Part shown: piece by piece, positions 1 through 52,769 of the stretch
Position numbering within the stretch: position 1 is the stretch's first letter
Layout of the letters: each line of letters starts with the position of its first letter
NCBI RefSeq assembly: GCF_000213975.1
Contig: NZ_GL892076.1
Location: 48,914-101,682 of the forward strand
Source of the DNA: Centipeda periodontii DSM 2778
GTDB lineage: Bacteria; Bacillota; Negativicutes; Selenomonadales; Selenomonadaceae
DNA: 52,769 nt
Reading direction: 5' to 3'
Position numbers and translations under genes: made by a program
The notes under the pieces: model-generated
Databases searched by the model: none
Seen by the model: only the letters and a program-made list of their open reading frames with translations
What the model was told of the DNA's origin: nothing

Positions 1-32
1 ATATTTCTCAAGTCTTGTTATTTCTTGTCCTC

Positions 33-61
33 ATTATAAGAAATTCGCTCTCTTTGGTCAA
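33..61 (-). promoter_or_regulatory. Sigma-70-type promoter reading out of the window
   Basis: On the minus strand, TTGACC and TATAAT are separated by exactly 17 bp. The promoter lies just past the terminator of the propionate operon and reads toward position 1, so the next gene (outside the window) is a separate transcription unit. Its identity cannot be told from here. Confidence 0.65.
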
Positions 62-64
62 ATG

Positions 65-88
65 AAAAGGAGCCCCGCATGGGGCCCC
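65..88 (-). terminator. Intrinsic terminator of the propionate operon
   Basis: On the minus strand an 8-bp GC-rich stem (GGGGCCCC / GGGGCTCC, one G-T pair) with a 4-nt loop is followed by TTTTCATTT. It lies 22 bp after the stop of the biotin carrier gene and ends the minus-strand operon that begins at 7536. Confidence 0.8.
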
Positions 89-110
89 CGAATGTATCGT
101 ATTCGTGCGA

Positions 111-509
111 TTAGCCGAGGATGACGAGGGACTCGCGCACCTTGACCGACTGACCTGCCGAGACGTTGACGGCCTTGACCGTACCATCGGCAGGAGCGGC
201 GATCTCGTTCTGCATCTTCATCGCTTCGAGGATGAGGAGGGTATCGCCCGCCTTGACTGCCTGACCGACCGAGACCTTGACCTCGATGATCTTGCCCGGC
301 ATCGGAGCGTCCACGGACTGCTCGCCTGCGCCCGCCGCCTTTGCCGGTGCCGCAGATGCTGCTGCCGGTGCAGCCGGTGCAGCAGCGGGAGCGGGCGCAG
401 GTGCAGCAGCGCGCGGAGCGGCAGCAGGAGCAGCAGCGCCGCCTGCACGTACCTCCTCGACCTCAACCTCATAAGCAGTACCGTTGACAGTGATGTTGAA
501 CTTCTTCAT
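111..509 (-). CDS. mmdC: Biotin carrier (gamma) subunit of methylmalonyl-CoA decarboxylase
   Basis: A 132-residue biotinyl protein that carries the carboxyl group between the carboxyltransferase and the membrane subunit of the sodium-pumping decarboxylase. Residues 1-22 form a short beta-rich start, residues 23-62 a flexible Ala/Pro linker, and residues 65-132 the biotinyl domain with EAMKM at 95-99 (biotinyl Lys98). This three-part plan is typical of MmdC/OadA-tail carriers. A good ribosome site (GGAGG) precedes the ATG. It is the last gene of the operon, just before a terminator. Because it follows mmdA, a role in methylmalonyl-CoA rather than oxaloacetate or glutaconyl-CoA decarboxylation is the simplest reading. 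Confidence 0.9.
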   Translation of the reverse strand: MKKFNITVNGTAYEVEVEEVRAGGAAAPAAAPRAAAPAPAPAAAPAAPAAASAAPAKAAGAGEQSVDAPMPGKIIEVKVSVGQAVKAGDTLLILEAMKMQNEIAAPADGTVKAVNVSAGQSVKVRESLVILG

Positions 510-570
510 GTGTTATTCCTCCAACATTTATATTCCCTAATGACAGGATTCCTGCGGGTGCAGGATTACC

Positions 571-708
571 TCAAAGCTTACTGCGGTTGGCAAGCGTCCA
601 GACCTCTGCGGGTTTGATACGCACGGCGACAACCTTGCTCCCCATTACCGACTGAACGGCAGCGGTGATGGCGGCGACGATCTCCGGCGCCACTTTGTTT
701 GCAGCCAT
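571..708 (-). CDS. 45-residue small subunit-like protein of methylmalonyl-CoA decarboxylase
   Basis: I translated this short frame by hand: ATG at 708, TGA at 571, 45 codons, with GGAGG in good position before the ATG. The protein begins MAANKVAPEIVAAITAAVQ and ends VWTLANRSKL. The closing aromatic-x-Leu-Ala-x-Arg motif resembles the C-terminal tail of OadG/MmdD-type subunits, which in known decarboxylases contacts the carboxyltransferase; Veillonella has a comparably short epsilon subunit, MmdE. No membrane segment is present, so it cannot anchor the complex as full-length MmdD does. It sits 15 bp after mmdA and 61 bp before mmdC. That it is a real gene is likely; its exact subunit name is inferred. 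Confidence 0.72.
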   Translation of the reverse strand: MAANKVAPEIVAAITAAVQSVMGSKVVAVRIKPAEVWTLANRSKL

Positions 709-723
709 ATACTACCTCCTAGC

Positions 724-2253
724 TTAGAGCGGAATGTTCCCGTGCTTCTTCGCCGGGTTGTCCTCACGCTTGCTCGAGAGCGCGTTCAGCGCCGTGATGA
801 TGTAGGGGCGTGTCTCGCTCGGCGTAATGACCATGTCGATGTAGCCGCGTTCTGCCGCCTTGTACGGGGTTGCGAACTCCTCGATGTACTCCGCCGTGCG
901 TGCATCCTTGTCCGGATCCTTGCGGAAAATGATGTTGGCAGCGCCCGCAGGTCCCATGACGGCGATCTCAGACGTCGGCCACGCCATGACCTGATCTGCA
1001 CCGAGCTCGCGGTTGCACATTGCGATGTAGGAGCCGCCGTACGCCTTGCGCGTGATGACGGTGACCTTCGGCACGGTCGCCTCGCTATATGCATAAAGCA
1101 TCTTCGCACCGTGGCGGATGATGCCGCTGTACTCCTGATCGACGCCCGGCAGGAAGCCCGGCACGTCGACGAGGTTGACGAGCGGAATATTGAACGCATC
1201 GCAGAAGCGGATGAAGCGCGCCGACTTGTTGGACGCGTCGACATCAAGGCAGCCTGCCATGACGTTCGGCTCGTTCGCGATGATGCCGACCGTGCGACCA
1301 TCAAAGCGCGCGAAGCAGCAGATGATGTTCGTCGCGAAATGCTGGTGCACCTCGTAGAACTCGCCGTTGTCGACCAGCGCGCGGATGACATCCTTCATAT
1401 CGTACGGCGCATTCGGGTTGTCGGGGATGAGCGTATTGAGGCTCTCCTCCTGGCGGTTCGGGTCATCGCCCGTCTCGACGCGCGGAGTCTCCTCCATGTT
1501 GTTGCTCGGGAGGAAGGAGAGCAGATAGCGGATCTGGTCAATGCAGTCCTGATCGTTCTCCGCCGCAAAATGCGCAACGCCGGAACGGCTGTTGTGCGTC
1601 ATCGCACCGCCGAGCTGCTCCGCCGTAACCTCCTCCGCCGTGACGGATTTGATAACCGCAGGACCGGTGATGAACATCTGGCTTGTGTTCTTCACCATGA
1701 AGATGAAGTCCGTGAGCGCAGGGCTGTAAACCGCGCCGCCCGCACAGGGTCCCATGATGACGGAGATCTGCGGGATGACACCCGAGGACTTCGTGTTGCG
1801 GTAGAAGATGCCGCCGTAGCCCGAAAGTGCGTCGACTGCCTCCTGGATGCGCGCGCCGCCCGAATCGTTGATGCCGATGCAGGGTGCGCCCATCTTCATG
1901 GCGAGGTCCATGACCTTCCAGATCTTGTGTGCGTGCTTCTCGCCGAGCGAGCCGCCCTCAACCGTGAAGTCCTGCGCGAACGCGTAGACGAGGCGGCCGT
2001 TGATCGTGCCGTATCCCGTCACAACGCCCTCGCCGGGCAGATCCTTCTTATCCTGACCAAAGTTGGTACAACGATGACGAACGAACATATCCAGCTCGAT
2101 GAAGGTGTCCTCATCGAAGAGCAGGTTCAGGCGCTCACGCGCGGTGAGCTTGCCCTTGCTGTGCTGCTTCTCGATGCTCTTGGCGCCGCCGCCCTGCATG
2201 AGATGCTCTTTCTTCTCCAGCATGAGCTCAATTTTTTCCTGGACTGTGGACAT
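724..2253 (-). CDS. mmdA: Methylmalonyl-CoA decarboxylase, carboxyltransferase (alpha) subunit
   Basis: A 509-residue acyl-CoA carboxyltransferase of the crotonase-like AccD/PccB family. It moves the carboxyl group from (S)-methylmalonyl-CoA to carrier biotin, giving propionyl-CoA. The sequence has the usual two halves: the N-terminal half includes GEGVVTGYGTINGRLVYAFA and the oxyanion segment GGARIQEAVDALSGYGGIF; the C-terminal half has DVPGFLPGVDQEYSGIIRHG and KAYGGSYIAMC. Length fits the family (about 510). Two ATGs are adjacent; the second (2253) is better spaced from GGAGGG. The product is most likely MmdA because mutase, MeaB and epimerase genes precede it; propionyl-CoA carboxylase beta would look similar. 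Confidence 0.92.
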   Translation of the reverse strand: MSTVQEKIELMLEKKEHLMQGGGAKSIEKQHSKGKLTARERLNLLFDEDTFIELDMFVRHRCTNFGQDKKDLPGEGVVTGYGTINGRLVYAFAQDFTVEGGSLGEKHAHKIWKVMDLAMKMGAPCIGINDSGGARIQEAVDALSGYGGIFYRNTKSSGVIPQISVIMGPCAGGAVYSPALTDFIFMVKNTSQMFITGPAVIKSVTAEEVTAEQLGGAMTHNSRSGVAHFAAENDQDCIDQIRYLLSFLPSNNMEETPRVETGDDPNRQEESLNTLIPDNPNAPYDMKDVIRALVDNGEFYEVHQHFATNIICCFARFDGRTVGIIANEPNVMAGCLDVDASNKSARFIRFCDAFNIPLVNLVDVPGFLPGVDQEYSGIIRHGAKMLYAYSEATVPKVTVITRKAYGGSYIAMCNRELGADQVMAWPTSEIAVMGPAGAANIIFRKDPDKDARTAEYIEEFATPYKAAERGYIDMVITPSETRPYIITALNALSSKREDNPAKKHGNIPL

Positions 2254-2328
2254 CATATCCCTCCTGTAATCTGCCTGCGAAACCGAATGCTCCGCAGGGA
2301 ATATGCGTCAAGTATGGCGGGTCGCTTC

Positions 2329-2745
2329 TCAGCGATCCTCATGCTCGCAGATCTCGAGGAGAACCCCCTTCGTCGACTTCGGATGCAGGAACGCGATCTT
2401 TGCGCCGCCCGCGCCGATGCGCGGCTTCTCGTCGATCATCCGGACGCCCTTTGCCATGAGGTCGGCGATCGCATTCTCGATGTTGTCAACGCGCAGAGCA
2501 ATGTGCTGGATGCCCTCGCCCTTCTTCTCGATGTATTTCGTGATCGGGCTGTCGTCCGCCGTGCCGATGAGCAGCTCGATCTCACTCTTGTTCGGTGTCG
2601 GGTGGAATGTCGTTGTAACCTTCTGCTCGGCGACCGTCTCCTCAGCCGTGCAGGGAATGCCGATCACGTCCGACCAGAATTTCTTCCCCTCTTCGAGATC
2701 CTTCACGGCAATGCCGATGTGATCTACTGCCAGAACCTTGAACAT
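2329..2745 (-). CDS. mce: Methylmalonyl-CoA epimerase
   Basis: A 138-residue vicinal-oxygen-chelate protein that interconverts (R)- and (S)-methylmalonyl-CoA, linking the mutase (R form) to the decarboxylase (S form). Two beta-alpha-beta-beta-beta modules are visible: one starts at VDHIGIAVKDLE (metal-ligand His) and the other at IQHIALRVDN (second His), with the closing Glu in LLEICEH. Length matches family members (130-150). A ribosome site (AAGGAGG) precedes the ATG. It lies between meaB and mmdA, matching its step in the pathway. Confidence 0.93.
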   Translation of the reverse strand: MFKVLAVDHIGIAVKDLEEGKKFWSDVIGIPCTAEETVAEQKVTTTFHPTPNKSEIELLIGTADDSPITKYIEKKGEGIQHIALRVDNIENAIADLMAKGVRMIDEKPRIGAGGAKIAFLHPKSTKGVLLEICEHEDR

Positions 2746-2785
2746 AGGTACTTCCTCCTTGGGAAATTGCTGTCAATTTCCACTG

Positions 2786-3724
2786 TTAAGATAACATTTC
2801 GGCCATGACATCGCCCACTACGGTGTAGGGGTCGGTCTCATGCGCCTTGATTTGCGCCACATAGTCATCGAGTCTGCCCGTATCGACGATGCGGCGTTCG
2901 ATGCTGCGCCGAACACCTGCGTGCAGGATGTCCAACATCTCATCGCGCGTGCGGCGCGTGCGCCGCGCGGCAAGAACGCCATTGCCCTCGATATGGGCAC
3001 GGTGTTCCTCTACGGTGTCGACCAGCTCCGTGATCCCTTCGCCGCGATTCGCGATAACCTTACGGATCGGCGGTCGCCAGTCGGACATGTGGTCATCCAA
3101 ATCCAGCATCATGTTGATCTCACGGACAAGCTTATCCGCACCGTCAAGATCGGACTTGTTGATGGCGAACACGTCACCGATCTCCAAGATGCCCGCCTTG
3201 ATCGCTTGGATGTCGTCGCCCATACCGGGAATCAGCACGACCATTGTGGTATCCGCCGCCCGCACGATATCCACCTCGGACTGCCCGACGCCAACGGTCT
3301 CGACAAAGATGATATCCTTGCCGAATGCATCCATGACCTTTACCGCGTCCGCCGTCTTGTGCGAGAGGCCGCCAAGGCTGCCGCGCGTTCCCATGCTGCG
3401 GATAAAGACCCCCTCATCAAGCGTCAAGTCGTTCATACGGATGCGGTCGCCCAGAATGGCACCGCCGGAAAAGGGACTCGTGGGATCGACGGCGATGATG
3501 CCGACGGTTTTCCCGCGCCTGCGGTATTCCTTGGCAATCTTATCCGTCATGGTGCTTTTGCCCGCACCCGGAGGGCCGGTAATGCCCAGAACATAGGCAT
3601 GTCCCGTATGCGGATAGAGCGCTTTCATGATGTCGGTCGCTGTCTCACGCTCGTTCTCGATCGCCGTGATGGCGCGCGAGAGCGCGAGGCGGTTGCCCTT
3701 CAGCACTTCGGCTGCTATATCCAT
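2786..3724 (-). CDS. meaB: MeaB-type GTPase chaperone of methylmalonyl-CoA mutase
   Basis: A 312-residue G3E P-loop GTPase (ArgK/MeaB/MMAA family) that guards cobalamin loading and reactivation of methylmalonyl-CoA mutase. The Walker A motif is GITGPPGAGKST at residues 47-58; further G3E signatures are DPTSPFSGGAILGDRIRM, the Mg/switch region ETVGVGQSEVDI, and NKSD for guanine recognition. I chose the ATG at 3724 because AAGGAGGT lies 6 nt upstream; an earlier in-frame ATG at 3805 would run through an inverted repeat and lacks a site. It is placed between the mutase subunits and the epimerase. Confidence 0.93.
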   Translation of the reverse strand: MDIAAEVLKGNRLALSRAITAIENERETATDIMKALYPHTGHAYVLGITGPPGAGKSTMTDKIAKEYRRRGKTVGIIAVDPTSPFSGGAILGDRIRMNDLTLDEGVFIRSMGTRGSLGGLSHKTADAVKVMDAFGKDIIFVETVGVGQSEVDIVRAADTTMVVLIPGMGDDIQAIKAGILEIGDVFAINKSDLDGADKLVREINMMLDLDDHMSDWRPPIRKVIANRGEGITELVDTVEEHRAHIEGNGVLAARRTRRTRDEMLDILHAGVRRSIERRIVDTGRLDDYVAQIKAHETDPYTVVGDVMAEMLS

Positions 3725-3766
3725 GCGCCCACCTCCTTCGCGCAGTGACTTTATCGGAACAATGGA

Positions 3767-3805
3767 ATGGATGACAGACGAAACGATTTTCTGTCTGTCA
3801 TCCAT
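3767..3805 (-). repeat. Perfect 13-bp inverted repeat between mcmB and meaB
   Basis: ATGGATGACAGAC at 3767-3779 and its exact reverse complement at 3793-3805 flank a 13-nt spacer. In the operon transcript this forms a strong stem-loop in the 98-bp gap between the two genes. No U-run follows on the minus strand, so it is not a standard terminator; an RNA processing or stability element is a reasonable guess. Confidence 0.7.
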
Positions 3806-3822
3806 CCTTTCAACAGTGTTTG

Positions 3823-4215
3823 TTACGCTACGTGTTCCTTGATGAAGTCAACCACTTCGCCGGTCGGTGTGCCGGGGGTAAATACTGCGGCAACGCCCGC
3901 ATCCTTGAGTGCGGGGATGTCGCCCTCGGGGATGACGCCCCCGCCGATGACGAGCACGTCGTCCATGCCTTTCTCGCGCAGGAGATTGACCACCTTCGGG
4001 AAGAGATGCGGATGCGCACCCGAGAGAATGCTCATCGCAACGACGTTCACGTCCTCCTGCAGAGCTGCCTCCGCAATCTCCTCGGGGGTCTGACGAAGGC
4101 CGGTATAGACGACCTCGAATCCCGCATCGCGCAGGGCGCGGGCAACAACCTTCGCACCGCGGTCATGACCGTCCAGACCCGGCTTTGCAACGAGCACTCT
4201 GATTTTCTCTGCCAT
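3823..4215 (-). CDS. mcmB: Methylmalonyl-CoA mutase, cobalamin-binding small subunit
   Basis: A 130-residue stand-alone B12-binding domain. DGHDRG at residues 15-20 holds the lower cobalt ligand (His17); the SIL stretch (62-64) and GGG (91-93) complete the DxHxxG...SxL...GG cobalamin signature. In many bacteria this domain is the C-terminus of a single mutase chain of about 720 residues; here it is encoded apart from the 548-residue catalytic subunit (next gene upstream), an arrangement also known for archaeal and some anaerobe mutases. The ribosome site AGGAGG precedes the ATG. Confidence 0.92.
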
Positions 4216-4308
4216 TTTTATATTCCTCCTGAACGGGGCTGCCGCCGCTTACGCGCGCGGCACGCCCCCTTGCATTCACCAAACACTGATCCGCAAAAGC
4301 ACCGACGC

Positions 4309-5955
4309 TTACAGATTGACGTGTGCCTCGTACTCGCCGAAGACCTCGCGCATGACGCCGCAGATCTCGCCGAGCGTCGCGTAGGTCTTGACCGCTGAGA
4401 GGATGTGCGGCATGAGGTTCTCGTTCTCGTCGCTGCACGCCTTCTTGAGGTCTGCGAGAGCCGCCTGAACAGCAGCATTGTCGCGCTTCGCCTTCATCGC
4501 CTCGACCTTTGCCTTCTGCTTCTCGCCGACGGATGCGTCGACGCGGAGCAGGTTCTTCGGCGCCTCTTCCTCCACTTGGAACTTGTTGACACCGACGATG
4601 ACGCGGGCACCGGACTCGACGTCCATCTGCCACTTGTAGGCACTGTCCTGAATCTCCTTCTGGATGTAGCCCTTCTCGATCGCCGCGACGGCGCCGCCGA
4701 GATCGTCAATCTTCTTGATGTACTCCCAAGCCTCTTTCTCGATGCGGTTGGTCATCGCCTCGACGTAGTAGGAGCCCGCGAGCGGGTCAATGACATCGGC
4801 GAGCCCGCTCTCGTACGCAACGATCTGCTGTGTACGGAGTGCGACCATGACCGAGTCCTCCGTCGGAAGCGCGAGCGCCTCGTCGCGGGAGTTCGTGTGG
4901 AGCGACTGCGTGCCGCCCATGACGGCAGCGGCCGTCTGGAGTGCGACGCGGACGATGTTGTTGTTCGGCTGCTGTGCGGTGAGCATGGAGCCTGCCGTCT
5001 GCGTGTGGACGCGGAGCATCATGGACTTCGGCTTTTCTGCCTTGAAGCGTTCCTTCATGACCTTTGCCCAGATGCGGCGGGACGCGCGGAACTTCGCAAC
5101 CTCCTCGAGCACGTTGTTGTGTGCGTTCCAGAAGAAGGAGAGGCGTCCCGCGAAATCGTCGACGCTGAGCCCTGCCTTGATGGCGGCCTCGACGTAGGCA
5201 ATGCCGTCCGCAATGGTGAATGCAATTTCCTGCGATGCCGTGGAACCGGCCTCGCGAATGTGGTAGCCCGAGATGGAGATGGTGTTCCAGTTCGGGACGT
5301 TCTTGGAGCAATATTCGAAAATGTTCGTGATGAGGCGCATGGACGGGCGCGGCGGGAAGATATACGTGCCGCGCGCCGCATACTCCTTCAGAATGTCGTT
5401 CTGGATCGTGCCCTTGAGCTTGTCTGCCGAGACGCCCTGCTTCTCCGCCACGGCGATATACATCGCGAGGAGGACGGACGCGGGCGCGTTGATCGTCATG
5501 GACGTGGAGACCTTGCCGAGGTCGATCTGATCGAAGAGGATTTCCATGTCGGCGAGCGAGTCAATCGCAACACCGACCTTGCCGACCTCGCCCTCGGAGA
5601 TGGCATCCGTAGAGTCATAGCCGATCTGTGTCGGGAGGTCAAATGCGCAGGAAAGCCCCGTTGCGCCGCTCTCGATGAGGTAACGGTAACGCTTGTTGGA
5701 CTCCTCCGCCGTGGAGAATCCTGCGTACATACGCATCGTCCAGAAGCGTCCGCGGTACATCGTCGGCTGCACGCCGCGGGTATAGGGATAGACACCGGGG
5801 AAGCCGATGTCCTGTGCGTAGTCCGTCTCCTGAATGTCGAGCGGGGTGTAGAGTCCCTGCTCTGGGATGTGAGGACGTGCCGGGAACTTCGCCGTTGCCT
5901 TTTCGACGGTAGCATTGTACTTGTCAAGCCCCGCCTGGATGTTTTCATTGCTCAT
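4309..5955 (-). CDS. mcmA: Methylmalonyl-CoA mutase, catalytic large subunit
   Basis: A 548-residue TIM-barrel subunit that rearranges succinyl-CoA to (R)-methylmalonyl-CoA with adenosylcobalamin. Family landmarks are [60 protein letters not shown], and the substrate-side [16 protein letters not shown]. It ends at residue 548 without a B12 domain, which is supplied by the next gene (93 bp downstream). Length agrees with the alpha subunit of split mutases. It is preceded by the CoA transferase gene and a short spacer with a small hairpin (6007-6025). Confidence 0.94.
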
Positions 5956-6039
5956 GAAAATATTCTCCTTTGCCTTTACAGTTCTTTTTGTGTTGGGTTA
6001 TTCCCTAAAGGGCTTTTTGCCCTTTTTGTCTCGTTTGTA

Positions 6040-7536
6040 TTACTTCTGCATCGACCCCGTCGCGAGGAAGCGCTGATGGAAGGAAAGCGCCTCATCGAGA
6101 AGGTGCGGCGTCTGTGCGCCCTTCGTCGCTGCAAGTGCACGCTCGTAGTAGTCGAGCAGGATCGGACGGAAGTCCGGATGTGCGCAGTTGTTGATGATCT
6201 CGAGCGCACGTTCGCGCGGGCACTTGCCGCGCAGATCCGCAACGCCCTGCTCCGTGATGACGACATCCACGTCGTGCGCGCCGTGGTCGATGTGCGAGCA
6301 GAACGGAACGATGGACGAGATCTTGCCGCCCTTCGCCTCAGACTGCGTGTAGAAGATCGTGAGGTAGGCGTTGCGCGCAAAGTCGCCGCTGCCGCCGATG
6401 CCGTTCATCATCTTCGTGCCCGTAACGTGCGTGGAGTTGACGTTGCCGTAGATATCGACCTCGATCGCCGTGTTCATCGCGATGACGCCGAGACGGCGCA
6501 CAACCTCGGGGTTGTTCGAGATCTCCTGCGGACGGAGCATCATGATCTTCTTGTACTTATCGATGTCCTTATAGAAGCGCTGCAGGCCTTCGGGCGAGGG
6601 CGAGAACGCGGTGCCCGATGCGAACTTCAGCTTGCCCGCGTCTGCAAGGTCGAACATGCCGTCCTGAATGACTTCGGTGTAGACCTCAAGATCGGTGAAG
6701 TCGGAGCTGACAAAGCCGGCGATGACCGCGTTCGCCACGTTGCCGACACCGGACTGTAGCGGCAGGAGCCCCTTTGGCATACGTCCCTCGGCAATCTCCT
6801 TCTTGAGAAGATCGACCGTGAACTGCCCCATCTTGCGCGCCGCTTCGTCAACCGGTGCAAGGGCACGTGTCTTGTCCGTGATGTCGCAGGGAACGATGTA
6901 CTTGATCTTCTCCAGCGGGCACGGCATGAACGTCGTACCGATGCGGTCGCCCGCCTTCGTAATGGGAATCGGCAGACGGTTCGGCGGATCGAGAGGGATG
7001 TAGATGTCGTGCATGCCGACAAGCTCCATCGGCTGGCTCGTGTTCACCTCAACGATGACCACGTCCGCACTCTGGATGAACGACGGCGTATTGCCGACCG
7101 AGGTCGAGGGGATGATGCCCTCCTCGGTGATGGCGACAGCCTCGACGAGCGCAACGTCGATCTTGCCGAGGAAGCCCTCACGCGACTGCTGCGCCACCTC
7201 GGAGAGGTGCATATCGATGTAGTTCACCAGTCCGGAGTTGATCGCATTGCGCAGCGGCGTATTTGTCTGATACGGCAGGCGCTGCTTGATGCCGCCCGCC
7301 TCAGCAAGCGCACCGTCGAGCTCGGGACCGGTCGAAGCGCCCGTCCAGATATTGACCTTGAACGGATTCTTCTTCATGCGTTCGGCGATGGCAAGTGGAA
7401 CTGCCTTCGGATAACCGGACGGCGTAAAGCCGCTGGCACCGATGGTCATGCCGTCAGCAAAATACTCTGCTGCCGTCTCCGCACTGACAACCTTGTCAGC
7501 CAAGGACTTGGGTATGCGATCGGAAATATCGATCAT
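6040..7536 (-). CDS. scpC: Succinate/propionyl-CoA (acetyl-CoA) CoA-transferase
   Basis: A 498-residue member of the Ach1/Cat1-type acetyl-CoA hydrolase/transferase family. In this operon it most likely moves CoA from propionyl-CoA to succinate, closing the propionate cycle. The likely catalytic Glu lies in VVIVEVNTSQP (about residue 160); the C-terminal domain has GIGGSGDFARNAYLTIF and PFCSHIDHGAHDVDVVITEQ, both typical. The start ATG at 7536 has GGGAGG 7 nt upstream. It is the first gene of the operon; the upstream 195 bp carry the likely promoter. Acetyl-CoA as an additional substrate is possible. Confidence 0.88.
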   Translation of the reverse strand: MIDISDRIPKSLADKVVSAETAAEYFADGMTIGASGFTPSGYPKAVPLAIAERMKKNPFKVNIWTGASTGPELDGALAEAGGIKQRLPYQTNTPLRNAINSGLVNYIDMHLSEVAQQSREGFLGKIDVALVEAVAITEEGIIPSTSVGNTPSFIQSADVVIVEVNTSQPMELVGMHDIYIPLDPPNRLPIPITKAGDRIGTTFMPCPLEKIKYIVPCDITDKTRALAPVDEAARKMGQFTVDLLKKEIAEGRMPKGLLPLQSGVGNVANAVIAGFVSSDFTDLEVYTEVIQDGMFDLADAGKLKFASGTAFSPSPEGLQRFYKDIDKYKKIMMLRPQEISNNPEVVRRLGVIAMNTAIEVDIYGNVNSTHVTGTKMMNGIGGSGDFARNAYLTIFYTQSEAKGGKISSIVPFCSHIDHGAHDVDVVITEQGVADLRGKCPRERALEIINNCAHPDFRPILLDYYERALAATKGAQTPHLLDEALSFHQRFLATGSMQK

Positions 7537-7649
7537 AGAAAAACCTCCCTCTGATACGCCGGCAGGTATCGCCGTCGTCCGTTGATACTCCTATGACACA
7601 CACAACAAACAACCGCAGACATTCAGGAATTCTCATTTCATCTTGTAAA

Positions 7650-7677
7650 TTATTCATGGTAGGAATTTTCTGAATAA
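7650..7677 (-). promoter_or_regulatory. Inverted repeat in the scpC upstream region, possible operator
   Basis: TTATTCA (7650-7656) and TGAATAA (7671-7677) form perfect 7-bp arms 14 bp apart in the 195-bp AT-rich region between the rex terminator and scpC. It may bind a dimeric regulator of the propionate operon. I saw no clear consensus -35/-10 pair with good spacing nearby, and the repeat does not match the Rex consensus. Nothing else in 7537-7731 stood out. Confidence 0.35.
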
Positions 7678-7731
7678 CTGCAAGTTATCATAGATGCACA
7701 TGTCAATTATATCTTTCCTTAGGATATCACG

Positions 7732-7765
7732 AAAAAAAAATGCCGTCAAGATTACATTGACGGCA
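7732..7765 (-). terminator. Intrinsic terminator after rex
   Basis: A perfect 9-bp stem (TGCCGTCAA / TTGACGGCA, 7-nt loop) is followed on the minus strand by nine T residues. It lies 36 bp past the rex stop codon and closes the valS-folC-ligase-rex unit. Confidence 0.9.
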
Positions 7766-7801
7766 TTTTCTGTGATTTGTGAAAAAAAGAGCAAATAAGT
7801 T

Positions 7802-8473
7802 TTAATCCGGCAATTTTTTGTCTGACAGATCCTCGTTTTCCGCGCTTGTGTGCGTCAGATAATACGAGAGTGAACTGAGTCCGACGGACAAATCTTCGCT
7901 GACAAACGGGACGTTCGGCGGCACCTGCAGCTTGATCGGAGCGAAGTTCCAGATGCCGCGGATGCCCGCCGCAACAAGCTGATCAGCAACGTCCTGTGCA
8001 TGTGCGGCAGGCACGGCGATGACGCCGATCTGCACGTCACGCTCGGCAATGATCTCCGCGAGATAGGCAATATCCTCCACGCGGCGCTCGCCGACGCGCG
8101 TGCCGATCACGACCGGATTCACATCGAAAATTGCAACGAGATGAAAGCCAAGGCGCGCGATCCCCTGATAGTTTGCAAGCGCGGCACCGAGATGTCCCAT
8201 GCCGATGATCGCAACGTTCCAATGTTGGTCGAGCCCCAGAATATTGCCGATGCTCTCCTTGAGTTCCGCAACGTAGTAGCCCACGCCCTTCTTGCCAAAC
8301 TGTCCGAAAAACGCAAGGTCTTTTCGAATCTGTTCGGGGTTGATGGCAAGGCGGCGACCGAGTTCCTCCGAGGAGGCAATCTCCACGCCCTCATCCGTCA
8401 GCTGACGCAGACAGCGATAGTAGCGCGGCAGGCGGTCAACGGTGGCCTTGGATATGGATAGATTTTCCTGCAT
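7802..8473 (-). CDS. rex: Redox-sensing transcriptional repressor Rex
   Basis: A repressor of about 223 residues that binds NADH through a Rossmann domain and controls fermentative and respiratory genes. The N-terminal winged helix holds LPRYYRCLRQL and SSEELGRRLAINPEQIRKDL; the nucleotide site is VAIIGMGHLGAAL; the C-terminal swapped helix carries LSSLSYYL. The reading frame could begin at 8479, overlapping the previous stop, but the ATG at 8473 sits 6 nt behind AAGGAAGG and is preferred. It is the last gene before a strong terminator. I did not find a convincing Rex box in this window, so its targets are elsewhere or diverged. Confidence 0.93.
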   Translation of the reverse strand: MQENLSISKATVDRLPRYYRCLRQLTDEGVEIASSEELGRRLAINPEQIRKDLAFFGQFGKKGVGYYVAELKESIGNILGLDQHWNVAIIGMGHLGAALANYQGIARLGFHLVAIFDVNPVVIGTRVGERRVEDIAYLAEIIAERDVQIGVIAVPAAHAQDVADQLVAAGIRGIWNFAPIKLQVPPNVPFVSEDLSVGLSSLSYYLTHTSAENEDLSDKKLPD

Positions 8474-8475
8474 AG

Positions 8476-9822
8476 TCATCCTTCCTTCATCTCCCCCGCA
8501 ATCGCATGCGCCGCCGCCGTCATGGCAGCGAGCATCCAGAGCAGCATAGAGGACGGTATATTAAAGAGCAGATGATCCGTCATGCCGTTGAGCGCAACGG
8601 AAACGAATGCGAGTCCGAGTCCAAGTGAAAGTCCCTCGATGAAGCGGCGCCTGCGCCAACGTGAAAGCGCCGTGCGCACATCGGCAACCGTCTTCCACTC
8701 GTGTTCATGGGCAGCGAGCACTGTCTCCCATGTCGCCACTCTCTGCGGCAGACGAAATGCGATCAGAAGGGATCCGAAGAAGAACCAGAGGAACGAGAGC
8801 GCCCCCGGGACACCAATCTCGGCTGCATAGTTCAGATACATATTGTGCGCGTGGACAATCTGCACGGGCGCACCCTGCAAGTAGAAATCATACTCGGGGT
8901 AGACCATAAAGTACATGCCCCAACCGATGCCGAGGAAGGGATGATCCATCACCATCGCAACGGTGCTCTCCCAGAACGCGAGCCGCATCTCCGAGGAGGT
9001 GTCCACGCGCGTAAAGACGGAGAGCAGACGATCGGCGAGCACGGGGTCAAGCAGCAGTGCCCCCGCCCCGATGGCGACAATGCCGAGGAGCACGCGCCAG
9101 TTGCTCAGTGCACCATAGCCTGCCAGCACAATGGCGATGACAAGACATGCGCCGCGCGCGTAGGTCATGCCGAGGCACACGAGCGCTGCCACAAGCAGGA
9201 GAATTGCGAGCGTGCGCCATCCACGGGTGAGTGCCGTTGCAACTCCTACGGCAATACAAGCGACGATATCAAGATAGCCCGCGAGGATGTTCGGATTCTC
9301 CCATGTCGAGAAGACGCGCTTCGAGAGTTCGGGGAACGCCTCGCCGTCCACCCATTTCATCGCCGCAATGTCGATGCCGAAGATGAATTGATAGAAGCCG
9401 TAGAGGATGACGAGCAGCGCCGATAGCGCCATCGCCACGACGACGCGCTGCAGTTCACGCGTTTTCCGCAGTGTCTGGCCCGCGAGCAGATAGGTGAGTG
9501 CATAGATCGGCACGAGATGATAGAAATTGTAGAAGCTGAACGCCTTGTCGGGCGCGACCGCAACCGACAGCAGCCCGATGACGACGAAGAGCAGTGCCGG
9601 CGCGTCGTAGGGCAAACGCCGCAGATGAAAATTTCGATCGATCCGCAGACGCAGCAGCATCGCGCCGCAGCCGATGAGCAGCACAACCATCGCCGCAAGC
9701 GGCGCAAGCGGGATGAGGAATGCCTCGGCGATGACGGCGTACAGCATCATGCGTGCCATCCTCCCCGCCCAGCGGCGCCGACGCATCGAACGGCGGCGCT
9801 CCTGAAAATAGTCCTCTGCCAC
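8476..9822 (-). CDS. O-antigen ligase/polymerase (Wzy_C family) membrane protein
   Basis: A polytopic membrane protein of about 448 residues with roughly ten to twelve hydrophobic segments and the Wzy_C/WaaL signature: WENPNILAGYLD in the middle and the periplasmic loop HAHNMYLNYAAEIGVPGAL, whose His is typical of WaaL-type ligases. It would transfer or polymerise glycan repeats on the outer face of the inner membrane. The frame is open further upstream inside folC, but GTG at 9822 has GGAGGT 6 nt before it and gives a normal N-terminus, so I start there. Ligase versus polymerase cannot be decided from sequence. It may serve the glycan locus at 14-28 kb. Confidence 0.82.
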   Translation of the reverse strand: MAEDYFQERRRSMRRRRWAGRMARMMLYAVIAEAFLIPLAPLAAMVVLLIGCGAMLLRLRIDRNFHLRRLPYDAPALLFVVIGLLSVAVAPDKAFSFYNFYHLVPIYALTYLLAGQTLRKTRELQRVVVAMALSALLVILYGFYQFIFGIDIAAMKWVDGEAFPELSKRVFSTWENPNILAGYLDIVACIAVGVATALTRGWRTLAILLLVAALVCLGMTYARGACLVIAIVLAGYGALSNWRVLLGIVAIGAGALLLDPVLADRLLSVFTRVDTSSEMRLAFWESTVAMVMDHPFLGIGWGMYFMVYPEYDFYLQGAPVQIVHAHNMYLNYAAEIGVPGALSFLWFFFGSLLIAFRLPQRVATWETVLAAHEHEWKTVADVRTALSRWRRRRFIEGLSLGLGLAFVSVALNGMTDHLLFNIPSSMLLWMLAAMTAAAHAIAGEMKEG

Positions 9823-9826
9823 GCCG

Positions 9827-11128
9827 TCACCTCCCCGCCGTAAGCATCGCGCGGATATCGCCCACGAGGTAGAGCGAGCCGGCGACAACGAGCAGAGCGC
9901 TGCGTACATGAGCGCGCCGCACAGCCTCATCCAGCCCCTTTGCGCGGTCATCACAGGCAACCGCGACCAGCCCCATCCCGGCGGCAACGGCAGCAACGAC
10001 ATCCGCAGCCGCCGCGCGCTCCGAGTTGGGGCGTACGGTGACGACCTGATCGCCGGGACGCAGAAGTGCGGCGAGCATGGTATCAATATCCTTATCTTTC
10101 AAAATGCCGAGCAGAAAGACGCGTGGCAGATCGGGGAAATATGTGTCGAGCCCCGTGCGCAGCGCCCGCATCCCCGCAGGATTATGCGCACCGTCGATAA
10201 CGACAGGCACGCCCTCGTTCGCGAGGATTTCAAAGCGCGCGGGATGGCGCACCGTACGCAGTGCCGTGCGAATGGCCTTCTCCGTCACGCGCACATCCTC
10301 GCGCTCGAGGAGCTTTGCCGCCATGATGACGAGCGCGGCGTTCTCCGCCTGATGAACCCCGGCAAGTGCAAGCGCGAACGGCTCTGGCTCGCGGCAGACG
10401 ACGGAGTGGAAGGCGACGCACTGTCCTCCCCCGGAGGGGAAGAAGATCTGGCTGGAAAAGTCCTCGCCGCAGACAAAGACATCCGCGCCGAGTTCCTCCG
10501 CGCGCCGCTCGATGATTTCAAGCGGCTCCCCTGTCGCCGCCGTGATGACAGGCACGCCCTCCTTGATAATGCCCGCCTTGTGCTCGGCGATGCCGGCAAG
10601 TGTCCCGCCGCAGCGGTCGGCATGATCCATCGCCACATTTGTGATGATCGTGAGTGCAGGCTCAATGACATTCGTCGAGTCGAGAAGCCCTCCGAGCCCC
10701 GTTTCGATCACGGCAATCTCGACCTGCTCCTCTCTGAAATAGAGGAAGGCAAGCGCCGTCAGCGCCTCGAACTGCGTCGGATGCTCATGCCCTGCCGCGA
10801 CCATTTCATCCGCAGCTGCGCGCACACGCGTGAGGAGCGCGGCGAACTGCTCCTCCGAGATGTCGTGCCCGTCCACACTCATGCGCTCCGTGTAGGAGAT
10901 GAGGTGCGGCGATAGATAGCGCCCGGAGCGGATGCCCGCCGCACGGAAGACAGCATCCATCATCTGCGTAACGGAGCCCTTGCCGTTCGTTCCTGCAATA
11001 TGGATGGTCGTATAGCTGCGCTCGGGATTCCCCAGACGCGCACAGAGCTCCTCCATGCGCGCGAGCCCCAGACGGATCCCGAACGTATTCAGTTCATCGA
11101 GATAGTGAAGCGACTCCGCGTAGTTCAT
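9827..11128 (-). CDS. folC: Folylpolyglutamate synthase / dihydrofolate synthase
   Basis: A 433-residue Mur-ligase-like enzyme that adds glutamate to folates. The P-loop is GTNGKGS near residue 48; other family marks are SPHLISYTERM, FEALTALAFLYF, ETGLGGLLDSTNV, and DGAHNPAGM in the C-terminal domain. Length is normal. The ATG lies 9 bp past the valS stop with GAGGTG as ribosome site, so the two are translated in tandem. Pairing of valS and folC is common in Firmicutes. Confidence 0.94.
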   Translation of the reverse strand: MNYAESLHYLDELNTFGIRLGLARMEELCARLGNPERSYTTIHIAGTNGKGSVTQMMDAVFRAAGIRSGRYLSPHLISYTERMSVDGHDISEEQFAALLTRVRAAADEMVAAGHEHPTQFEALTALAFLYFREEQVEIAVIETGLGGLLDSTNVIEPALTIITNVAMDHADRCGGTLAGIAEHKAGIIKEGVPVITAATGEPLEIIERRAEELGADVFVCGEDFSSQIFFPSGGGQCVAFHSVVCREPEPFALALAGVHQAENAALVIMAAKLLEREDVRVTEKAIRTALRTVRHPARFEILANEGVPVVIDGAHNPAGMRALRTGLDTYFPDLPRVFLLGILKDKDIDTMLAALLRPGDQVVTVRPNSERAAAADVVAAVAAGMGLVAVACDDRAKGLDEAVRRAHVRSALLVVAGSLYLVGDIRAMLTAGR

Positions 11129-11137
11129 CGGAGCACC

Positions 11138-13801
11138 TCAGAGCTTCGCCAGATCCGCGAGGCGCGTCCGGATGAGCCCGATCTTCTCCTCATAGCCCGC
11201 GAGCTTTTCGCGCTCCGCCGCCACGACAGCCGCAGGTGCCTTCGATGTAAAGCCCGCGTTCGAGAGTTTGCCCGAAAGGCGTGCAATTTCCTTTTCCAGA
11301 TTGTCGCGCTCCTTCGTCAGACGCGCCGTTTCCTTCTCCACGTCGATGAGTCCCGCCAGAGGCAGGTAAACTGCCGCACCCGCCAGTGCGCCCGTGACGA
11401 CGTTCTCCGGGTCGGGTGCATCCGCCGCGAGGAAGGAAACCTCGGACGCGGAAGCAAGCGCATGAAAATAGTCCGTATGCGCCGCAAACGTATCTGCAAG
11501 AGCATTGTCGCGTACGCGCAGGAGAAGTGCACTCTTTTTACCGGGCGGCGTGCCAAGCTCCGCACGCAGATTGCGCGTCACCTTGATGACCTCCATGATC
11601 GCGGTCATCGCCGCCTCCGCCTCGGTGTCGATGTCATTTTCATCGACCTCGGGCCACGGCGCACGCATAATGCTCTCACCCGCGTGCGGCAGTTTCTGCC
11701 AGATCTCCTCCGTGAGAAACGGCATAAAGGGATGCAGCAGGCGCATCGTGCGCTCCAGAACCGTGCGCAGGACATAGAGCGCCGTGTTCTTTGCGCGCAC
11801 ATTCTCCTTGTCGTAGAGCCGCGCCTTCGTCAGCTCGATGTACCAGTCGCAGAACTCGCTCCACAGGAACTCGTAGATCGCGCGCCCCGCCTCGCCGAGC
11901 TCGTAGTTCTCAAGATTCGCCGTCACCGCGCGCACCGTTTCGGCAGAGCGCGTCAGGATCCAACGGTCGGCAAGCGTATAGTCGCTCTCCTCGGGGACAA
12001 ACGCATCGTCCGTGCCCTCAAGATTCATCAACATATAGCGCGAGGCATTCCAAATTTTATTTGCAAAGTTGCGCGCCGCCTCCACGCGCTCCCAGTAGAA
12101 GCGCATATCGTTGCCCGGCGTATTGCCCGTGATGAGCATGAAGCGCAGCGTGTCCGCACCGTATCTCTCGATGACCTCCACGGGGTCGATGCCGTTGCCG
12201 AGCGACTTCGACATCTTGCGCCCCTCGCTGTCGCGCACGAGCCCGTGGATGAACACATCGCGGAACGGCACATCGTCGCCGAAGCGCAGCCCCATCATGA
12301 CCATGCGCGCAACCCAGAAGAAGATGATATCGTACCCCGTGACGAGCGTCGCCGTCGGGTAAAAATGGCGCAGATCTACCGTATCCTCGGGCCAGCCGAG
12401 CGTCTCAAACGGCCAGAGTGCGGAGCTGAACCACGTATCGAGCACGTCCTCATCCTGATGGATGTGCTTGCTGCCGCAGTGCGTGCACGCCGTGATGTCC
12501 TCACGCGAAACAGAGGTCTCGCCGCAGTCCTCACAGTGCCACGCGGGAATGCGGTGCCCCCACCAGAGCTGACGCGAGATGCACCAGTCACGGATATTCT
12601 CAAGCCAGTTTTCGTAGATTTTCGTAAAGCGTTCGGGGACGAAGCGGATGCGCCCGTCCTTCACCGCCGCAATCGCCGGCTTCGCGAGGTCCTCCATACG
12701 GACGAACCACTGCTTCGACACGAGCGGTTCGATCGTCGTCTTGCAGCGCGAACAGTGCCCGACGGCGTGCTCATGCTTCTCCGTGCGGACGAGTGCACCG
12801 ATCTCTTCAAGCTCCTTGACGAGCGCCTTACGGCATTCGTAGCGGTCGAGCCCCGCATATTTGCCTGCGCCCTCGCCCATGGTTCCATCCGCGTTGATCA
12901 CAACGACCTGCTCAAGATTGTGCCGCAGCCCCATCTCGAAGTCGTTCGGGTCGTGCGCCGGCGTCACCTTGACCGCACCTGTTCCAAATGCGGGATCGAC
13001 ATAGGAATCGGCGAAAAGTGGGATGCGCCGCTCCACCACGGGCAGGATCAGCGTCTTGCCGACAAGGTGCTTGTAGCGCTCGTCGTCGGGGTGGACGGCG
13101 ACACCCGTATCGCCGAACATCGTCTCGGGGCGCGTTGTCGCGATCTCAACATAGTCGTCCGTTCCCTCAATTTGGTAACGAAGATGCCAGAGATGCCCCT
13201 CCTCCGTCTCGTGATCGACCTCGATGTCCGAGATCGCCGTCGAGCAGTGCGGGCACCAATTCGTGATGCGCGTGCCCTGATAGATCAGCCCCTGCTCATA
13301 GAGGCTCACGAACACCTCGCGCACCGCGCGCGAGCATCCCTCGTCCATCGTGAAGCGCTCGCGCGCCCAGTCGCAGGACGCACCGAGCATGCGCAGCTGA
13401 TACATGATGCGGTCGCCGTACTGCTGCTTCCAATCCCAGACACGTTCGAGGAATTTCTCGCGCCCGAGTTCGAAGCGGTTCGTGCCCTCCGCGCGCAGAC
13501 TCTCCTCCACCTTTGCCTGTGTCGCAATGCCGGCGTGGTCGCAGCCCGGCACCCAGACCGTGTTCTTGCCGCGCATGCGCTGATAGCGCACGAGGATGTC
13601 CTGCAGCGTTTCGTCGAGCGCGTGCCCCATGTGGAGCTGCCCCGTCACATTCGGCGGCGGGATAACTACGCTGTACGGCTCACGAGATTCGTCCGCATCA
13701 TCGTGAAATAAATTATGTGACTCCCAGTATTCGTACCACTTCCGCTCAAAGCTCGCCGGATCATATGTCTTTGGAATATTTGCACCGGATTCCTGACTCA
13801 T
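11138..13801 (-). CDS. valS: Valyl-tRNA synthetase
   Basis: An 887-residue class I synthetase. The HIGH-type motif is HMGH at residues 57-60 (after PPPNVTGQL), the KMSKS motif is GRKMSKSLGNG, and the editing domain contains ATTRPETMFGDTGVAVHP. A Cys-rich insert (CEDCG...CTHCG) precedes the catalytic-core sequence DVLDTWFSS. The C-terminus is a coiled coil rich in Glu/Lys/Leu (about 820-887) that contacts tRNA. The ATG at 13801 has GGGAGGAAC upstream; a longer frame to 13903 would swallow the leader hairpin. folC, the O-antigen ligase and rex follow with tiny gaps. Confidence 0.96.
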   Translation of the reverse strand: MSQESGANIPKTYDPASFERKWYEYWESHNLFHDDADESREPYSVVIPPPNVTGQLHMGHALDETLQDILVRYQRMRGKNTVWVPGCDHAGIATQAKVEESLRAEGTNRFELGREKFLERVWDWKQQYGDRIMYQLRMLGASCDWARERFTMDEGCSRAVREVFVSLYEQGLIYQGTRITNWCPHCSTAISDIEVDHETEEGHLWHLRYQIEGTDDYVEIATTRPETMFGDTGVAVHPDDERYKHLVGKTLILPVVERRIPLFADSYVDPAFGTGAVKVTPAHDPNDFEMGLRHNLEQVVVINADGTMGEGAGKYAGLDRYECRKALVKELEEIGALVRTEKHEHAVGHCSRCKTTIEPLVSKQWFVRMEDLAKPAIAAVKDGRIRFVPERFTKIYENWLENIRDWCISRQLWWGHRIPAWHCEDCGETSVSREDITACTHCGSKHIHQDEDVLDTWFSSALWPFETLGWPEDTVDLRHFYPTATLVTGYDIIFFWVARMVMMGLRFGDDVPFRDVFIHGLVRDSEGRKMSKSLGNGIDPVEVIERYGADTLRFMLITGNTPGNDMRFYWERVEAARNFANKIWNASRYMLMNLEGTDDAFVPEESDYTLADRWILTRSAETVRAVTANLENYELGEAGRAIYEFLWSEFCDWYIELTKARLYDKENVRAKNTALYVLRTVLERTMRLLHPFMPFLTEEIWQKLPHAGESIMRAPWPEVDENDIDTEAEAAMTAIMEVIKVTRNLRAELGTPPGKKSALLLRVRDNALADTFAAHTDYFHALASASEVSFLAADAPDPENVVTGALAGAAVYLPLAGLIDVEKETARLTKERDNLEKEIARLSGKLSNAGFTSKAPAAVVAAEREKLAGYEEKIGLIRTRLADLAKL

Positions 13802-13826
13802 CTGTCTGTTCCTCCCGAAAGAAACA

Positions 13827-13849
13827 CCCCCGTCCCGAGGGGACGAGGG
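13827..13849 (-). terminator. Hairpin between the glycan operon and valS (terminator or attenuator)
   Basis: A 10-bp GC-rich stem (one G-T pair) with loop CTC is followed on the minus strand by TGTTTCTTT. It lies 80 bp past the aminotransferase stop and 26 bp before the valS ATG. A possible promoter (TTGCAA, 17 bp, TAATCT) sits between that stop and the hairpin. If the promoter is used, the hairpin lies in the valS leader and could act as an attenuator. The leader is too short for a standard T-box. Confidence 0.6.
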
Positions 13850-13929
13850 CGTCCGCACAACGTCAATGCCATTATCGTATGAATGCAACGATAAGATTAG
13901 CACAAAACGATGTATTTTGCAACAACATG

Positions 13930-15033
13930 TCAGCTATTACAGGAAAGGATCACGTCGCAAATGCGATCCACCAGCATAAGCTCCAAATCTGCATAAATCG
14001 GCAATGTCAAAACGCGATTTGCAATGTGACGCGCTACGGGCGTCTGTTCCACGTCATACTTGCCATGAAAACAGTCAAACGTATTCGTCAGCGGATAGAA
14101 ATACTTTCTGCTGTAAACATCTACCCGCTGCAGCGCATCAAACACCTCGTTGCGCGTGCTGCCGAACTCCGCTTCGTGAAACACGACAGGGAAATAGGCA
14201 TAGTTCGGTGCAACATCCGGCTGGATCGGATTCAGCTGTACGCCGCTTATCCCCTCCAGCCGTTCACGATATCGCTCCGCAACTGCTTTCCGCTGTGCAA
14301 TCTCGCCTTCGACATGGCGCAGATTGCACAGCCCCATCGCTGCACAGAACTCGTTCATCTTCGCATTCGAGCCCACCCCGTCGACGCACTCCGCATCACG
14401 AATGCCAAAATTCTTCAGGCGCGACAGCTTTTCCCCAAGCTCCCGGTCATGGAAACACGCCGCACCTCCTTCGATGGAGTGAAAGACCTTCGTCGCGTGG
14501 AAACTGAAGCACGAAACATCGCCGAATGCTGCCGTGCTCTTCCCCTGATAGCGCACGCCGAAGGAATGCGCCGCATCGTAGATCACCTTCACCCCGTACT
14601 TATGGGCAATGCGCTCGATCTCCTCTACGTTGCAGACATTCCCATAGACATGAACCGGCATAATGGCAGACGTACGGTCCGTGATAAGGCGCTCGAGCTT
14701 TGTCACGTCCATGGTGTAGTCATTCGGATCAATGTCGCAGAATACCGGCTCCAGTCCGTTGCGCACAATCGCGTGCGTTGTAGAGGCAAACGTAAACGGC
14801 GTCGTGATAACCTCACCCGAAAGATTCAGCGCCTGCAGCGAAAGCTCGAGCGCCATATGCCCATTCGTAAAGAGGTCGATATTCGGTGCGCCCAAAAACT
14901 CCTGCAATGCCGCTTGAAATGCCTGATGCTTGACGCCCATATTCGTCAGCCAGCGCGACTCCCAAATATCGCTGATCTCTGCGATGTACTCCTCCATCGG
15001 CGGCATCGACGACCGCGTCACCATGATGCTCAT
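13930..15033 (-). CDS. DegT/DnrJ/EryC1 sugar aminotransferase, VioA-like
   Basis: A 367-residue PLP enzyme that likely aminates a nucleotide-linked 4-keto-6-deoxy sugar (for example to dTDP-4-amino-4,6-dideoxyglucose). The Schiff-base lysine is K182 in SFHATKVFHSIEGG; D153 and H156 in YDAAHSFG contact PLP; TNGHMALELSL is the N-terminal phosphate loop. The ATKVFHxxEGG form is typical of the VioA-like branch. A strong GGGGAGG site precedes the ATG. It is the last gene of the glycan operon, 20 bp after the methyltransferase. The exact sugar and position of amination are inferred. Confidence 0.85.
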   Translation of the reverse strand: MSIMVTRSSMPPMEEYIAEISDIWESRWLTNMGVKHQAFQAALQEFLGAPNIDLFTNGHMALELSLQALNLSGEVITTPFTFASTTHAIVRNGLEPVFCDIDPNDYTMDVTKLERLITDRTSAIMPVHVYGNVCNVEEIERIAHKYGVKVIYDAAHSFGVRYQGKSTAAFGDVSCFSFHATKVFHSIEGGAACFHDRELGEKLSRLKNFGIRDAECVDGVGSNAKMNEFCAAMGLCNLRHVEGEIAQRKAVAERYRERLEGISGVQLNPIQPDVAPNYAYFPVVFHEAEFGSTRNEVFDALQRVDVYSRKYFYPLTNTFDCFHGKYDVEQTPVARHIANRVLTLPIYADLELMLVDRICDVILSCNS

Positions 15034-15053
15034 GTTCTTCCTCCCCTCTATTT

Positions 15054-16061
15054 CTATTTGACGACGATGTAAACCGTCGCCGTTTCCGTCAAAGCGTTCT
15101 CGTACATCGCCTGTGTTCCAAAATACTTCTTTTGGAATTGGAGCACTTGGAATCCCGCCTCCGCCAGCCGCGCAAGGTATCCTGCTCGGCTATACTTTCG
15201 AACATGATCATCCTGCCCGAAGCGGCGCCATCGTTCACCAATGTCCGTGCAATCGGGATCTTCATCAATCTCCGTCTGGTTGAGATCCATCGGTACGACG
15301 AGAATACCGCATCCCGTCTTTTTCAGGATGCGGTGCAGTTCACGCATCGCTTTTCGATCATCGCGCACATGCTCCAAGACATGGGAACAGATAAAGAAAT
15401 CGACACTCTCATCCGCAAGGCAGTTCATGTCCATAATATCGAGGCGATAATCCACCTGCTCCATATAGCGATCCGCCGTCTTGTAATCAGCTTTGGGGAA
15501 ATTCTCACGAATAAAGCAAGATAATGCCGGCGCAGGTGCAATATCAAGGATCACACCGGAAAAATTTTCCGTCAGCTCCCGCCTCATCCAAACAGCATAG
15601 GCGCGTTCTCGATCGGCACTGCCACACCACGGACAAGAATAATCCGTCTCATTTACCATTTCGGAACGCCATGCCTTTTCACTATATTTGCTGGCCTCCT
15701 CAAAATAATATGACGGCAAAGGCATGTACGCGGCAACATAGTTTCCACAGCAAGCGCATTTGCGATACCGCTGCAGAATACCCTCGGGTATATGCCCCTT
15801 GTATCGCCCTTCACGGTGTCCGAATATTTCATAATGCAGTAAAGGATTTATGCCAGCCCAGCGGATATCCGGGTTTTCTATCAGATACAGTTCCGTCGAG
15901 AAATACGGAGACGGATTCCAGCCCTTTGTATATCCCTCCGTCAGATAGTGTTCTGCTGCATTTTTCTCCGCATCGATCCGATAGGTCTTGCGATACCACG
16001 CTTCGTCAAAGAGAAGAGAACTTGCAACAATGTGGAGGGCGTTTTCCAATGAAATTTCCAT
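15054..16061 (-). CDS. SAM-dependent methyltransferase with N-terminal sugar-locus repeat domain
   Basis: 335 residues in three parts. Residues 18-86 hold two W/Y-rich motifs (LFDEAWYRKTY... and YFSTELYLIENPDIRWAGINP) often fused to glycosyltransferases. Residues 102-146 carry CxCC and CPWCG knuckles that may bind zinc. Residues 168-335 form a class I methyltransferase with ILDIAPAPALS (SAM loop) and SHVLEHVRDDRKAMRELHRIL. It probably methylates a sugar or its acyl chain. It lies between the glycosyltransferase and the aminotransferase with gaps of 14 and 20 bp. The substrate is unknown. Confidence 0.75.
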   Translation of the reverse strand: MEISLENALHIVASSLLFDEAWYRKTYRIDAEKNAAEHYLTEGYTKGWNPSPYFSTELYLIENPDIRWAGINPLLHYEIFGHREGRYKGHIPEGILQRYRKCACCGNYVAAYMPLPSYYFEEASKYSEKAWRSEMVNETDYSCPWCGSADRERAYAVWMRRELTENFSGVILDIAPAPALSCFIRENFPKADYKTADRYMEQVDYRLDIMDMNCLADESVDFFICSHVLEHVRDDRKAMRELHRILKKTGCGILVVPMDLNQTEIDEDPDCTDIGERWRRFGQDDHVRKYSRAGYLARLAEAGFQVLQFQKKYFGTQAMYENALTETATVYIVVK

Positions 16062-16075
16062 AATCTGCCTGCTTC

Positions 16076-17698
16076 CTATTGTTCATCATCGTCCATATGC
16101 AGTGTGACCGTCGTGTCGATATCAAAGTCAATCCGGCAGTCCTTGCGAAGTGCCTCCGACATTCCTGAAAAAACGCACAGTAGGTCTTGAAATTCCATAT
16201 CCTCCCAAATATTGGGAATCGTTGTGGCTATACGAAGAGATTCACTTGCCATCCTCAACCAGCCCGCAATAGCCTTTCGGCGAGTATCTGAATCATGGAG
16301 GTAGATATCGCGTTCAATTGCCTCTCGAATGACCATCGCCCAACAAATGGTACCACGAATGCGGGAGGTCAGCGATCGCTGTTCATTTCCGTCATGAACG
16401 CGGAACTTGCTCAGCGGCTGCGGAAAATACACCATATTTCCTTGACTGAGCAGGCGAAGCCACGTGGGAAAATCTGATATGAGATATTTTCCTTCCTTGC
16501 CCGAAAAGCCCAGATCATGCCCATCCAACATAAATTTCTTTTTGAGCAGTGCCGTGGTCGGTTCACCGACAAAATTAGTCAGATAGACAAGAATATTTGC
16601 TCCAATTGTCTCGCCGCTGAATTTCGTAATCTCCTGAGCAATGGGGCTTGTTGCAGGAATATCCGGCAGCTTATTTCCATCCGCATCGATACATTCCCGA
16701 TACGAGGTGACAAGGCTGAGATCCGGATTTGCAAAGAAGCAGTCCATCATGACCGCAATCTTATCCGGCATAAAGAGGTCATCATCCATCAGCCAGTTGA
16801 CATAAGCCGCATCCTTATTGTCATAGTTGTGGGCACGTGTCCAATTCTCCGGTGCTCCATAAGAGGGATGATGTTCATAGTGAATGCGCGGATCGTCCGA
16901 AAAATCGCGACGCATCATCTCTGCCGTCTCCGTATTATGGGAGTTGTCCGTGATAAAGATATCCAGGTTGCGGTAGGTCTGCGCGAGCACGCTTTCAAGC
17001 GCGAGGCGGAAGTAGTGCGGTCGCTCAAACGTAGGAATAACGATCGACACGAGCGGGTAGATATCGGTTGAATATGTATCGAGAAATACCTCCTGACTCA
17101 CATCATCATAAGATATTTCCTTTGTGCCCGAGAGCAGCCATGCCTCATCTTGGTGCGGCACAACGCTGCGGTAACCCCTGCGCCGAAATTCGACACACTG
17201 CGCCTCCGCATAAAAGCAGTTGCTATGGAAAAGGTCTCTGCGCCATGGGATGTCATACTGTGTCGCGATCAGATCGCCGCTTACCGCCATGACTTCCTCC
17301 GTCGCTCCCTCTATGTCCCCGCCACGAAAGGAACGATCATCGGTATACAGAAGCCGCCCTTTGATAAACGGCGATGCGGCGAGCAGGCCCGTCGTCGAGA
17401 TCTGCTTTGTGCCAACAAGCCCCATAGCTCCGATCATCGGATTCTCAAACACACGCAGCATTTCCTCAAAGAAATTCAGCCGCAGCAGGATACTCCCCGG
17501 CGCAAGGTAGATCTTGTATTTCGCATCGCTTGCTTCCATGGCGCGCTGATAGGTCTCCGCAACATTCCCGTCAGGGCGCACCTCGATCAACTCCGCTTCA
17601 TAGCCATTTGGTATATCGAGCGCATCAATATACGGACGTATGGCAGAGACGCCACTCGGATCGCACTGCGCGATGACCGCAATTTTCCTGTCATTCAT
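16076..17698 (-). CDS. Two-domain glycosyltransferase (StrF-like domain plus GT2)
   Basis: A protein of about 540 residues. The first ~210 residues resemble the StrF glycosyltransferase-like domain (ATQYDIPWRRDLFHSNCFY, EFRRRGYRSVVPH). From about residue 212 a GT-A family 2 domain follows: LVSIVIPTFERPHYFRLALE, ITDNSHN, and the metal-binding MDDDL. I start at the ATG at 17698, with GAGGGG upstream; an earlier in-frame ATG at 17719 lacks spacing. It likely adds one or two sugars of the glycan made by this operon, perhaps directly to protein, since StrF/GT2 proteins occur in flagellin glycosylation islands. Confidence 0.82.
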   Translation of the reverse strand: MNDRKIAVIAQCDPSGVSAIRPYIDALDIPNGYEAELIEVRPDGNVAETYQRAMEASDAKYKIYLAPGSILLRLNFFEEMLRVFENPMIGAMGLVGTKQISTTGLLAASPFIKGRLLYTDDRSFRGGDIEGATEEVMAVSGDLIATQYDIPWRRDLFHSNCFYAEAQCVEFRRRGYRSVVPHQDEAWLLSGTKEISYDDVSQEVFLDTYSTDIYPLVSIVIPTFERPHYFRLALESVLAQTYRNLDIFITDNSHNTETAEMMRRDFSDDPRIHYEHHPSYGAPENWTRAHNYDNKDAAYVNWLMDDDLFMPDKIAVMMDCFFANPDLSLVTSYRECIDADGNKLPDIPATSPIAQEITKFSGETIGANILVYLTNFVGEPTTALLKKKFMLDGHDLGFSGKEGKYLISDFPTWLRLLSQGNMVYFPQPLSKFRVHDGNEQRSLTSRIRGTICWAMVIREAIERDIYLHDSDTRRKAIAGWLRMASESLRIATTIPNIWEDMEFQDLLCVFSGMSEALRKDCRIDFDIDTTVTLHMDDDEQ

Positions 17699-17740
17699 AA
17701 CCGGATTCCCCTCTATCATGTCGCGTCAAAAAATCATCCC

Positions 17741-18949
17741 TCATATTACCTGTACCACACGACTCATTGTCCGAATGAGATCGACGCCGTCCCAGACGAG
17801 TGCGAAGTCCATCGTACGCCCCAAGGGCACAATGCGATCCACGCCGGCAGGACGCATGGCAAGAATCTCCTGCAAAAGCGCGTCCCTCTGTACGCCGTAA
17901 TACGAAAGCGTCTGGCACGAAATGCCGCACAGCGGTCGTATCTCTGCAAGTTTCTGCGCCCGATATTCGATAAAGAAGCCACTTCCCGCCCTGTATGCGG
18001 TCATCTCCTCCGTCAGTTTCGCTACACGAACGCGCGTGATCAGATTGTCCTCCGCAGGAACTTGCCGCACCTCAAAGCACGCACCAAGCCGATAGAGCTG
18101 CGTCAGCTTGTCCACCGCCTGAACCGCCTGCATTGTGTAGCGATCCTTCACAAGCGCATGTAGAGTGCGCCAAAACAGCTCCTGTGCCGCCTTGACCTTC
18201 TCTGCTGCGCCGAGCCATACGACAAAGTGGGGCGCGGTACAGGCGTTTTGATCGCTGAGATAGGTATCGTTGTAAAAGTCCTGTGCAATGCGCGCCTTGT
18301 CCGCTGCCGCAAGATAGGCATCGGCGTCAAGGACGGCGAGCGAGTGTCGGTCGGCAAACGTGATTTCATTCGCGCGCGGAGCAAGGGGCGCGCGGCGTAT
18401 CGCTTCAATCGTCGCATCGCCGCCCCAGATCACGCGTGTATTTGCCAGCCGTGAGTAGTGCTCCGTTACGTCCTGCACGTGTCCGTAGCGGACAAAGAGG
18501 AAGTACGGAAAGAGCGCGGGAAACTCCGCAAGCGTCTGTGCGAAAATTCGACAGAGAACATCGACCTGTGGAAAGTCCTTCGACGGCAAACGCACGACGC
18601 TTGCATTTCCCGCGAGGAATGCCGCAAGGCACGAGTATGCAAAGTTCACAGCCACATTCGAGGGTGCGATGTGAAAGACAATACCGCGCCCAATCCTGTT
18701 TTTCTCCGCCTCATAGACGCGGTACATTTGCCGCAGCGCAGCGGGACGGCACCAGAATCCGAGCGTCATGACATCAGGAAATGCCTTCGCCTCTGCGTCC
18801 TTGAGAATTCTTGCCGAGAGCGCGGAGAGGAACGCACACGCCTCCTCCGAAAAGACGAGAAGCGGGCACACCCGCTCCATCTGTACCTCGATTTCCGCAC
18901 TGCCGAGCGCATAGGTCACGCTGTCAAAATGCTGCCGCATAGGTATCAC
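17741..18949 (-). CDS. LuxC-like acyl-CoA/acyl-thioester reductase
   Basis: A 402-residue member of the LuxC branch of the aldehyde dehydrogenase superfamily, which reduces an activated acyl group to an aldehyde with NADPH. FHIAPSNVAVNFAYSCL is the nucleotide-binding region and the likely catalytic cysteine is C237 in SDQNACTAPH. The first codon is GTG at 18949 behind GAGGGGG (an ATG at 18940 is the alternative) and overlaps the LuxE-like gene by 26 bp, suggesting translational coupling. No luxA/luxB is near, so light emission is not the function; the aldehyde is probably an intermediate for the glycan. Confidence 0.85.
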   Translation of the reverse strand: MIPMRQHFDSVTYALGSAEIEVQMERVCPLLVFSEEACAFLSALSARILKDAEAKAFPDVMTLGFWCRPAALRQMYRVYEAEKNRIGRGIVFHIAPSNVAVNFAYSCLAAFLAGNASVVRLPSKDFPQVDVLCRIFAQTLAEFPALFPYFLFVRYGHVQDVTEHYSRLANTRVIWGGDATIEAIRRAPLAPRANEITFADRHSLAVLDADAYLAAADKARIAQDFYNDTYLSDQNACTAPHFVVWLGAAEKVKAAQELFWRTLHALVKDRYTMQAVQAVDKLTQLYRLGACFEVRQVPAEDNLITRVRVAKLTEEMTAYRAGSGFFIEYRAQKLAEIRPLCGISCQTLSYYGVQRDALLQEILAMRPAGVDRIVPLGRTMDFALVWDGVDLIRTMSRVVQVI

Positions 18950-20003
18950 TGCACCCCCTCAGCTCCGCCTGCTTCAGCCTGCCGAGCACCTTGAAATACT
19001 TGCCCCTGCGCCCGCACGGGCAGTCGTCCTCTCCGAGCAGCACACCCTCATCCTCCGTCAGGAGGACATGACCCGGGTACGACTTCGGCAGGAGCGAGAC
19101 GACCTCAAGGATGCCGCGCTCACCGAAAGCCGCCGCCGAAAAATCGAATGGACGACGGACAATGACATCGGCGTACGTACTCGCATGGAGGTGACCCTCT
19201 GCGCACTCAAGATAAATGCAGCCCGTCTGCTCGACCATGCCGTAGTAGTCCGCAACATCAATATTGCCACAGACCTCGCACAGTGCCGCGCGAAACGCCG
19301 CAGGCGTAACCGCGTCGACGGCGAGCTTCTTCCAGCCGCCGCCGTGAATCAATACGGCGTTCGAGAGGTCAAGCCGCTCGCCCGCCGCCCGCAGAGCATG
19401 ATAGAAATACTGCCACACCATAAATGTGAAGCCAAAGAGCAGGATGCGCTCGCCCGCATGCTCCGCGAGAAATGCGCGAATATCATCGAGCTGCAGCTCC
19501 ATCGCGTCATTCAGCGCGTAGAGCTTCTTTCGTCCGAAGATCGAAAAACCGAGGATACCCGCACCGCGTGCCGAGAACATCGCACGGTTCTTGACCACCG
19601 AAGGGCAGTCAATGATAAGCATCGGCATACGGCTTTTTCCCGTCCACTCGGAAACGATACGCACAAGCGTTTTCTGCTGGTTGGTCGCCGTCCTGCGGTC
19701 AAGGAAAATCCGCGATACCTGCTGTCCCGTCGTCCCCGACGAGGTCATCGTCTTGAATACATCCTCCTCTGCCACACTCCGCAGCTCCATCTCCTTAAAA
19801 AGGCGCACGGGCAGAAAGGGAATATCCTCCACCGAATGAACGTCCGCAGCAGAAAAGCCAATCGTCTCCATCATGCGCGCATAGGGCGCGCAGTGCGCTC
19901 TGTGATGCTCCGTCAGCTGCAACAGTCCCGCGCGCAGGAGTTCCTGCTTTTCCTCATGCGCGATGTCAAACGGCGGCAGGGCGAGCACGTCCTCATACGT
20001 CAT
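18924..20003 (-). CDS. LuxE-like acyl-protein synthetase
   Basis: 359 residues counted from the ATG at 20003. LuxE/PaaK-type adenylating enzymes activate a carboxylic acid with ATP and pass it to a cysteine or to LuxC. Visible marks: MTSSGTTGQQVSRIFLDR (phosphate loop), LIHGGGWKKLAVD, and YGMVEQTGCIYLECAEGH, with a C-terminal CPCGRRGKYFKVLGRL. The CPCGRRG element is typical of LuxE/PaaK ends. It overlaps the preceding ligase by 11 bp and the LuxC-like gene by 26 bp, which argues for a working LuxE-LuxC reductase pair. Confidence 0.85.
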   Translation of the reverse strand: MTYEDVLALPPFDIAHEEKQELLRAGLLQLTEHHRAHCAPYARMMETIGFSAADVHSVEDIPFLPVRLFKEMELRSVAEEDVFKTMTSSGTTGQQVSRIFLDRRTATNQQKTLVRIVSEWTGKSRMPMLIIDCPSVVKNRAMFSARGAGILGFSIFGRKKLYALNDAMELQLDDIRAFLAEHAGERILLFGFTFMVWQYFYHALRAAGERLDLSNAVLIHGGGWKKLAVDAVTPAAFRAALCEVCGNIDVADYYGMVEQTGCIYLECAEGHLHASTYADVIVRRPFDFSAAAFGERGILEVVSLLPKSYPGHVLLTEDEGVLLGEDDCPCGRRGKYFKVLGRLKQAELRGCSDTYAAAF

Positions 20004-21414
20004 AATACTGCTCCAAATCCCGATAGACCGTCTTGCCCGAAGCATTCTTCGGGATCTCCGCGATATACTTCGCCGTGAGCGCCGTATGGTGCAGCCCCAG
20101 CTTCGCGCTCAAAAACGGCACGATCTCGGGGACAAGTGACTCCTGCGTCACAAAAATGTAGAGGTTGTCATCAATGCCCGCGCATGCGACCTCGATTTCA
20201 CCGAAATGCTGGCGCAGGATGTGCTCGACCTCCTGCAAATTCGTACGCTTCCCAAACATCTTCAAAAAGCGTCGCTTGCGCCCGACAACGGTATAAAAAC
20301 CATCGTTGTCACGCTGTGCGAGATCACCCGTCTCATAGCGCCCATGACGCTCATCGCCGCGCACAAGATCTGCACCGCTCATCGCATAGCCAAGCGTGAC
20401 ATTCGCGCCGTAGTAGACCAGCTCACCGACCGTATCCGTGTCTGTGATTTCCTTTCCCGCCTCATCGATGAGCTCAAACCTGCCGCCCGGGATCGCGACG
20501 CCCATCGCCCCGACTTTTTCAAGTGCATACTGCGGCGGCAGATAGCCCATGCGTGCCGTTGCTTCTGCCGCGCCATACATCACAATGAATTCCTTGCCCG
20601 TCTGTGCGGCATAGTCCGCGAACGCCGCATGAAGCTCCGGATCGAGCTTGCCGCCCGCCTGCGTCAGTGTATGCAGCGCAGGGAGATCCATGCGGAAAAA
20701 GCGCAACCGTTTCAGCATCGCGTAGGTGTAGGGAACGCCCGAAAAAGTCGTTACCTCTTTCTCCCTCATGAGCTGCCAAAAACTGCGGTCAAAGAGCGTC
20801 TTCTCCGTCACAACGACCGACGCCCCGACCGCAAGGTGCGTATTCAGAATCGAAAGCCCATAGACATAGTGCAGGGGCAGATTCGTCACGGCACGCTCCG
20901 TTTCGTCCAAATGCAGATATGCTGCAATGGACGCCGTATTGGCACGCAGATTCTCATAGCTCTGCCGCACGAGCTTCGGACTGCCCGTAGAGCCCGATGT
21001 CGTCATAAGAAGTGCAAGATCGTCATGCAGGGGAAAGGGGCTTTTCTCCTCCAAATCGAGCAGTACATACGCATCGTGCCGCAGAACCTCACGGCTCGGT
21101 TGAAACTCTTCCGCACGTTCCGCCGGAACCCACGCATAGCAGGGACGGTACGCCGCACGGAGCGCGGTGAGCAGCCCCGCATCGAGTGCGGCGTCGATCA
21201 TCACGGGCACAATTCCGTTCTGCACGAAACCGACATAGCCCGCAATCGCGGCGGGCGAATTGCGGGCTAAAAGAAAGACCAAGGAACCTGGCGCGACACA
21301 CGCAGAAATCCGCTCCGCCTCTTCCCCAAGCTCCTGATAGGTCACCGTGCGCACCTCAGATAGGAGTGCCGTATGATTTGCAAATGCAGAGAAATCCCAC
21401 AGCTTGTTTGTCAT
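19993..21414 (-). CDS. AMP-dependent acyl-acid/acyl-CoA (ACP) ligase
   Basis: An ANL-superfamily adenylating enzyme of about 473 residues. LLMTTSGSTGSPKLVRQS is the P-loop (A3), YGAAEATARMGYLPP the A5 region, YETGDLA the A7 motif, and PKNASGKT near the end supplies the catalytic Lys. It may load an acyl group on one of the two ACPs of this operon or make a CoA ester. The ATG at 21414 has AAGGTG 6 nt upstream; a GTG at 21435 that overlaps the transketolase stop is possible. The short length (under 500) fits acyl-ACP or D-alanine-ligase-like members. Confidence 0.82.
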   Translation of the reverse strand: MTNKLWDFSAFANHTALLSEVRTVTYQELGEEAERISACVAPGSLVFLLARNSPAAIAGYVGFVQNGIVPVMIDAALDAGLLTALRAAYRPCYAWVPAERAEEFQPSREVLRHDAYVLLDLEEKSPFPLHDDLALLMTTSGSTGSPKLVRQSYENLRANTASIAAYLHLDETERAVTNLPLHYVYGLSILNTHLAVGASVVVTEKTLFDRSFWQLMREKEVTTFSGVPYTYAMLKRLRFFRMDLPALHTLTQAGGKLDPELHAAFADYAAQTGKEFIVMYGAAEATARMGYLPPQYALEKVGAMGVAIPGGRFELIDEAGKEITDTDTVGELVYYGANVTLGYAMSGADLVRGDERHGRYETGDLAQRDNDGFYTVVGRKRRFLKMFGKRTNLQEVEHILRQHFGEIEVACAGIDDNLYIFVTQESLVPEIVPFLSAKLGLHHTALTAKYIAEIPKNASGKTVYRDLEQYYDV

Positions 21415-21431
21415 TTCCCTCACCTTGCTGT

Positions 21432-22406
21432 TCACGCCGTTTCATCGATTGCTGTACGAATCCGTGTGGCAATCTGCTCTGCCGTCAGGCCGCATGCCTT
21501 CAGCATATAGTCATACGATCCCGTATGCGGGAACTCGTCCGCTATGCCAATCAGAAGATGCGGCGGGCGCTTTGCCTTCGGCGCAAGGTACTCCGCGACT
21601 GCGCCGCCAAGACCGCCGCAGACGGTATGTTCCTCAACCGTCACAAGTAGACGATGCGATAAAAGTCCATCAAGACAATTTGTATCGAGCGGCTTGATCG
21701 TGTGCATATCGACAACCTGCACACTGAGTCCCGATTCTCCGAGCATCTCCGCCGCAGCAAGAGCAGTATGAACCATCGTCCCCACCGCAACAATGGCGAC
21801 ATCTGCGCCCTCGCGCAGTGTGATCGCCTTTCCAATGACGAAATCGTATTCCTCGGAATAGACAACAGGGTTGCCGGGCCCCCCTGTCAATCGCAGGTAA
21901 ACAGGACCTTTGTGATGCGTAATTTCCTCGACCGTCTTTACAATCGAGCCGCAGTCCGCCGGCGAAACAACCGTGATATTGGGAATAGCGCGCATGACAG
22001 CGACATCCTCGATGCCGAAATGCGAATTGCCGAGTTGTGCCATAATAAGCCCACTCCCAAGACCGACCGTCTTGACATTGAGCTGCATATAGCCCATGTT
22101 CATGCGCACTTGTTCCGCTGCGCGCATCGTGATAAAGGGGGCGAACGACGTTGCAAAGATCGGGGTGCCGTCCTTCGCCATCCCACCTGCGACGCCGACC
22201 ATATTTTGTTCCGCAATCCCCATATTGATACAACGTTCCGGAAAGATTTCCTGAAAACGACCAAGACCGGAAGAGCGAACGAGATCTCCCGACATGGCAT
22301 AAAAATCCATACCACGCTCCGCCATATCGAAGAGTGCCATACCAAAGACAGCGCGCGAGCCGAGCTTCGACCAAAGACGCGCCTTGCTTTTTGTGAGTTC
22401 CATCAC
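21432..22406 (-). CDS. Transketolase-like, C-terminal half (pyrimidine-binding and C domain)
   Basis: 324 residues covering the Pyr domain and C-terminal domain of transketolase/DXS-like enzymes. INMGIAEQNMVGVAGGMA contains the Glu that activates thiamine diphosphate; SFAPFITMRAAEQVR and LGNSHFGIEDVAVMR follow. It begins in an ATGA overlap with the N-terminal half, so the two halves should form one active heteromer. Split transketolases occur in archaea and in secondary-metabolite or branched-sugar loci. Here the likely job is transfer of a two-carbon ketol unit within the glycan pathway rather than housekeeping pentose metabolism. Confidence 0.85.
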   Translation of the reverse strand: MMELTKSKARLWSKLGSRAVFGMALFDMAERGMDFYAMSGDLVRSSGLGRFQEIFPERCINMGIAEQNMVGVAGGMAKDGTPIFATSFAPFITMRAAEQVRMNMGYMQLNVKTVGLGSGLIMAQLGNSHFGIEDVAVMRAIPNITVVSPADCGSIVKTVEEITHHKGPVYLRLTGGPGNPVVYSEEYDFVIGKAITLREGADVAIVAVGTMVHTALAAAEMLGESGLSVQVVDMHTIKPLDTNCLDGLLSHRLLVTVEEHTVCGGLGGAVAEYLAPKAKRPPHLLIGIADEFPHTGSYDYMLKACGLTAEQIATRIRTAIDETA

Positions 22407-23221
22407 ACTTCCTCCAACTCCGGAATCGCCCTTTGATACTGCTCCTCCGTCAAGCGGTTATGATGCCAGTCGTTGTCATTCTCCATGAAGCTGACTCCCT
22501 TGCCCTTGACCGTATGGGCTACAACCGCACGCGGTTTCTCGGCTTCTCTTGTCCGTTGGAACGCCTCCATCAGTGCCGAGGCATCGTGCCCGTCCACCTC
22601 GATTGTCTCAAAGCCGACGTCTTGCAGCATCTCAGCATAGCGATCCGACATGTCAAGGATCGCCTCACTCTTCCCGTCGCTCTGCATGTGATTATTGTCA
22701 AGAATGAGGGTGAAATTGTCAAGACCGAACTGCACCGCGCTCATCGCAGCCTCCCACACCGATCCCTCGTTGCTCTCACCATTGCCGCAGAGCACGAATG
22801 TCTGATACGCATAGCCCTTCTTCTTCGCAGCAAGTGCCAATCCGACGCCCATCGAGATCCCCTGTCCGAGGCTTCCGCTCGACGATTCGATGCCAAGCGA
22901 CGCATTCATGACGGGGTGGGCGATGAGATCCGATCCATCCTGCTGAAATGTCGCAAGCTGCTCTTGCGTGATGATGCCGAACTCGGCAAGTGCAGTATAA
23001 AGCCCCAGCACACCGTGCCCTTTACTTAAAATAAACTTGTCCTGCGCCTCATAGGGAACAGCGTGCTGCGCCGTATTCATCACGGCACCGTACAGGACGG
23101 ACAAGATCTCCATCATCGAGAGACCGCCGCCAAGATGTGAACTGGTGCCGCAGCGATATGCCAAGTCCAATGCCATGCGCCTCATGTGTCTGGCATGGCA
23201 GCGAAGCTCCTCTGCCGTCAT
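22403..23221 (-). CDS. Transketolase-like, N-terminal half (PP domain)
   Basis: 272 residues with the diphosphate-binding domain of transketolase. GTSSHLGGGLSMMEILSVLY and FILSKGHGVLGLYTALAE are typical; the Mg/ThDP motif is CGNGESNEGSVWEAAMSA...LDNN (GDG-type with Asn). It overlaps the upstream SDR stop and the downstream C-terminal half by 4 nt each (ATGA junctions), so all three are coupled. Confidence 0.85.
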   Translation of the reverse strand: MTAEELRCHARHMRRMALDLAYRCGTSSHLGGGLSMMEILSVLYGAVMNTAQHAVPYEAQDKFILSKGHGVLGLYTALAEFGIITQEQLATFQQDGSDLIAHPVMNASLGIESSSGSLGQGISMGVGLALAAKKKGYAYQTFVLCGNGESNEGSVWEAAMSAVQFGLDNFTLILDNNHMQSDGKSEAILDMSDRYAEMLQDVGFETIEVDGHDASALMEAFQRTREAEKPRAVVAHTVKGKGVSFMENDNDWHHNRLTEEQYQRAIPELEEV

Positions 23222-23973
23222 CGTCTCATCCCTCCATCTACGCGAAGAATCTGCCCTGTCATATAGCTCGCCATATCCGATGCAAGAAATACAGCAACGG
23301 AGGCAATCTCCTGCGGCTCTGCAAGACGATGGAGGAGCGTCGCCGCCTCCATGCGGCTGCGCAGCCCCTCCTCCATCGCGGCGAGCATATCCGTCCGCGT
23401 CGGTCCCGGCGCGATACCATTGACACGAATGCCGTATGCGCCAAGCTCCGAGGCAAGTTTTCGTGTTGCACCGACGAGTGCCGCCTTACTCGCAACATAC
23501 TCCATCTGCGCCGGTTCACCATCAAGTGCGGCAATCGAGCAAATATTGACAATCGCCCCTGCCTTTTGACGAACCATGAGTTTTGCGACGCGCTGCGTCA
23601 GCTGCATGGCAGCAAAGAAATTGACGGCAAAAACACGCTGCATCTCCGCCGGATCTGCCATCAGAAAAAGACGGTTCTCCGGTATAACGCCCGCATTATT
23701 GACGAGAATATCGACAGGCTTCTTTCCTATGCGAATCTGCTGCGCTCCCGCCTTGATGCCGTCCTCATCTGCAAGGTCGAAAATCACCGGCTCAATCCAT
23801 ACACCGTGCTCCTGCGTCAGTCGCGCGCACATTTCCAAAAAACACGGCTCTTCGCGGCGCGCACACGCCCATACATTTGCGCCCTGTGCAGCAAATTCCG
23901 CGAGAATGGCGGCTCCGATTCCGCGGTTCGCGCCTGTGACAACCGCATTCTTTCCCGTCAGTAAAGACGCCAT
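23218..23973 (-). CDS. Short-chain dehydrogenase/reductase, FabG-like (cassette 2)
   Basis: 251 residues from the ATG at 23973 (AAGGG upstream). It has the SDR signature TGANRGIG at the N-terminus, NNAG in the middle, a Ser in ICSIAAL and the active pair in YVASKAAL. The end, MTGQILRVDGGMRR, is FabG-like. It probably reduces a 3-ketoacyl-ACP made by the neighbouring KASIII, or the keto group of a sugar. It starts 4 bp after the ACP stop. Confidence 0.85.
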   Translation of the reverse strand: MASLLTGKNAVVTGANRGIGAAILAEFAAQGANVWACARREEPCFLEMCARLTQEHGVWIEPVIFDLADEDGIKAGAQQIRIGKKPVDILVNNAGVIPENRLFLMADPAEMQRVFAVNFFAAMQLTQRVAKLMVRQKAGAIVNICSIAALDGEPAQMEYVASKAALVGATRKLASELGAYGIRVNGIAPGPTRTDMLAAMEEGLRSRMEAATLLHRLAEPQEIASVAVFLASDMASYMTGQILRVDGGMRR

Positions 23974-23977
23974 TGCA

Positions 23978-24229
23978 TCAGCCCTTTTCAATACCCGCAT
24001 CATATTTCCCGTTCAGGATCTCGATGCCCTTCGCAAACGAATTAAAATCGATGATATCATCCGTCTCCATCTCAATATCAAATGCATCCTCAAGCTCTGC
24101 TACGAGTTCCATATGACCAACCGAATCCCACGCCTCAACGTCCTGATACTTCAAGGCTTCCAATATCCCTCTGTCACCAATCCCCATAACGGTCTGAAAT
24201 GCCTGTACATATTTTTCATATCCGTTCAC
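23978..24229 (-). CDS. Acyl carrier protein (cassette 2)
   Basis: An acidic 83-residue ACP. The 4'-phosphopantetheine Ser is S36 in WDSVGHMEL. Helix-rich flanks and AELEDAFDIEMETDDI match ACP helices II-III. It overlaps the hotdog protein stop by 4 nt (ATGA). It likely carries the acyl chain built and modified by this operon, separate from the housekeeping FAS ACP. Confidence 0.88.
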   Translation of the reverse strand: MNGYEKYVQAFQTVMGIGDRGILEALKYQDVEAWDSVGHMELVAELEDAFDIEMETDDIIDFNSFAKGIEILNGKYDAGIEKG

Positions 24230-24681
24230 TTCATATCCTCCATATCCTCCAAGATAGCTAGTGTAAAATCAATCTTACAGACGATCTTATCCTTTACCGT
24301 TATTTCCCCGTGACCACTGCCAACACCATGTTTCCAGCGTTTCAGCTCCGCTTTGATGCGGAGCGTATCTCCGGGGTGGGCAAAGCCCAGATACATCAAA
24401 TTGTTTGCACGAACCAAGTACGATGTCTTTTCTTTGTTGCCCGGCAGCGTGTGAACCGCCAGTGCAGCAGTCTGAAAAATTGCCTCCATCTCAAGTGTCC
24501 CCGGCATGACAGGATTACCTGGGAAATGACATTGAAAAAACCACTCGTTATTCGTCAGATTCTTGACCGCAACTGCCGATCGTCCGGGAATGACACATTC
24601 GGCATAATCAATCATGAGTAAAGGGTACTCAACGCACGAGTACTCCTTAACTCCATTATAGTCCAATGAAAGTTCCATCAT
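24226..24681 (-). CDS. FabZ/FabA-like hotdog-fold dehydratase
   Basis: 151 residues from the ATG at 24681, behind GAGGA. The motif CHFPGNPVMPGTLEMEAIFQ carries the catalytic His and Glu of (3R)-hydroxyacyl-ACP dehydratases; KTSYLVRANNLMYLGFAHPGD is the second strand-turn. A longer open frame to 24819 would overlap the KASIII gene and has no ribosome site. It sits between KASIII and ACP, fitting a dehydration step. Substrate chain length is unknown. Confidence 0.83.
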   Translation of the reverse strand: MMELSLDYNGVKEYSCVEYPLLMIDYAECVIPGRSAVAVKNLTNNEWFFQCHFPGNPVMPGTLEMEAIFQTAALAVHTLPGNKEKTSYLVRANNLMYLGFAHPGDTLRIKAELKRWKHGVGSGHGEITVKDKIVCKIDFTLAILEDMEDMK

Positions 24682-24703
24682 GCCATCTTCCTCAAAATAA
24701 GTT

Positions 24704-25759
24704 TCATACCTCGATGAACGAAAACACCCGTGTCTTGCTGAAGTCAATGCCGACAGCGGCGCACGAGAGTCCCGCCCCAAACCCGCAAAGCACACAGCGT
24801 TTCCATTGTGACGCATCATGTGTCAGACTATGCTGAATCAGCGCCATTGGAATGGAGTCCGGACCCAAATTCCCCATGTGCTTGACGAATAGAGGAACCC
24901 TCTCTGCCGGCAATTTCAGATGCCGGATCAAACTCTTGACAATGAATGCATTGGCCTGATGAAATCCAAATACATCGACATCTTCTTTCGCCCAACTGCA
25001 GCGATCCAGAACCTCCTGTACACTTGGGCGAACCTCCGTCATAGCAAAGCGCATGACCTCCATGCCGTCCATGTAGAAATTTTCATCCGTACGGATATTG
25101 CCGTTTTCGTCCTCTTTTTCAACATCTGTAACGCCCGCCTCACGCGGTCGCCGATTCGCACCAACGAAGATGCCGAGCTTGTCTGCACGTGAGCCATCGT
25201 GATAAAAGGAAAACTCCGTTGAAAAACATGGTACATCCGATGCTGAGATGAGTACCGCCGCCCCAGAATCTCCCGCCACCATGCGTCCCGCCCGATCCTT
25301 CGGATGAATGGCGCGCGATGCCGCCAAATCCCCCATACAGAGGAGGACATTCTGGCAAAGCCCGTTTTGAATTAGCATAAAGGCTTCCAACAGACCATAC
25401 ACAAAGCCCGAACATACATGATTAATATCCATCGCAACGCATTTTGTCGTCAGCCCCAACCGTGCCTGAATAACACCTGCAGTACATGGTTGAATATAGT
25501 CGGGATAGCCCGAGACGAACAAAATCCCGTTGATCTCCGATGCATCAAACTTCAGCCTTTGAAAGAGATGTTTTGCCGCTTCAACGGCATAATCCGTAAC
25601 AGTCTTATCGGACGGTGCATAGCATACATCCTCTATTTCAGTCAGCTTTATAGTACGCTCCAAAAACGCCTTGCCAAAGGGCAAGTCCCGAAGATGAACT
25701 CTTTCTTTGGGAAGCGCCACTGTCATCCCTGCCACATACGGAGTTGAAAAAACCGACAT
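24704..25759 (-). CDS. 3-oxoacyl-ACP synthase III-like (cassette 2)
   Basis: 351 residues from the ATG at 25759, behind GGAGGT. It is a KASIII/FabH-like condensing enzyme: Cys in MDINHVCSGFVYG, His in FGFHQANAFIV, Asn in MGNLGPDSIP. The usual GNTSAAS stretch is changed to GNLGPDS, hinting at a different substrate pocket. It may join a short acyl-CoA to malonyl-ACP, or move an acyl group to another acceptor as some KASIII relatives do. It lies between an SDR and the hotdog gene. Confidence 0.85.
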   Translation of the reverse strand: MSVFSTPYVAGMTVALPKERVHLRDLPFGKAFLERTIKLTEIEDVCYAPSDKTVTDYAVEAAKHLFQRLKFDASEINGILFVSGYPDYIQPCTAGVIQARLGLTTKCVAMDINHVCSGFVYGLLEAFMLIQNGLCQNVLLCMGDLAASRAIHPKDRAGRMVAGDSGAAVLISASDVPCFSTEFSFYHDGSRADKLGIFVGANRRPREAGVTDVEKEDENGNIRTDENFYMDGMEVMRFAMTEVRPSVQEVLDRCSWAKEDVDVFGFHQANAFIVKSLIRHLKLPAERVPLFVKHMGNLGPDSIPMALIQHSLTHDASQWKRCVLCGFGAGLSCAAVGIDFSKTRVFSFIEV

Positions 25760-25771
25760 CTCGACCTCCAA

Positions 25772-26536
25772 TCAGTTCCATGGTCCGCAAAGATATCCGC
25801 CATCAAGCACAAAATTTTGTCCTGTGATCCACTCGGCTCGATTGCTTAGAAGGAACAATGCCATTCCCGAGACTTGATTTGCTTCACCGATACCTAGCAA
25901 GTGATTTTGTATGACATTCGTAGGGATATTTGATGTGTTTTCATAGAGACGCGTCATTTCCGTGCGAACATACCCAGGACTAATCGAATTGAGTCTCTTC
26001 CCATCCCGCGCCAAATCATGTGCGAGAGTTTTCACACCTGCAATGACCGCAGCCTTTGCGGCCGCATACGCAAACATTCCCTTGCCCCCAATAACTCCTG
26101 CTACAGAAGAAAAGAGGACGAACGATGCTTTTTCATGTGAGAACTTTTTTTTGGTCATACTTTGTAAAGCACGAACCGCTCCCCAAAAGCTAGTTTCCAT
26201 AATACGATAAGCAAATGCTTCATCAAATCCACGAAGTGGCGTCGCACCAGATATGCCTGCTGTATAGACGGCTCCATGTATCTTCCCATATTCTTCTACG
26301 AAAGCTGTAGCCAACGCATTCCAATCGTCTGGTGTTGCAGACAAAACATCAAGCGTTCTTATTTGAATGTGCGACGACATCCCTGTCAGGTCTTCCAGTC
26401 GTTCCCTATTCCGCGCAACGGCCAAGACGTTCGCTCCGCTCTCTGCCAGTTCCTTGGTAATCTGTCTGCCAATACCGGATGAAGCTCCAACTACGACAAA
26501 ACTCTTATCACAAAAGTCGAACTGCACGTCCCCCAT
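25772..26536 (-). CDS. Short-chain dehydrogenase/reductase (cassette 1)
   Basis: 254 residues. GASSGIG at the N-terminus binds NAD(P)H; the catalytic Ser is in FSSVAGV and the Tyr/Lys pair in YAAAKAAV; the end is ITGQNFVLDGG. It follows ACP 1 by 3 bp and precedes KASIII 2 by 12 bp. It likely reduces the 3-keto group on ACP 1. By eye the codons here are more AT-rich than in the housekeeping genes of the window, as in the neighbouring genes up to 28.5 kb. Confidence 0.83.
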   Translation of the reverse strand: MGDVQFDFCDKSFVVVGASSGIGRQITKELAESGANVLAVARNRERLEDLTGMSSHIQIRTLDVLSATPDDWNALATAFVEEYGKIHGAVYTAGISGATPLRGFDEAFAYRIMETSFWGAVRALQSMTKKKFSHEKASFVLFSSVAGVIGGKGMFAYAAAKAAVIAGVKTLAHDLARDGKRLNSISPGYVRTEMTRLYENTSNIPTNVIQNHLLGIGEANQVSGMALFLLSNRAEWITGQNFVLDGGYLCGPWN

Positions 26537-26539
26537 GGC

Positions 26540-26758
26540 TTACTCCGAAAGAAGTTCATATAAATCTCGCACGGTCTGAGCCCCTTTTACTTGTGCAGGT
26601 GTTACTGTTTTACTCACCTTTGTCGCAGCGAACGCCATAAATGCAATATGACTAAGGGAATCCCATTCCGCCACATCAGAGAGACACGTTTCCATCACAA
26701 GCTCATCCTCCGTGTCCATCATATCAACCAACTCTGCCAAAAAAACTTGCTCTGTCAT
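26540..26758 (-). CDS. Acyl carrier protein (cassette 1)
   Basis: 72 residues, acidic, with the phosphopantetheine site at S34 in EWDSLSHIAF. It is shorter and rather different from the ACP at 24 kb, so the two cassettes probably use separate carriers. GGAGG precedes the ATG. Confidence 0.85.
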   Translation of the reverse strand: MTEQVFLAELVDMMDTEDELVMETCLSDVAEWDSLSHIAFMAFAATKVSKTVTPAQVKGAQTVRDLYELLSE

Positions 26759-26785
26759 GGTAATACCTCCAATAGATACTTGTTT

Positions 26786-27811
26786 TTATATATCACCCGT
26801 TTTCAGGACACACCCATCCCGCAAATCCAGCAAGAGCGATGCAATGGACAGTCCAACCCCGAATCCCGAAAAAAGATAGTGCCCCTCACAAGAGCGTCCC
26901 GTTCTTTTCATCTCCGCGAGACATACGGGAATGGACGCCGAGCTGGTATTACCAATCCGGCTACACATAAAGGGCGCACGCTCCGAGGAAATCTCCAGTT
27001 TTTCTGCAAGTGTCCTCACGATCATCTCGTTTGCCTGGTGGAACACTGCACCATCAAGTTTACTGATGTCTTCTCCTGCATACGCCAAAAGTTTGCGAAT
27101 ATTATCCGGCACATCATGAAAGGTAAAGTCCGTGACTGCCATACCGTCCATAACCGTATAATTCCCTCGTTCAAGGGTCAATCCATCATGATCTGCTAAT
27201 CTCGGCGCACGAGCACCACCGCGTGAAAGGAGTATCGCACCGGCACGATCTCCATCACTTTCCATGTGAAATACCAGAGAGTCCTCACCCCGTCCCACGA
27301 CGGCGGCAAATCCCGCATCTGCCATAATAGGATACATCGCGGAGTCTTCAGGGCTGGTGTCTCGACTGGATGTGTCGCCCCCGACAAACAGTACCTTTCG
27401 CCCGTCCAACACGGGAAGCAGTGTCCCCGCTAAAAAAAGACCATAAGCAAAGCCGGAACAACCGAGATTCACATCATAGGCAAGGATATCAGGTGAAAGT
27501 CCAAGCCGTGCCTGTATAAAATAGCTTGTTGCAGGCGAGAGATAGTCCGATGTCTGTGACAAAAATATAATTGCGCCAATATCTTCCCTTCGCATCTGCG
27601 ACAAGATACGCTTGGCACTTTCAACCGCAAGATCAGAAGTACACACACCCTTCTTGGCAATACTGAGTGCCTCAATCCCTGTCGTGCGGGTAAAGCGCTT
27701 CACTTTTTTCTCCGTCAGTAAGTGCTCCATGCGTGCAGCAACTTCCATCCGTTGCCCCGAAACTGTTGCCGTCACAGCTTCCAAGCAGAACCCATGCAGT
27801 GTACCAAGCAT
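26786..27811 (-). CDS. 3-oxoacyl-ACP synthase III-like (cassette 1)
   Basis: About 341 residues from the ATG at 27811; a GTG at 27820 is also possible. The full FabH triad is present: Cys (about 118) in YDVNLGCSGFAYG, His in VFHQANEMIV and Asn in GNTSSASIP. It is more canonical than the second KASIII. Similar KASIII/ACP pairs occur in the flagellin glycosylation island of Pseudomonas aeruginosa strain PAK, which supports a role in making a short acyl chain for a sugar. It lies 65 bp after the NeuD-like gene. Confidence 0.86.
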   Translation of the reverse strand: MLGTLHGFCLEAVTATVSGQRMEVAARMEHLLTEKKVKRFTRTTGIEALSIAKKGVCTSDLAVESAKRILSQMRREDIGAIIFLSQTSDYLSPATSYFIQARLGLSPDILAYDVNLGCSGFAYGLFLAGTLLPVLDGRKVLFVGGDTSSRDTSPEDSAMYPIMADAGFAAVVGRGEDSLVFHMESDGDRAGAILLSRGGARAPRLADHDGLTLERGNYTVMDGMAVTDFTFHDVPDNIRKLLAYAGEDISKLDGAVFHQANEMIVRTLAEKLEISSERAPFMCSRIGNTSSASIPVCLAEMKRTGRSCEGHYLFSGFGVGLSIASLLLDLRDGCVLKTGDI

Positions 27812-27876
27812 CACGCACACCTGCTCTCAGAAAGTACTGCCGAAAAATCTTTCTCGATTATCATAGAGCCTCCTTG

Positions 27877-28512
27877 TCAAATTGGCATTGCAGGATTACC
27901 AAACACCGTTACGCCTGCCCTTACACGCCTGAGTACGACGCTTCCAATACCTATCACTGCATCGTCATCAACGCGACTGTGCGGAACAACACGTGCCCCA
28001 CTGCCCCAGAATGTTCGCTTGCCGACCTTCACATATCCTGTAATATCGACGGTTCCCATCAAGCTACTGTAATCGGCAATATTCGCATCATGTCCAACAC
28101 CGGAACGTCCATTAAACGTAACAAAATCACCAATCTGTGCATGGTCGTGAATGTGCACCTGTGGGCATAGAATATTTCCCTGCCCCACACTGGCTGTTGG
28201 GTGAATAATGGCGGAATTATGGATCACATTGATAAATTTTCCGTCTTTATCCAAAACTCTCTGTACGAGTTTTTCCTTCGCCTGTGGGTCTGCAATCGCA
28301 CAGATAAAGCAGTCGTCGGGCTCAATCACGTACGAATCGACATCACCCAGGAGTGGTGCAGAGAGTTTTTTATATTCCTCTGCCGCAAGTTTCACATCGC
28401 CATCTAGAAAGCCCTTGATGTCCCAGTCCGTGCCATAGCCGACGGAATCCTGTGCGTGCCAGAATACTTCTCGGGCAAATCCTCCGACACCAATGATAAT
28501 TAAGTGCTTCAT
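27877..28512 (-). CDS. NeuD/PglD-like sugar O- or N-acyltransferase
   Basis: 211 residues. A Rossmann-like N-terminus (IIIGVGGFAREVFWHA) is followed by a left-handed beta-helix of hexapeptide repeats; HDHAQIGDFVTFN...SGVGHDANI includes the likely catalytic His, and the end FGNPAMPI is typical. PglD/VioB/NeuD enzymes acylate the amino group of UDP- or dTDP-4-amino sugars. Together with the aminotransferase at the other end of the operon this suggests a 4-acylamido sugar. It is the first gene after the promoter at 28.57 kb. Confidence 0.86.
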   Translation of the reverse strand: MKHLIIIGVGGFAREVFWHAQDSVGYGTDWDIKGFLDGDVKLAAEEYKKLSAPLLGDVDSYVIEPDDCFICAIADPQAKEKLVQRVLDKDGKFINVIHNSAIIHPTASVGQGNILCPQVHIHDHAQIGDFVTFNGRSGVGHDANIADYSSLMGTVDITGYVKVGKRTFWGSGARVVPHSRVDDDAVIGIGSVVLRRVRAGVTVFGNPAMPI

Positions 28513-28560
28513 GTTAAGACCTCACAACGTGCTTATCTGTGTTTCCATAATACGTTTTCA

Positions 28561-28589
28561 TTATCCTTCAAGTCCTCAAAATTGACAAC
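28561..28589 (-). promoter_or_regulatory. Promoter of the acyl-glycan operon
   Basis: On the minus strand TTGTCA and GATAAT are 17 bp apart, ending 48 bp before the ATG of the NeuD-like gene, whose ribosome site is GAGGT. It lies in the 94-bp gap after the HTH regulator gene, so the 15-kb operon can be transcribed apart from it. Confidence 0.7.
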
Positions 28590-28606
28590 CACCGCATAGT
28601 TTACAT

Positions 28607-29398
28607 TTATTTCACATCACATAACAACCCCCGATGATATGCGATTTCAGATAAAGCGCATATATTCTCATTCATAGATTGCTGTATCAGATGAATCAGA
28701 CTTGACGCAGTATGTAGATCCTGAAGCGATTGTATTGGAAACGCCACAACGCCGCGTTCCAATTTCGTATGATCTCTTTTTTGAATTGTCTGCACGCGCT
28801 CAAATTGGATGCCGAGCTCTATCCCCTGATAGTTTTCCAGCGTGTGAGAAGACGGCGCGCCATATAGGATCCGTCGAAACGATTTCGTCAGATCCTTCCC
28901 ATAGAGAAACGATAGTCCATACACGCGCATCGTCCCCGTTATGTTTTCAGCCCCATTCTTTTCTTCTCCATAACGAAGCGATATACCAAGCGATTCCCCG
29001 CCGGCAAGATGCGATTTCACCCACGCGACATCCGAATCCTTCCCGCAGATCGTGATATCTGTGATCCCTGCCAGCATAAAATACGACAGCTGTAGGTAAA
29101 CCGCCGGTTTATCATAGACAAGGGTAGATGCCTCTATCCCTTTCGGATACTCCATGGTCAGCATGCCGTCCCAACGTACGTCAAAGCTCGCGATATTGCC
29201 CTCTAAGATGCTTTCGATATCCGTATCAAGAATCACGGACAGTTTCCCCAAAAGTGAAACATCCGGTACCGCGAGCCCGCGTTCCCACTTGGAAACAGCC
29301 TTGTCACTGATGTGCAGACACTCTGCGAGCGCTCGCTGCGTCATGCGATAGCGCTTCCGCAGAAATGCGATGCTGCGCCCGACCTTTAATGCATCCAT
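28607..29398 (-). CDS. XRE-type HTH regulator fused to a degenerate RmlA-like nucleotidyltransferase
   Basis: 263 residues. Residues 5-60 are an XRE helix-turn-helix (TQRALAECLHISDKAVSKWE). From about 75 onward the chain follows glucose-1-phosphate thymidylyltransferase (RmlA): YDKP at 95-98, FMLAGITDI at 107-115, LGISLRY at 137-143, FLYGKDL at 164-170, and SEIAYHRGLL at 250-259. The catalytic GGxGTR loop and the metal-binding Asp of the GDN motif are gone and the middle is shortened, so it should not make dTDP-glucose. It probably senses a sugar-phosphate or nucleotide sugar and controls the adjacent glycan operon; that role is inferred from position. Confidence 0.8.
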   Translation of the reverse strand: MDALKVGRSIAFLRKRYRMTQRALAECLHISDKAVSKWERGLAVPDVSLLGKLSVILDTDIESILEGNIASFDVRWDGMLTMEYPKGIEASTLVYDKPAVYLQLSYFMLAGITDITICGKDSDVAWVKSHLAGGESLGISLRYGEEKNGAENITGTMRVYGLSFLYGKDLTKSFRRILYGAPSSHTLENYQGIELGIQFERVQTIQKRDHTKLERGVVAFPIQSLQDLHTASSLIHLIQQSMNENICALSEIAYHRGLLCDVK

Positions 29399-29514
29399 TG
29401 GTCACCTTGCCCGCTCTCTGTATTGAACGCATAACGCTCCGTGCGCACGCAGCTCTTATACGTCTGCCCCATGCTGCGCCAGATCCTCCGCCATTGCGCC
29501 CCAACGCCTTTCCC

Positions 29515-31179
29515 TCAGAATAGTCCCGTGATGACACCGTCCTCACTGATGTCCATGCCCATTGCGGCGGGTACTTTCGGCAGTCCCGGCATGGTGAGCA
29601 CGTTCCCCGTGAGGGCAACGACGAAGCCTGCGCCACAGGAGGCGCGGAGTTCGCGCACGGTGATGCGAAAGCCCGAAGGGCGTCCGAGGAGCGCAGGGTT
29701 GTCCGAGAACGAGTACTGCGTCTTCGCCATGCAGACGGGCGTCTCGGTCATGCCGAGCGCCTCCATCTCCGCCATTTGCTTCTTTGCCTCGGGCGTGAAG
29801 TCCACGCCGTCCGCACCGTAGATTTCCTTTGCAATCGTTTCGATCTTCTCCGCAATGGATTTCTTCACATCATAGATCGGGTGGAAGTCGGCGGGCTTTC
29901 CGAGTGCTTCCGTTACGGCATCCGCGAGGGCAAGTCCGCCCTCTCCGCCCTTCGCCCAGACTTCGGAACGCACGCACTTCGCGCCAAGGCGCGCACAGAG
30001 TTCTTCGAGCAGGGACAGTTCCGCCTCCGTATCGGTCGGGAACACGTTGACGGCGACGACGGCAGGCAGTCCGAACTTGCCGATGTTCTCGATGTGCTTT
30101 TCGAGATTTGCCGCGCCCTTCCTCAGCGCATCGAGATTTTCCGCAGAGAGTTCGTCCTTCGGCACGCCGCCGTTCATCTTGAGCGCGCGCACGGTGGCAA
30201 CGATGACGACCGCATCGGGCGAAAGCCCTGCAAGGCGGCACTTGATATCAAAGAATTTCTCTGCGCCAAGATCCGCGCCGAAGCCCGCCTCCGTCACAAC
30301 GTAGTCGGCACATTTCAGCGCGTACTTCGTTCCCATGACGCTGCTGCACCCGTGCGCAATATTCGCAAAGGGACCGCCGTGGATGAGCGCAGGCGTACCC
30401 TCGATGGTCTGCACGAGGTTCGGCTTGATGGCATCCTTGAAGAGCAGTGTGAGCGCGCCCGTCGCGCCGAGTTCCTCGGCATGGACGGGACGACCGCTGC
30501 GCGTCCAGCCGATGAGGATGCGTCCGAGGCGGCGTTTCATATCCGCAAGTCCGTCCGCAAGGCAGAGGATCGCCATCATCTCCGAGGCGACCGTGATATC
30601 AAAGCCCGACTCGCGCGGGATACCGTGGACGCGTCCGCCGAGCCCCGTAACGACGTGGCGAAGTGCACGGTCGTTGATGTCGAGGACGCGCTTCCAGACG
30701 ATGCGGTTCACGTCGAGATCGAGCGCGTTGCCCTGAAAGATGTGGTTGTCAATGAGCGCAGCAAGGAGATTGTGCGCCGTCGTGATGGCATGAAAATCCC
30801 CCGTAAAGTGGAGGTTGATGTCCTCCATCGGCACGACCTGCGCATAGCCGCCGCCCGCCGCGCCGCCCTTCATACCAAAGCACGGGCCAAGAGACGGCTC
30901 ACGCAGGGCGACAACGGTCTTCTTGCCCTGACGATGGAGCGCGTCGGCAAGTCCGACGCTCGTCGTGGTCTTGCCCTCGCCCGCAGGGGTCGGGTTGATC
31001 GCCGTAACGAGGATGAGTTTGCCGTGCGCGTCCTTCACGCCCGCAAACGCAGCGGGCGTCAGCTTCGCCTTGTACCTGCCGTACGGCTCGATATGCTCCT
31101 CGGCAATGCCGAGTGTCTTTGCGATCTCCGTGATGGGGCGCAGCTGCGCCGCGCGTGCGATCTCCACATCGGATTTCAT
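29515..31179 (-). CDS. fhs: Formate-tetrahydrofolate ligase
   Basis: 554 residues; forms 10-formyl-THF from formate, ATP and [21 protein letters not shown] is the ATP loop; [19 protein letters not shown] and [21 protein letters not shown] are hallmark segments. Length is normal. It starts 4 bp after the folD stop, so the two C1-folate steps are coupled. No terminator is evident in the 116-bp gap before the HTH gene, and nothing else is seen there. Confidence 0.96.
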
Positions 31180-31183
31180 CGTT

Positions 31184-32050
31184 TTACTCTCCTTTCGCTT
31201 CTGTCTGCGCCTTTGCCGCCTGCACGACGTTCTCCATCAGCATCGCGACCGTGAGCAGCCCGACGCCGCCCGGCACGGGCGTAATCGCGCCCGCGACTTT
31301 TTCCACCGCCTCAAAGTCCACATCGCCGACGAGTTTCTTCGGCGCAATGCGGTTAATGCCGACGTCGATGACCGTCGCGCCCGGCTTTACCATGTCCGCT
31401 GTGACGAAGTGCGGCTGTCCGACTGCTGCGACGAGGATGTCCGCCTCGCGCGTGATCGCGGCAAGGTTTTCGGTGCGCGAGTGGCAAAGCGTGACCGTCG
31501 CGTGACGCTCGAGGAGAAGCATCGCCATCGGCTTTCCGACGATGTTGCTGCGCCCGATGATAACGGCGTGTGCCCCCTCCATCCGTATGCCCGCGTATTC
31601 GAGCATACGGATGCAGCCGGCGGGCGTGCAGGGACGCAGCCCCGGTGTGCCGAGGAAGAGATGTCCGACACTCACGGGATGGAAGCCGTCGACATCCTTA
31701 CGTGGGTCGATGCGACTCAGCACCTCCTCCGAGCTCTCCGAAAGGGGCGCGGGCAGCGGCAGCTGCACGAGAATGCCATGTACCTCCTCATCCGCGTTGA
31801 GCTCGTCGATGCACGCGAGCAGTTCCTCCCGCGTGGTCTCTGCGGGCAGGGGGATGTGATTGGAGCGGATGCCGAGCTCCGCACAGGCTTTCTCCTTGTT
31901 GCGGACATAGACCTCGGATGCGGGATCGTTTCCGACGATGATAACGGCAAGGCAGGGATTTACACCGTGTGCGCGCAGTGCGATTGCGCCGTGTTCTGCG
32001 CTCGCCTTGATGCGTGCGGCAAATTCCTTCCCATACAGTATGCGTGCCAT
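31184..32050 (-). CDS. folD: Methylene-THF dehydrogenase / methenyl-THF cyclohydrolase
   Basis: 288 residues; bifunctional enzyme linking 5,10-methylene-THF and 10-formyl-THF. Marks: [14 protein letters not shown] (catalytic Lys), [20 protein letters not shown], and [17 protein letters not shown] for NADP binding. It sits between the UbiA-like gene and fhs. Confidence 0.95.
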
Positions 32051-32062
32051 AGCTGCTCTCCT

Positions 32063-32911
32063 TTACACCAAATAACTAAGCCATGTGAAGACAAATATTG
32101 CAATTGAAACAATGCCGTTGCGCATGAAATACGTTTGTGTCACGCGCGAGAAGTCCGTCGGGCTTGCGATGCGGTGCTGATAGATGAGCGTGCCCGCCGC
32201 AATGCCGACGCCGATGTAGTAGGGAAAGGCGAGATCCATCATCGCACCGAGAAACACAAAGAGGATGATGGACAGGATGTGCATCGCGCGCGAGATCTGA
32301 AACGCCCCGTGTGCGCCAAACGTGACCGCGAGGGAGTGGAGTCCCTGACTGCGGTCAAACTCCTCGTCCTGCGCCCCATACATCGCATCGAACGCTGCAA
32401 TCCAGAGTGCGACGGCAATGAAGAGGACGATCATGGGCAGCTCGATCTTTCCGCTGATCGCCACCCAACCGCCCGCCGGTGCCATGCCGATCGCGATGCC
32501 GAGGAAGAGATGCACCCAGCCCGTCACGCGCTTCATGTACGGATAGACGAGAAAGGGCACGGCGGCAAACGGCAGCAGTCGAATACAGACGGGATTCAGC
32601 TGCAGGACGGCGAATACAAGCACAAGGAGGCACACGCCTATAAAGACGAGCGCCTCCTTCTTTGTCACGCGCCCCTGCACCATCGCACGATAGGCGAGGC
32701 GGGGCTGCTGCTTGTCATATTTCAGATCGGCAAGATTGTCGAGAGCGAGTGCTGCCGAACGCGCCGCCGTTATGGCGAGCACGATCCAGCCGAGATCACC
32801 GAGCGGGGGATCCCCCCCTGCCGCGAGCAGAGCCCCCATCAGGGCAAACGGCAGAGAAAACACCGTATGATGAAAGGCGGTATTGTTCATGTGCGCCCGC
32901 AGGCGCTCCAT
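32063..32911 (-). CDS. UbiA-family prenyltransferase (menaquinone-type)
   Basis: 282 residues from the ATG at 32911; a TTG at 32923 overlapping the UbiD stop is an alternative start. It is an integral membrane protein with about eight or nine segments. The two Asp-rich motifs are NLADLKYD and DEEFDRSQG, which bind the prenyl diphosphate through Mg. It attaches a polyprenyl chain to an aromatic ring. With the UbiD-like decarboxylase and the polyprenyl synthase in the same operon, MqnP of the futalosine menaquinone route is a good candidate, but the acceptor cannot be told from sequence. Confidence 0.85.
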   Translation of the reverse strand: MERLRAHMNNTAFHHTVFSLPFALMGALLAAGGDPPLGDLGWIVLAITAARSAALALDNLADLKYDKQQPRLAYRAMVQGRVTKKEALVFIGVCLLVLVFAVLQLNPVCIRLLPFAAVPFLVYPYMKRVTGWVHLFLGIAIGMAPAGGWVAISGKIELPMIVLFIAVALWIAAFDAMYGAQDEEFDRSQGLHSLAVTFGAHGAFQISRAMHILSIILFVFLGAMMDLAFPYYIGVGIAAGTLIYQHRIASPTDFSRVTQTYFMRNGIVSIAIFVFTWLSYLV

Positions 32912-32919
32912 CCACCAAC

Positions 32920-34380
32920 TCAATCCAGACCGAACTCCTTCCAGCGCTCATTGACACGCTTCACAATGTCCTCTGACATCGCAATCTCATCGGGCCACTC
33001 GCGCGCGTGTCCTTCCTCCGGCCACGTCTTCGTCGCGTCGATGCCGAGCTTCGAGCCCCACTTCGCCATCGGCGAGGAGTGGTCGAGCACGTCCAGAGGT
33101 CCCTGCACGATCTCGAGATCGTATTTTGCGTCGATGTTGTTAAAGACGCGCCACCAGACTTCCTTCATGTCCTGCACGTTGACATGCGCGTCCACGACAA
33201 TGATCATCTTAACGTTCATCATCTGCCCCATGCCCCAGAGCGCGTGCATGACCTTGCGCGCGTGCATCGGGAACTGCTTCTTGATGGATACGACAATGCA
33301 GTCGTGGAACACGCCCTCGAGCGGCATATTGACATCGATCACCTCGGGCAGCATCTGCTTGAGGAGCGGCAGGAAGATGCGCTCGGTGGCTTTCGCAAGG
33401 AAACAGTCCTCCATCGGCGGTTTGCCGACGACGGTCGCCGCGTAGATCGGATCCTTGCGGTGCGTGATCGCCGTGATGTGAAAGACGGGATAATCGTCCG
33501 CAAGCGAGTAGTAGCCCGTATGGTCGCCAAAGGGGCCCTCGCGGCGCATCTCGTTCGTATCGACGTAGCCCTCGAGGATGATCTCCGCCGTCGCGGGCAC
33601 CTCGAGGTCGACCGTGATGCATTTCACCATCTCGACGGATTTGTGCCGCAGGAAGCCCGCGAACACCATCTCGTCGATGTCGCGCGGGAGCGGCGCCGTC
33701 GCCGCATAGGTGACGACAGGATCGGTACCGATCGCGACCGCCGCCTCGATGCGCTCGCCGCCGCGTGCCTTCATATCACGGAAGTTCTCGGCACCGTTCT
33801 TGTGAATGTGCCAGTGCATGCCCGTCGTGCGGCTGTCGTACTTTTGCAGACGGTACATGCCAACGTTGCGCTTGCCCGTCGCGGGGTTCTTTGTAAAGAC
33901 GAGCGGCAGCGTCACGAAGGGGCCGCCGTCGTCCGGCCAGCATTTCAGAATGGGGATCTCGTCGAGGCTCGGATGCTCCGTCTCGATGACCTCCTGACAC
34001 GGTGCGTTCTTGACGTACTTCGGAAAATTGATCGCCTTGCGCGCCAGCGGGATCAGTGTCATGAGATTCATCTTGTTCTGGAGCGAGATGTGCGGGATCT
34101 TCAGGATCTCCGTGAGTTCGTCCGCGATGTCGTCGAGTTTCTCCACGCCGAACGCGAGCGACATGCGCTCGTAGCTGCCGAATGCGTTCATGAGGACGGG
34201 CATCTTCGATCCCTTGACGTTCTCAAAGAGGAGGGCGACATTCTCCGCCCCCTCGCGTTTTGAGATGCGATCCGTGATCTCGGTGATCTCAAGTTCCGGA
34301 TCGACCTGTGCCGTAATGCGTTTGAGCAGTCCGCGCTCCTCGAGTGCGGCGATGTATTCGCGCAGATCCTTATATGCCAA
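32920..34380 (-). CDS. UbiD-family decarboxylase (menaquinone-type)
   Basis: 486 residues. UbiD enzymes use prenylated FMN to remove a carboxyl group from aromatic acids. Landmarks: ILKCWPDDGGPFVTLPLVFT, NVGMYRLQKYD, MHWHIHKNG, and the active-site Glu segment RREGPFGDHTGYYS. It is followed immediately by the UbiA-like gene, fitting a prenyl-aromatic quinone pathway (MqnL-like). UbiX, needed for the cofactor, is not in the window. Confidence 0.88.
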   Translation of the reverse strand: MAYKDLREYIAALEERGLLKRITAQVDPELEITEITDRISKREGAENVALLFENVKGSKMPVLMNAFGSYERMSLAFGVEKLDDIADELTEILKIPHISLQNKMNLMTLIPLARKAINFPKYVKNAPCQEVIETEHPSLDEIPILKCWPDDGGPFVTLPLVFTKNPATGKRNVGMYRLQKYDSRTTGMHWHIHKNGAENFRDMKARGGERIEAAVAIGTDPVVTYAATAPLPRDIDEMVFAGFLRHKSVEMVKCITVDLEVPATAEIILEGYVDTNEMRREGPFGDHTGYYSLADDYPVFHITAITHRKDPIYAATVVGKPPMEDCFLAKATERIFLPLLKQMLPEVIDVNMPLEGVFHDCIVVSIKKQFPMHARKVMHALWGMGQMMNVKMIIVVDAHVNVQDMKEVWWRVFNNIDAKYDLEIVQGPLDVLDHSSPMAKWGSKLGIDATKTWPEEGHAREWPDEIAMSEDIVKRVNERWKEFGLD

Positions 34381-34391
34381 GATGTTCCCTC

Positions 34392-35216
34392 CTATTTTCT
34401 GAGTACAAAGCGAACGATGAGATAGCCGACGCCATAGAGCGCGATCATCGGCAGGGCGATCATCGACTGCGTGAACACGTCGGGCGTCGGCGAGATCACG
34501 GCGGCGATGACGAACGAGAGGAAGATGACGATGCGGGCATATTTCCGCAGGAACGCGGACGAGATAAAGCCCAGCTTGCCGAGGATCGTGATGACGAGCG
34601 GCAGCTCAAAGACAAAGCCGAACGGCAGGACAAACATGATGACGAACTCGAAGTAACGGTTCACCGAGAACAGCGCTTCAAGCTCCTCGTTGCCAAATCC
34701 CTTGAAGAACATGATCGCCGCCGGGAATACGAGGAAGAATGAGAACGCGAGCCCGAGGAAGAAAAGAATGACCGATACAGGTACGACGATCCCGAGGACA
34801 AGCCGCTCTGCGGGTGTGAGTGCGGGCAGGAAGAAGCGCCACACATGGTAGAAGATCACAGGCAGCGCGAGAAGAAAGCCCACGACGACGGCGATCTTGA
34901 TGTAGGTAAAGAACGCCTCCGCGGGCTGCATATAGTAGAGCTTTCCGACCGGAACGGTCAGATAGTGCATGATATCGTCGATGAAATAGTAGCCGACACC
35001 GGAGCCGACAGCAACAGAAAGCAGACACTTGATAAGCCGTGAGCGCAGTTCTGTGAGATGTGCGATGAGTGTCATACTGCCGTCATCGTCGGATACGCTC
35101 TCTGTCGTCTGCGTTGGAGGCGTCATCGGCGGGGCTTCTACAGAGGTCGGAACGGGCTGCTCGCCGTTCGTCTCCCCTGTGTGCTCCGGATCAAGGGATT
35201 TCGATTCCTCCGCCAT
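34392..35216 (-). CDS. tatC: Sec-independent translocase TatC
   Basis: 274 residues with about six membrane spans. HLTELRSRLIKCLL after residue 50 is the conserved cytoplasmic start that recognises twin-Arg signals; PAEAFFTYIKIA and SPTPDVFTQ are also typical. A 47-residue acidic/Pro-rich tail precedes the core, longer than usual. It starts 3 bp after the second tatA-like gene. Confidence 0.94.
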   Translation of the reverse strand: MAEESKSLDPEHTGETNGEQPVPTSVEAPPMTPPTQTTESVSDDDGSMTLIAHLTELRSRLIKCLLSVAVGSGVGYYFIDDIMHYLTVPVGKLYYMQPAEAFFTYIKIAVVVGFLLALPVIFYHVWRFFLPALTPAERLVLGIVVPVSVILFFLGLAFSFFLVFPAAIMFFKGFGNEELEALFSVNRYFEFVIMFVLPFGFVFELPLVITILGKLGFISSAFLRKYARIVIFLSFVIAAVISPTPDVFTQSMIALPMIALYGVGYLIVRFVLRK

Positions 35217-35219
35217 GGG

Positions 35220-35438
35220 TCAGCTCTTTGCCTCTTTTTTCTCAGCGTCCTTGAGCTGTTTCGCCTCCTCGGTGACGTTGATCTCCGTCCGTGAGTCCTG
35301 TGGCTCATTGTTTGCCGATTTGAACTCCTTGATGCTCTTGCCGAGCGCCTTGCCGATATCGGGCAGGCGACCGGGGCCGAAGACGACGAGACCGATGATG
35401 AGGATGAGGACGAGTTCGGGAACTCCCAGACCAAACAT
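35220..35438 (-). CDS. tatA: TatA-type translocase protein
   Basis: 72 residues. One N-terminal membrane helix with VPELVLILIIGLVVFGPGRL, then the FGPG hinge, an amphipathic helix (PDIGKALGKSIKEFK) and a charged tail. TatA oligomers form the pore with TatC. This copy has the shorter tail of the two. Confidence 0.92.
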   Translation of the reverse strand: MFGLGVPELVLILIIGLVVFGPGRLPDIGKALGKSIKEFKSANNEPQDSRTEINVTEEAKQLKDAEKKEAKS

Positions 35439-35460
35439 AAGAACCTCCTAAAACAATACA

Positions 35461-35784
35461 CTATGCCTTATTTTCCGTCGCATTTTTCTGCTCCGCCTTG
35501 TGCGCCTCAACAGACGCCGCTGCGGTGGCTGCGGTCGGCGTCGCTGTAGGAACCGCCTGCTCTGCCGGAGCAGCAGCCTGCGGGGCGGGCTGTGCCGCCG
35601 GTGCGGGTGGTGCGGGCGGTGGCTCGGGCGCGTTGATTGCTGCCGTCAGCGCATTCGACGCCTTGCGGAACTCGCGGATGCCCTTGCCGAGTGAGCGCCC
35701 CATCTCGGGCAGCTTGCCGGGGCCGAAGACGATAAGTCCCACCACCAAAATCAAAATCAGTTCGGGTACACCAATGCCAAACAT
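35461..35784 (-). CDS. TatA/TatB-type translocase protein with Ala/Pro tail
   Basis: 107 residues, very similar at the N-terminus to its neighbour ([20 protein letters not shown], amphipathic [15 protein letters not shown]), followed by a 55-residue Ala/Pro-rich low-complexity tail. The two copies are probably an old tandem duplication; one may have a TatB-like role. GAAGGAG precedes the ATG, and a four-codon ORF with its own ribosome site (35798-35812) lies directly upstream. Confidence 0.88.
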
Positions 35785-35833
35785 GGATGACTCCTTCTCA
35801 TGGCTGTGCCATGTTCGCTCCTAAAAACATACT

Positions 35834-36811
35834 CTAGAATTCACGTCGACCGATAAAATCCGCCGCCATCAGACATGTCTCACGGATCTTCTCGTCCAGC
35901 GACTCCGGCAGTGCGTTCCTCGCACGCTCCAGATAGGCATCCGCCTGCGCCTGCGCATAGTCCAGACCGTCCGTCGTACGAACGATTTCAAGCGCACGCG
36001 CGACCTCTGCCTCCGTCATCTTCGGATTTGTGATGAGTGCCGTAAGCTCAGTACGTCCTGCTTCATCCAGCACTTCAAGCGCGCGGATGACGGGCAGTGT
36101 CACAAAGCCCTGTGCGAGGTCGTGCCCTGCAGGCTTTCCGATATCCTCGGAGGTCTGCCGATAGTCAAGCAGATCATCCGTGATCTGGAATGCCATGCCG
36201 ATTGCGTGCCCATAGAGTGCCATACGCTCGGCATCAGCCGCACACATGCCGCCGATCGCACCGCCGAGTTCACAGCAGATCTCGAGAAAGTCCGCCGTCT
36301 TTTTGCGGATGCGCTCATAGTAGGCATCCTCGCTTGCAGGAACCTGATAGGCTGTATGATCTTGGAGGATCTCGCCCTCACTGAGCGTACAGACAAGCTG
36401 TGCCAGCTTGATGTAGACCGACGAGTCATAGCCCTCCTCCGCCACGAGCTTGAATGCACGCGCGAAGAGATAGTCGCCGCTCAGAATCGCGACCTGATTG
36501 CCCCATTTGGCATTCGTCGTCGCTGCCCCGCGCCGTGTATCCGCCTCATCGATGACATCATCGTGGACGAGGGACGCCGTATGGATCAGCTCGAGCGCGA
36601 TCGCAATCGGCATCGCGCGTGCGCGATCGAATGAGGCGCCGCCGCGCGCCGTGAGCAAAAAAAGCGCGGGACGCAGGCGTTTCCCCCCCGAGGAGACGAG
36701 ATGTTCTCCAACATCCGTTATAAGCGGCGTCTCGGAAACGATTGACGCGGCAAGCGCCAGTTCAAACTCCTCGAGATCCGCCTGTATGACATCAAAAATG
36801 TCGTTCTTCAA
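35834..36811 (-). CDS. Trans-polyprenyl diphosphate synthase (HepT/IspB type)
   Basis: 325 residues from TTG at 36811 (AGGTGA 7 nt upstream). It extends prenyl diphosphates for quinone side chains. The two aspartate motifs are LVHDDVIDEADTRRG and FQITDDLLDY; GGKRLRPALFLLTA and GEILQD are also conserved. The frame is open to an ATG at 36895, but that codon lies inside the promoter (-10 at 36886-36891) and so upstream of the RNA start; GTG at 36847 is a second alternative. It begins the operon that leads to tat, ubiD, ubiA, folD and fhs. Confidence 0.88.
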   Translation of the reverse strand: MKNDIFDVIQADLEEFELALAASIVSETPLITDVGEHLVSSGGKRLRPALFLLTARGGASFDRARAMPIAIALELIHTASLVHDDVIDEADTRRGAATTNAKWGNQVAILSGDYLFARAFKLVAEEGYDSSVYIKLAQLVCTLSEGEILQDHTAYQVPASEDAYYERIRKKTADFLEICCELGGAIGGMCAADAERMALYGHAIGMAFQITDDLLDYRQTSEDIGKPAGHDLAQGFVTLPVIRALEVLDEAGRTELTALITNPKMTEAEVARALEIVRTTDGLDYAQAQADAYLERARNALPESLDEKIRETCLMAADFIGRREF

Positions 36812-36885
36812 CGTCGTATCACCTACATTGGGCGCAGCAATGTGCACCGCAAACTTTCTTCCATAGTGTGTATAAACCTCCACAC

Positions 36886-36914
36886 ATTCTATCATATTGC
36901 GATGATACCGTCAA
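36886..36914 (-). promoter_or_regulatory. Promoter of the polyprenyl synthase-tat-ubi-folate operon
   Basis: On the minus strand TTGACG and TAGAAT are separated by 17 bp. The predicted RNA start is near 36879. It lies 30 bp from the end of the MITE-like repeat at 36944. Confidence 0.75.
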
Positions 36915-36943
36915 AATTATTTCATTGGACTCTCATGTACTTA

Positions 36944-37105
36944 GGGAATCACTGATAAATTCAGCCCATCATCTTGGCGCATCTTTTTCGCCCTGCCTGT
37001 GTCAACAAATCCTCCACATAGCACAGCGGCTATGCGTCCGGTTTGTTTCCTTGGCAGGACAAAAAATCTGCACCAATCTGAGGGTCTATTTTATCAGCGA
37101 TTCCC
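36944..37105 (-). repeat. MITE-like element, copy 1 (inverted relative to copy 2)
   Basis: A 162-bp segment with nearly perfect terminal inverted repeats (GGGAATCRCTGATAAA at both ends, one base different). It aligns over its whole length with the segment at 49521-49679 in opposite orientation, including the shared blocks AATAGACCCTCAGATTG, CAAACCGGACGCA, TGTGGAGGATTTG and AAGATGCGCCAAGATGATGG. No ORF of note lies inside. It fills the gap between the glycosidase stop (6 bp away) and the promoter of the next operon. Flanks are TTA and TTG. Confidence 0.82.
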
Positions 37106-37111
37106 TTGGAT

Positions 37112-38617
37112 TTATCGCTGCTGTAAAATCAGAGCACTTCCAACTGCACGCTCAGACCCATCCGAGGGAGAATTCACCACGCTCCCGCGTACGCAGAGCG
37201 CCGAGGAGCCGCCGCCGTCAAGGTTGATTGCGTTCTGTACGCCGAATTTCACGAGCAGCTCGGCAAACTCCGTCAGTGTCAGCCCGTGGCTGTGCGACTG
37301 GCGTCCATCGACGACGGCGAAGACAATTTTCCCCTCCTTCGTCACGCCGACGGCACTGCGCGGTGCACGCCCATAACGGATATCGCCCGGGAACTGCTCC
37401 TCGCCCGCCGTCACGTGCACAGCTCCGTTCTCGACGAGCCGCGGTCCCGCGCCGACAATCTGGACGGCGCTGTTCCACATGCTCCCCATGTTCTCTGTCA
37501 GGACGGTGGGATCGCCGAGCCGTGTGCCCGCTGCCGCAAAAGCATCCATCGAGGAACCGTGGACGGAGACGACGTAGCCATCCGAAGGAATCGGCGAATC
37601 ATTCGTGTTGATCTCCGCGACGCGCCCCTCGCGGATCACGTATTCAAGACCGTAGGGATTCGTCCCTGTCGATCTGCCATAGGCGCGGTTGTAAATGATG
37701 ACCTCGTTTTCACCGCGCTCGGTGTTGACCCCCGACACGGGGAGCGTCACCTGATCGATCTTCACTGTCCCATCGTAGGACACCGTACCGAACACAAAGG
37801 AACCATCGGGCATTACGCCGAACGCACTGCGGTCATAATAGGTCGTACCGACAATCGTGCCGTCGATCTTTGTCACACCGAGGATGACACCGTCTGCCGC
37901 AAAATAGGAAGCGTTGATCGCCGCAACCGCATTTGTATCCCGCGCAATCCCGCTGACCGTCTGCCGCCCGGGGATAATACCGCGTGCAAGTGCGGGGCGG
38001 ACATTGTAGCGTGCCGGATCTGCCTCGATAAAGTACGAAGTTACCTGTCCATCTTCATCCTCATAGATGTAGGTGCGCTGCATCAGCCCTGCCGCAATCG
38101 GTTCTTCCTTCAGGATCGGCAGCTTCGGCGTTTCGGGCTGCGCCTGCGCATCGCCCGCCTCTGTCTTCGCCGGTTGTTTCGGGGGGTACGGTGCTGGCGG
38201 CGGTGTCACCGGCTTCACAGACGGCTGCTGCCCTGCCGTCTTCGGCGCAACATCAAGAAATACGCGGAACGGGTTCGTCAGATTGCCGATCCGATAGCCC
38301 ATCCCCTTTGCCAAGGTGACGGTCACATAGAAATGACCGTCACGCGCTGCATAGGCGACGGAGTCAATGCGCTTCGTCCGCACGGCAATACGTCGAAACG
38401 CCTCTGCATCCGTGTCATCAAAATCAAAGGTCAGCTCGCGTTCGTCCTCGGAGAGCCTGACATGATAGACCGGCATCTCTGTAAAGTCGAAGACGAGGCG
38501 GTCATGCTCCGCCGTACTCGACGTACGAAGATCATTCAGGCTTGCTGCCCACGCATAGGAGGATGCGGTCAATAGGAGCGCGGCTGCAAGTACAAGGATT
38601 TTTTTCAAAACACGCAT
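37112..38617 (-). CDS. Exported phosphodiester glycosidase (NAGPA domain) protein
   Basis: 501 residues from ATG at 38617 (GGAG upstream). A signal peptide (MRVLKKILVLAAALLLTASS, cut after AWA) is followed by an AMIN-like beta domain (about 25-125), a Pro-rich linker (about 130-170) and a NAGPA domain (about 200-500) that ends with the hallmark NLDGGGSSAL. Such proteins hydrolyse phosphodiester-linked sugars and act on envelope glycans; AMIN domains bind cell wall or outer-membrane parts. The exact target is unknown. It lies downstream of the flagellar genes but beyond a hairpin, so it may have its own transcript. Confidence 0.83.
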   Translation of the reverse strand: MRVLKKILVLAAALLLTASSYAWAASLNDLRTSSTAEHDRLVFDFTEMPVYHVRLSEDERELTFDFDDTDAEAFRRIAVRTKRIDSVAYAARDGHFYVTVTLAKGMGYRIGNLTNPFRVFLDVAPKTAGQQPSVKPVTPPPAPYPPKQPAKTEAGDAQAQPETPKLPILKEEPIAAGLMQRTYIYEDEDGQVTSYFIEADPARYNVRPALARGIIPGRQTVSGIARDTNAVAAINASYFAADGVILGVTKIDGTIVGTTYYDRSAFGVMPDGSFVFGTVSYDGTVKIDQVTLPVSGVNTERGENEVIIYNRAYGRSTGTNPYGLEYVIREGRVAEINTNDSPIPSDGYVVSVHGSSMDAFAAAGTRLGDPTVLTENMGSMWNSAVQIVGAGPRLVENGAVHVTAGEEQFPGDIRYGRAPRSAVGVTKEGKIVFAVVDGRQSHSHGLTLTEFAELLVKFGVQNAINLDGGGSSALCVRGSVVNSPSDGSERAVGSALILQQR

Positions 38618-38644
38618 AGGATACTCCAAACTAACGCAATAGAA

Positions 38645-38673
38645 AAGGGGACGCTGCGCAAACAGCTCCCCTT
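38645..38673 (-). terminator. Hairpin after flgJ, likely terminator
   Basis: On the minus strand AAGGGGA...TCCCCTT, with an inner GCTG/CAGC pairing and one bulged base, gives an 11-bp stem followed by TTCTATTG. It lies 16 bp past the flgJ stop. Confidence 0.6.
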
Positions 38674-38688
38674 GATTCTGCTCTTCTC

Positions 38689-39114
38689 TCATCGAGTCTT
38701 GATGGTCAACTGCTTATACATCATATCCGCGATGCCAATGCCGCCGCTCTTCGCCACAGAATTCATCAGCTCCGTATCGCGCATATCCTCGAATATCTCG
38801 ATCGCGTTGGACTTTTTGCCAAAGAGTTCGCTCTCGGGCACCGTCGCACGCATCTGCTTATACATCATGCTGAGGAACATCGCCTCGAAGCCCTGACACG
38901 CCTCGCGCAGCTTCTTCGCCTCGATCTCCTCCGCCGTCATCGGATTTTTCGGCACATAGCCTGTCGCCTCTTCCGTAGAGACCGCAGCCTTGCGCTGAAG
39001 CTCATCCAGTGTCGCTTGAAACGACTTGCTCTCGGCACTCATGCGTGCTGCATCGTAGGAGGATCCTGCCGCTCCGCCGAGGAGCGTGCTGTCACCTATC
39101 GGTTGTACCATCAT
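38689..39114 (-). CDS. flgJ: FlgJ-like rod-binding protein
   Basis: 141 residues holding only the FlgJ N-terminal rod-capping domain (CQGFEAMFLSMMYKQMRATVPE, SGGIGIADMMYKQL). The muramidase domain of proteobacterial FlgJ is missing, so wall cutting must be done by another enzyme. It starts 8 bp after flgI. It would be exported to cap the growing rod. Confidence 0.9.
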   Translation of the reverse strand: MMVQPIGDSTLLGGAAGSSYDAARMSAESKSFQATLDELQRKAAVSTEEATGYVPKNPMTAEEIEAKKLREACQGFEAMFLSMMYKQMRATVPESELFGKKSNAIEIFEDMRDTELMNSVAKSGGIGIADMMYKQLTIKTR

Positions 39115-39122
39115 GACCCTCC

Positions 39123-40238
39123 TTACACAATGTCCAGCTCAGCGTGCAGAGCTCCTGCCGCCTTCATCGCCTGCAAGATTGAGATCGTATCACGCGGGGT
39201 AGCGCCCACCGTATTGAGTGCACCCACGATGTCGCTGATGTTCGTCGTTGCGGGCAGAACAATCGTGCTGCCCTTGGGCTCCTTCACCTCAACATCGGGA
39301 TTGTCCGTCACGACCGTATTGCCATAGCTGAACGGTGCCGGCTGCGACACATCCGGATTTTCCTGAATGCGGATCGTCAGCCCCCCCTGTGTGATAGAGA
39401 CGGCATCCACCGAAACATCGCCGCCCATGATGATCGTCCCCGTGCGCTCGTTCACCACAACGCGCGCCATATTGTCGGGACGGACGGGCAAATCCTCGAT
39501 CGACGCGACAAAACCAACCACGTTGCCGCGGAAGTAGGACGGGATCGCTACATCCACGCGCCCGGGATTGCTCGCCTGTGCGATGCTTCCGTACTGCGCG
39601 TTGATCGCCCCCGCGACGCGCGCGGCGGTCGTGAAGTCCGGCCGCGAAAGGGAGAGCGAAATCTGCCCGTTCGCACCGATATTATCATCCTCCACCGTGC
39701 GCTCGACAATGCCGCCGTTCACGGCAATGCCAACTGTCGGGAATGCCTTTGTCGTAGTGCTTCCGCCGCTGCCTACCGTAAATCCACCTGTGGAAACGCC
39801 GCCCTGTGCAACGACATAGACCTCGCCGTTGCCCGCCCGCAGCGGTGTCTGGAGCAGTGTCCCGCCACGCAGGCTCTTCGCATCACCGATGGAGGAGACC
39901 GTCACATCGAGGCTGTCCCCCTCGCGTACGAACGGGGGGAGCGTCGCCGTCACCATAACCGCCGCCACGTTCTTGAGCTTGATTGAGCTGCTGTTGACCG
40001 TGATTCCGTAGCTCGTGAGCATATTTGCAATGGACTGCACCGTCTCCCCCGAGCTTGAGCCATCGCCCGTGCCGTCAAGCCCCACGACAAGACCATAGCC
40101 CATGAGTTGGTTGGAGCGTACCCCCTGCACCTTGGAGATGTCCTTGATCCGCGTCACGGCAGAGTCTGCCGATGCAATCCCCGGCAGCGCCGTGAGCACA
40201 AGCGCGAGGAGGAGCAGAAGGACGGTAGTTTTCTTCAT
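39123..40238 (-). CDS. flgI: Flagellar P-ring protein FlgI
   Basis: 371 residues with a Sec signal peptide (ends GIASA). RIKDISKVQGVRSNQLMGYGLVVGLDGTGD is the conserved start of mature FlgI, and INAQYGSIAQASNPGRVDV and NERTGTIIMGGDV follow. It forms the ring around the rod in the peptidoglycan layer. A P-ring implies a diderm envelope. Confidence 0.95.
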   Translation of the reverse strand: MKKTTVLLLLLALVLTALPGIASADSAVTRIKDISKVQGVRSNQLMGYGLVVGLDGTGDGSSSGETVQSIANMLTSYGITVNSSSIKLKNVAAVMVTATLPPFVREGDSLDVTVSSIGDAKSLRGGTLLQTPLRAGNGEVYVVAQGGVSTGGFTVGSGGSTTTKAFPTVGIAVNGGIVERTVEDDNIGANGQISLSLSRPDFTTAARVAGAINAQYGSIAQASNPGRVDVAIPSYFRGNVVGFVASIEDLPVRPDNMARVVVNERTGTIIMGGDVSVDAVSITQGGLTIRIQENPDVSQPAPFSYGNTVVTDNPDVEVKEPKGSTIVLPATTNISDIVGALNTVGATPRDTISILQAMKAAGALHAELDIV

Positions 40239-40252
40239 AAAAGCGCCTCCCG

Positions 40253-40852
40253 TCAGAACAGAATGTTGAAGATCTGTGTGAGAATGCCCTGCCGCTGCTT
40301 CGCGTTCAGAGGTCCCTTCCCATCAAAACGCACGGTCGCATCCGCTACCCGCGAGGAGAGGATCGTATTCGAACTCGATATATCCTCGGGACGGCAGGTG
40401 CCGCGGAAGACAATCTTGTGTTCATTGCGGTTCTGCCAGATGGACTGCGTGCCCTCAAGGATGAAATTGCCGTTTGGCGTCACATCCACCACGGTGACCG
40501 TGACATTGCCGGCAACGCGATTCGACGAGGAGGCAGAGCCCTTCGCATTGAACTTATCCGAACCGTTCGCCGATGCCGCTTTGAGGAAGTCGAAAATACC
40601 AATGCCGGCACCGAGGCTGACCGACCCGCTCTTCTCATTTGAACTATTGCGCGACGCCGAGGTTATTGTCGACTCGCTGATAACGATGGTGACAATATCC
40701 CCGATGCCCGTCGCACGGTGGTCAGAGAACAGGTTCTTGGTCGGATGTCCGTTCGGATTGTTCCACAGGGATTCTGCCGAAACGGTGGGAGCAAGGCTTG
40801 CCGTACAGAGGGCGGCAGCCAACATCCCTGCGAGCCATTTTTGTTTACTCAT
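40253..40852 (-). CDS. flgH: Flagellar L-ring protein FlgH
   Basis: 199 residues. Mature FlgH signatures: LFSDHRATGIGDIVTIVISE, GNFILEGTQSIWQNRNEHKIVFRGTCRPEDIS and ADATVRFDGKGPLNAKQRQGI. It forms the outer-membrane ring. FlgH is normally a lipoprotein, but here the signal region (MSKQKWLAGMLAAALCTASL) has no proper lipobox before its Cys; cleavage after TVSA by signal peptidase I looks more likely. Confidence 0.93.
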   Translation of the reverse strand: MSKQKWLAGMLAAALCTASLAPTVSAESLWNNPNGHPTKNLFSDHRATGIGDIVTIVISESTITSASRNSSNEKSGSVSLGAGIGIFDFLKAASANGSDKFNAKGSASSSNRVAGNVTVTVVDVTPNGNFILEGTQSIWQNRNEHKIVFRGTCRPEDISSSNTILSSRVADATVRFDGKGPLNAKQRQGILTQIFNILF

Positions 40853-40888
40853 ATCGAACTCCTTATGGAAATGCTATCCGTACTTCTC

Positions 40889-41653
40889 TTATCCGATGAT
40901 CTGCACAGTCGCAGCATCGATTACCTTGCCGCGCAGGATCTTGCCCGAGCGCACATTGCGCACGCGGATCTCATAGCCGATGCGTCCCGGCTCAAGTGCC
41001 ACGCCCTCCGCACGGATGACTATGCCGTTTGTATCAAAGACCAGCTCCACCGCATTGCCCGGCCGCATAACGAGCGGCATGGCGAGCACAGACGGCGTAA
41101 TCGTGGCGTCCTTTTGAATATAACGCCCCGCAACACGCCCCGCAAGACGTGTAAAATCCGTGAGCGTCAGCTCCGGCGGAGTGTCCACCGTCCGCTCCTC
41201 CACACGCGCATTGGCGGCGGAGATCGGTTCCTCCGCGCGGATGTTCGTCATTGCCACGAGCACACGGTCATAGACCGTCACCCGGTAGTAACTCGTCGCA
41301 CGCCGATAGAACACGCCGTCAATGTAGACGGCAAAGGAAACGGGGAACTCGCGACTATAGGGAAGCCCGCGTGGAAACTCCACTACGGCGGTCACCTCTC
41401 CAGCAGGCAGATGCATGGTCGACGCCGCACGCTGAAGATGTAGCTCATGCCGCCGTGTTTCGCCCATCTCCCCCAGTTTCTCCTCGATCTTCTGCACAGC
41501 AAGTTCCGAGAGCTGTGCGGAAGAGAGGATTGTCGGAAAGCGGTCACCCTGCGCACCGCCATAGGCGGCAGAAGCCGCTGTCGTCCACAGAAAAGCGAAT
41601 AAGCCACTCCATAGGAATAGAATGGCTGTAATTGTACGTCTTTGAGAAATCAA
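40889..41653 (-). CDS. flgA: Flagellar P-ring assembly chaperone FlgA
   Basis: 254 residues with an N-terminal signal segment and a C-terminal SAF domain (MTNIRAEEPISAANARVEER, GRVAGRYIQKDATIT, AVELVFDTNGIVIRAEGVAL). It helps FlgI assemble in the periplasm. The start is a TTG at 41653 that overlaps the flgG stop; without it the signal peptide would be lost. No other suitable start is seen. Confidence 0.86.
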   Translation of the reverse strand: MISQRRTITAILFLWSGLFAFLWTTAASAAYGGAQGDRFPTILSSAQLSELAVQKIEEKLGEMGETRRHELHLQRAASTMHLPAGEVTAVVEFPRGLPYSREFPVSFAVYIDGVFYRRATSYYRVTVYDRVLVAMTNIRAEEPISAANARVEERTVDTPPELTLTDFTRLAGRVAGRYIQKDATITPSVLAMPLVMRPGNAVELVFDTNGIVIRAEGVALEPGRIGYEIRVRNVRSGKILRGKVIDAATVQIIG

Positions 41654-42444
41654 CGCTTGAGCGAGTTCGCAATCTCGAGCATCGAATCCGATGTCGTGAT
41701 TGCCTTCGAGTTGGACTCATATGCACGCTGGGAAACAATCATATCGACCATTTCCTCAACGATCTGCACATTGCTCATCTCGAGCGTCCCCTGCGTCAGC
41801 GTACCCGCGCCATCCACGCCCGGATTCGACTCAATCGCCTCGCCCGAGGCATCGGACACGACAAAGAGGTTCTTGCCGACAGAGGTGAGTCCCGCCGGAT
41901 TGACAAACCGCGCGAGCGTGATCTGCCCTGCCTCCTGCTGCTGGGTCTGCCCTGCCTCACGGTAGGACACGCGCCCGTCGCCGGAGATCGTAATGGAGTC
42001 GAGCGGCGCATTCTCACCAATCGTGATGCCGTCCGCGAGCAGATAGCCGTCCGTCGTCACCATGCGGCGATTGCTGTCGAGCTTCCACGTCCCGTCACGC
42101 GTATAGGCAGTCGTGCCATCCGGCATGGTAACACGGAAAAACCCCTCACCCTGGATGCCGATGTCCGTCGGGTTGTCCGTCGTCTGCAGAGGCCCCTGCG
42201 TAAAGATACGCTGGGTTGCCGCAACGCGTGTGCCGAGACCGATCTGGAGCGCCGTCGGGTACTGCGAGTCCGCGCCGTTCTGAGCGCCTGCCTCACGCAG
42301 TGTCTGATAGACGAGATCCTGAAACTCCGCACGCACCTTCTTGCCGCCGTAAGTGTTGACGTTCGCAATGTTGTGTGCAACGACGTCCATATGCACCTGC
42401 TGCGCCTTCATGCCGGACGCCGCAGACCAAAGTGCTCGCATCAT
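41650..42444 (-). CDS. flgG: Flagellar distal rod protein FlgG (FlhP-like)
   Basis: 264 residues. MRALWSAASGMKAQQVHMDVVAHNIANVNT is split here into its parts: ASGMKAQQ and HNIANVNTYG at the N-terminus, EGFFRVTMPDGTTAYTRDG in the middle and the C-terminal MVDMIVSQRAYESNSKAI, all typical of FlgG. It is the second of two rod genes after mreB, as flhP is in Bacillus. Confidence 0.93.
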   Translation of the reverse strand: MMRALWSAASGMKAQQVHMDVVAHNIANVNTYGGKKVRAEFQDLVYQTLREAGAQNGADSQYPTALQIGLGTRVAATQRIFTQGPLQTTDNPTDIGIQGEGFFRVTMPDGTTAYTRDGTWKLDSNRRMVTTDGYLLADGITIGENAPLDSITISGDGRVSYREAGQTQQQEAGQITLARFVNPAGLTSVGKNLFVVSDASGEAIESNPGVDGAGTLTQGTLEMSNVQIVEEMVDMIVSQRAYESNSKAITTSDSMLEIANSLKR

Positions 42445-42525
42445 AGTCGATGTCCCCCTCCAAGAAATGATTCCATTTCGTTCACTCTTTTATATCGAAT
42501 GAAATGCCCTATCTCTTAAATCATT

Positions 42526-43329
42526 TTAACTCGTACGCCCAAGATCATTGACCGCCTTGTCGAGCAAGGAGTCCTGTGTCTGTACCGCCCGCGAGCCCGC
42601 CTCATAGACGCGATAATTGTTGATGAGCTCGACCATCTCTGTGACAACACTCGTATTTGACATCTCGAGCATCCCCTGTTCGATCACGCCTGTCGCCTGC
42701 TGCGGCTGCGCGCCCTCCTGTGGGCGGTAGAGGTTGTCTCCCTGCTTGATGACCGCATCGGGTGCATCGAACTGCACAAAGCCGAGCTGGGCGATCTGCG
42801 CACCGTTCGCATAGATGCGTCCGTCACTCGAGATATTCACGCGCGTCGCATCCTCCGGGATCGTGATCGGACGCCCCCGCGAAGAGAGCACCGCCTGTCC
42901 GCGCACATTCTGCAGCTGTCCGCTGCTCGAGCGGTAGAAGCTGCCGTCACGCGTATAGCGCGGCCCCTGCGGCGTGCCAATGACGAAATACCCCTCGCCC
43001 GAGATGGCAAGATCATAGGTGTTGCCCGTCGTCTGCATCGCACCCTGAAGATGATCCGTTGCGATCTCATCCACGGCAGATCCAAGCCCCAACGTGCCAA
43101 CACGCGGCGGACGATTTCCATCGACGCGGAACCCCTTGAAGCTCGTCACCTCTGTGTCCGCAGAGTGATCGTTGATGCGGCGCAGAAGCATCGGCTCGAA
43201 CTCGCGGATCGCCATATCGTCGCGCTTAAAGCCCGTCGTCGCAGCATTGGCGAGATTGTTCGCGATCATATCCGTGTGCTTCGTCTCCGTGATCATACCG
43301 GACGCAGCAATATACAGTCCTCTCCACAT
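42526..43329 (-). CDS. flgF: Flagellar rod protein, FlgF/FlhO type
   Basis: 267 residues of the flagellar rod/hook family: YIAASGMITETKHTDMIANN at the start, GEGYFVIGTPQGPRYTRDGS in the middle, and MVELINNYRVYEAGSRAVQT at the end. It lies between mreB and flgG, matching flhO in the mbl-flhO-flhP order of Bacillus. Gaps of 71 bp (to mreB) and 81 bp (to flgG) hold no further gene. Confidence 0.9.
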   Translation of the reverse strand: MWRGLYIAASGMITETKHTDMIANNLANAATTGFKRDDMAIREFEPMLLRRINDHSADTEVTSFKGFRVDGNRPPRVGTLGLGSAVDEIATDHLQGAMQTTGNTYDLAISGEGYFVIGTPQGPRYTRDGSFYRSSSGQLQNVRGQAVLSSRGRPITIPEDATRVNISSDGRIYANGAQIAQLGFVQFDAPDAVIKQGDNLYRPQEGAQPQQATGVIEQGMLEMSNTSVVTEMVELINNYRVYEAGSRAVQTQDSLLDKAVNDLGRTS

Positions 43330-43400
43330 ATCTCATCCCTCTTTTTCCGAAAAACAGCCTTCTCGTATAATTTCGCTGTAAGATGCGTTTTTCCTGCCTG

Positions 43401-44429
43401 TTATTTTTTTCGTTCAAAACTCGTATTCGTTGCCTTGCCGTCAAATTTATCAAAGATGTCGAGCGCCTTGCCGCAGCCGAGCGCCACACATGTCATGGGC
43501 TCTTCCGCCACGAGGGTCGGTATTCCCGTCTCGCGCTGAATCAACTCCGCCATGCCATAGAGCAGCGCACCGCCGCCCGTCAGTACAATACCGCGATCCA
43601 TGATATCCGCCGCAAGCTCCGGAGGGGTCTCCTCAAGCACCTTCTTCACACAGTCGACAATGCGCATGACCGAGCTGTCAATGGCGGAAGAGGCCTGTGC
43701 TGTAGAGATCGTAACATTTTTCGGCAGCCCGGTGAGGAGATCGCGGCCGCGGATGTCCATCTGCTCGCGCCGTGCCGATGTATATGCGGCACCGACACGC
43801 ACCTTGATGTCCTCCGCCGTACGCTCACCGATCAGCAGGTTGAACTCACGCTTGACGTAGCCGATGAGATCCTCATCAAAGGAATCCCCTGCGACACGGA
43901 TGCTCTCACTCGTCACGACGCCGCCGAGGCTGATGACGGCAACATCCGTCGTTCCGCCGCCGATATCGACGACCATCGATCCCTGTGCCTCCACGATATC
44001 GAGCCCCGCGCCCATCGCTGCCGCAAGCGGCTCCTCAATGAGCTGGATGTGACGTGCGCCCGCCTGCTCGGCGGCCTCCTGCACGGCACGCTGCTCCACC
44101 ATCGTCACCCCCGACGGGATGCAGATCAGAATGCGCGGACGAAAGACAATGCTGCGCCCGACCACCTTCTCAATGAAGAAGCGCAACATGCTCTCCGTAA
44201 TGTCATAGTCCGCGATAACGCCGTCGCGCAGCGGGCGGATCGCGACGATATTGCCGGGCGTGCGCCCGATCATCTGCCGCGCCTCCTCTCCGATCGCGAG
44301 CACCTGATTTGTGTCGCGGTTCACCGCGACTACCGAGGGTTCTTTGAGAACAACCCCCTTGCCCTTGACGTAGACGAGTACATTCGCCGTCCCAAGGTCA
44401 ATTCCGATATCCATTGACATACCGAACAT
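43401..44429 (-). CDS. mreB: Rod shape-determining protein MreB/Mbl
   Basis: 342 residues, actin-like ATPase that guides cell-wall synthesis. MDIGIDLGTANVLVYVKGKG is phosphate loop 1, VVDIGGGTTDVAVISLGG loop 2, and GIVLTGGGALLYGMAELI the adenosine region. AGGAGG precedes the start. Its place in front of flagellar rod genes matches mbl of Bacillus, so this is probably the Mbl-type paralogue and another mreB may exist elsewhere. Confidence 0.93.
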   Translation of the reverse strand: MFGMSMDIGIDLGTANVLVYVKGKGVVLKEPSVVAVNRDTNQVLAIGEEARQMIGRTPGNIVAIRPLRDGVIADYDITESMLRFFIEKVVGRSIVFRPRILICIPSGVTMVEQRAVQEAAEQAGARHIQLIEEPLAAAMGAGLDIVEAQGSMVVDIGGGTTDVAVISLGGVVTSESIRVAGDSFDEDLIGYVKREFNLLIGERTAEDIKVRVGAAYTSARREQMDIRGRDLLTGLPKNVTISTAQASSAIDSSVMRIVDCVKKVLEETPPELAADIMDRGIVLTGGGALLYGMAELIQRETGIPTLVAEEPMTCVALGCGKALDIFDKFDGKATNTSFERKK

Positions 44430-44459
44430 CTACGGCAAGCCTCCTAAACTCTGTTTCAA

Positions 44460-44936
44460 TCAATCATCCGCAGTGCTCTTGTCTGCTTGCTGCGGTGCTA
44501 CGGGGACAAGCGCCGTGTGGATCTCTTCGAGAGACGCTTCGAGCGCGGTCAGGTATTCCGCCCGCCGAGCATCATCGTCCCATTCGGACTGCTTTCCATA
44601 GAGGAGAATGCCGTCGAGATATCGCAGAACCATATCCTCGACATACGCTCTTGCGACCTCGTTCGCCGTCACATAGGCCTCCCTCGTCTGCAGTTCGAAG
44701 GCAATGCGGTCAATGTAATGCTCACCCTCGATGAGATACCCGAGCGCGCGTAGGCGCAATCCGATCTCTCGTACAGTCACGGCATCCTTCGTACTTGCAG
44801 AACGATCTGCTGCAATTTTTTCAAAAAGTGCCCACGCCTCGTTGCAGAGCTTGCCCACAGCGTCGAGTATCCGATCGCGCGCGCGCTTCTTCTTCCAAAG
44901 TACCTCACGCACCGACGGTTTTTTTTGCGCCTCCAT
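44460..44936 (-). CDS. Uncharacterised protein upstream of mreB
   Basis: 158 residues from ATG at 44936, with GGAGG 6 nt upstream. It is mostly alpha-helical and charged, with a basic N-terminus (LWKKKRARDRILDAVGKL) and an acidic tail; no membrane segment, signal or catalytic motif is visible. I do not recognise the family. It lies directly after a consensus promoter and 30 bp before mreB, so it is the first gene of the mreB-flagellar operon. Confidence 0.75.
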   Translation of the reverse strand: MEAQKKPSVREVLWKKKRARDRILDAVGKLCNEAWALFEKIAADRSASTKDAVTVREIGLRLRALGYLIEGEHYIDRIAFELQTREAYVTANEVARAYVEDMVLRYLDGILLYGKQSEWDDDARRAEYLTALEASLEEIHTALVPVAPQQADKSTADD

Positions 44937-44979
44937 ACCCTTCCTCCCTTTTGATACACATTCCCTACTTTGTCCTTCC

Positions 44980-45008
44980 ATTATAAGATGTTCGTCCCAT
45001 ATCGTCAA
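44980..45008 (-). promoter_or_regulatory. Consensus promoter of the mreB-flagellar operon
   Basis: On the minus strand TTGACG and TATAAT are 17 bp apart, with 43 bp to the ATG at 44936. It is of housekeeping sigma-70 type, not a flagellar sigma-28 site, although the operon carries rod and ring genes. It faces away from the plus-strand promoter at 45039. Confidence 0.8.
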
Positions 45009-45038
45009 TCTATAATTATATGTACCGCTACAGACATC

Positions 45039-45068
45039 TTGCAATTCTATATCCATTCAATGTAAAAT
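45039..45068 (+). promoter_or_regulatory. Promoter of the acetyltransferase-cdd-regulator-mscS operon
   Basis: TTGCAA and TAAAAT are separated by 18 bp, 32 bp before the ATG of the acetyltransferase gene. It is divergent from the mreB-side promoter 31 bp away, so a regulator bound between could affect both. Confidence 0.6.
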
Positions 45069-45100
45069 ATAAGGAAATGATTGGAGCAAGGGAGGACATT

Positions 45101-45634
45101 ATGTCTGACATACTGAAAGAGGGACCGCGCCTCCGGCTGCGCCGCGCTGAGGCAGGGGATATCGACTATATCTGCGGCTTGCAGGAGGCAGCGGAAAACA
45201 GAGACTTCATCGTCCCGTTCTCACGCGCAGAGCACGAGACAATCGTCATGCAGGGGAAGGCGGCGATGGACATCATCGTCGAGGAGCACAGCGGAGAACG
45301 CGTCGGCTATCTCCACGTCACGGGACTGCTGCTCGACTCGAAGGAGCAGGAATGGACACACGTCATCATCGCGAAGAAGGGGCTCGGCTACGGACACGAG
45401 GCAATGCGGCTGCTCAAGGCGTGGGCGTTCGAGGACAGGGGCGCACACCGCGCCTGGCTCGACTGCAAAGACTACAACGCGCGTGCCCTGCATCTCTACG
45501 AGAGCGAGGGCATGGTGCGCGAGGCACTCATCCGCGAAACGATTCTGCATCGCGGCGTCTACGAGAATCTCGTTGTCCTCGGTATCCTTGATCGCGAATA
45601 TCGCGCGCGCAAACGCGCAGGTCTTGAATTATAA
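45101..45634 (+). CDS. GNAT-family N-acetyltransferase
   Basis: 177 residues from ATG at 45101 (GGGAGG upstream). RRAEAGDIDYICGLQ is a typical GNAT start; KKGLGYGHEAMRLLKAWAF holds the acetyl-CoA-binding G-x-G loop; NARALHLYESEGM is the C-terminal signature. It resembles RimJ/RimL-like enzymes. The substrate is unknown. It is followed 12 bp later by cdd. Confidence 0.82.
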   Translation: MSDILKEGPRLRLRRAEAGDIDYICGLQEAAENRDFIVPFSRAEHETIVMQGKAAMDIIVEEHSGERVGYLHVTGLLLDSKEQEWTHVIIAKKGLGYGHEAMRLLKAWAFEDRGAHRAWLDCKDYNARALHLYESEGMVREALIRETILHRGVYENLVVLGILDREYRARKRAGLEL

Positions 45635-45646
45635 GGAGGAAATGAC

Positions 45647-46069
45647 ATGAACGACAACGAACTCATCGAATGCGCGGCTGCGTTCCGCCGTCACGCCTAC
45701 GCGCCCTACTCGGGCTTCGCCGTCGGTGCGGCGCTCCGCGCGCGGAGCGGGAAAGTCTATGGCGGCGTCAATGTCGAGAACGCATCCTATCCCGTCGGTA
45801 TCTGTGCCGAGCGTGCGGCAATCGCCGCGGCAGTTACGGCAGGCGAACGGGAATTCGAGGCGCTCGCCGTCATCGCAGACAGCCCGGCCCCATGCGCACC
45901 CTGCGGCATGTGCCGCCAAGTGCTCGTGGAGTTTCCGATTGCGCGCATCATCCTTGCGAATACGGCGGGCGATGTGCGTGTTCTCACTCCCGCCGAACTC
46001 CTCCCGCACGCTTTTGGCGCGGCAGCACTGCCCACAAAGGAACGCGAACATGAAGATACTGATTGTTGA
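45647..46069 (+). CDS. cdd: Cytidine deaminase
   Basis: 140 residues; turns cytidine and deoxycytidine into uridine forms. Zinc ligands are C53 (in CAERAA, catalytic Glu55), C86 and C89 (in PCGMCRQ). AYAPYSGFAVGAAL is the substrate loop. Length is typical. The last 20 bp overlap the start of the response-regulator gene, so the two are translationally linked. Confidence 0.95.
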   Translation: MNDNELIECAAAFRRHAYAPYSGFAVGAALRARSGKVYGGVNVENASYPVGICAERAAIAAAVTAGEREFEALAVIADSPAPCAPCGMCRQVLVEFPIARIILANTAGDVRVLTPAELLPHAFGAAALPTKEREHEDTDC

Positions 46070-46418
46070 CGACTCGCGCCTTGTTCGCATCAAACTCAAG
46101 GCGGAGCTCTTTGACCGCGGACACACGGTCATCGAAGCGCGCGACGGCGAGGAGGCGCTGCTGCTCATTGCGGACAAGTCGCCCGACGCGGTCTTCCTCG
46201 ACATCATCCTCCCGAAGCTCGACGGCTGCTCGGTGCTGCGCCGCCTGCGTGCGGAGCATCCGAACCTCCCCGTCGTCATGCTTTCGACGGCGGCAAGCGC
46301 AGAAAACATTGCGTGCGCGAGCGAAAACGGCGCACTCATGTTCATCCAGAAGCCCTATGCCGATGACGAAATCACGGCGGCACTTACCAAGATGAGGCAG
46401 TACGTGGAGGGGCAATGA
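46050..46418 (+). CDS. Single-domain response regulator (CheY-like)
   Basis: 122 residues, one receiver domain with no output domain. Acid pocket D7/D8, phosphorylation site D51 (VFLDIILPKLDG), T80 and K101 (IQKPYA). The ATG at 46050 lies inside the end of cdd. It overlaps the CheX-like gene by 4 nt, so its phosphorylation state is probably reset by that protein. No histidine kinase is nearby. Confidence 0.92.
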   Translation: MKILIVDDSRLVRIKLKAELFDRGHTVIEARDGEEALLLIADKSPDAVFLDIILPKLDGCSVLRRLRAEHPNLPVVMLSTAASAENIACASENGALMFIQKPYADDEITAALTKMRQYVEGQ

Positions 46419-46870
46419 ACGATTTTTTCAAAGCATACGCCGACACCTTTCTCACAGGACTCGCCGACTATGCGCATGTGACCGCTGCATTTGCCGCAGG
46501 GGAAGGCAATGCCGCCTATATCACGATATCGCAGCGCCTCGATGCGAACGGCGGCCCCCTCATCGTCGCCCTCTCCGCCTCCGTGGACGCGTTCTACGCA
46601 CTTGCGAGCGGCTATAGCGGCGTCTCTCTCGACGGAATGGACGAGCTTGCCGTGGATGCGGTCGGCGAGCTCTTCAACGTCATCAACGGACATTTCTCCT
46701 CGCGTATGCGTGCGGATGGCAGTGCCGTATCCATCGTCGATCCGCCGCGTCACGATCACGGGGCGGCGAAACCTCTCGCACCCGAGCTCACCCTCCCGAT
46801 TACAAGCCCCGTCGGCACAATGTGCCTCTTTGCTGCACGGGAGGAGTTTCTTACCGCCGAGGCACACTGA
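46415..46870 (+). CDS. CheX/CheC-like phosphatase domain protein
   Basis: 151 residues. The motif GELFNVINGHF has the E85-x-x-N88 pair that attacks phosphorylated CheY in CheC/CheX proteins. Only one such motif is clear, as in CheX. The ATG overlaps the receiver gene stop (ATGA). It likely dephosphorylates the neighbouring regulator, in chemotaxis or in another pathway. Confidence 0.8.
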   Translation: MNDFFKAYADTFLTGLADYAHVTAAFAAGEGNAAYITISQRLDANGGPLIVALSASVDAFYALASGYSGVSLDGMDELAVDAVGELFNVINGHFSSRMRADGSAVSIVDPPRHDHGAAKPLAPELTLPITSPVGTMCLFAAREEFLTAEAH

Positions 46871-46892
46871 TGTATTTTGAAAGGAGTATCCC

Positions 46893-47981
46893 TTGACCAT
46901 ATTCTCTCACACACTCAACTTCAACAACCTTGTCAACCTCCTCATCGTCCCCTGCAGCATCGTTCTTGCGGCACTCACGGCGGGCATCATCGCCGACCGA
47001 CTCATCCGCCGCTACATCGGTCACCATGTCGCAGTAGAGGAAAGCACATGGAAATACGTCCTCGTCCGGTCCATGCAGGGCGTCCCCATCTTTTTCAGCT
47101 TCGTCATCGGACTCTACTGGGCGATCGATGCCGTCGAGATCTCCCCGACGCTCACCAAGCTGCTCTCGTATCTCCTCTTTACGAGCAACGTCTTCTCCAT
47201 CACGCGCGTTCTTGCACGTACGGTGGACGGTGTCGTCACCATGTACTTTGAGCGCTCGGACCGGAATCTCCCGAAGACGACGCTCCTCAACAGCATCCTC
47301 ATCGGTGTCATCTACGCCATGGGACTCCTCGTCATCCTCCAGTACTACGGCATCTCCATCGCGCCGATCCTGACGGCGGCGGGCGTCGGCGGTATGGCGG
47401 TCGCGCTCGCATTGCAGGAGACGCTTGCCAACATCTTTTCGGGGCTGCACCTCATCCTCTCCAAGCAGCTGCGCATCGGTGAGTACATCCGCCTCGGATC
47501 GGGGGAGGAGGGGCGCGTCACGGACATCACATGGCGCTTTACCACCATCATCCCGCTCGGCGCGAGCAATACCATCGTCATCCCGAACAAGACCATCGCG
47601 GGCGCGAACATCACGAATTTCAGCCGGCCCACGCTGAACATCAACGTCAGTGTTCCCGTCGGTGTCGCGTATGACAGCGACCTCGCTGCCGTCGAACGCA
47701 TCACCATCGAGACGGCAAAGGAAGTGCTTGCGCGGGTCGACAACAATCCCGACGCGAACCCGCTCGTCCTCTACACAGACTTCGGTGACTCCTCCATCAA
47801 CTTCAAGGTCATTCTGCCCTCAAGTATGTTCGACAATCAGGGCATCATCAAGCACGAGTTCATCAAGGCGCTCACCGACCGCTACCGCACCGAGGGCATT
47901 GACATCCCCTATCCCATCCGAACCGTCATACAGGAGAACGCAGATTCTGCGGAAAACGATCCACAGACCCCCGCTTCATAA
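46893..47981 (+). CDS. MscS-family mechanosensitive ion channel
   Basis: 362 residues from TTG at 46893, with AAAGGAG upstream. About four membrane segments precede the pore helix and the MscS core: GVGGMAVALALQETLANIFSGL (pore helix TM3) then IRLGSGEEGRVTDITWRFT and VIPNKTIAGANITNFSRP of the beta domain. It opens under osmotic downshift. It is the last gene of the cdd-regulator unit. Confidence 0.92.
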   Translation: MTIFSHTLNFNNLVNLLIVPCSIVLAALTAGIIADRLIRRYIGHHVAVEESTWKYVLVRSMQGVPIFFSFVIGLYWAIDAVEISPTLTKLLSYLLFTSNVFSITRVLARTVDGVVTMYFERSDRNLPKTTLLNSILIGVIYAMGLLVILQYYGISIAPILTAAGVGGMAVALALQETLANIFSGLHLILSKQLRIGEYIRLGSGEEGRVTDITWRFTTIIPLGASNTIVIPNKTIAGANITNFSRPTLNINVSVPVGVAYDSDLAAVERITIETAKEVLARVDNNPDANPLVLYTDFGDSSINFKVILPSSMFDNQGIIKHEFIKALTDRYRTEGIDIPYPIRTVIQENADSAENDPQTPAS

Positions 47982-47987
47982 CCAATG

Positions 47988-48122
47988 TTATCCACAAAAT
48001 CCACAGTTTATCCCTGGGGAAACTGTGGATAACTTTATGCCTGTCACCGAGCCCGCCATGCCTTTTCCCATCAATATTTTTGCTGAAAAACCTCCCGTTT
48101 TCCAAAAAATCCCTGTGGATAA
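47988..48122 (+). promoter_or_regulatory. Cluster of three perfect DnaA boxes
   Basis: The 9-mer TTATCCACA occurs at 47988-47996 on the plus strand and on the minus strand at 48024-48032 and 48114-48122. All three are exact consensus boxes within 135 bp in the mscS-nrd gap. The first two face each other. Control of the downstream nrd genes by DnaA, as for E. coli nrdAB, is a possible role; a replication origin is less likely without dnaA/dnaN. Confidence 0.7.
47999..48030 (+). repeat. Perfect 11-bp inverted repeat after mscS
   Basis: ATCCACAGTTT at 47999-48009 and its reverse complement at 48020-48030 surround a 10-nt loop, starting 18 bp past the mscS stop. It partly overlaps two DnaA boxes. 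It could end the mscS transcript, though only AACTTTAT follows instead of a T-run. Confidence 0.55.
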
Positions 48123-48136
48123 GTTTGTGCACAAAC
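48123..48136. promoter_or_regulatory. 14-bp perfect palindrome, possible operator
   Basis: GTTTGTGCACAAAC lies directly after the third DnaA box and two bases before the NrdR-type box. It is a likely binding site for a dimeric regulator; which one is unknown. Confidence 0.4.
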
Positions 48137-48138
48137 AA

Positions 48139-48148
48139 CTATATATAG
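48139..48148. promoter_or_regulatory. NrdR-type core box
   Basis: CTATATATAG matches the NrdR core CWATATATWG exactly and ends 8 bp before the -35 hexamer of the nrd promoter. NrdR represses ribonucleotide reductase genes. A second box at the usual spacing is not seen. Confidence 0.6.
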
Positions 48149-48156
48149 ATTTTCTA

Positions 48157-48186
48157 TTGACGAGCACCCACTAGATGTTGTATAAT
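48157..48186 (+). promoter_or_regulatory. Promoter of the nrdD-like/nrdG genes
   Basis: TTGACG and TATAAT are separated by 18 bp. The leader of about 65 nt contains a GC hairpin (48222-48240) just before the ribosome site AAAGGAG. Confidence 0.75.
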
Positions 48187-48221
48187 CCTCACGAATCGGT
48201 GAACCATCGCCGAAGCGAAAA

Positions 48222-48240
48222 ACGCGCCGGAAGGGCGCGT
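48222..48240 (+). repeat. 7-bp GC hairpin in the nrd leader
   Basis: ACGCGCC and GGCGCGT flank a 5-nt loop, 6 bp before the ribosome site of the nrdD-like gene. It could affect translation or RNA stability. Confidence 0.45.
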
Positions 48241-48259
48241 GTAAAAAGGAGAATGCAGC

Positions 48260-48544
48260 ATGATCGTCAACGATATCAATGTCACAGTAAACGGCCTCTC
48301 GGACATCACTCCGCACGAGGTTGAGAACTACATCGCCTACATCGAGGGACAGACCCATGAGAAACTGGATCGCCTCTCCATCACGGGGACGGACGACGGT
48401 CGTGTCACCCTCGGCTATGAGATGCGCCAGCCGAAGTTCGAGCGCGTCCGCCGCATCACGGGCTACCTCGTCGGCACCACGGATCGCTGGAACAACGCCA
48501 AGCAGGCCGAGGAGCATGAGCGTGTCAAGCACGGACTCCACTGA
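48260..48544 (+). CDS. Stand-alone NrdD-like glycyl-radical-tail protein
   Basis: 94 residues. From about residue 60 the chain (FERVRRITGYL, then DRWNNAKQAEEHERVKHGL) follows the C-terminal end of anaerobic ribonucleotide reductase NrdD, where RVCGYLG carries the glycyl radical in E. coli; the matching Gly here is G68. The large catalytic barrel and the four zinc-binding Cys of NrdD are missing, and residues 1-58 match nothing I know. It overlaps nrdG by 29 bp. It may be a small radical-carrying partner or spare part for a NrdD encoded elsewhere, comparable to YfiD/GrcA for pyruvate formate-lyase. This role is an inference. Confidence 0.75.
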   Translation: MIVNDINVTVNGLSDITPHEVENYIAYIEGQTHEKLDRLSITGTDDGRVTLGYEMRQPKFERVRRITGYLVGTTDRWNNAKQAEEHERVKHGLH

Positions 48545-49043
48545 GATCCACATCTCAGGGATCGCGCGGGACTCCATCGTGGATGGCGAGGGCATACGGC
48601 TGACCGTCTTTACACAGGGCTGCCCACGCCGTTGTCCCGGCTGTCATAATCCGGATACGCAGCCGCTCGTCGGCGGGCGCATGACGACGGTCGGCGCGGT
48701 GCTTGCGGAAATCGACGAGAATCCACTTCTCACAGGGCTCACCCTCAGCGGCGGTGAGCCTTTCTTACAGCCCGCCGCGCTGCTCCCGCTCGCACGCGGC
48801 GCACATGCACGCGGGCTCGATGTGTGGAGCTACACGGGCTACACGCTTGAGGAGCTGCGTGCACAGAAAAATTCTGCCGTGGATGCCCTGCTCGATGAGC
48901 TCGATGTGCTCGTTGACGGCGACTACCGCGAGGAAGAGCGTGACCTTACGCTCCACTTCCGCGGCTCGCGCAACCAGCGCGTCATCGATCTCGCCGCAAC
49001 CCGTGCAACGGGTACTCTGACACTCTTATATACGGATGAATGA
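48516..49043 (+). CDS. nrdG: Anaerobic ribonucleotide reductase activating enzyme
   Basis: 175 residues. A radical-SAM activase that makes the glycyl radical on NrdD. The FeS motif CxxxCxxC is C36, C40, C43 in TQGCPRRCPGC; LTLSGGEPFLQ is the SAM-binding GGE segment. ATG at 48516 is chosen; GTG at 48522 has better spacing from GAGGAG and may be the real start. It overlaps the small NrdD-like gene and ends in a strong terminator. No full nrdD is in the window. Confidence 0.9.
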   Translation: MSVSSTDSTEIHISGIARDSIVDGEGIRLTVFTQGCPRRCPGCHNPDTQPLVGGRMTTVGAVLAEIDENPLLTGLTLSGGEPFLQPAALLPLARGAHARGLDVWSYTGYTLEELRAQKNSAVDALLDELDVLVDGDYREEERDLTLHFRGSRNQRVIDLAATRATGTLTLLYTDE

Positions 49044-49050
49044 TGAAATT

Positions 49051-49096
49051 CCCCACACGAGCAAAACAAATTTTTCCTCGTGTGGGGTCTTTTGTT
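49051..49096 (+). terminator. Intrinsic terminator after nrdG
   Basis: A perfect 11-bp stem (CCCCACACGAG / CTCGTGTGGGG) with a 15-nt loop is followed by TCTTTTGTT, 8 bp past the nrdG stop. Confidence 0.9.
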
Positions 49097-49105
49097 AGAA
49101 AAAAG

Positions 49106-49134
49106 TTGGCAACTTATTAAAAAAATGGTATGAT
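49106..49134 (+). promoter_or_regulatory. Promoter of the small basic protein gene
   Basis: TTGGCA and TATGAT are 17 bp apart, 37 bp before the ATG at 49172, and directly after the nrdG terminator. Confidence 0.65.
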
Positions 49135-49171
49135 CCAAGCAGCAAGAAGCCATTGTTGGGAGGAATCGAAT

Positions 49172-49465
49172 ATGGCAGAAAAGACGTCACGGGCAAAAAA
49201 GGTGCAGGACACCAAGGAACTTGCACTGAACATCGATGCGACTGTCGAGATCGGTATGTTGGAGATGTCGAACACACAGGCAATACGCGTGTCCATCATC
49301 CGCTCACGCGGGCGTCGCTACACCGCCGTCACCCCCTTCTTCCGAAAGAGGGTGCAGGATCGGTGGAAGCCAAAGGCATCCGTCTGGATTCCCGTGGAGC
49401 ACACAGGTGAAATCGCCGACTTCCTCGCGCGCGCGAATAACAAAATCCACGAAAACGATGAGTAA
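49172..49465 (+). CDS. Small basic protein, weakly PC4-like
   Basis: 97 residues from ATG at 49172 (GGGAGG upstream). A Lys-rich start is followed by IRVSIIRSRGRRYTAVTPFF, then RWKPKASVWIP and a C-terminal helix. The strand-strand-WKP-helix order recalls the PC4/p15 single-strand DNA-binding fold, but the match is by eye and weak. It has its own promoter and terminator. I do not otherwise recognise it. Confidence 0.7.
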   Translation: MAEKTSRAKKVQDTKELALNIDATVEIGMLEMSNTQAIRVSIIRSRGRRYTAVTPFFRKRVQDRWKPKASVWIPVEHTGEIADFLARANNKIHENDE

Positions 49466-49470
49466 TGCAT

Positions 49471-49519
49471 GCCCCCGCGCATCGACAACAGATGTGCGGG
49501 GGCGATTTTATGCTTTTTT
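49471..49519 (+). terminator. Intrinsic terminator after the small basic protein gene
   Basis: A 13-bp stem with one mismatched (G-T type) pair, 7-nt loop, followed by GATTTTATGCTTTTTT. It starts 5 bp past the stop. Confidence 0.85.
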
Positions 49520-49520
49520 A

Positions 49521-49679
49521 GGAATCGCTGATAAAATAGACCCTCAGATTGACGTAGATTTTTTCGTCCGAACAAGGAGGCAAACCGGACGCAGAGTGGT
49601 GCTCTGTGGAGGATTTGCCTACGAAAAGTGGGCAAAAAAGATGCGCCAAGATGATGGCGCTGAATTTATCAGTGGTTCC
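49521..49679 (+). repeat. MITE-like element, copy 2
   Basis: 159 bp with imperfect terminal inverted repeats (GGAATCGCTGATAAA at the left, GGAACCACTGATAAA read inward from the right). TTA flanks both ends, as a 3-bp target duplication would. It aligns with copy 1 at 36944-37105 in reverse orientation. Together with the terminator before it and a likely promoter after it (TATAAT at 49731), it fills the 303-bp gap to the next gene. Confidence 0.85.
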
Positions 49680-49768
49680 TTAGTATAGCATTATTTCCCC
49701 ACCGCCGCAAACACTTCTTTCAAAATATTGTATAATCGTGTAAAATAGAAACGTCAGGAGGGGTTGCA

Positions 49769-50257
49769 ATGATACGACAAGCCACAGTGCAGGACATTCC
49801 CGAGATCCTGCGCATCTACGGGGCGGCGCGCGCCTTTATGCGCCGCTCGGGCAACATGACGCAGTGGAGCGGCGGCTATCCGTCGGAGGAGATCGTACGC
49901 GCGGATATCATGCACGGTGTGAGCTATGTGCTGGAAAATGATGCAGGGCATCTCCATGCCGTCTTTGCGCTCATCCCCGGCGACGATCCGACGTACGCGC
50001 ACATCGAGGGCGCATGGCGTGACGACTCCCCCTATGCCACGATTCACCGCGCCGGCAGCGACGGGACGGAGCACGGTACATTCCGCACCATTCTCGCCTT
50101 CGCACGCACACAGCATGAGCACCTGCGCGCCGACACCCACGCAGACAACATCCCCATGCAGAGCTGTCTGCAAAAGAGCGGCTTTGCTTACTGCGGCATC
50201 ATCTATCTCAAAATCGGCGACCCGCGCCGCGCCTACGAGTGGAGCAGCGGCAGCTGA
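49769..50257 (+). CDS. GNAT-family N-acetyltransferase
   Basis: 162 residues. MIRQATVQDIPEILRIYGAA is a standard GNAT start and IPMQSCLQKSGFAYCGIIYL the C-terminal signature; the acetyl-CoA loop in the middle (GTEHGTFRTILAFA) is less canonical. AGGAGG precedes the ATG. The substrate is unknown. It is followed 33 bp later by the CCG-type protein. Confidence 0.8.
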   Translation: MIRQATVQDIPEILRIYGAARAFMRRSGNMTQWSGGYPSEEIVRADIMHGVSYVLENDAGHLHAVFALIPGDDPTYAHIEGAWRDDSPYATIHRAGSDGTEHGTFRTILAFARTQHEHLRADTHADNIPMQSCLQKSGFAYCGIIYLKIGDPRRAYEWSSGS

Positions 50258-50290
50258 GCCAAGACTGTGTATTTTTAGGAGAAAACAACT

Positions 50291-50959
50291 ATGGCAACAA
50301 TCTTTTATCCGAGCTGCAAGGTTCAGGCAGACTTTCCCACCGAGAGTGCGGCGGTGCGCCGCTACCTTGAGGAGAGGCACTTTGTGCAGACGGCAGGTTG
50401 CTGCCGCCCGCATCACCCGAAGCTGACGCCGAAGGATCACGCAATCGTCCTATGCAACAACTGCGCGAACATCGTCGAGGAAAGCTCCAAGGCGGGCGCG
50501 TTCACGTACGTCTGGGAGCTGATTGATCGGGATGCGGATTTCCCCTTCCCCGACTACGGCGGCGAGCGCATGACCGTGCAGGACTGCTGGGCGGCGGTGG
50601 AGCGACGCGGGATGCAGGAGGCGATCCGTTCCCTCCTGCACAAGATGAACGTGACAATCGTCGAGCAGGAGGAGAATTTCGACAAGACCCGCTTCCACGG
50701 GCACGCCCTGCTCGCGCCCTGCTTTCCCGGCAACGCAAAGCTCATCCCGCGCCGCTACGAAAACGGCAACTCCCCCATGTTCACCCCCATGACGGAGGAG
50801 GAACAGCACGCCTACTTTCAGAGGCACGCACAGAAGCTGCCGACAGAGAAGGCAGTCTGCTCGTGCAAATACTGCCGCGACGGCATCGACGCGTGCGGCA
50901 AGACAGGCGTCCACATCCTCCAGTTACTCTTTCCGACAAAAACAGGAGCATCCATATGA
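50291..50959 (+). CDS. Cysteine-rich CCG-type (HdrB-like) protein
   Basis: 222 residues. C9 (YPSC), C37-C38 (GCC) and C55/C58 (CNNC) follow the CCG pattern of heterodisulfide reductase subunit B and related proteins, which bind FeS clusters; a second set (APCFPGN, then CSCKYC) lies toward the C-terminus. It may handle thiols or electrons, but no partner subunit (HdrA/C, GlcF) is next to it. The stop overlaps the next gene by 4 nt. Confidence 0.65.
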   Translation: MATIFYPSCKVQADFPTESAAVRRYLEERHFVQTAGCCRPHHPKLTPKDHAIVLCNNCANIVEESSKAGAFTYVWELIDRDADFPFPDYGGERMTVQDCWAAVERRGMQEAIRSLLHKMNVTIVEQEENFDKTRFHGHALLAPCFPGNAKLIPRRYENGNSPMFTPMTEEEQHAYFQRHAQKLPTEKAVCSCKYCRDGIDACGKTGVHILQLLFPTKTGASI

Positions 50960-51582
50960 TCGAATGCGTTACCGTCGGCGATATGATCCCGACGAATTCC
51001 TTTTTCTATATTGATGACGAGACGAAGCACGGCTTCCTCATCGATGCGGGTGCGGAGGGCGACCGCCTTGCCGCCCATGCAAAGGAGCGCGGTTGGACAA
51101 TCGAGCGCCTTCTCCTCACACACTGTCATTTCGACCATATCGGCGGGGTCAATGACTTCCTCCGGCATATCTCCTGCCCCGTCTGTGCCGCCGAGGACAG
51201 CCCGCGCTACTACAGCGATCCAAGATGGAATCTCTCGCTTTGGGGCGGCGGTGCCGTGACGCTCTCAGATGTAAAGACATTTGCGGATCGCGCGGTCATC
51301 ACGCTCGCGGCGAATCCCGCGATGACGCTCGAGGTGCGCTATACGCCGGGGCATACAACGGACTCCTGCATCTTTTACGCGGCACGCGATCGCGCCGCAT
51401 TCGTCGGCGATACAATCTTCTGCGCGAGTGTCGGCCGCACGGACTTCCCGGGCGGCGATACGAGGGCGCTCTGGGACAGCATTGCACGCGAGGTCTTTAC
51501 CCTGCCGCCCGATACCATCCTCTACTCGGGGCATACGGAGGAGACGACCGTGGGCGCGGAGATGGCGCGCTATCGCCGATGA
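50956..51582 (+). CDS. Metallo-beta-lactamase-fold hydrolase (glyoxalase II-like)
   Basis: 208 residues from ATG at 50956. THCHFDHIGG is the zinc motif (HxHxDH), with a further His in TPGHTTDSC, Asp in FVGDTIF and His in YSGHTEET. Such small enzymes hydrolyse thioesters like S-lactoylglutathione or related low-mass thiol adducts. It overlaps both neighbours by 4 nt, so it is translated with the CCG-type protein and with holA. Confidence 0.9.
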   Translation: MIECVTVGDMIPTNSFFYIDDETKHGFLIDAGAEGDRLAAHAKERGWTIERLLLTHCHFDHIGGVNDFLRHISCPVCAAEDSPRYYSDPRWNLSLWGGGAVTLSDVKTFADRAVITLAANPAMTLEVRYTPGHTTDSCIFYAARDRAAFVGDTIFCASVGRTDFPGGDTRALWDSIAREVFTLPPDTILYSGHTEETTVGAEMARYRR

Positions 51583-52625
51583 CCTACGCGGATTTTATGG
51601 CATCGCTCGCAAAGGGCGAGCCGCCGCAGGTCTTCCTGCTCGCAGGGGAGGAGAGCTACTACACGCGGCGCGCAGAGGACGCGATTCTGCGCCGCCTCCT
51701 TCCAAATCCCGAAAATCGTGCGGACGCGCTCATCCGCTATGAGGAGATGCCGTCCATTGACATCCTGATGGAATCGCTCGAAACTGCACCGTTTTTCACG
51801 GACAAGGTTGTCGTGCTCGTACGCGATGCAGCAATCTTTCGCGCAGGGAAAAAGACGGAGGAGGCAGAGGATGTTCCCGCACCGAAGGACACGGGCGCGG
51901 ATCGCCTGATCCCGCTGCTCGCCGACCTCCCGCCGACAACCTACGCGATCTTTACGCTCGCGGCAAAGCCCGACAAGCGCAGGAAACTCTATCAAACGGT
52001 CGAGAAGTATGGGCGCGTGCTCGAGAGCGAGCCCGTGCGTGCGTGGAACGTGGAGGGCTGGCTGAACGGACGGCTGCGTGAGATGGGACGCTCGATGCAC
52101 CCGAGGGCGCGCGCGTTCTTTCTGAATGTCGTGGGCATTATGCCGACGATCTCGCTCGAATTTTTGGATCGTCAGCTGGAAAAGCTGATCCTCTATACGG
52201 ATAACGCACAATTTACCGAGGATGATCTGCGCGCGGCGTTCTCCGAGATGCCCGAGGTATCCGTCTTTGCGCTGATGGACGCCGTGAGTGCGCGCGATGT
52301 GCGGCGAGCGCTCGACCTCCTCGCGCGCTGCCGCGCGGACGGTGTGCACTTCACCGTGCTGCTCGCCCTCCTCGTGCGCCACGTCCATCAACTTTGGCAG
52401 GCGAAACGTCTGCTGATGAGCGGTACGCCGCCGAAGGGGCTCGGCAAGGTCATGGGGCTGCACCCCTTTATCGCGGAGAAACTCGGCGGGCACGCAAAGG
52501 CGTTCTCAGAGGCAACGCTTGAGCATGCCATCCTCGCCCTCGCCGATGCGGACTATCTTCTGAAAACGGGGCAGGCGGGCGATGAACTGCTTGAGGATGT
52601 TGTGATTCGGCTGTGCCGAAAATAA
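51579..52625 (+). CDS. holA: DNA polymerase III delta subunit
   Basis: 348 residues from ATG at 51579. It opens the beta clamp in the clamp loader. VFLLAGEESYYTRRAEDAIL and MESLETAPFFTDKVVVLVRDA are conserved N-terminal HolA stretches, and FLDRQLEKLILYT and DAVSARDVRRALDLL mark the later domains. No Walker A is expected. It overlaps the hydrolase gene by 4 nt. Confidence 0.92.
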   Translation: MTYADFMASLAKGEPPQVFLLAGEESYYTRRAEDAILRRLLPNPENRADALIRYEEMPSIDILMESLETAPFFTDKVVVLVRDAAIFRAGKKTEEAEDVPAPKDTGADRLIPLLADLPPTTYAIFTLAAKPDKRRKLYQTVEKYGRVLESEPVRAWNVEGWLNGRLREMGRSMHPRARAFFLNVVGIMPTISLEFLDRQLEKLILYTDNAQFTEDDLRAAFSEMPEVSVFALMDAVSARDVRRALDLLARCRADGVHFTVLLALLVRHVHQLWQAKRLLMSGTPPKGLGKVMGLHPFIAEKLGGHAKAFSEATLEHAILALADADYLLKTGQAGDELLEDVVIRLCRK

Positions 52626-52627
52626 TC

Positions 52628-52656
52628 TTGCAATGAAATAGGGAAGATGTTATATT
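52628..52656 (+). promoter_or_regulatory. Promoter of a gene beyond the right edge
   Basis: TTGCAA and TATATT are 17 bp apart, starting 2 bp after the holA stop. The transcript start should fall near 52664, inside a palindrome. Confidence 0.6.
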
Positions 52657-52661
52657 ATTAA

Positions 52662-52711
52662 TGTAGTAGGCTACTACACTTGCTGCGACAGAGATGGTGT
52701 TTCTCTGGTCG
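52662..52711 (+). promoter_or_regulatory. Palindrome and hairpin in a truncated leader
   Basis: TGTAGTAG-G-CTACTACA (52662-52678) is an 8-bp-arm palindrome at the predicted RNA start. CGACAGAGA pairs with TCTCT-G-GTCG at 52686-52711 (one bulge). A further CCTTTC/GAAAGG pairing follows. No open frame is clear up to 52769, so this is probably an operator plus a structured 5' leader. It matches no riboswitch class I know. Confidence 0.5.
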
Positions 52712-52769
52712 ACACACTTCCTTTCCGTGTTAGGGGTGGCAACGAAAGGAACATGAAAAGGGGCGTTGT

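What the first reader, a model, noticed from the sequence alone, without database searches (positions are those of the whole stretch)
48260..49043. Stand-alone glycyl-radical tail of NrdD next to nrdG
The 94-residue protein keeps the NrdD radical motif (RRITGYL, G68) and the tail that follows it but lacks the catalytic barrel and zinc cysteines. It overlaps the nrdG activase gene. This is the layout expected of a 'spare part' that restores an oxygen-broken NrdD, as YfiD/GrcA does for pyruvate formate-lyase, or of a split reductase.
Basis: partly seen in the sequence, partly recalled or inferred. Interest (0 to 1): 0.85.

Follow-up and report, generated by a model that had tools for sequence, protein, structure and literature searches.

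The report
Anaerobic ribonucleotide reductase in two pieces
In this Selenomonas genome the enzyme that makes DNA building blocks without oxygen appears to be built from two separately encoded proteins, a large catalytic part and a small detachable part that carries the essential radical; similar small parts sit in other bacteria and on viral contigs as what look like spare parts.

Summary
In detail: window 48260-48544 encodes a 94-residue protein with the NrdD radical tail (Gly68), overlapping nrdG. Of the two readings offered, the split reductase is supported here. The only large NrdD found, about 579 kb away, has ATP-cone, barrel, active-site Cys and Zn-type Cys but stops before the glycyl-radical loop. 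No class I/II reductase was found in 14 of 14 genomes of the genus, so the two pieces should together be the cell's reductase. Both unlinked halves carry the same tandem NrdR-type sites. The small gene is under strong purifying selection (median dN/dS 0.013). Small tail proteins also occur beside COMPLETE NrdDs in 18 of 33 and 7 of 29 chosen genomes, and alone on 29 of 30 viral records searched (of 71 loci). Those fit a spare-part role, the NrdD counterpart of YfiD/Y06I. One bacterium's NrdD stops exactly at the radical glycine while a small gene persists elsewhere, a plausible intermediate. Nothing biochemical is shown; radical transfer between chains is inferred. Eight searches of open papers found no description.

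The parts
48136..48151 (+). NrdR-type box 1 (12 of 16 to the recalled consensus)
   Evidence: one of only two sites of 12/16 or better in the window; partner box 32 bp downstream
48168..48183 (+). NrdR-type box 2 (12 of 16), inside the promoter
   Evidence: the same pair in six other Selenomonas loci (L109-L114)
48157..48186 (+). sigma-70-type promoter TTGACG-18-TATAAT
   Evidence: 11 of 12; 3 sites found in the region, 0.8 expected in shuffles
47988..48122 (.). three perfect TTATCCACA (DnaA-box-type, consensus recalled) sites
   Evidence: the only TTWTCCACA sites in the window (the looser TTWTNCACA has 5, expected 1.48, reached in 2 of 100 shuffles); all three kept at the same spacing in 5 of 6 Selenomonas loci, two of three in L113
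48260..48544 (+). small NrdD glycyl-radical protein, 94 aa
48260..48436 (+). N-domain (residues 1-59), predicted beta-alpha-beta-beta
   Evidence: block mean pLDDT 82-88
48437..48541 (+). radical tail (residues 60-94), same as NrdD C-terminus
   Evidence: block mean pLDDT 49-58 when folded alone
48461..48463 (+). codon of Gly68, the predicted radical residue
   Evidence: invariant in 36 of 36 aligned long homologues (the search that found them was partly tail-biased)
48522..49043 (+). nrdG, radical-SAM activase, probable GTG start
   Evidence: one NrdG over cut-off in each of 14 genus genomes, directly after the small gene

Best explanation
This is one half of a two-chain class III ribonucleotide reductase. 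The large chain (754 aa, elsewhere in the genome) holds the ATP-cone, barrel, active-site Cys462 and Zn-type Cys, but no radical glycine. The 94-aa chain supplies it. Its N-domain docks on the large chain, NrdG installs the radical on Gly68, and the loop then sits in the barrel mouth and passes the radical to the cysteine, as the fused tail does in ordinary NrdD. Shown by computation: the two-gene layout, no other reductase found, shared operator-like sites, conservation. Inferred: docking by the N-domain, activation by this NrdG, radical transfer, and the likely benefit that oxygen would destroy only a small, cheaply replaced chain. The small proteins with this N-domain may have begun as NrdD spare parts and become obligatory where the NrdD lost its own tail; that direction is a hypothesis.
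For: Own genome (estimated completeness 100): one large NrdD covering profile positions 1-532 of 562 and one tail covering 532-562. The large chain ends ...CGYTGLIENECPHCHRKESSFGTMTVPRMKD, with no GYL/GYF in three forward frames over the 1.4 kb read downstream. It aligns to 8p23 up to residue 702; MGCRT Cys462 and ATP-cone are present. No PF02867 in 14 of 14 genus genomes, while the control rings in 11 of 14; all 13 congeners list a large NrdD ending at 532-533. In the family, 145 of 151 genomes match PF13597, 145 of 151 match the small-protein profile, and the same six lack both. Tandem NrdR-type boxes 32 bp apart upstream of the small gene and 31 bp apart upstream of the unlinked large gene, also in 6 and 5 other Selenomonas loci, 0 in 60 simulated windows; two boxes with a 15-16 bp spacer is the published form (PMC12051234, passages). 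In Pectinatus (L118) and two further lineages the order is large-small-nrdG. dN/dS 0.013.
Against: No biochemical data. No complex could be modelled (single-chain predictor); the tail is not confidently folded alone and the N-domain has no significant PDB match (best E 0.077). The co-absence is weak: five of the six genomes lacking both are only 69-83% complete, and fused NrdDs count in both tallies. At least nine genomes list two tail-less NrdDs but one small gene, so pairing is not one to one. One family genome (G023) has an NrdD to position 478 and only a weak small-profile match. NrdR itself was not searched for in the own genome. The NrdR and DnaA consensus strings are recalled; a search for the NrdR string found no paper.
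Confidence: 0.88

Rival explanations
1. Pure spare part: the small protein repairs an oxygen-cleaved complete NrdD, as YfiD does for PFL, and is not needed otherwise.
For: Small tail proteins beside complete NrdDs (18 of 33 chosen genomes; 7 of 29) and alone on viral records.
Against: In this genome and 13 congeners the only NrdD listed has no tail of its own to lose, so the small chain would be needed all the time.
Confidence: 0.05
2. Decayed fragment of a once full-length nrdD.
For: The tail is short and lies away from the barrel gene.
Against: Median dN/dS 0.013 over 91 pairs; own promoter-like and ribosome sites; nrdG directly after it in 14 of 14 genomes; a conserved N-domain that Pfam does not see as NrdD; the large chain ends before the tail as well.
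Confidence: 0.01
3. The two genes give one chain after all, by trans-splicing or protein splicing.
For: The two pieces together cover the NRDD profile once, 1-532 and 532-562.
Against: 579 kb apart; each has its own start, stop and operator-like sites; each half carries extra residues that would be stray in a fusion (the large chain's C-terminal extension, the small chain's N-domain). No split-intein part was noticed at either end, but none was searched for.
Confidence: 0.02
4. The small protein is a radical carrier for another glycyl radical enzyme such as PFL.
For: A second, weaker NrdG-profile match, under the cut-off, lies about 4.4 kb beyond nrdG, outside the window.
Against: The tail matches NrdD only; in 24 of 24 tested genomes with both, its loop type is that of the resident NrdD; it shares NrdR-type sites with the large nrdD.
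Confidence: 0.03

Closest known systems
Class III ribonucleotide reductase NrdD/NrdG (P. copri 8p23; T. maritima and T4 recalled)
   Same: ATP-cone, barrel, MGCRT finger-loop Cys, Zn-type Cys, RRITGYL tail, NrdG, NrdR-type sites
   Different: The radical tail is a separate gene with an added N-domain; the large chain has its own C-terminal extension instead
GrcA: YfiD of E. coli and Y06I of phage T4, spare parts for pyruvate formate-lyase (PMC8683613, passages seen)
   Same: Small stand-alone glycyl-radical protein, with both bacterial and phage versions
   Different: NrdD-type, not PFL-type, tail; in Selenomonas it is the only tail, not a replacement. That paper says only YfiD and Y06I are validated and that spare parts for other such enzymes are possible
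Split class II reductase NrdJa/NrdJb (named in PMC9669993, passages seen)
   Same: A ribonucleotide reductase made of two chains with the C-terminal part separate
   Different: Class II (cobalamin, recalled); [quoted passage not shown]
Class I reductase NrdA/NrdB (recalled)
   Same: Radical kept on a separate subunit
   Different: Metallo-tyrosyl radical and long-range transfer; unrelated small subunit
nrdD genes interrupted by introns or inteins in phages (PMC3653736, passages seen)
   Same: An nrdD in pieces
   Different: Interrupted inside one locus, not two free-standing proteins

Membership tests
Class III RNR (NrdD) | Catalytic barrel with finger-loop cysteine | tested here: met
   Large chain: PF13597 572.5 bits, Cys462 in MGCRT
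Class III RNR (NrdD) | Radical glycine on the same chain, C-terminal | tested here: not met
   Large chain ends before it; it lies on the 94-aa chain
Class III RNR (NrdD) | Dedicated activase NrdG | tested here: met
Class III RNR (NrdD) | Zinc site before the radical loop | tested here: inconclusive
   Three Cys (724, 734, 737) in the large chain, none in the small
Class III RNR (NrdD) | Glycyl radical and NTP reduction | not testable with these tools
   Needs EPR and assay
GrcA/YfiD spare-part proteins | PFL-type tail (Pfam Gly_radical PF01228) | tested here: not met
   Only NRDD matches the small protein in Pfam at E<=10
GrcA/YfiD spare-part proteins | A complete target enzyme with its own tail in the same cell | tested here: not met
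   Own genome's NrdD is tail-less; met for other small tail proteins
GrcA/YfiD spare-part proteins | Restores an oxygen-cleaved enzyme | not testable with these tools
   Needs reconstitution
NrdR regulon | Two boxes separated by 15-16 bp upstream | tested here: met
   Spacers of 16 bp (small gene) and 15 bp (large gene); box consensus recalled
NrdR regulon | NrdR repressor in the genome | not tested

The most novel reading that the evidence does not exclude
Class III reductases have a detachable radical cartridge. A family of about 90-residue NrdD radical proteins acts as an oxygen spare part in anaerobes that keep a complete NrdD, is carried by phages (some contigs over 100 kb) to keep the host's reductase alive during infection, and in Selenomonadaceae has become the permanent radical subunit, even serving two different NrdDs in one cell. 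It gives class III a two-subunit design like class I.
Probability: 0.5. Interest if true: 0.92.

Novelty: new variant of a known kind. Interest (0 to 1): 0.82.

Why it matters
PMC8683613 leaves open whether glycyl radical enzymes other than PFL have spare parts. Here small NrdD tail proteins that look like spare parts of an essential enzyme are found in bacteria and on viral contigs, next to a lineage in which the part has become compulsory, so repair, shared use and the path from spare to subunit can all be tested. It also gives a natural two-chain class III reductase in which the radical chain can be handled on its own, and warns that the NrdD of such a genome can be mistaken for a truncated gene.

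Tried and rejected
Fragment or decay: rejected. A remnant tail after the large gene: none in three forward frames. Another reductase: none found. PFL partner: loop type and Pfam say NrdD. Fold of the N-domain: no significant PDB match. That the N-domain mimics part of NrdD was considered and not tested. Within loop types, spare tails resembled their own NrdD more than chance in 17 pairs of one type (p 0.001) but not in 7 of the other (p 0.11); ancestry is not excluded and I do not lean on it. One of the 25 complete-plus-small genomes was left out of that test (G425, small gene cut by a contig end). The dN/dS of the large gene was attempted and failed (start pattern matched in one of six loci); it was not redone. 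The tree is a quick one with flagged long branches; the order of gains and losses is unsure.

Results against a single wide family: the N-domain profile, tried on eight divergent small proteins left out of it, reaches two clearly (L091 2e-5, L086 6.5e-5), two weakly (L087, L090) and four not (L088, L089, L093 at E 0.05-0.3; L092 unlisted). In an even draw of 398 phylum genomes it gave 25 with a match at E<=0.01, of which 13 are convincing small proteins, 11 in the own family and only two outside it (G216, G512). So small proteins with this N-domain are uncommon outside the family, and the spare-type proteins of other clades may be separate inventions. After checking, I lowered the novel reading from 0.55 to 0.5 for this. 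The annotated phage collection gave two weak tail matches to one small protein; the viral evidence rests on IMG/VR contigs.

Full report
What is there. Window 48260-48544 (+) encodes a 94-residue protein followed, with a 23-nt overlap if nrdG starts at GTG 48522, by nrdG to 49043. The small protein matches only the last 31 positions of the NRDD profile. Its residues 60-91 align with residues 707-738 of the solved P. copri NrdD, whose radical glycine is 711 (PMC11226230, passage). The source is taken to be a Selenomonas: identical proteins occur in S. massiliensis, S. infelix and Selenomonas sp. FOBRC6, 96-99% in S. noxia, S. flueggei and Selenomonas sp. F0473.

The partner. The own genome (2.76 Mb, estimated completeness 100) has exactly two NRDD matches: this tail (profile 532-562) and one large gene, contig C1 676417-678681 (L001 1144-3408), which covers profile 1-532. 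The genes are about 579 kb apart. The large chain has an ATP-cone, Cys462 in MGCRT and three Zn-type Cys at 724, 734 and 737. It ends 17 residues after the last of these, before the radical loop; no GYL/GYF follows in three forward frames over the 1.4 kb read. It aligns to 8p23 up to residue 702. No class I/II large subunit is found in the own genome or in 14 of 14 genomes of the genus. Each of the 14 has one NrdG over the cut-off, directly after the small gene (positions). So the split enzyme should be the cell's only reductase.

Shared control. Two NrdR-type boxes (consensus recalled) lie 32 bp apart at 48136 and 48168, over a TTGACG-18-TATAAT promoter-like sequence. They are the only two sites of 12/16 or better in the window. 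The unlinked large gene has a pair 31 bp apart (L001 1084 and 1115). The pairs recur in six small-gene loci (L109-L114) and five large-gene loci (L082, L210-L212, L214) of other Selenomonas, and none appeared in 60 simulated windows. Boxes separated by 15-16 bp are the published form of most NrdR sites (PMC12051234, passages). The small gene's side also has three perfect TTATCCACA sites (47988-48122), the only TTWTCCACA in the window, kept in full in 5 of 6 other Selenomonas loci; none at the own large gene. The looser TTWTNCACA has five sites in the window, expected 1.48, reached in 2 of 100 shuffles.

Conservation. All 14 genus genomes encode 94 residues with Gly68; median dN/dS is 0.013 over 91 pairs, median dS 0.55, largest ratio 0.10. 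In the family, 145 of 151 genomes match NRDD, 145 of 151 match the small-protein profile, and the same six lack both; five of the six are only 69-83% complete, and fused NrdDs count in both tallies. The row lists were capped, so tail-less enzymes were not tallied over the family; in the capped list, 11 rows reach profile position 560-562 and most long rows stop at 529-541. Three genomes (G011, G030, G052) have a fused NrdD as their only NRDD match; their second small-profile match was not read. In Pectinatus (L118) and G007 the order is large-small-nrdG. At least nine of 16 genomes of one genus (g21) list two different tail-less NrdDs but one small-profile match each: G021, G063, G073, G081, G115, G123, G126, G129, G132. 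Four of them are 99-100% complete. One radical protein would then serve two enzymes.

Wider distribution. Of 80 named loci found with the small protein, 12 are fused NrdDs, 18 are Selenomonad-type small genes (9 next to nrdG), 20 are small genes with the N-domain in other Bacillota with no nrdG or large nrdD in the DNA held, 27 are short small genes (roughly 50-70 residues from a likely start, no N-domain) close after a tail-less nrdD, 24 of these with nrdG adjacent, and 3 are unclear. In 33 genomes chosen from behind such loci, 18 have a complete NrdD plus the separate small gene (one of these small genes cut by a contig end), 8 a tail-less NrdD plus small gene, and 7 are unclear (no NrdD or a broken one in the assembly). 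Many of the 18 are metagenome bins, so wrong binning is possible. Seven more of the complete-plus-small kind were among 29 chosen genomes, all at least 95% complete; in G349 and in G325 both genes lie on one contig. In an even draw of 129 phylum genomes, 109 have NRDD; 8 have a tail-less NrdD (G000, G016, G154, G200, G216, G230, G266, G274), each with a separate tail; 4 have a complete NrdD plus a separate tail (G183, G199, G225, G261). In 24 of 24 complete-plus-small genomes tested (one of 25 dropped) the loop type of the small tail is that of the resident NrdD; ancestry may explain part of this. The N-domain profile found convincing small proteins in 13 of 398 evenly drawn phylum genomes, only two of them outside the own family, and it does not reach several spare-type proteins of other clades; a single wide family is therefore not shown.

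Viruses. Three scans of IMG/VR gave 71 loci. Of 64 short ORFs with the radical motif, 27 carry the N-domain at E<=1e-3, 26 of them with GYL/GYF. Thirty of the 71 records were searched whole: 29 match NRDD and every match is the tail alone, on contigs up to 250 kb. They may be fragments (none is estimated 90% complete). Among the other loci 14 have an NrdD barrel in the DNA held. Of five contigs tested, four have informative viral neighbours (endolysin, tail, DNA polymerase, RNA polymerase beta). One, L107, appears by its neighbours to be the same element as a prophage in G199, which has a complete NrdD; the N-domain of that protein is not recognised by the profile. This parallels T4 Y06I, a spare part for PFL (PMC8683613, passages).

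Structure and origin. The N-domain is predicted as beta-alpha-beta-beta (block mean pLDDT 82-88) and the tail is not confidently folded alone (49-58); overall pLDDT 73.7, pTM 0.48. No significant PDB fold match. Glu20 and Tyr24 are invariant in 36 of 36. On a quick tree of 88 chosen NrdDs, split versus complete needs ten changes, and the Selenomonas-type split enzymes form one supported group whose nearest complete relatives are in the same family. In G216 the NrdD stops at ...FERIHRITE, exactly where the glycine should be, nrdG follows, no tail is seen in the 420 nt read, and an N-domain small gene lies on another contig. It looks like a complete-plus-spare lineage that lost its own tail. Gly-less relatives (N-domain, FERIRRI or a close variant, then a stop) occur as second copies in six family genomes, five read; the own genome shows none.

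Verdict. A two-chain class III reductase is the best reading here; the spare-part reading belongs to similar small proteins elsewhere. Docking, activation and radical transfer remain inferred. No description was found in eight searches of the open library on this subject (listings, plus passages of the papers named); two more searches were about NrdR boxes. Subscription papers and reductase databases were not searched.

Noticed in passing
47988-48122: Three perfect DnaA-box-type sites upstream of the small gene/nrdG, kept in Selenomonas, none at the own large nrdD; the radical half may be tied to replication control.
   Followed up: partly
L259-L263: Gly-less paralogues in Selenomonadaceae: same N-domain and FERIRRI-like strand, then a stop; possibly a plug or regulator of the tail-less NrdD.
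   Followed up: partly
L105 4104-7364; also G150 and G103: Large tail-less NrdD with an in-frame insertion (about 350 residues in L105) at the active-site cysteine region, probably an intein.
   Followed up: no
L348, L349, L352-L356, L358: Viral loci where the reading frame seems broken right at the GYL radical motif, perhaps by an intron; several have NrdD and NrdG next to it.
   Followed up: no
Genomes G021, G063, G073, G081, G115, G123, G126, G129, G132: Two divergent tail-less NrdDs with only one small radical gene found.
   Followed up: partly
L093, L094: A further lineage with the order nrdR-like gene (recognised by eye), tail-less nrdD, small gene, nrdG.
   Followed up: partly
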